This document shows, in pieces, positions 1 to 14,527 of a stretch of DNA of 14,527 nt (position 1 is its first letter; each line of letters starts with the position of its first letter). The stretch spans positions 1-14,527 of the forward strand of contig PMXT01000024.1 of NCBI GenBank assembly GCA_003170995.1, given 5' to 3'. The notes beneath the pieces were generated by a model. It was not told the DNA's origin. It worked only from the letters and a program-made list of their open reading frames with translations, and ran no database searches. Position numbers and translations under genes: made by a program. The DNA comes from Actinomycetota bacterium. GTDB taxonomy: Bacteria > Actinomycetota > Thermoleophilia > Gaiellales > Gaiellaceae.

Positions 1-164
1 TAGTCCTCGATCGGCGAGATGTCGTCGATCGTCTCCCTGAGGCCCTCGCTCAGAAACCAGTCGAACGAGGCCTTCTGAATATCGATGAGATTGGGGAGGT
101 CGAGAACGTGCTTGAGGCGTGAGAAACTCTTACGCACGCGAGGCGCGGCAACGGTGCTAGTCAA
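1..164 (-). CDS. rpoB: RNA polymerase beta subunit, N-terminal fragment (partial)
   Basis: This is the first 54 codons of the beta subunit of RNA polymerase; the gene continues beyond the left edge. The translated start reads [20 protein letters not shown], followed by a segment with [18 protein letters not shown] and [13 protein letters not shown]. That is the conserved beginning of bacterial RpoB, where the stretch before the first protrusion carries a (V/L)xxPNLIDIQ..SFxWFL signature. The start is a TTG at 162-164, chosen because AGGGAGG lies 9 nt upstream and homology begins just inside it; no ATG or GTG start is in frame nearby. It sits downstream of rplL, the usual bacterial order, but is separated by about 254 nt that hold a hairpin and a promoter, so it probably has independent as well as read-through transcription. 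Confidence 0.93.
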
Positions 165-292
165 ATGAGACAGCCTCCCTTAACGGCGTCTAACAGAAAT
201 ACGGACAGGCGGAGCGTGGCGCAACTCTGAACGGTAGCGAAAGACACGCTCTCTTCGCAAGAAAGATCCGACGGTGACCCGCACCGCCTGAC

Positions 293-327
293 GGGCCCCA
301 CTATAACTCGGCCTCCGAAGGAGTCAA
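293..327 (-). promoter_or_regulatory. Probable sigma-A-type promoter for rpoB
   Basis: On the minus strand a -35 TTGACT (322-327) is followed after exactly 16 nt by a -10 TATAGT (300-305), both close to the housekeeping consensus. Transcription would begin near 293, giving an rpoB leader of about 130 nt that ends with the AGGGAGG ribosome binding site. The location, between rplL and rpoB, matches the known habit of many bacteria of adding polymerase-specific transcription downstream of rplL. The start site is inferred, not observed. Confidence 0.6.
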
Positions 328-371
328 GCTCCAGGCGGAAGAACGCGACGGCCTGCGCTCGTTCGGGAACG

Positions 372-408
372 GGCGGATAGCGACCGAGGGATTCGGTCCC
401 TATCCGCC
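372..408 (-). other. rplL-rpoB intergenic hairpin (attenuator or processing site)
   Basis: A perfect 9-bp stem, GGCGGATAG (372-380) with CTATCCGCC (400-408), continues after a 2x2 internal loop into ACCGA/TCGGT. It starts about 11 nt after the rplL stop codon. No run of T follows, so it is not a classical intrinsic terminator. By analogy with the E. coli rplL-rpoB spacer it may partially attenuate or mark an RNase processing site, which would set the ratio of ribosomal protein to polymerase. A smaller palindrome, CGTTCGGGAACG, adjoins it. Confidence 0.55.
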
Positions 409-418
409 TCGGCCCCGT

Positions 419-808
419 CTACTTGATCTCGATCGTGGCGCCGGTCTCCTCGACCTTGGCCTTGATCTGCTCGGCCTCGTCCTTGGTGACGCCTTCCTTG
501 ATCGCGGCAGGCGCGCTCTCGACCAGGTCCTTGGCCTCCTTGAGACCGAGGCCCGGAACAACCTCGCGCACTACGCGAATGACCTGGATCTTCTTGTCGC
601 CGATCGCCGTGAGCATGACGTCGAAGGCGGTCTGCTCCTCGGCCACCTCATCGGCCCCGGCGGCCGCGACGCCCGACATGGCCGCCATGGCGACCGGCAC
701 TGCGGCGGTGACATCCCACGCTTCCTCGAGCGCGTTCTTCAGCTCCACCAGCTCGAGCACTGTCATCTTGCCGAGCTGATCAACGAGCTTTGCGGTATCG
801 GTTGGCAC
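419..808 (-). CDS. rplL: 50S ribosomal protein L7/L12
   Basis: This 129-residue protein is the ribosomal stalk protein L7/L12, present as multiple dimers bound to L10, which recruits and stimulates the translation GTPases. The N-terminal dimerisation segment (about 1-35, with [20 protein letters not shown]) is followed by an Ala/Gly/Val-rich hinge (about 36-58). The globular C-terminal domain then carries [19 protein letters not shown], the [12 protein letters not shown] helix that contacts factors, and the ending [11 protein letters not shown]. The start is a GTG at 806-808, with GGAAGGAG 8 nt upstream. Longer upstream frames run into rplJ in another frame and do not resemble L7/L12. It lies 19 nt after rplJ and shares its leader. 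Length is normal for the family (about 120-130). Confidence 0.96.
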
Positions 809-827
809 GTTTCTTACTCCTTCCTGA

Positions 828-1361
828 TTACTGGTCTCTAGATTCCAATTGGTTGATGCGCGCGTCCAGCACTCCCACGAGGTCGCGTAACGGCGCCGTG
901 AACAGGCCGACGATCGCCGTCGGCGCGGCGGCGATGGCGCCGACGAGTTGCGCACGCAGAACTTCCGCCGGCGGCAGCTTGGCGAGTTCCTCGATCTGAT
1001 CGGCGCGAACCTCGGAGCCTTGCAAGACTCCGCCGCGGACGTTCAGAAGCTTGGTCGTCTTGGCGGTGTTTCCAAGCACTTTGGCCACGCCTACTGGATC
1101 GCCATCAGACTCCAGGAACGCGATCGCCGTCGGCCCCTCGAGAAGCTCGAGCAGGTTCGTCGCTCCGGCCTCTTCGGCGGCTCGCCTCGCCAGCGTGTTC
1201 TTGACGATGCTGAAGCGGGCACCAGACTTACGAAGCTGGGCACGGAGCTCGGCGAGATCACTCGTCGTCAGGCCGCGGTAATCGGTGACAATCAACGTCT
1301 CGGTTACTTTGAGGCGCTCGACCAGCTCGGCGATTACGCGCTCCTTGTCGGTTTTCAGCAT
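828..1361 (-). CDS. rplJ: 50S ribosomal protein L10
   Basis: L10 forms the base of the ribosomal stalk: its N-terminal domain binds 23S rRNA beside L11 and its C-terminal helix carries L7/L12 dimers. The 177-residue product begins [18 protein letters not shown] and contains [19 protein letters not shown] and [19 protein letters not shown], both characteristic of L10. The central [20 protein letters not shown] and the alanine-rich C-terminal helix are also typical. I chose the ATG at 1359-1361 because a near-perfect AGGAGGTGA sits just upstream and homology begins there. The frame is open for 22 more codons, but that stretch lies in the structured leader. Expression is probably set by an L10-L12-binding leader at about 1433-1482, and translation of rplL follows after 19 nt. 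Confidence 0.96.
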
Positions 1362-1432
1362 GTGATCACCTCCTCTTACAAATCGAGCCCGCACACAAGG
1401 CGAGCTCGGAGAGAGGCGAAAGGCCATTCCGG

Positions 1433-1482
1433 GCCGCCTCGGCTGGACTTCTGCCTCTCGGCTGCCAGCTGTCTTTGGCGAC
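1433..1482 (-). promoter_or_regulatory. L10-type ribosomal protein leader upstream of rplJ
   Basis: The 132-nt rplA-rplJ spacer contains a structure of the bacterial L10 leader family. Read on the minus strand, an outer helix pairs GUCGCC (1477-1482) with GGCGGC (1433-1438) through one G-U. Next come the AAAGACA element, a GCUGG/CCAGC helix and a GCC-GAGA-GGC tetraloop hairpin, with AGAAGU before CCAGCCGAGG. This mimics the L10-L12 binding site on 23S rRNA. In characterised bacteria, excess L10-(L12)n binds such a leader and represses rplJL translation. Recognition is by motif and pairing, not by covariance search. Confidence 0.75.
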
Positions 1483-1493
1483 GGGCGTGTTAA

Positions 1494-2228
1494 CTAGGCA
1501 GTAACCGCTTGCTCCTCCTCGAGCTCTTCGGTTATTTCTCTGACCTTGGCGGGATCGACGTGGATACCCGGGCCCATGGTCGTCGTCAGCGTGATCGCTT
1601 GCACGTAGCGGCCCTTCGCCGCCGCCGGCTTGGCGCGCATGATCTCCTCGACCAGCGTCGCGTAGTTCTCGAGCAGCGCTCGCTCGGTAAAGGATCGCTT
1701 ACCGATCGAGACGTGCACGTTGGCACCACGGTCGGTGCGGTATTCGACCTTGCCAGCCTTGGCATCGCGTACAGCCTTGGCGATGTCGAAGGTGACCGTC
1801 CCGGTCTTTGGGTTCGGCATCAGGCCGCGCGGGCCCAGGATGCGCCCGAGCTTGCCAACCGTGCCCATCTGATCGGGGGTGGCGATAGCAACGTCGAAGT
1901 CGGTGAAACCGTCCTCGACGCGCTTGGCCAAATCGGCGGAGCCGACCACGTCGGCGCCGGCCTCCTCGGCTTCCTTAGCCTTCTCGCCCTCGGAGAAGAC
2001 GACGACACGTACATCCTTGCCGGTGCCGTTTGGAAGCATCAACGTCCCACGCAGCTGCTGGTCGGCGTGGCGAACGTTGAGCCCGAGCCGGAAGTGAACC
2101 TCAACCGTCTCGTCGAACTTAGCGGCAGCGAGCTCCTTGAGCAGGCGAACCGCCTCGAGCGGCGAGTAGACGCGCTCGCGATCGATCTGGGTGCGAGAGC
2201 TCGTGTAGCGCTTGCCGCGACCGCTCAT
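1494..2228 (-). CDS. rplA: 50S ribosomal protein L1
   Basis: L1 builds the mobile stalk of the large subunit near the E site and helps release deacylated tRNA. In many bacteria it also represses its own operon by binding the mRNA. The 244-residue protein has the expected two-domain layout. Domain I segments include [28 protein letters not shown] near the N-terminus, and the diagnostic [19 protein letters not shown] lies in the middle. [18 protein letters not shown] and a [12 protein letters not shown] ending follow. The start ATG at 2226-2228 overlaps the rplK stop in an ATGA arrangement, indicating translational coupling with rplK. The length is slightly above the usual 230-235 because of an acidic C-terminal tail ([12 protein letters not shown]). 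Confidence 0.97.
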
Positions 2229-2650
2229 GCTTCGACCTCGACTCCCATCGAGCGAGCGGTACCAGCGATTACCAGCATTGCAGCCTCGACGTCGTTGGCG
2301 TTCAGGTCTTTCATCTTCGTCTCGGCGATCTGTCGTAGTTGCTCTCGGGTTAGCTTTCCCACCTTGTCGCGATTCGGCTCGCCCGAGCCCTTCTCGAGCC
2401 GCAGCGCCTCCTTGATCAGGACGGCAGCCGGCGGCGTCTTGGTGATGAAGGTGAAGGAGCGATCTTCGTAGACCGTGATCTCGACCGGGATGATGCGACC
2501 GTTATCAGCCTGTGTTTGGGCATTGAAGGCCTTGCAAAAGTCCATGATGCTGAGCCCGTGCTGGCCCAGCGCGGGACCGACCGGCGGCGCCGGGTTGGCC
2601 TGGCCACCCGGGATTTGAAGCTTGATTGTCGTCAGGACTTTCTTAGCCAC
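2225..2650 (-). CDS. rplK: 50S ribosomal protein L11
   Basis: L11 sits at the GTPase-associated centre, binding the 23S rRNA region targeted by thiostrepton and needed for stringent-response signalling. The 141-residue product has the canonical N-terminal domain, with [20 protein letters not shown], then [21 protein letters not shown]. The C-terminal RNA-binding domain includes [48 protein letters not shown] and the ending [11 protein letters not shown]. The GTG at 2648-2650 gives the standard family length. The frame is open much further upstream, but that 54-codon stretch lies in the structured spacer and does not resemble L11. The ribosome binding site is weak (purine-rich AAGACAAGAAG). 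It overlaps rplA by 4 nt. Confidence 0.96.
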
Positions 2651-2676
2651 GCTTCTTGTCTTTCTCTTGAAGTTCT

Positions 2677-2737
2677 CCGGGGCAGGCCCCGGGATCAATC
2701 TTCTTGCGGCAGCGGATGCTACCGAATCGCGTGCCGC
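2677..2737 (-). promoter_or_regulatory. Structured rplK leader (two hairpins), possible L1 operator
   Basis: Two inverted repeats lie between nusG and rplK. CCGGGGC (2677-2683) pairs with GCCCCGG (2686-2692), about 27 nt before the rplK GTG. Further upstream, GCGGCA (2706-2711) pairs with TGCCGC (2732-2737), extended by an inner GCG/CGC. In other bacteria L1 represses rplKA by binding near the rplK start, and the weak ribosome binding site here suits structure-based control. I could not match the L1 recognition loop with confidence, so the operator role is inference. Confidence 0.35.
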
Positions 2738-2782
2738 AGCCAGACTGCTTGCTTCTTTGTGGCGAGGGCTTTGTTCCGAATT

Positions 2783-2820
2783 GTAATCCCGTGCCAGACT
2801 GAAGTCTGGCACGGGATTAC
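2783..2820. repeat. Perfect inverted repeat with 18-bp arms spanning the nusG stop codon
   Basis: Positions 2783-2800 (GTAATCCCGTGCCAGACT) are the exact reverse complement of 2803-2820, separated only by GA. As RNA it would form a 17-bp stem closed by a four-base loop. The nusG TAA at 2817-2819 lies inside one arm. No T-tract follows on either side, so it is not a typical intrinsic terminator, although it could stall polymerase, stabilise the nusG 3' end or be an RNase III type processing site. It could also be a dispersed palindromic element; no second full copy occurs in this window. Confidence 0.8.
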
Positions 2821-3353
2821 TCTAGTTTCTTCACCATCTCGAAACTCAACTCGACCGGTACCTGGCGCTCGAAGATGTTGACGAGCACCTTCAGCTTCTG
2901 CTGGTCGGGGTTGACGTCGACGATCTCGCCATCGAAGTCCGCCAGATGCCCAGAGGTGATCTTGACCGACTCGCCGAGCGAAAACGCGACCTGGGCCCGT
3001 GGGCGCGCGCCTTCGCCTTGGTTCTTGCCGGTGTGCAGGATGCGTTCGATCTCGCCCTCGGAGAGCGGCACTGGCTTGGCGCCGGAACCGACGAAACCGG
3101 TTACGCCCGGAGTGTTCTTGACCAGCGTCCAGGCCTCATCGTCGAGATTCATGTTCACGAGCACGTAGCCGGGAAGCACGCGCTTCTCGGCCTGGACCTT
3201 CTGACCATCTTTGGTCTCGATCACGCTCTCGGTAGGCACTACCACGCGCCGAAAACGAGACTGCTGCCCCATCGAGATGATTCGGTGCTCGAGGTTGGCC
3301 TTGACCTTGTTCTCGTGCCCGGAATAGGTATTGATCACGTACCAGAGGAACAT
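2817..3353 (-). CDS. nusG: Transcription elongation/antitermination factor NusG
   Basis: NusG binds RNA polymerase across the clamp through its NGN domain and couples it to Rho or the ribosome through its KOW domain. The 178-residue protein begins [25 protein letters not shown] and contains the NGN hallmarks [19 protein letters not shown] and [11 protein letters not shown] linker follows, then a C-terminal KOW domain (about 125-178) with [21 protein letters not shown]. The KOW loop reads GHLADFDG where many family members have GPFADFxG. The ATG at 3351-3353 has AGGAGAG 7 nt upstream. It follows secE by 16 nt, the near-universal secE-nusG pairing. Its stop codon lies inside a long palindrome (2783-2820). 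Confidence 0.96.
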
Positions 3354-3369
3354 GCGCTCGACTCTCCTA

Positions 3370-3720
3370 TTACCCCAGAAGAACGTCTTGGACTAAGTGC
3401 TTGAATGCGATATCGGCAATCGCCAGATAACCGCCGACGATCGCGCAGGCGAGAAGCACGACGACGGTTCCCTGCACCACCTGCTGGCGTCCCGGCCATT
3501 CGACCTTCTTCAGCTCGCCAACAGAATCGCTGATGAAGCCGAAGGGACGACTGATGAAGCCGAAGGGACGACGACGCTCGCGGGCATTCTTTTGCCCGCT
3601 ATCGGCCTTCTGCGTCCGAAGCGTTGACGACTGCCGAGACGCGCGCGTCTGCGCGGCGAGCGACGATTCAGAGCGCTCAGTACGACGAGCGCGGCGCTGC
3701 TGACGGGTTGGGCGGGCCAT
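3370..3720 (-). CDS. secE: Preprotein translocase subunit SecE
   Basis: SecE is the small essential clamp subunit of the SecYEG protein-conducting channel in the cytoplasmic membrane. The 116-residue product has a long, basic, probably disordered N-terminal extension (about 1-50, rich in Arg, Ser and Gln). The conserved core follows: FISDSVGELKKVEWPGRQQV, the amphipathic helix with the hallmark KKVxWP, then one membrane segment at about 82-104. Just before the core, RPFGFIS occurs twice in succession (51-57 and 58-64), encoded by an exact 21-nt tandem duplication. The ATG at 3718-3720 is preceded by a GGGGGGAGAG site. The gene lies 15 nt after rpmG and 16 nt before nusG. Single-membrane-span SecE is typical outside the enterobacteria. 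Confidence 0.93.
   Translation of the reverse strand: MARPTRQQRRARRTERSESSLAAQTRASRQSSTLRTQKADSGQKNARERRRPFGFISRPFGFISDSVGELKKVEWPGRQQVVQGTVVVLLACAIVGGYLAIADIAFKHLVQDVLLG
3530..3571. repeat. Exact 21-nt tandem duplication inside secE
   Basis: The 21-nt unit at 3530-3550 is repeated without any mismatch at 3551-3571. It is a multiple of three, so the frame of secE is kept and the peptide RPFGFIS is doubled at the junction between the disordered tail and the conserved SecE core. Perfect identity suggests a recent slippage or unequal-crossover event. Confidence 0.95.
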
Positions 3721-3735
3721 CGCCTCTCCCCCCGC

Positions 3736-3900
3736 CTAGCGGGTCTCCCGGTGCAGAGTGTGCTTCCCGCACCAACGGCAGTACTTGTTGAACTCGACCC
3801 GGTCGGGCGTGTTCCGCTTCGATTTCTCGCTTTGATAGTTGCGCCGCTTGCACTCGGTGCAAGCGAGCGTCACAGCGACTCTGACTCCGGTCTTTGCCAT
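3736..3900 (-). CDS. rpmG: 50S ribosomal protein L33
   Basis: L33 is a small zinc-ribbon-type protein of the large subunit near the E site. The 54-residue product begins [20 protein letters not shown], continues with [20 protein letters not shown] and ends [14 protein letters not shown]. Four cysteines (14, 17, 41 and 44) form two CxxC pairs, so this is the zinc-binding (C+) form rather than the cysteine-free form made by some bacteria under zinc limitation. The length is exactly that of the family. The ATG at 3898-3900 is preceded by only a weak purine stretch. The stop lies 15 nt before secE. rpmG-secE-nusG is a common order in Gram-positive bacteria and Thermus; here the tRNA genes that often precede it are missing and csoR sits 60 nt upstream instead. 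Confidence 0.96.
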
Positions 3901-3960
3901 GTTCTTGAAAGGTTTCTGAGCGCGAAAGAATAGCGGCCTAACCCGCCGCCCGGCATCAGT

Positions 3961-4263
3961 CTAGCTGGTCTTGGCAAACCGGCGCACCGCCTCTAGCAGC
4001 TCGCGCGATTTCTCGGCCGCGACCTCGGCATCGCCAGTGGCGAGAGCACCCGCGACGCAGTGACGAACGTGCCTGTCGAGGATGGTGAGCGCGAGACTCT
4101 CGAGCGCCGTCGTCGTCGCTGCGACCTGGGTGAGAATATCGATGCAGTAGCGCTCCTCGGCGACCATGCGCTCGATCCCGCGCACCTGACCTTCGATGCG
4201 GTGCAGGCGCTTGATCAGTGCATCCTTTTCTTCCACGTAACCAGAATCGACGTGCCCGCTCAT
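3961..4263 (-). CDS. csoR: CsoR-type copper-sensing transcriptional repressor
   Basis: This 100-residue all-helical repressor of the CsoR/RcnR family releases DNA when it binds Cu(I). The family signature is present: KDALIKRLHRIEGQVRGIERM, then ERYCIDILTQVAA, then DRHVRHCVAGAL. The copper ligands of CsoR proteins (Cys, His, Cys) correspond to Cys40, His65 and Cys69, spaced as in the Mycobacterium tuberculosis protein, which supports copper rather than nickel or formaldehyde specificity. The ATG at 4261-4263 overlaps the copA stop in an ATGA arrangement. It is the last gene of copZ-copA-csoR and probably autoregulates through the operator upstream of copZ. Only 60 nt separate its stop from rpmG and I see no terminator there. 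Confidence 0.93.
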   Translation of the reverse strand: MSGHVDSGYVEEKDALIKRLHRIEGQVRGIERMVAEERYCIDILTQVAATTTALESLALTILDRHVRHCVAGALATGDAEVAAEKSRELLEAVRRFAKTS

Positions 4264-6464
4264 CGCTCGCTCCTCGGGCTCGTCTCGAGACGCAAGCTCC
4301 CGAAGCGGCGCAGCCGAAGGCTGTTCCCGACCACGAGTAAGCTCGAGGCCGACATCGCCGCCGCCGCAATGATCGGATTCAGCAAACCGGCCGCCGCGAT
4401 CGGAATCGCAGCGACGTTGTAGGCGAAGGCCCAGAAGAGGTTGCTCTTGATCGTGCGCAGCGTTCGTCGCGCCAGACTGACCGCGTCGGCAACGGCGCGC
4501 AAGTCGGTCGAGGTGAGCGTCACGTCACCGGCCTCGACAGCGATGTCGGTACCGCTTCCGAGCGCCAGCCCCAGGTCGGCCTGGGCCAGCGCGGGCGCAT
4601 CGTTGATGCCGTCTCCAACCATGGCAACCACTTCACCTGCCGCCTGCAACTCGCGGATAACGGCCGCCTTCTCACCGGGAAGCACCCCGGAGCGCGCCCG
4701 CTCGATCCCAAGCTCGCGGGCGACCGACCTCACCGTGCGCTCATTGTCGCCCGAGAGCAGAAGCGGCTCGAGTCCCAAACGCTCGAACAAGCGAATCGCT
4801 ACCCCGCTCGAAGGCTTCGTGGCATCTCGCAGTGAAACGAGACCACGCACCTCCCCATTCCAACCAGCGGCAGCGACGGTCATGCCCTCGGCCTCGAGCT
4901 CACCGACGCGAGCCTCTAGCTCGTCCGACAACGTCAGCCCATGCTCGCGCAGGAAAGCGGGTCGACCGACCAATACAGCGCGGCCCTCGACGAGCGCCTC
5001 GACGCCGAGCCCAGCCTCGCTTCCGAAACGCTCGACCTCGGGTAACGACTTCTCGCGTGCCCGCGCGTAATCCACCAGAGCCCGCGCGATCGGATGCTCG
5101 CTCGGCGCCTCGGCGGCACCGACCAGCCGAATCAGCTCGGGCTCGCTCGCACCCGTGACCGTCACGACTCGTGCCACGCTCATCCGTCCTTCGGTCACCG
5201 TTCCGGTCTTGTCGAGGACGATGGTCGTGATCCGGCGCGTACGCTCGAGCACCTCGGGGCCGCGAATCAGAACTCCGAGCTGAGCGCCACGGCCGAGCCC
5301 CGCCATCAGCGCCGCCGGCGTGGCAAGGCCGAGAGCGCAGGGGCAAGCGATCACGAGCACTGCGACCGCCGCCGTGAAGGCGGTGGCCGCGCTCGCGCCG
5401 GCAAGAAGCCAGAGCGCGAGCGTTGTCGCTGAGATCGCGATCACCAGCGGCACGAACACGACCGAGATGCGGTCGACCAAGCGTTGCACCGGCGCCTTAC
5501 CGGCTTGCGCTTCCTCGACCAGGCGCGCGATTTGAGCGAGCGCCGTATCCGAGCCGACCCTGGTCGCGCGCACGAGCAGGCGACCGTAGCTGTTGATGGC
5601 TCCACCCGCTACGACATCGCCGGTGGCGACCTCGACGGGCACCGCCTCGCCGGTCAGGAACGACTGGTCGATCGCCGAGCTGCCGTCCTCGACGAGACCG
5701 TCCGTCGCGATCTTCTCTCCGGGACGAACAACCACGAGATCGCCGACTCGCAGCTCCCGGGCCGGGATCCGAACTTCTTCCCGCTCGCGCAAGACCGTCG
5801 CTTCTTTGGCGCTCAGCTCGAGCAGCGAGCGAATCGCGTCGCCCGAGCGCCGCTTGGCGCGCGCCTCGAGAAAGCGACCGAGCAGAACGAGAGCTGTGAT
5901 CGCAGCCGCGGCCTCGAAGTAGCTCGGCGCATCGAGACCGAGCCCGACCACCGCGGCCGACCAGCCCCAGGCGCTGAGCGTGCCAAGCGAGACGAGCGTG
6001 TCCATGGTCGCGCCGGAATGGCGCAGATTGCGCGCGGCGGCGCGGTGAAACGGCCAGCCGGCCCAGAACACGACCGGCGTGGAAAGCGCGAGCGCGAACC
6101 ACTCCCAGCCCGCAAACTGAAACGGAGAGATCATGGCGACGAGCAACAAGGGAAGGCCGAGCATGGCCGCGGCGGCCAGACGAACTCCGTCGCGAGAGCC
6201 GCTCAGTCCTCGCTCGTGGGCCTGTTCTGGGTTGCGTGCTCGGGCGTCGTAACCCGCGCTCTTGACCGCGGCGACGAGATCGTCAACTTGCAGCTGCGCC
6301 GGGTCGAAATGGACGTAGGCCTGCTCACTGGCGAAGTTGACCGTCGCCGACGCGCCCTCGAGCGCGTTCAGCTTGCGCTCGATCCTGGTCGCGCAGGAGG
6401 CGCAGGTCATCCCTTCGAGCTCGAGTTCGATCAGCTCCGCGTTTTCTGTCACCGCCGCACTCAC
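4260..6464 (-). CDS. copA: Copper-exporting P1B-type ATPase
   Basis: This 734-residue membrane pump uses ATP to export Cu(I) from the cytoplasm. An N-terminal heavy-metal domain has GMTCASC (Cys21, Cys24). The transmembrane ion site CPC is at 374-376, inside VIACPCALGLATP. The actuator loop TGE is at 271-273. The phosphorylation motif DKTGT has catalytic Asp418, the P1B nucleotide-binding SEHP is at 455-458 and the hinge GDGIND is at 617-622. YN (682-683) and MSASS (704-708) in the last two membrane helices complete the Cu(I)-ATPase signature. It has one HMA domain. The start is GTG (6462-6464), overlapping the copZ TGA by 4 nt. The length is typical of bacterial CopA with one metal-binding domain. 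Confidence 0.96.
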   Translation of the reverse strand: MSAAVTENAELIELELEGMTCASCATRIERKLNALEGASATVNFASEQAYVHFDPAQLQVDDLVAAVKSAGYDARARNPEQAHERGLSGSRDGVRLAAAAMLGLPLLLVAMISPFQFAGWEWFALALSTPVVFWAGWPFHRAAARNLRHSGATMDTLVSLGTLSAWGWSAAVVGLGLDAPSYFEAAAAITALVLLGRFLEARAKRRSGDAIRSLLELSAKEATVLREREEVRIPARELRVGDLVVVRPGEKIATDGLVEDGSSAIDQSFLTGEAVPVEVATGDVVAGGAINSYGRLLVRATRVGSDTALAQIARLVEEAQAGKAPVQRLVDRISVVFVPLVIAISATTLALWLLAGASAATAFTAAVAVLVIACPCALGLATPAALMAGLGRGAQLGVLIRGPEVLERTRRITTIVLDKTGTVTEGRMSVARVVTVTGASEPELIRLVGAAEAPSEHPIARALVDYARAREKSLPEVERFGSEAGLGVEALVEGRAVLVGRPAFLREHGLTLSDELEARVGELEAEGMTVAAAGWNGEVRGLVSLRDATKPSSGVAIRLFERLGLEPLLLSGDNERTVRSVARELGIERARSGVLPGEKAAVIRELQAAGEVVAMVGDGINDAPALAQADLGLALGSGTDIAVEAGDVTLTSTDLRAVADAVSLARRTLRTIKSNLFWAFAYNVAAIPIAAAGLLNPIIAAAAMSASSLLVVGNSLRLRRFGSLRLETSPRSER

Positions 6465-6667
6465 GGCTCGGCTTCGTAACCGGCGTCGATGAGCGCGGCC
6501 CGAAGAGCTGCGCCGTCGAGACCTTCTCCTTCAACCGCCACCTGCTTCGTCTTCAAGTCCACTTGAACACTCTCGACCCTGGGAAGCGCAATCAGCGCCT
6601 CGGTGACTGTCCTGCGGCAGTGCTCGCAGCTGATGTCCGGAACGACGAATTCGACCCGTTCGGTCAT
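6461..6667 (-). CDS. copZ: CopZ-like copper chaperone (HMA domain protein)
   Basis: This 68-residue protein consists of one heavy-metal-associated domain, which binds Cu(I) and passes it to the pump CopA or to CsoR. It reads MTERVEFVVPDISCEHCRRT, with the metal-binding pair at Cys14 and Cys17. The expected ferredoxin-like pattern follows: VESVQVDLKTKQVAVEGEG, then ALRAALIDAGYEAEP. The usual MxCxxC is here ISCEHC, with Ile in place of the Met two residues before the first cysteine. ATG 6665-6667 has AAGGAGG 8 nt upstream. It is the first gene of the copper operon, directly below the CsoR-type operator. Confidence 0.92.
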   Translation of the reverse strand: MTERVEFVVPDISCEHCRRTVTEALIALPRVESVQVDLKTKQVAVEGEGLDGAALRAALIDAGYEAEP

Positions 6668-6687
6668 TGCCTCATCCTCCTTGTCTC

Positions 6688-6707
6688 TGTATACCCCATG
6701 AGGGTAT
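6688..6707 (-). promoter_or_regulatory. CsoR-type operator overlapping the copZ promoter
   Basis: ATACCC (6691-6696) and GGGTAT (6702-6707) form a perfect 6-bp inverted repeat with a 5-nt centre (CATGA). This is the arrangement of known CsoR operators, which have TACCC..GGGTA-like half-sites. It lies 24 nt upstream of the copZ start. On the minus strand TATACA (6688-6693) could be the -10 element, overlapping the operator; a convincing -35 is not clear. With csoR in the same operon, negative autoregulation relieved by copper is the obvious reading. Confidence 0.8.
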
Positions 6708-6814
6708 CAAGACAGTGCTTCCTCACCGAGCGCGGCCAGAGGAAGCTCTTTCTCCAGCGTCTCATCTGGCTTTCGCCGGGGGAATGACCGGAGCCGACGC
6801 GGGAGCGCCGCCGG

Positions 6815-7966
6815 TCAGCGCTTGCCGGCGAGGAAGTCTCGCACTAGCTGGTGATAGTCCGGCACCGGCAACAGGAAGGAGTCGTGGCCCCAGGGCGAGG
6901 CGATCTCCTCGCGCACGAAGTCGCACCCCGCTTGCTCGAGCACACGCCCGATCTCGAGCGAGTGCGCGGTCGAGAAGCGCCAGTCGGTATCGAAGCTGAC
7001 CACCAGGAAGCGGGTCGGGTTCTCGCGCAGCCGCGCGACGGCCGCCTCTTCATCGGCGAAGGGATCGAAGTAGTCCATGACGCGCGAGAGGTAGAGGTAG
7101 GTATTGGCGTCGAAACGCCCGAGGAACTTCTCTGCCTGGTGATCGAGGTAGGACTCGATCTGGAAGTCGATACCGAAGGTCGGCCCCTGCGTATCCCTAC
7201 GCTCGCGCCCGAACTTTCGCTCCAGCGCCTGCTCGGACACGTAGGTGATGTGGCCGAGCATCCTGGCCACGGATAGGCCCGAGTCGGGTTGGCGGTCAGT
7301 GCCGTAGTAGTCGCCGTTTTGGAAATTGACGTCGCGCATGATTGCGTTACGCGCAACCGAAGAGAAGGCGATGTTCTCGGGCGTCAGGCGCGACGAGGCG
7401 CAGATGACCAACGCGTTCTTCATCTCCCCCGGATGATCGATCGCCCACTGAAGAATCTGCATTCCACCCAGCGAGCCGCCGATGCCCGCATACAGACGCT
7501 CGATCCCGAGATCTTTGAGCAGGCGGCGCTGCACCTCGACCAGGTCGCGGACGCTGAAGTGTGGGAAGCGCAGCCCGTAGGGCGTTCCCGTCTTCGGATC
7601 GATCGAGGATGGTCCGGTCGTCCCCGAGCAGCCGCCGAGCAGATTGGAGCAGACGACGAAGTACGTGTTCGTGTCGACCGGCTTGCCGGGCCCGATCATC
7701 GAGTCCCACCAGCCGTCGGTCTTGGGTTCGCCATGGTGCCCGGCGGCGTGGGCGTCACCGGTCAGGGCGTGACAGAAGATGATCGCGTTCGAACGCTCGG
7801 CGTTGAGCTCGCCGTAGGTCTCGTAGGCGACGTCGACGGGCGCGAGCGTCTCGCCAGACTCCAGCACGAGCGGGTTCTCCTCGTCGAAGAGGCGCACGCT
7901 CTGGGTGGCGACGAGACCGGCGCTCGCTCCCGCCTCCGCGTTCGACCCAAGGGTCTCGTGGGTCAA
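6815..7966 (-). CDS. metX: Homoserine O-acyltransferase (MetX family, probably O-acetyltransferase)
   Basis: This 383-residue cytoplasmic alpha/beta-hydrolase-fold enzyme acylates the hydroxyl of homoserine, the committed step toward methionine. Family motifs are clear: FCHALTGDAH, GWWDSMIGPG, SNLLGGCSGTTGPSSIDP, the nucleophile elbow GIGGSLGGMQ with catalytic Ser165, ARMLGHITY, SYLDHQAEKFLGRFDANTYL, TDWRF with catalytic Asp328, and WGHDSFLL with catalytic His361. The start is TTG (7964-7966), chosen because AGGTGAG lies 5 nt upstream and no better in-frame start exists. Some MetX proteins use succinyl-CoA instead of acetyl-CoA; the C-terminal half here resembles proteobacterial MetX, so the donor is not certain. 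It follows metY by 186 nt, and its ribosome binding site is inside a long-range inverted repeat. Confidence 0.93.
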   Translation of the reverse strand: MTHETLGSNAEAGASAGLVATQSVRLFDEENPLVLESGETLAPVDVAYETYGELNAERSNAIIFCHALTGDAHAAGHHGEPKTDGWWDSMIGPGKPVDTNTYFVVCSNLLGGCSGTTGPSSIDPKTGTPYGLRFPHFSVRDLVEVQRRLLKDLGIERLYAGIGGSLGGMQILQWAIDHPGEMKNALVICASSRLTPENIAFSSVARNAIMRDVNFQNGDYYGTDRQPDSGLSVARMLGHITYVSEQALERKFGRERRDTQGPTFGIDFQIESYLDHQAEKFLGRFDANTYLYLSRVMDYFDPFADEEAAVARLRENPTRFLVVSFDTDWRFSTAHSLEIGRVLEQAGCDFVREEIASPWGHDSFLLPVPDYHQLVRDFLAGKR

Positions 7967-7968
7967 CA

Positions 7969-8133
7969 GAACTCACCTCGAAATGACGACCCGCCGACTG
8001 GGTGTGATCGGTGGATGCCAGGCACAGACGCAGCGTCACGTTCGTAGTCGGAGGCTACGGGCGCGACCGAGGACGAAGCATGGCGCCGCCGAGCGCGGCC
8101 AAGCGGTGGAGTGCTTCGTTTCGAGGTGAGTTC
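7969..8133 (-). promoter_or_regulatory. Candidate cis-regulatory RNA: 15-bp inverted repeat sequestering the metX ribosome binding site
   Basis: The metY-metX spacer contains GAACTCACCTCGAAA at 7969-7983 and its exact reverse complement at 8119-8133. In the mRNA the downstream arm includes AGGUGAG, the metX Shine-Dalgarno sequence, so pairing would hide it. The 135 nt between the arms can fold into side hairpins: CGAAGCA/UGCUUCG, GUAG/CUAC, GACG/CGUC and CCGAU/GUCGG. The upstream arm can instead pair with GAGGAGUU just after the metY stop (hairpin at 8123-8146), which would free the ribosome binding site. No SAM-I, SAM-II or SAM-IV core is recognisable. The pairing is seen; the switch function is inference. 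Confidence 0.5.
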
Positions 8134-8152
8134 CTGAAAACTCCTCATTGCC

Positions 8153-9448
8153 TTAGCTTGTCGTATCGGTAGCTTCCCGAAGTGCCTGATCGAGATCGGC
8201 GAGGATGTCGTCGATGTGCTCGATCCCGATCGAGAGGCGCACTGTGTCTCTAGTTACGCCTGCGGCCGCCAGCTCCTCGTCGTTCAGCTGCGCATGCGTG
8301 GTCGTCGGAGGATGAATGGCGAGCGACTTGGCGTCACCGATGTTGGCCAGATGGCTGAATAGCTTCAGGCTCTCGATGAACCGCGCGCCGGCCTCACTCC
8401 CGCCTTTGATGCCGAAGGTAACGAGGCCTCCATAGCCACCGGCGAGAACTCTGTCAGCAACCGCCTTATAGGGACTCGACTCGAGGCCCGGGTAGCTGAC
8501 CCAGGCAACGCTCGGGTGTGCTTCGAGGTGCTTGGCGACGGCGAGCGCATTGGCGCAATGGCGCTCGATCCTGAGTGGCAGCGTCTCCAGCCCCTGCAGC
8601 AAGAGGAAGGCGTTGAAGGGCGAAAGCGCGGCACCCGTGTTCCTGAGCAGCACCGTTCTCGCCCGGCCCACATAGGCGGCCGAGCCGAGAGCCTCCGTCC
8701 AGACGATCCCGTGATAGGAAGGATCGGGCTTGGTCAGACCGGGGAAGCGGTCGGCTTGCTTCGTCCAGTCGAAATTCCCCGAGTCGACCAGAACGCCGCC
8801 GATCGAGGTGCCGTGCCCACCAATGTACTTGGTCGCCGAGTGCACGATGACGTCGGCGCCGTGGTCGAACGCGCGGCAGAGGATCGGCGTCGGCACCGTG
8901 TTGTCGAGGATCAACGGCAGGCCAAGCTCGTGTGCGGCCTTGGCCCAAGCGTCTAGATCGACGACGTTCAACTTCGGATTGCCAATCGTCTCGGCGAAGA
9001 CGAGTCGTGTCTTCTCATCCACCAGCGCGGCCAGCTTCTCGGGCTGATCGGGATCGAGCCAGCGCACCTCGATTCCATACTGGGGCAGAGTGTGCGCGAA
9101 CAGGTTGTAGGTGCCGCCGTAGAGCGTCGAGACCGAGACGAAGTTGTCTCCGGCCCTCGCGATGTTGAGAATGGCATACGTATTCGCCGCTTGGCCCGAC
9201 GCGGTGGCGAGCGCTGCCACGCCACCTTCTAGCGCGTTCACTCTCTCTTCGAGCACCGCCCAGGTCGGGTTGCCGATGCGGGAGTAGATATTCCCCGGCA
9301 CCTTGAGCGCGAATAGATCAGCCGCGTGTTGAGTGTCGTCGAAGACGAACGAAGTGGTCTGGTAGATCGGCACCGCGCGGGCGCCTGTGGTCGGATCTGG
9401 TTCCTGGCCCGCATGCAGTGCCAGGGTCTCTGGTCTGAACTCGTTCAC
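8153..9448 (-). CDS. metY: O-acetylhomoserine sulfhydrylase (PLP-dependent)
   Basis: This 431-residue enzyme of the Cys/Met metabolism PLP family joins O-acylhomoserine with sulfide to give homocysteine (direct sulfhydrylation). It shows [20 protein letters not shown] and [10 protein letters not shown] at the N-terminus. YSRIGNPT (55-62) and ATASGQAA are PLP phosphate-site segments, and [12 protein letters not shown] follows. The Schiff-base lysine is Lys207 in [11 protein letters not shown]. The insertion around GIVWTEALG and length near 430 are typical of MetY (Met17) rather than the shorter MetB/MetZ proteins. I chose the GTG at 9446-9448, with GGAAGGAG 5 nt upstream. The frame is open for another 107 codons upstream, but that stretch is the riboswitch and terminator. 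It is controlled by a SAM-I riboswitch and followed by metX, which makes its substrate. Confidence 0.95.
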
Positions 9449-9490
9449 TACTTCTCCTTCCCTTCCATACCTGGAAATGTCCCGGGAACG

Positions 9491-9516
9491 AAAAAGGCCT
9501 CCTGTCCCGGAGGCCC
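9491..9516 (-). terminator. Intrinsic terminator, expression platform of the metY SAM riboswitch
   Basis: On the minus strand GGCCTCC (9509-9515) pairs with GGAGGCC (9496-9502) across a 6-nt loop and is followed at once by TTTTT (9491-9495). This is a textbook intrinsic terminator, lying 42 nt before the metY GTG and downstream of the SAM-I aptamer. When SAM is bound the terminator should form and stop transcription before metY. Confidence 0.92.
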
Positions 9517-9553
9517 TTCTTGCTCCCGCCGGTATGGCGGGCGCTCCGCTTCC

Positions 9554-9672
9554 CCATCTTCCCGCTCCTCGGCCCGGGACGGCCCGTCTTGCGGCTGGAG
9601 TTCGCACCTGCCAAGCCGAAGCTCCGGTTGCGGCGGCGTCATCGGGCCAGTTCCCTCGACCGCTCGTGATGG
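9554..9672 (-). promoter_or_regulatory. SAM-I (S-box) riboswitch aptamer upstream of metY
   Basis: The minus strand carries the S-box core in order. A short P1 strand CCATC (9668-9672) is followed by ACGAGCGGTC, then GAGGGAACTGGCCCGATGA and GCCGCAACC (9626-9657), matching the family's GAGGGA-TGGCCCgaUGA-GCAACC. AGGTGCGAACTCCAG (around 9597-9608) matches GGUGCxAAxUCC. A P4-like hairpin region and GGGAAGATGG follow, the last five bases (9554-9558) closing P1. The family senses S-adenosylmethionine and shuts off methionine genes. The intrinsic terminator 38 nt downstream is the expected platform. Another hairpin (CCCGCC 9525-9530 with GGCGGG 9536-9541) lies between them. P1 is short as drawn and its exact ends are uncertain. 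Confidence 0.9.
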
Positions 9673-9679
9673 TTGACGG

Positions 9680-9714
9680 TTCTCGAAGCGTAGCAGCAGG
9701 GTTATCCAGGTCAA
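9680..9714 (-). promoter_or_regulatory. Probable promoter of the metY transcript
   Basis: On the minus strand TTGACC (9709-9714) and TACGCT (9687-9692) are separated by 16 nt. Transcription would start near 9680, only a few nucleotides before the first P1 strand of the SAM-I aptamer, which is where a riboswitch promoter is expected. The -35 is good and the -10 is weak (TA...T only). Confidence 0.45.
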
Positions 9715-9797
9715 GACGGCGGCCATCTCGCCCGCATAGCGAGACTTCGAACCCCTCGTCGAACGACAATCCTTCAGCTGGGTGCGATCGGCGGCGG

Positions 9798-11009
9798 TTA
9801 ATGGATCGTCTGAAGCATCTTGAACATCGGCAAGTACATGGAGATGACGATTACACCGACCATGCAACCGACGCCGAGTATCATCAAAGGCTCGATGATC
9901 GAGGTGAGCGATGCGATGGACGTGTCGACCTCGTCTTCGTAGAAGTCGGCGACTTTCGACAACATCAGCTCCAGCTCTCCGGTCTCTTCGCCGATCTTAA
10001 CCATCTGACTGATCATGATCGGGAAGATCGGGCTTTCGAGCAGTGGCTGAGCGATCGGGATACCCTCCTGCACCCTGTCCTCGACGTCGAGCAGCGACTT
10101 CTCGACGACCGCGTTGCCCGAAGTGTGAGCGGTGATGTCGATCGCTTTGATGATGTCCACGCCCGAGGCGATAAGCGTCGCGAGCGTGCGCGAGACCCGA
10201 GCCATAGAAACCTTGAGGACAGTCGCGCCAATCCGCATCGGTATCTTGAGCACCATCGCGTCCCAGAGGGCTCGCCCTTGTTGCGTTTTCTTGAAGCGCG
10301 CAAGGCTCCAGATTGCGAGTCCCAAAATAGGAAAGATTACGTACCACCAGCTTTTCAAGATGTTCGAGGCATTCACTATGTATTGCGTCAGAGTTGGAAG
10401 CTGGCCACCGTTCTGTTTGATCATGTGCACGAAGATGGGAACGAGGAACATCAGCATTCCGGTCAGAACGAGACTGGCGAAGCAGAAGACGATGATCGGA
10501 TAAATCATCGCGCTCTTCACCCGTCGCTTGATCTGCTGAGTTTTTTCGATCTGAATCGCTACGCGGTCGAGCACCGTATCGAGAACACCAGCAGCCTCGC
10601 CGGCTTCGATCATTGCCACAAAGAGCGTGTCGAAGACCTTCGGATGCGAGCCCACAGCCTCCGAGAGAAGAAGACCGCGCTCGACCTTGGCACGAACGTC
10701 GGCGATGACGACCGCAAGGTTGTCGTCTTCTGTCTGCTCCTCGAGGATCACGAGCGCTGCCACGACACTAACGCCCGCGCCGATCAGCGTCGCAAACTGG
10801 CGCGCGAACACCTGCAGAGCCTTCGCCGTGACCTTTTTCCCGGGCGATCTCGAGGCTGAACCGCCGGCTTCTGTAACCCGCTCTAGGCGCTCGGCAAGCA
10901 AGCCCCTCTGACGAAGTTGCTCGCGCGCCGACTCGAGATCCGTCGCCTGGAGCTCGCCGATACTCGCGATTCCCTGCGCATTGATCGCGCTGTATGCAAA
11001 GCCGGCCAT
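9798..11009 (-). CDS. pilC: Type IV pilus inner-membrane platform protein PilC (GspF family)
   Basis: PilC/GspF is the polytopic membrane platform on which the assembly ATPases act to add or remove pilin subunits. The 403-residue product begins [20 protein letters not shown], the usual start of the family (Y.A.n..G....G...A). It holds two GspF domains (about 60-190 and 265-385). Family segments include [54 protein letters not shown] and [20 protein letters not shown]. Hydrophobic segments lie near 170-195, 222-243 and 373-395. The ATG is at 11007-11009 with only a weak ribosome binding site. It lies 55 nt after the pilP-position gene, so it is probably the end of this pilus operon. The methionine riboswitch transcript begins beyond its stop. 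Confidence 0.95.
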
Positions 11010-11064
11010 CGTTTCGCTCTATCGGCAGTATTCGAAGCTCACTAAAGACTGCTTGTAAGCCGCA

Positions 11065-11787
11065 TCAGCTCGTAGTACCGGTCACGGTACTCGCCGACGT
11101 GGTGCTCGTCGTAGCACCGCTCGTCGGTGACGACGTCGTTAGCGCCGTGACGAATTTGATCACGTACCTCGTCGAGTCGGCGGTGTTCTCGAGCGTCACG
11201 CGCTTGCCCTTCCCGATCGCCACCTTCGACTGGCCGCTCTGGAACGATCCGCCTGCGACGCTGATCTCGATCTTCTTCGCCGTTACCGAATCGAGAGTAA
11301 ATACCGGCGAGGCGGACGGAAAAGCCGCTTTCAAAGCAATATCCTCGAGGGTGCCGTTGACCGAGATCCTCGCCGCCACGTACTTGCCCTGCGGGATGGT
11401 GATGGTGGTCGATCTCGTCTTACCGTTAGTGGTCGTATTCGACGACGTAGTGGCCGATTCGCTCGAAGGGGTGGTGGCACTGCCGAACGGGTCCTTGGTG
11501 TTGAAGAGACTGAACCGGCTCAGCTGTCCAGCGCCGGCCTTGTAGCCGTTCGAGTTGGGAAGCGACCCGGGCGTAGCTGACGCCGAAGTCGGTGTTCCAC
11601 TCGAGCTAGTTGCCGACGAGGTAGAAGTCGTCAAAGCGACGGAGCTCGTCGCGCTCCCGCTTTTCTTGAGCATTTTCGGTAGTTCGAGAGCTCCTACAAC
11701 GACCATCACGGCAACGAGCACGAGGAGAATGATCTTCTCCTTTTTTTCCTTCTCCTTCTGCTTGTCTGCGCGCTGTTTCGAAGCCAC
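11065..11787 (-). CDS. Membrane-anchored protein in the pilP position of the pilus operon
   Basis: I do not recognise this 240-residue protein by strong similarity. It has a short, very basic cytoplasmic N-terminus (MASKQRADKQKEKEKKEK), one membrane segment (about 19-35), and a long Ser/Thr/Ala-rich external linker (about 43-95). A segment FSLFNTKDPFGSA (93-104) recalls the (R/K)DPF motif of PilP and GspC proteins. A probable beta-rich domain (about 125-213) and a Ser/Thr tail follow. Its place right after pilM-pilN-pilO is where pilP normally sits. The start is GTG (11785-11787), 15 nt after the pilO stop, with a G-rich upstream stretch. I infer a PilP-like role in the alignment complex; Ser/Thr-rich linkers suggest exposure to the cell wall and perhaps glycosylation. 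Confidence 0.65.
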   Translation of the reverse strand: MASKQRADKQKEKEKKEKIILLVLVAVMVVVGALELPKMLKKSGSATSSVALTTSTSSATSSSGTPTSASATPGSLPNSNGYKAGAGQLSRFSLFNTKDPFGSATTPSSESATTSSNTTTNGKTRSTTITIPQGKYVAARISVNGTLEDIALKAAFPSASPVFTLDSVTAKKIEISVAGGSFQSGQSKVAIGKGKRVTLENTADSTRYVIKFVTALTTSSPTSGATTSTTSASTVTGTTS

Positions 11788-11802
11788 TAGAACTCGCCCC
11801 CC

Positions 11803-12504
11803 TTACGGCGCGGATGTCGTGGTGCCCTCGCTCGAAGAGGACGTGGTCGTGGTTGAGGTCGTAGACGTGGATGTGGTCGAGGTTGAGGTCGTAGACGTGG
11901 ATGCGCTTGAAGCGGTCACGACGGGATGACCGAAGACGTAGGCATCGACCTGGAGTGTCGCCGCGATCTGAGGGAAGCCGTCTGCGCCTTCGGCTAAAGA
12001 GATGTTGTCGACGGTAAACAGGCGCCCGTTCGCGCTCAACTTGTGGTTCTCGACAAGCACCAGCGATTGCAGACGATAGAGGAAATCGGAAAGATCGTAG
12101 AAGCTGCCCTGGAAGATCAGCGTAATCGGTATCACTTGGTAGGTAGTCGCATCGACGACTGTCCCCGGTTGGATCGAGTCAAACCTGATTCCGGTGGCTT
12201 TGGCGACGGAGTAGAGCTGCAGCGAGAGATCGTCCACCTCGGGCTGGTTGGGCATCGCCGTCTGGAGCTTGTAGAGGTCGGCGACGTGTATCTTCGACAG
12301 TCCGGCTCCCTGTGTGGCCTGCGTGCGCGCATCTTGGATCTGCTGATTGAGTTGCGTGATCTTCTTCGAAAGCGAGTTGACCTGGCTCTTCTTCGGCCCG
12401 ACAAGAAGGAAGTAGCCGGCGACGGCAAGCACGATCAAGCCGACCAGCACGACAGCGAGCCTGATCGCGACAGGTGTTTTCTTCAATGCGGGTGCCGGGC
12501 TCAT
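11803..12504 (-). CDS. pilO: Type IV pilus alignment protein PilO
   Basis: PilO pairs with PilN in the inner-membrane alignment complex linking the cytoplasmic PilM ring to the outside. The 233-residue product has a short cytoplasmic N-terminus, one membrane segment (about 13-35) and a coiled-coil region rich in Lys, Gln and Ser (about 39-65). A ferredoxin-like domain typical of PilO follows, with LYSVAKATGIRFDSIQPG, then ITLIFQGSFYDLSDFLYRLQSL (the strand-helix pattern seen in PilO) and FTVDNISL. A Ser/Thr tail of about 35 residues ends the protein, encoded partly by a 30-nt repeat; most PilO proteins lack it. The ATG overlaps the pilN stop (ATGA). Assignment rests on pattern and context. 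Confidence 0.85.
   Translation of the reverse strand: MSPAPALKKTPVAIRLAVVLVGLIVLAVAGYFLLVGPKKSQVNSLSKKITQLNQQIQDARTQATQGAGLSKIHVADLYKLQTAMPNQPEVDDLSLQLYSVAKATGIRFDSIQPGTVVDATTYQVIPITLIFQGSFYDLSDFLYRLQSLVLVENHKLSANGRLFTVDNISLAEGADGFPQIAATLQVDAYVFGHPVVTASSASTSTTSTSTTSTSTTSTTTTSSSSEGTTTSAP
11851..11903. repeat. 30-nt period repeat in the pilO 3' end
   Basis: A 23-nt block starting at 11851 recurs exactly at 11881, giving a 30-nt period within pilO. It encodes the repeating Thr/Ser tail (TSTTSTSTT type). In-frame repeats like this make the tail length prone to change by slippage. Confidence 0.85.
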
Positions 12505-13112
12505 GAGGTCTCTCCAGGCGCTCGTATCTGGGCCGAGATGGAGAACGTGTAGGTCACAGGGGTCGCCCCGGAGTTGATCGCGCTCGAGATAAGCGTCACG
12601 TTGCTCAGAGGCGGAAGGATCTTCAGCCGCGTCATGAGAAGGAACACAGACTCCTGAGAGTAGGTCCAGCCGGTGATACTGAACGTGGGCGTGGACGCAG
12701 ACCCGCTTGCGATCGCCCCAAACAGCGGGTTCGCCGACACGGGCGTCGTTGCAGTCAACGTCGTCAGCTTGACTCCGGATGGCATAGCAAGAGCTACCTG
12801 ACCGAGAATGTTGTCCCAGGGAACGCGATAGGAGAGAGCGCTCGCGACCGCGCCTATCCGCTCGCTCTCGAGCGGAGCTACCTTCCGCTGAACGGGAAGC
12901 GGCGGGTTTACCCTCGCTATACCGTCGTATTCATACTGCAGATCGCTGCGCTCAGTCTTCTTGTCCTGGACCTTCCCGCTTGCGCTCATATACATGGAGA
13001 AGAGCGCCGCCAAGACGATGGCGAGGCCGGCAACTCCTACCAGCAGCGCAGGATCGGGAGTTGTGCGCCTGGCACGTTCCGCATCCTTGGGGAGAAGGTT
13101 GACCGCTCGCAT
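12501..13112 (-). CDS. pilN: Type IV pilus alignment protein PilN
   Basis: PilN spans the membrane; its cytoplasmic N-terminal peptide docks into PilM and its external domain pairs with PilO. The 203-residue product begins MRAVNLLPKDAERARR, containing the conserved NLLP peptide that binds PilM. One membrane segment lies at about 22-42, a short coiled coil at about 46-65, and a ferredoxin-like external domain with VPWDNILGQVALAMPSGVKLTTL and SITGWTYSQESVFLLMTRL, the typical PilN pattern. The ATG at 13110-13112 lies 18 nt after the pilM stop, with GAGGA 9 nt upstream. Its stop overlaps the pilO start. The length is normal for the family. Confidence 0.92.
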   Translation of the reverse strand: MRAVNLLPKDAERARRTTPDPALLVGVAGLAIVLAALFSMYMSASGKVQDKKTERSDLQYEYDGIARVNPPLPVQRKVAPLESERIGAVASALSYRVPWDNILGQVALAMPSGVKLTTLTATTPVSANPLFGAIASGSASTPTFSITGWTYSQESVFLLMTRLKILPPLSNVTLISSAINSGATPVTYTFSISAQIRAPGETS

Positions 13113-13130
13113 AAAGATCCGTCCTCTAGC

Positions 13131-14527
13131 TCAATCCTCGATTGCCAGACCGATCACGGCCGCGAGTGCACTCTGGCTCTCGTCGATGACAACTCCCTTG
13201 CTCGGCGTAATGCGCTCGAACGGATCGCCAACGCGCACGCTCACACCAATGAGGCGCTGCAGCTCGCCGGCCAGGCCCGGCAAGAGCGAGGTTCCGCCTG
13301 TGATGACGATATCGCCGATGCCCAACGAATTGGGTTGGTTCTGGTAGTACTGGAGCGACGAGACGAGCTCGCGCGCGAAAGTCTGGAGCTGGCGCCGTAC
13401 GATGTCGGCCGCCGTGGTGACTTGCTCCTGGGTCACGCCCGGTAGAAGCGGGCGCTCGGAGCCATCAAGCGTGAGCGAATGCTTGATCGGCTCGGCTTCG
13501 GAGGGAGCGAGGTTCAGCTGGCGCGCTATGGCGACATCGAGCGTCGAGCCGCCCCACTCGAGCACGCGCGTGAATTCACAGACATGCCCATCAGAGACGG
13601 CGAAGGTCGAACGTTCGTGACCGATCGAGACGACGACATGGGCTGCATCCGATCGTTCTCCAGTCGCGTTCGGAATCAGCGCCCGAAGCAATCCGAAGGC
13701 TTCGAGATCGATCCCAACCAGACGCACTCCGGCCTCCTTGAACGCCACCACGTAGCGATCGATCAGATCGCGATAGGCGACCACGAGAAGAACGCGACGG
13801 ACGAGCTCCCCATCAGCGTTGACACTCTCACTGAGCTGTTGATAATCGAGCACCGCATCTTCGAGCGCGATCGGAAGTACTTCCTGAGCCCGGAAGCGAA
13901 TCGCGTTCTCGAGCTGCTTCGTATCCATCACGCCCGACACCTCGATGATGCGAACACCGATTCGGTTGTTGGAGATGCCGAGCCTGACCGCTTTCTTCGG
14001 TAACCGGTGGACTTCGAACATGTGCGCAAGCGCCGCGGCAAGAGCGGGAGCGTCACGAACCTCACCGGCTACCACAACGCCGCGCTGGAGTGGATCGCGC
14101 ACCAGATCGAGCAACTCGACCTTGTCTCCGTTCCGCACGACGCGCGCAGCGGAGATCGCCGAAGCACCGATCTTGACGCCCACGAGAGCCTTCTGCCGGA
14201 GGGCGCTACTTTTCGGCGGATGTCCGGAGGAGGCCTTGCCTCCGAAGGAGATCTCGCGCTTGAAGAAGGGGACTTTCGCCTGTGGCTTCACCGTGGGCGC
14301 GGTCAGAGCAGCCGTTTCGGCGGCCTCGGGTAGCGGCGCGTTCTGCTGCTGCTGCTGTTTCTTCTTCTTGCCTCCGAAGGAGATCTCGCGCTTGTAGAAG
14401 GGGACTTTCGCCTGTGGCTTCACCGTGGGCGCGGTCAGAGCAGCCGTTTCGGCGGCCTCGGGTAGCGGCGCGTTCTGCTGCTGCTGCTGCTGCTGTTTCT
14501 TCTTCTTGCCTCCGAAGGAGATCTCGC
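13131..14527 (-). CDS. pilM: Type IV pilus actin-like ATPase PilM (5' end beyond window)
   Basis: PilM is a cytoplasmic actin-fold protein that binds PilN and connects the pilus alignment complex to the assembly ATPases. The conserved part (from about 14190 leftwards) includes KALVGVKIGASAISAARV (the PilM phosphate loop region, usually VGLDIGSxSIK), VRLGISNNRIGVRIIEV, QLENAIRFRAQEVLPIALEDAVLDY, VVSIGHERSTFAVSDG and the actin-type GDIVITGGTSLLPGL. At least two and a half copies of a 44-46 residue repeat precede it, each with VPF(F/Y)KREISFGGK, Lys4, Gln5-7 and NAPLPEAAETAALTAPTV. The frame is open to the right edge, so the true start lies outside; a GTG at 14423 is inside the repeat and unlikely to be the start. 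It heads pilM-pilN-pilO. Confidence 0.92.
   Translation of the reverse strand, partial: EISFGGKKKKQQQQQQQNAPLPEAAETAALTAPTVKPQAKVPFYKREISFGGKKKKQQQQQNAPLPEAAETAALTAPTVKPQAKVPFFKREISFGGKASSGHPPKSSALRQKALVGVKIGASAISAARVVRNGDKVELLDLVRDPLQRGVVVAGEVRDAPALAAALAHMFEVHRLPKKAVRLGISNNRIGVRIIEVSGVMDTKQLENAIRFRAQEVLPIALEDAVLDYQQLSESVNADGELVRRVLLVVAYRDLIDRYVVAFKEAGVRLVGIDLEAFGLLRALIPNATGERSDAAHVVVSIGHERSTFAVSDGHVCEFTRVLEWGGSTLDVAIARQLNLAPSEAEPIKHSLTLDGSERPLLPGVTQEQVTTAADIVRRQLQTFARELVSSLQYYQNQPNSLGIGDIVITGGTSLLPGLAGELQRLIGVSVRVGDPFERITPSKGVVIDESQSALAAVIGLAIED
14238..14527. repeat. Tandem 132/138-nt repeat in the 5' part of pilM
   Basis: Near-identical units begin at 14238, 14370 and 14508, with the third cut by the window edge. 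The spacing is 132 nt then 138 nt; the 6-nt difference is two extra CAG codons in the glutamine run (5 against 7). Otherwise the first two units differ visibly at one codon, Phe against Tyr. Each unit ends in a short purine-rich Lys/Gln codon tract. All changes keep the reading frame. Confidence 0.95.

Follow-up and report, generated by a model that had tools for sequence, protein, structure and literature searches.

A probable MITE-like insertion with a conserved one-strand fold in the metY–metX spacer of an actinobacterial genome

In the 14,527-nt stretch of DNA analysed here (the window), the genes for O-acetylhomoserine sulfhydrylase (metY, 8153–9445; TIGR01326 passed) and homoserine O-acetyltransferase (metX, 6815–7966; NF001209, above the NCBIfam cut-off) follow one another on the minus strand, and the spacer between them raises the question of whether it holds an RNA switch for metX. 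The original prediction of such a switch rested on a perfect 15-bp inverted repeat (7969–7983 with 8119–8133), one arm of which contains the present metX Shine-Dalgarno AGGTGAG (7972–7978, minus) 5 nt before the TTG start (7966–7964, minus), and on a second partner for that arm, GAGGAGTT (8146–8139, minus), just after the metY stop. We found all of these at the places claimed. With one G-T pair the repeat extends to 18 nt at 94%, giving a left terminal arm GAACTCACCTCGAAATGA at 7969–7986 and a right arm that pairs with it at 8116–8133 (both plus strand). When overlaps were excluded, shuffling the mononucleotides of the spacer 50,000 times never produced a separated 15-bp repeat; with tight overlapping palindromes counted too, 80 of 20,000 shuffles had one. 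The SAM riboswitch described upstream of metY is likewise present (RF00162, 9551–9675, minus, 57.8 bits); it is separate from the spacer element and is the sole Rfam match at gathering score within the window. A search of the spacer against Rfam, which had been proposed as a check, gave no covariance model match within 7900–8220 at E ≤ 1, in agreement with the claim that it shows no known SAM aptamer core, and a promoter and terminator scan of 7900–8300 found neither. The spacer is also strongly structured: folding beats dinucleotide shuffles on both strands, and by a wider margin on the plus strand, with RNA parameters (z −4.5 for the plus strand over 251 nt and −3.7 for the minus strand over 241 nt) and with DNA parameters (z −5.3 and −2.8, 170 nt each). 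Downstream of metX (3961–6464), a long frame that is presumably a metal P-type ATPase-like protein ends in a 4-nt overlap with a small frame that looks to us like a CsoR-type repressor.

The structured sequence is not confined to this spacer. When the spacer was queried against its own genome, an assembly of 200 contigs that totals 1.91 Mb and is 84% complete, it gave 45 matches at E ≤ 0.001, fragments included, spread over many contigs, and alignment of these matches with their flanks delimited a roughly 165-bp unit bounded by inverted ends. The model of this unit, R1, matches the window copy with 171.3 bits and ends exactly at 7969 and 8133. The arms are complementary in other copies as well. 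The unit was matched in at least 34 of 61 related genomes, all six of the genus among them, with the best 13 candidates scored per genome. With the best 150 candidates scored in each, R1 had at least 69 matches at E ≤ 0.001 in G000, 46 in G001, 52 in G002, 29 in G003, 37 in G004 and 61 in G005; these are not copy numbers, because the near-palindrome also matches on the other strand, with many second matches of 47–77 bits. Across the class R1 was found in at least 87 of 249 genomes and 46 of 107 genera (best 11 candidates scored each), and it was found in 11 of 296 genomes of the phylum. A distant-mode search of a plasmid collection gave no match to the unit. Five copies (L005, L007, L016, L018 and L021) lie at contig ends or within about 25 bases of them, which suggests that the repeat breaks draft assemblies.

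For the genomic context we used 70 near-complete copies, having set aside 45 matches that were partial, contained N or met a contig end, plus identical repeats. By a crude codon-usage gene caller, and with orthologous pairs counted separately, 68 of the 70 overlap no called gene, and every orientation is represented: the structured strand lies antisense between co-directional genes in 28 copies, sense in 13, between divergent genes in 15 and convergent genes in 11, with three unresolved. The unit is also found nested with palindromic repeats of at least one further family (GGCCTATCCC..GGGATAGGCC; GCACTACCAGTGCG..GGCATCCACGGC): such a repeat lies inside the unit in L014 and L031 of the own genome and around it in L002, L180 and L214. 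A subgroup with GAGCGC arms (L162, L171, L174, L190, L192, L207 and L209) sits in a common GC-rich flank, ccccgcgggtggg..., as if it had spread like a composite repeat.

The metY–metX spacers of relatives show what this locus looks like without the unit. metY and metX are adjacent, and the unit is missing, in all five congeners examined (G001–G005). The two closest of them, G005 (L053) and G002 (L055), have 18 nt between the metY stop and the metX start. The window has 186 nt, and the difference of 168 nt equals 165 + 3. The empty spacers read TAA-GAAAATGAGAGGTACCTG-TTG and TAA-GAAGATGCGGAGTACGAG-TTG, respectively, and that of the window TAA-GGCAATGAGGAGTTTTCAG-[165]-TG-TTG. GAGGAG (8141–8146, minus), upstream of the insertion, aligns with GAGAGG of G005 and GCGGAG of G002 just before the TTG, and this alignment indicates that it probably occupies the position of the native metX Shine-Dalgarno, separated from its start by the insertion. 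The second partner of the original prediction is present in the sequence as a competing pairing, but its GAGGAG corresponds to what serves as the metX ribosome site in the two closest relatives. R1 found no match in 80 named metX loci (0.53 Mb in total); five of these are apparently the congeners described above, namely Thermoleophilia bacterium Chersky.2_42 and four Actinomycetota from fen or palsa.

We asked whether the copies carry target duplications. A 3-mer shared by both ends occurs in 13 of the 55 genus copies whose flanks are independent, where 3.0 are expected and none of 5000 shuffles was as high; in other genera it is 5 of 21 copies, with 1.5 expected and 44 of 5000 shuffles as high. 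Repeats of 2 or 4 nt at the ends show no excess. The genus copies come from 80 typed matches of 133 (second-strand, truncated and a few weak matches omitted), 79 of them with flank, and the others are 23 of 24 copies from other genera; removal of shared flanks left the 55 and 21, or 69 when pooled. Since the best-scoring 13 or so copies per genome were used, the sample leans towards the window copy. The pooled duplications (15 of 69) are TAA in five cases, TTA in four, CAT in three, and TCA, CAC and CTA once each. The remaining 42 of 55 copies in the genus and 16 of 21 elsewhere have no 3-bp duplication. With the register shifted by one base the genus copies give 12 matches, and the ends of some copies may therefore be misplaced by a single base. 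The window copy itself has no exact duplication (CAG and TGT, or CAG and CTG with the end shifted by one).

Orthologous sites were found in both states. At the L164 site G001 carries the unit, while G000, G002, G004 and G005 have one CAT and no insertion, and G003 has the site in altered form. At the L169 site the unit is present in G001 and G003 and missing from G002 and G005; G000 holds 181 nt there. In G004 the L169 site holds a 43-nt remnant with both arms (L318), like an internally deleted copy. Four copies (L164, L169, L177 and L008) are inserted exactly at a start codon, often one that overlaps the preceding stop in a TAATG, with the ATG duplicated and both genes thereby left intact. 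The unit is therefore short and repeated, has inverted ends and target duplications, and is present at some orthologous sites and absent from others, all of them marks of a miniature inverted-repeat transposable element (MITE).

The ends point to a partner of the IS5 family. PF13340 was found in 6 of 33 genomes, and among the 17 loci examined were four distinct elements, from two related genera, with ends like those of the unit: L285, L295 and L297 in G006 (902, 900 and 897 bp) and L289 in G016 (1398 bp). Their 18-bp ends are GAACTCGAATCAGAATGA / GAACTCGAATCGAAATGA and GAACTCATTTCAGATTGA / GAACTCGTTTCAGAAAGA. The first 16 nt of one copy of the unit, GAACTCGAATCAGAAT in L022, are the same as these ends, and the window's left arm departs from them at a few positions. 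TTA stands on both sides of L285, L297 and L289, and TAA and TTA flank L295; IS5-type elements duplicate TNA-like triplets. The transposase of L285 (938–1839) is split over two frames. Against NF033580, which has a cut-off of 110 bits, one narrowly falls short with 109.6 bits and the other reaches 141.7 bits, and they also match PF13340 and PF01609. Split frames occur in IS5-family members that use frameshifting, and L285 may be such a member or a broken copy. Beyond the ends, the interior of the unit has nothing in common with the IS5 elements. None of the six genomes of the genus has PF13340, an absence that weighs little because the drafts are 77–93% complete; PF01609 was found in 7 of 15 genomes, G000, G001 and G002 included, and 16 of its 30 loci were scanned for ends, none of which resemble those of the unit, so that no partner is known in the genus itself.

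Because the unit is repeated, is missing from the congeneric sites, shows 3-bp duplications and has ends nearly identical to the 18-bp ends of IS5-family elements, we consider it very probable that 7969–8133 is a dispersed, non-autonomous MITE-like element with IS5-type ends, inserted between the native metX Shine-Dalgarno and the TTG. An IS5-type transposase would have moved it in trans.

MITE interiors are, to our knowledge, usually treated as free to drift. In this unit the plus strand, antisense to metYX in the window, has a conserved rod-shaped fold. In an alignment of 63 copies (A1) the rod comprises 55 pairs with 93.8% of cells paired, although the structure was derived from the same alignment, which favours it; 24 pairs show changes in both partners, in 188 cells altogether, every one of 500 shuffles falls short on all five measures, and slid controls pair 36–42%. 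The consensus energy is −70.2 on this strand versus −35.2 on the other for 64 genus copies (those of the 70 with 158–172 nt; A1 also omits L220), and −91.7 versus −39.1 for the window copy with 23 copies from other genera, all 24 of which also have the lower single fold on the structured strand. A copy in another family folds with a z of −7.95. Among those interior pairs that are mostly Watson-Crick, departures are to G-U in 126 cases and to A-C in 29, and 21 pairs lean to G-U against 5 to A-C (p 0.0025). At arm positions 1–11 we counted 41 G-U versus 14 A-C in 76 genus copies (3 of 79 omitted) and 14 versus 0 in 23 others.

Covariation of the arms had been named as a check on the predicted switch. 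The arms do covary among the dispersed copies, but the metY–metX spacers of the five congeners lack the unit. Covariation of the arms alone does not prove an RNA structure: both ends of a transposon are recognised by a single transposase, which can hold them to a similar sequence. The surplus of G-U in the arms points to pairing within one strand, although a strand-biased C-to-T change could add to that surplus. Taken together, the sequence comparisons suggest that interior and arms are under a one-strand fold constraint, and strand-biased mutation could contribute to the asymmetry; an RNA and a single DNA strand would fit the fold evidence equally. In the window the structured strand runs antisense to the operon, so the fold would be kept for the element rather than for metX. 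It may aid the element's own propagation or bind a factor.

The fold is accompanied by a conserved core. In the window the apical domain (8023–8075, plus) contains CACAGACGCAG ... GCGCGACCGAGGACG around a hairpin, in columns that are near-invariant in alignments of other genera and classes, and the core GCAAGG-CGCAG-GAG / CGACYGAG-ACG reappears in families from other classes, which have different ends. The broader model R2 was found in 29 of 396 genomes of the phylum (families f1, f5, f7–f10, f13, f49 and f50), in which members of alignment A5 match by construction. Members from f13 retain GCAAG-CCGCAG-GAG and CGA-CGAGAACG, and those from f49 have a variant core, GCAAGGCGCGAGGAG / GCGATCGAGGAACG. 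The ends in f13 and f49, for example GTGATCCTTCCG or GGTCCCCTGGGG, differ from the IS5 type yet are still complementary, and L301 and L302 of the own class have other ends too; therefore IS5-type ends do not define the whole family. The insertion sites differ as well: L325 precedes MGQKVHPYGFRLGVHTDWK, which we take to be ribosomal protein S3, and L332 adjoins LRIVILGPPGAGKGTQASRL, presumably adenylate kinase. Rfam gave no match at E ≤ 1 to the unit at five loci of other genera, and we found no description of it in PMC open-access texts. We tentatively suggest that the family could be a mobile structured RNA of the Actinomycetota that has so far gone undescribed. Its rod of some 160 nt would hold the conserved internal core; IS5-type ends would have served its amplification in several genera of Thermoleophilia, and in other classes of the phylum it would be carried by unrelated, yet complementary, ends. 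What persists would then be the RNA or the folded DNA strand, not the transposase end, and the core would be read by a factor of the host or of the element.

A fold confined to one strand is also what a single-stranded-DNA mobile element of the IS200/IS605-like, REPIN-like or attC-like kind would have, its folded DNA strand being the recombination substrate with no RNA needed. The one-strand fold is kept despite sequence change, with G-T type pairs favoured, and the plus strand folds better with DNA parameters too. Y1 transposition is not known to leave a target duplication, however, and the excess of 3-bp duplications, the one exact CAT duplication and the presence of similar ends on an IS5 element, whose transposase is of the DDE kind, make such a mechanism improbable for this unit.

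As for metX, its Shine-Dalgarno is predicted to be fully paired in the spacer mRNA (mean P(unpaired) 0.00, versus 0.70 for the native site of L053), in keeping with the hidden site of the original prediction; when only the last part of the spacer is folded, the value is 0.53. This pairing, the two competing pairings and the stable fold of the mRNA strand are what a cis-regulatory switch would offer, whether as a metabolite sensor or as a device coupled to the metY stop codon. That reading nevertheless has very little probability in our judgement, since the unit is missing from the five congeneric spacers and the 80 metX loci and stands beside other genes elsewhere in the genome, the better-conserved fold is antisense to metYX, and the competing partner is the native ribosome site of relatives. 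The observation behind the switch is confirmed and its interpretation in part supported, yet the unit is a mobile insertion and no methionine switch. An intermediate case, in which the insertion was later co-opted as a metX regulator in this one genome, with its end tuned to a good Shine-Dalgarno that opens under some condition, seems to us unlikely. Of 102 copies, only the window copy and L201 have GAGGTGAG and only 3 have perfect first 15 nt on both arms, and the spacing to the TTG is good. Against this, 42 of the 204 ends that read outward bear Shine-Dalgarno-like cores, GAGGTGAG lies at a different place in L201, and the arrangement occurs in one genome only. With the MITE-like insertion as the preferred account, the native ribosome site would have been displaced and the element's end would supply a substitute within a stable stem, which would probably lower metX translation. 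The hidden site is thus predicted to be a by-product of the insertion in a single genome, and reduced metX translation its likely consequence.

The unit resembles bacterial MITEs in general, as described in passages of a review (PMC10969869): these are short and intergenic, with inverted ends and, in some copies, a target duplication; their predicted transcripts are strongly folded, an insertion sequence moves them in trans, and it is suggested there that they might conceivably form riboswitches. What sets the unit apart is its covarying one-strand fold and a core common to genera and classes; covariation is not mentioned in those passages. It shares 18-bp ends such as GAACTCGAATCAGAATGA and TTA duplications with IS5-family insertion sequences (NF033580; PF13340 and PF01609), but has no transposase gene and an unrelated interior. 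QMITE1 and QMITE2 of Coxiella burnetii (PMC5896051) resemble the unit in being MITEs of high copy number whose predicted RNA folds are very stable; some of them are transcribed as small RNAs. Their sequences differ, the unit is known from DNA alone, and QMITE1 is described there as having no orthologues in other genomes, whereas the unit spans genera and classes. The bcr1 repeats of the Bacillus cereus group are also small, interspersed and mobile, with tens of copies per genome, but the bcr elements are linked to a TTTAT motif and a possible recombination-like mechanism (PMC6542083), in contrast to the 3-bp duplications and IS5-type ends here. REP and REPIN sequences (PMC3733652 and PMC3116915) are likewise dispersed intergenic palindromes, and the unit's apical hairpin holds a GTAG; they measure 20–40 bp, however, against 165 bp with 3-bp duplications and IS5-type ends.

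For metX the lesson is one of caution: where a hairpin covers a ribosome site in a single genome, it can turn out to be an insertion, and comparison with a handful of relatives is enough to decide. The family is noteworthy for its conserved one-stranded fold rather than for metX. For mobile DNA, it offers a covarying one-strand fold and a fixed core that recur across genera and classes, members with different ends included. The dependence of a bacterial MITE on its own RNA or folded single strand thereby becomes testable, and the covariance models offer a means of seeking a transcript and its partner.
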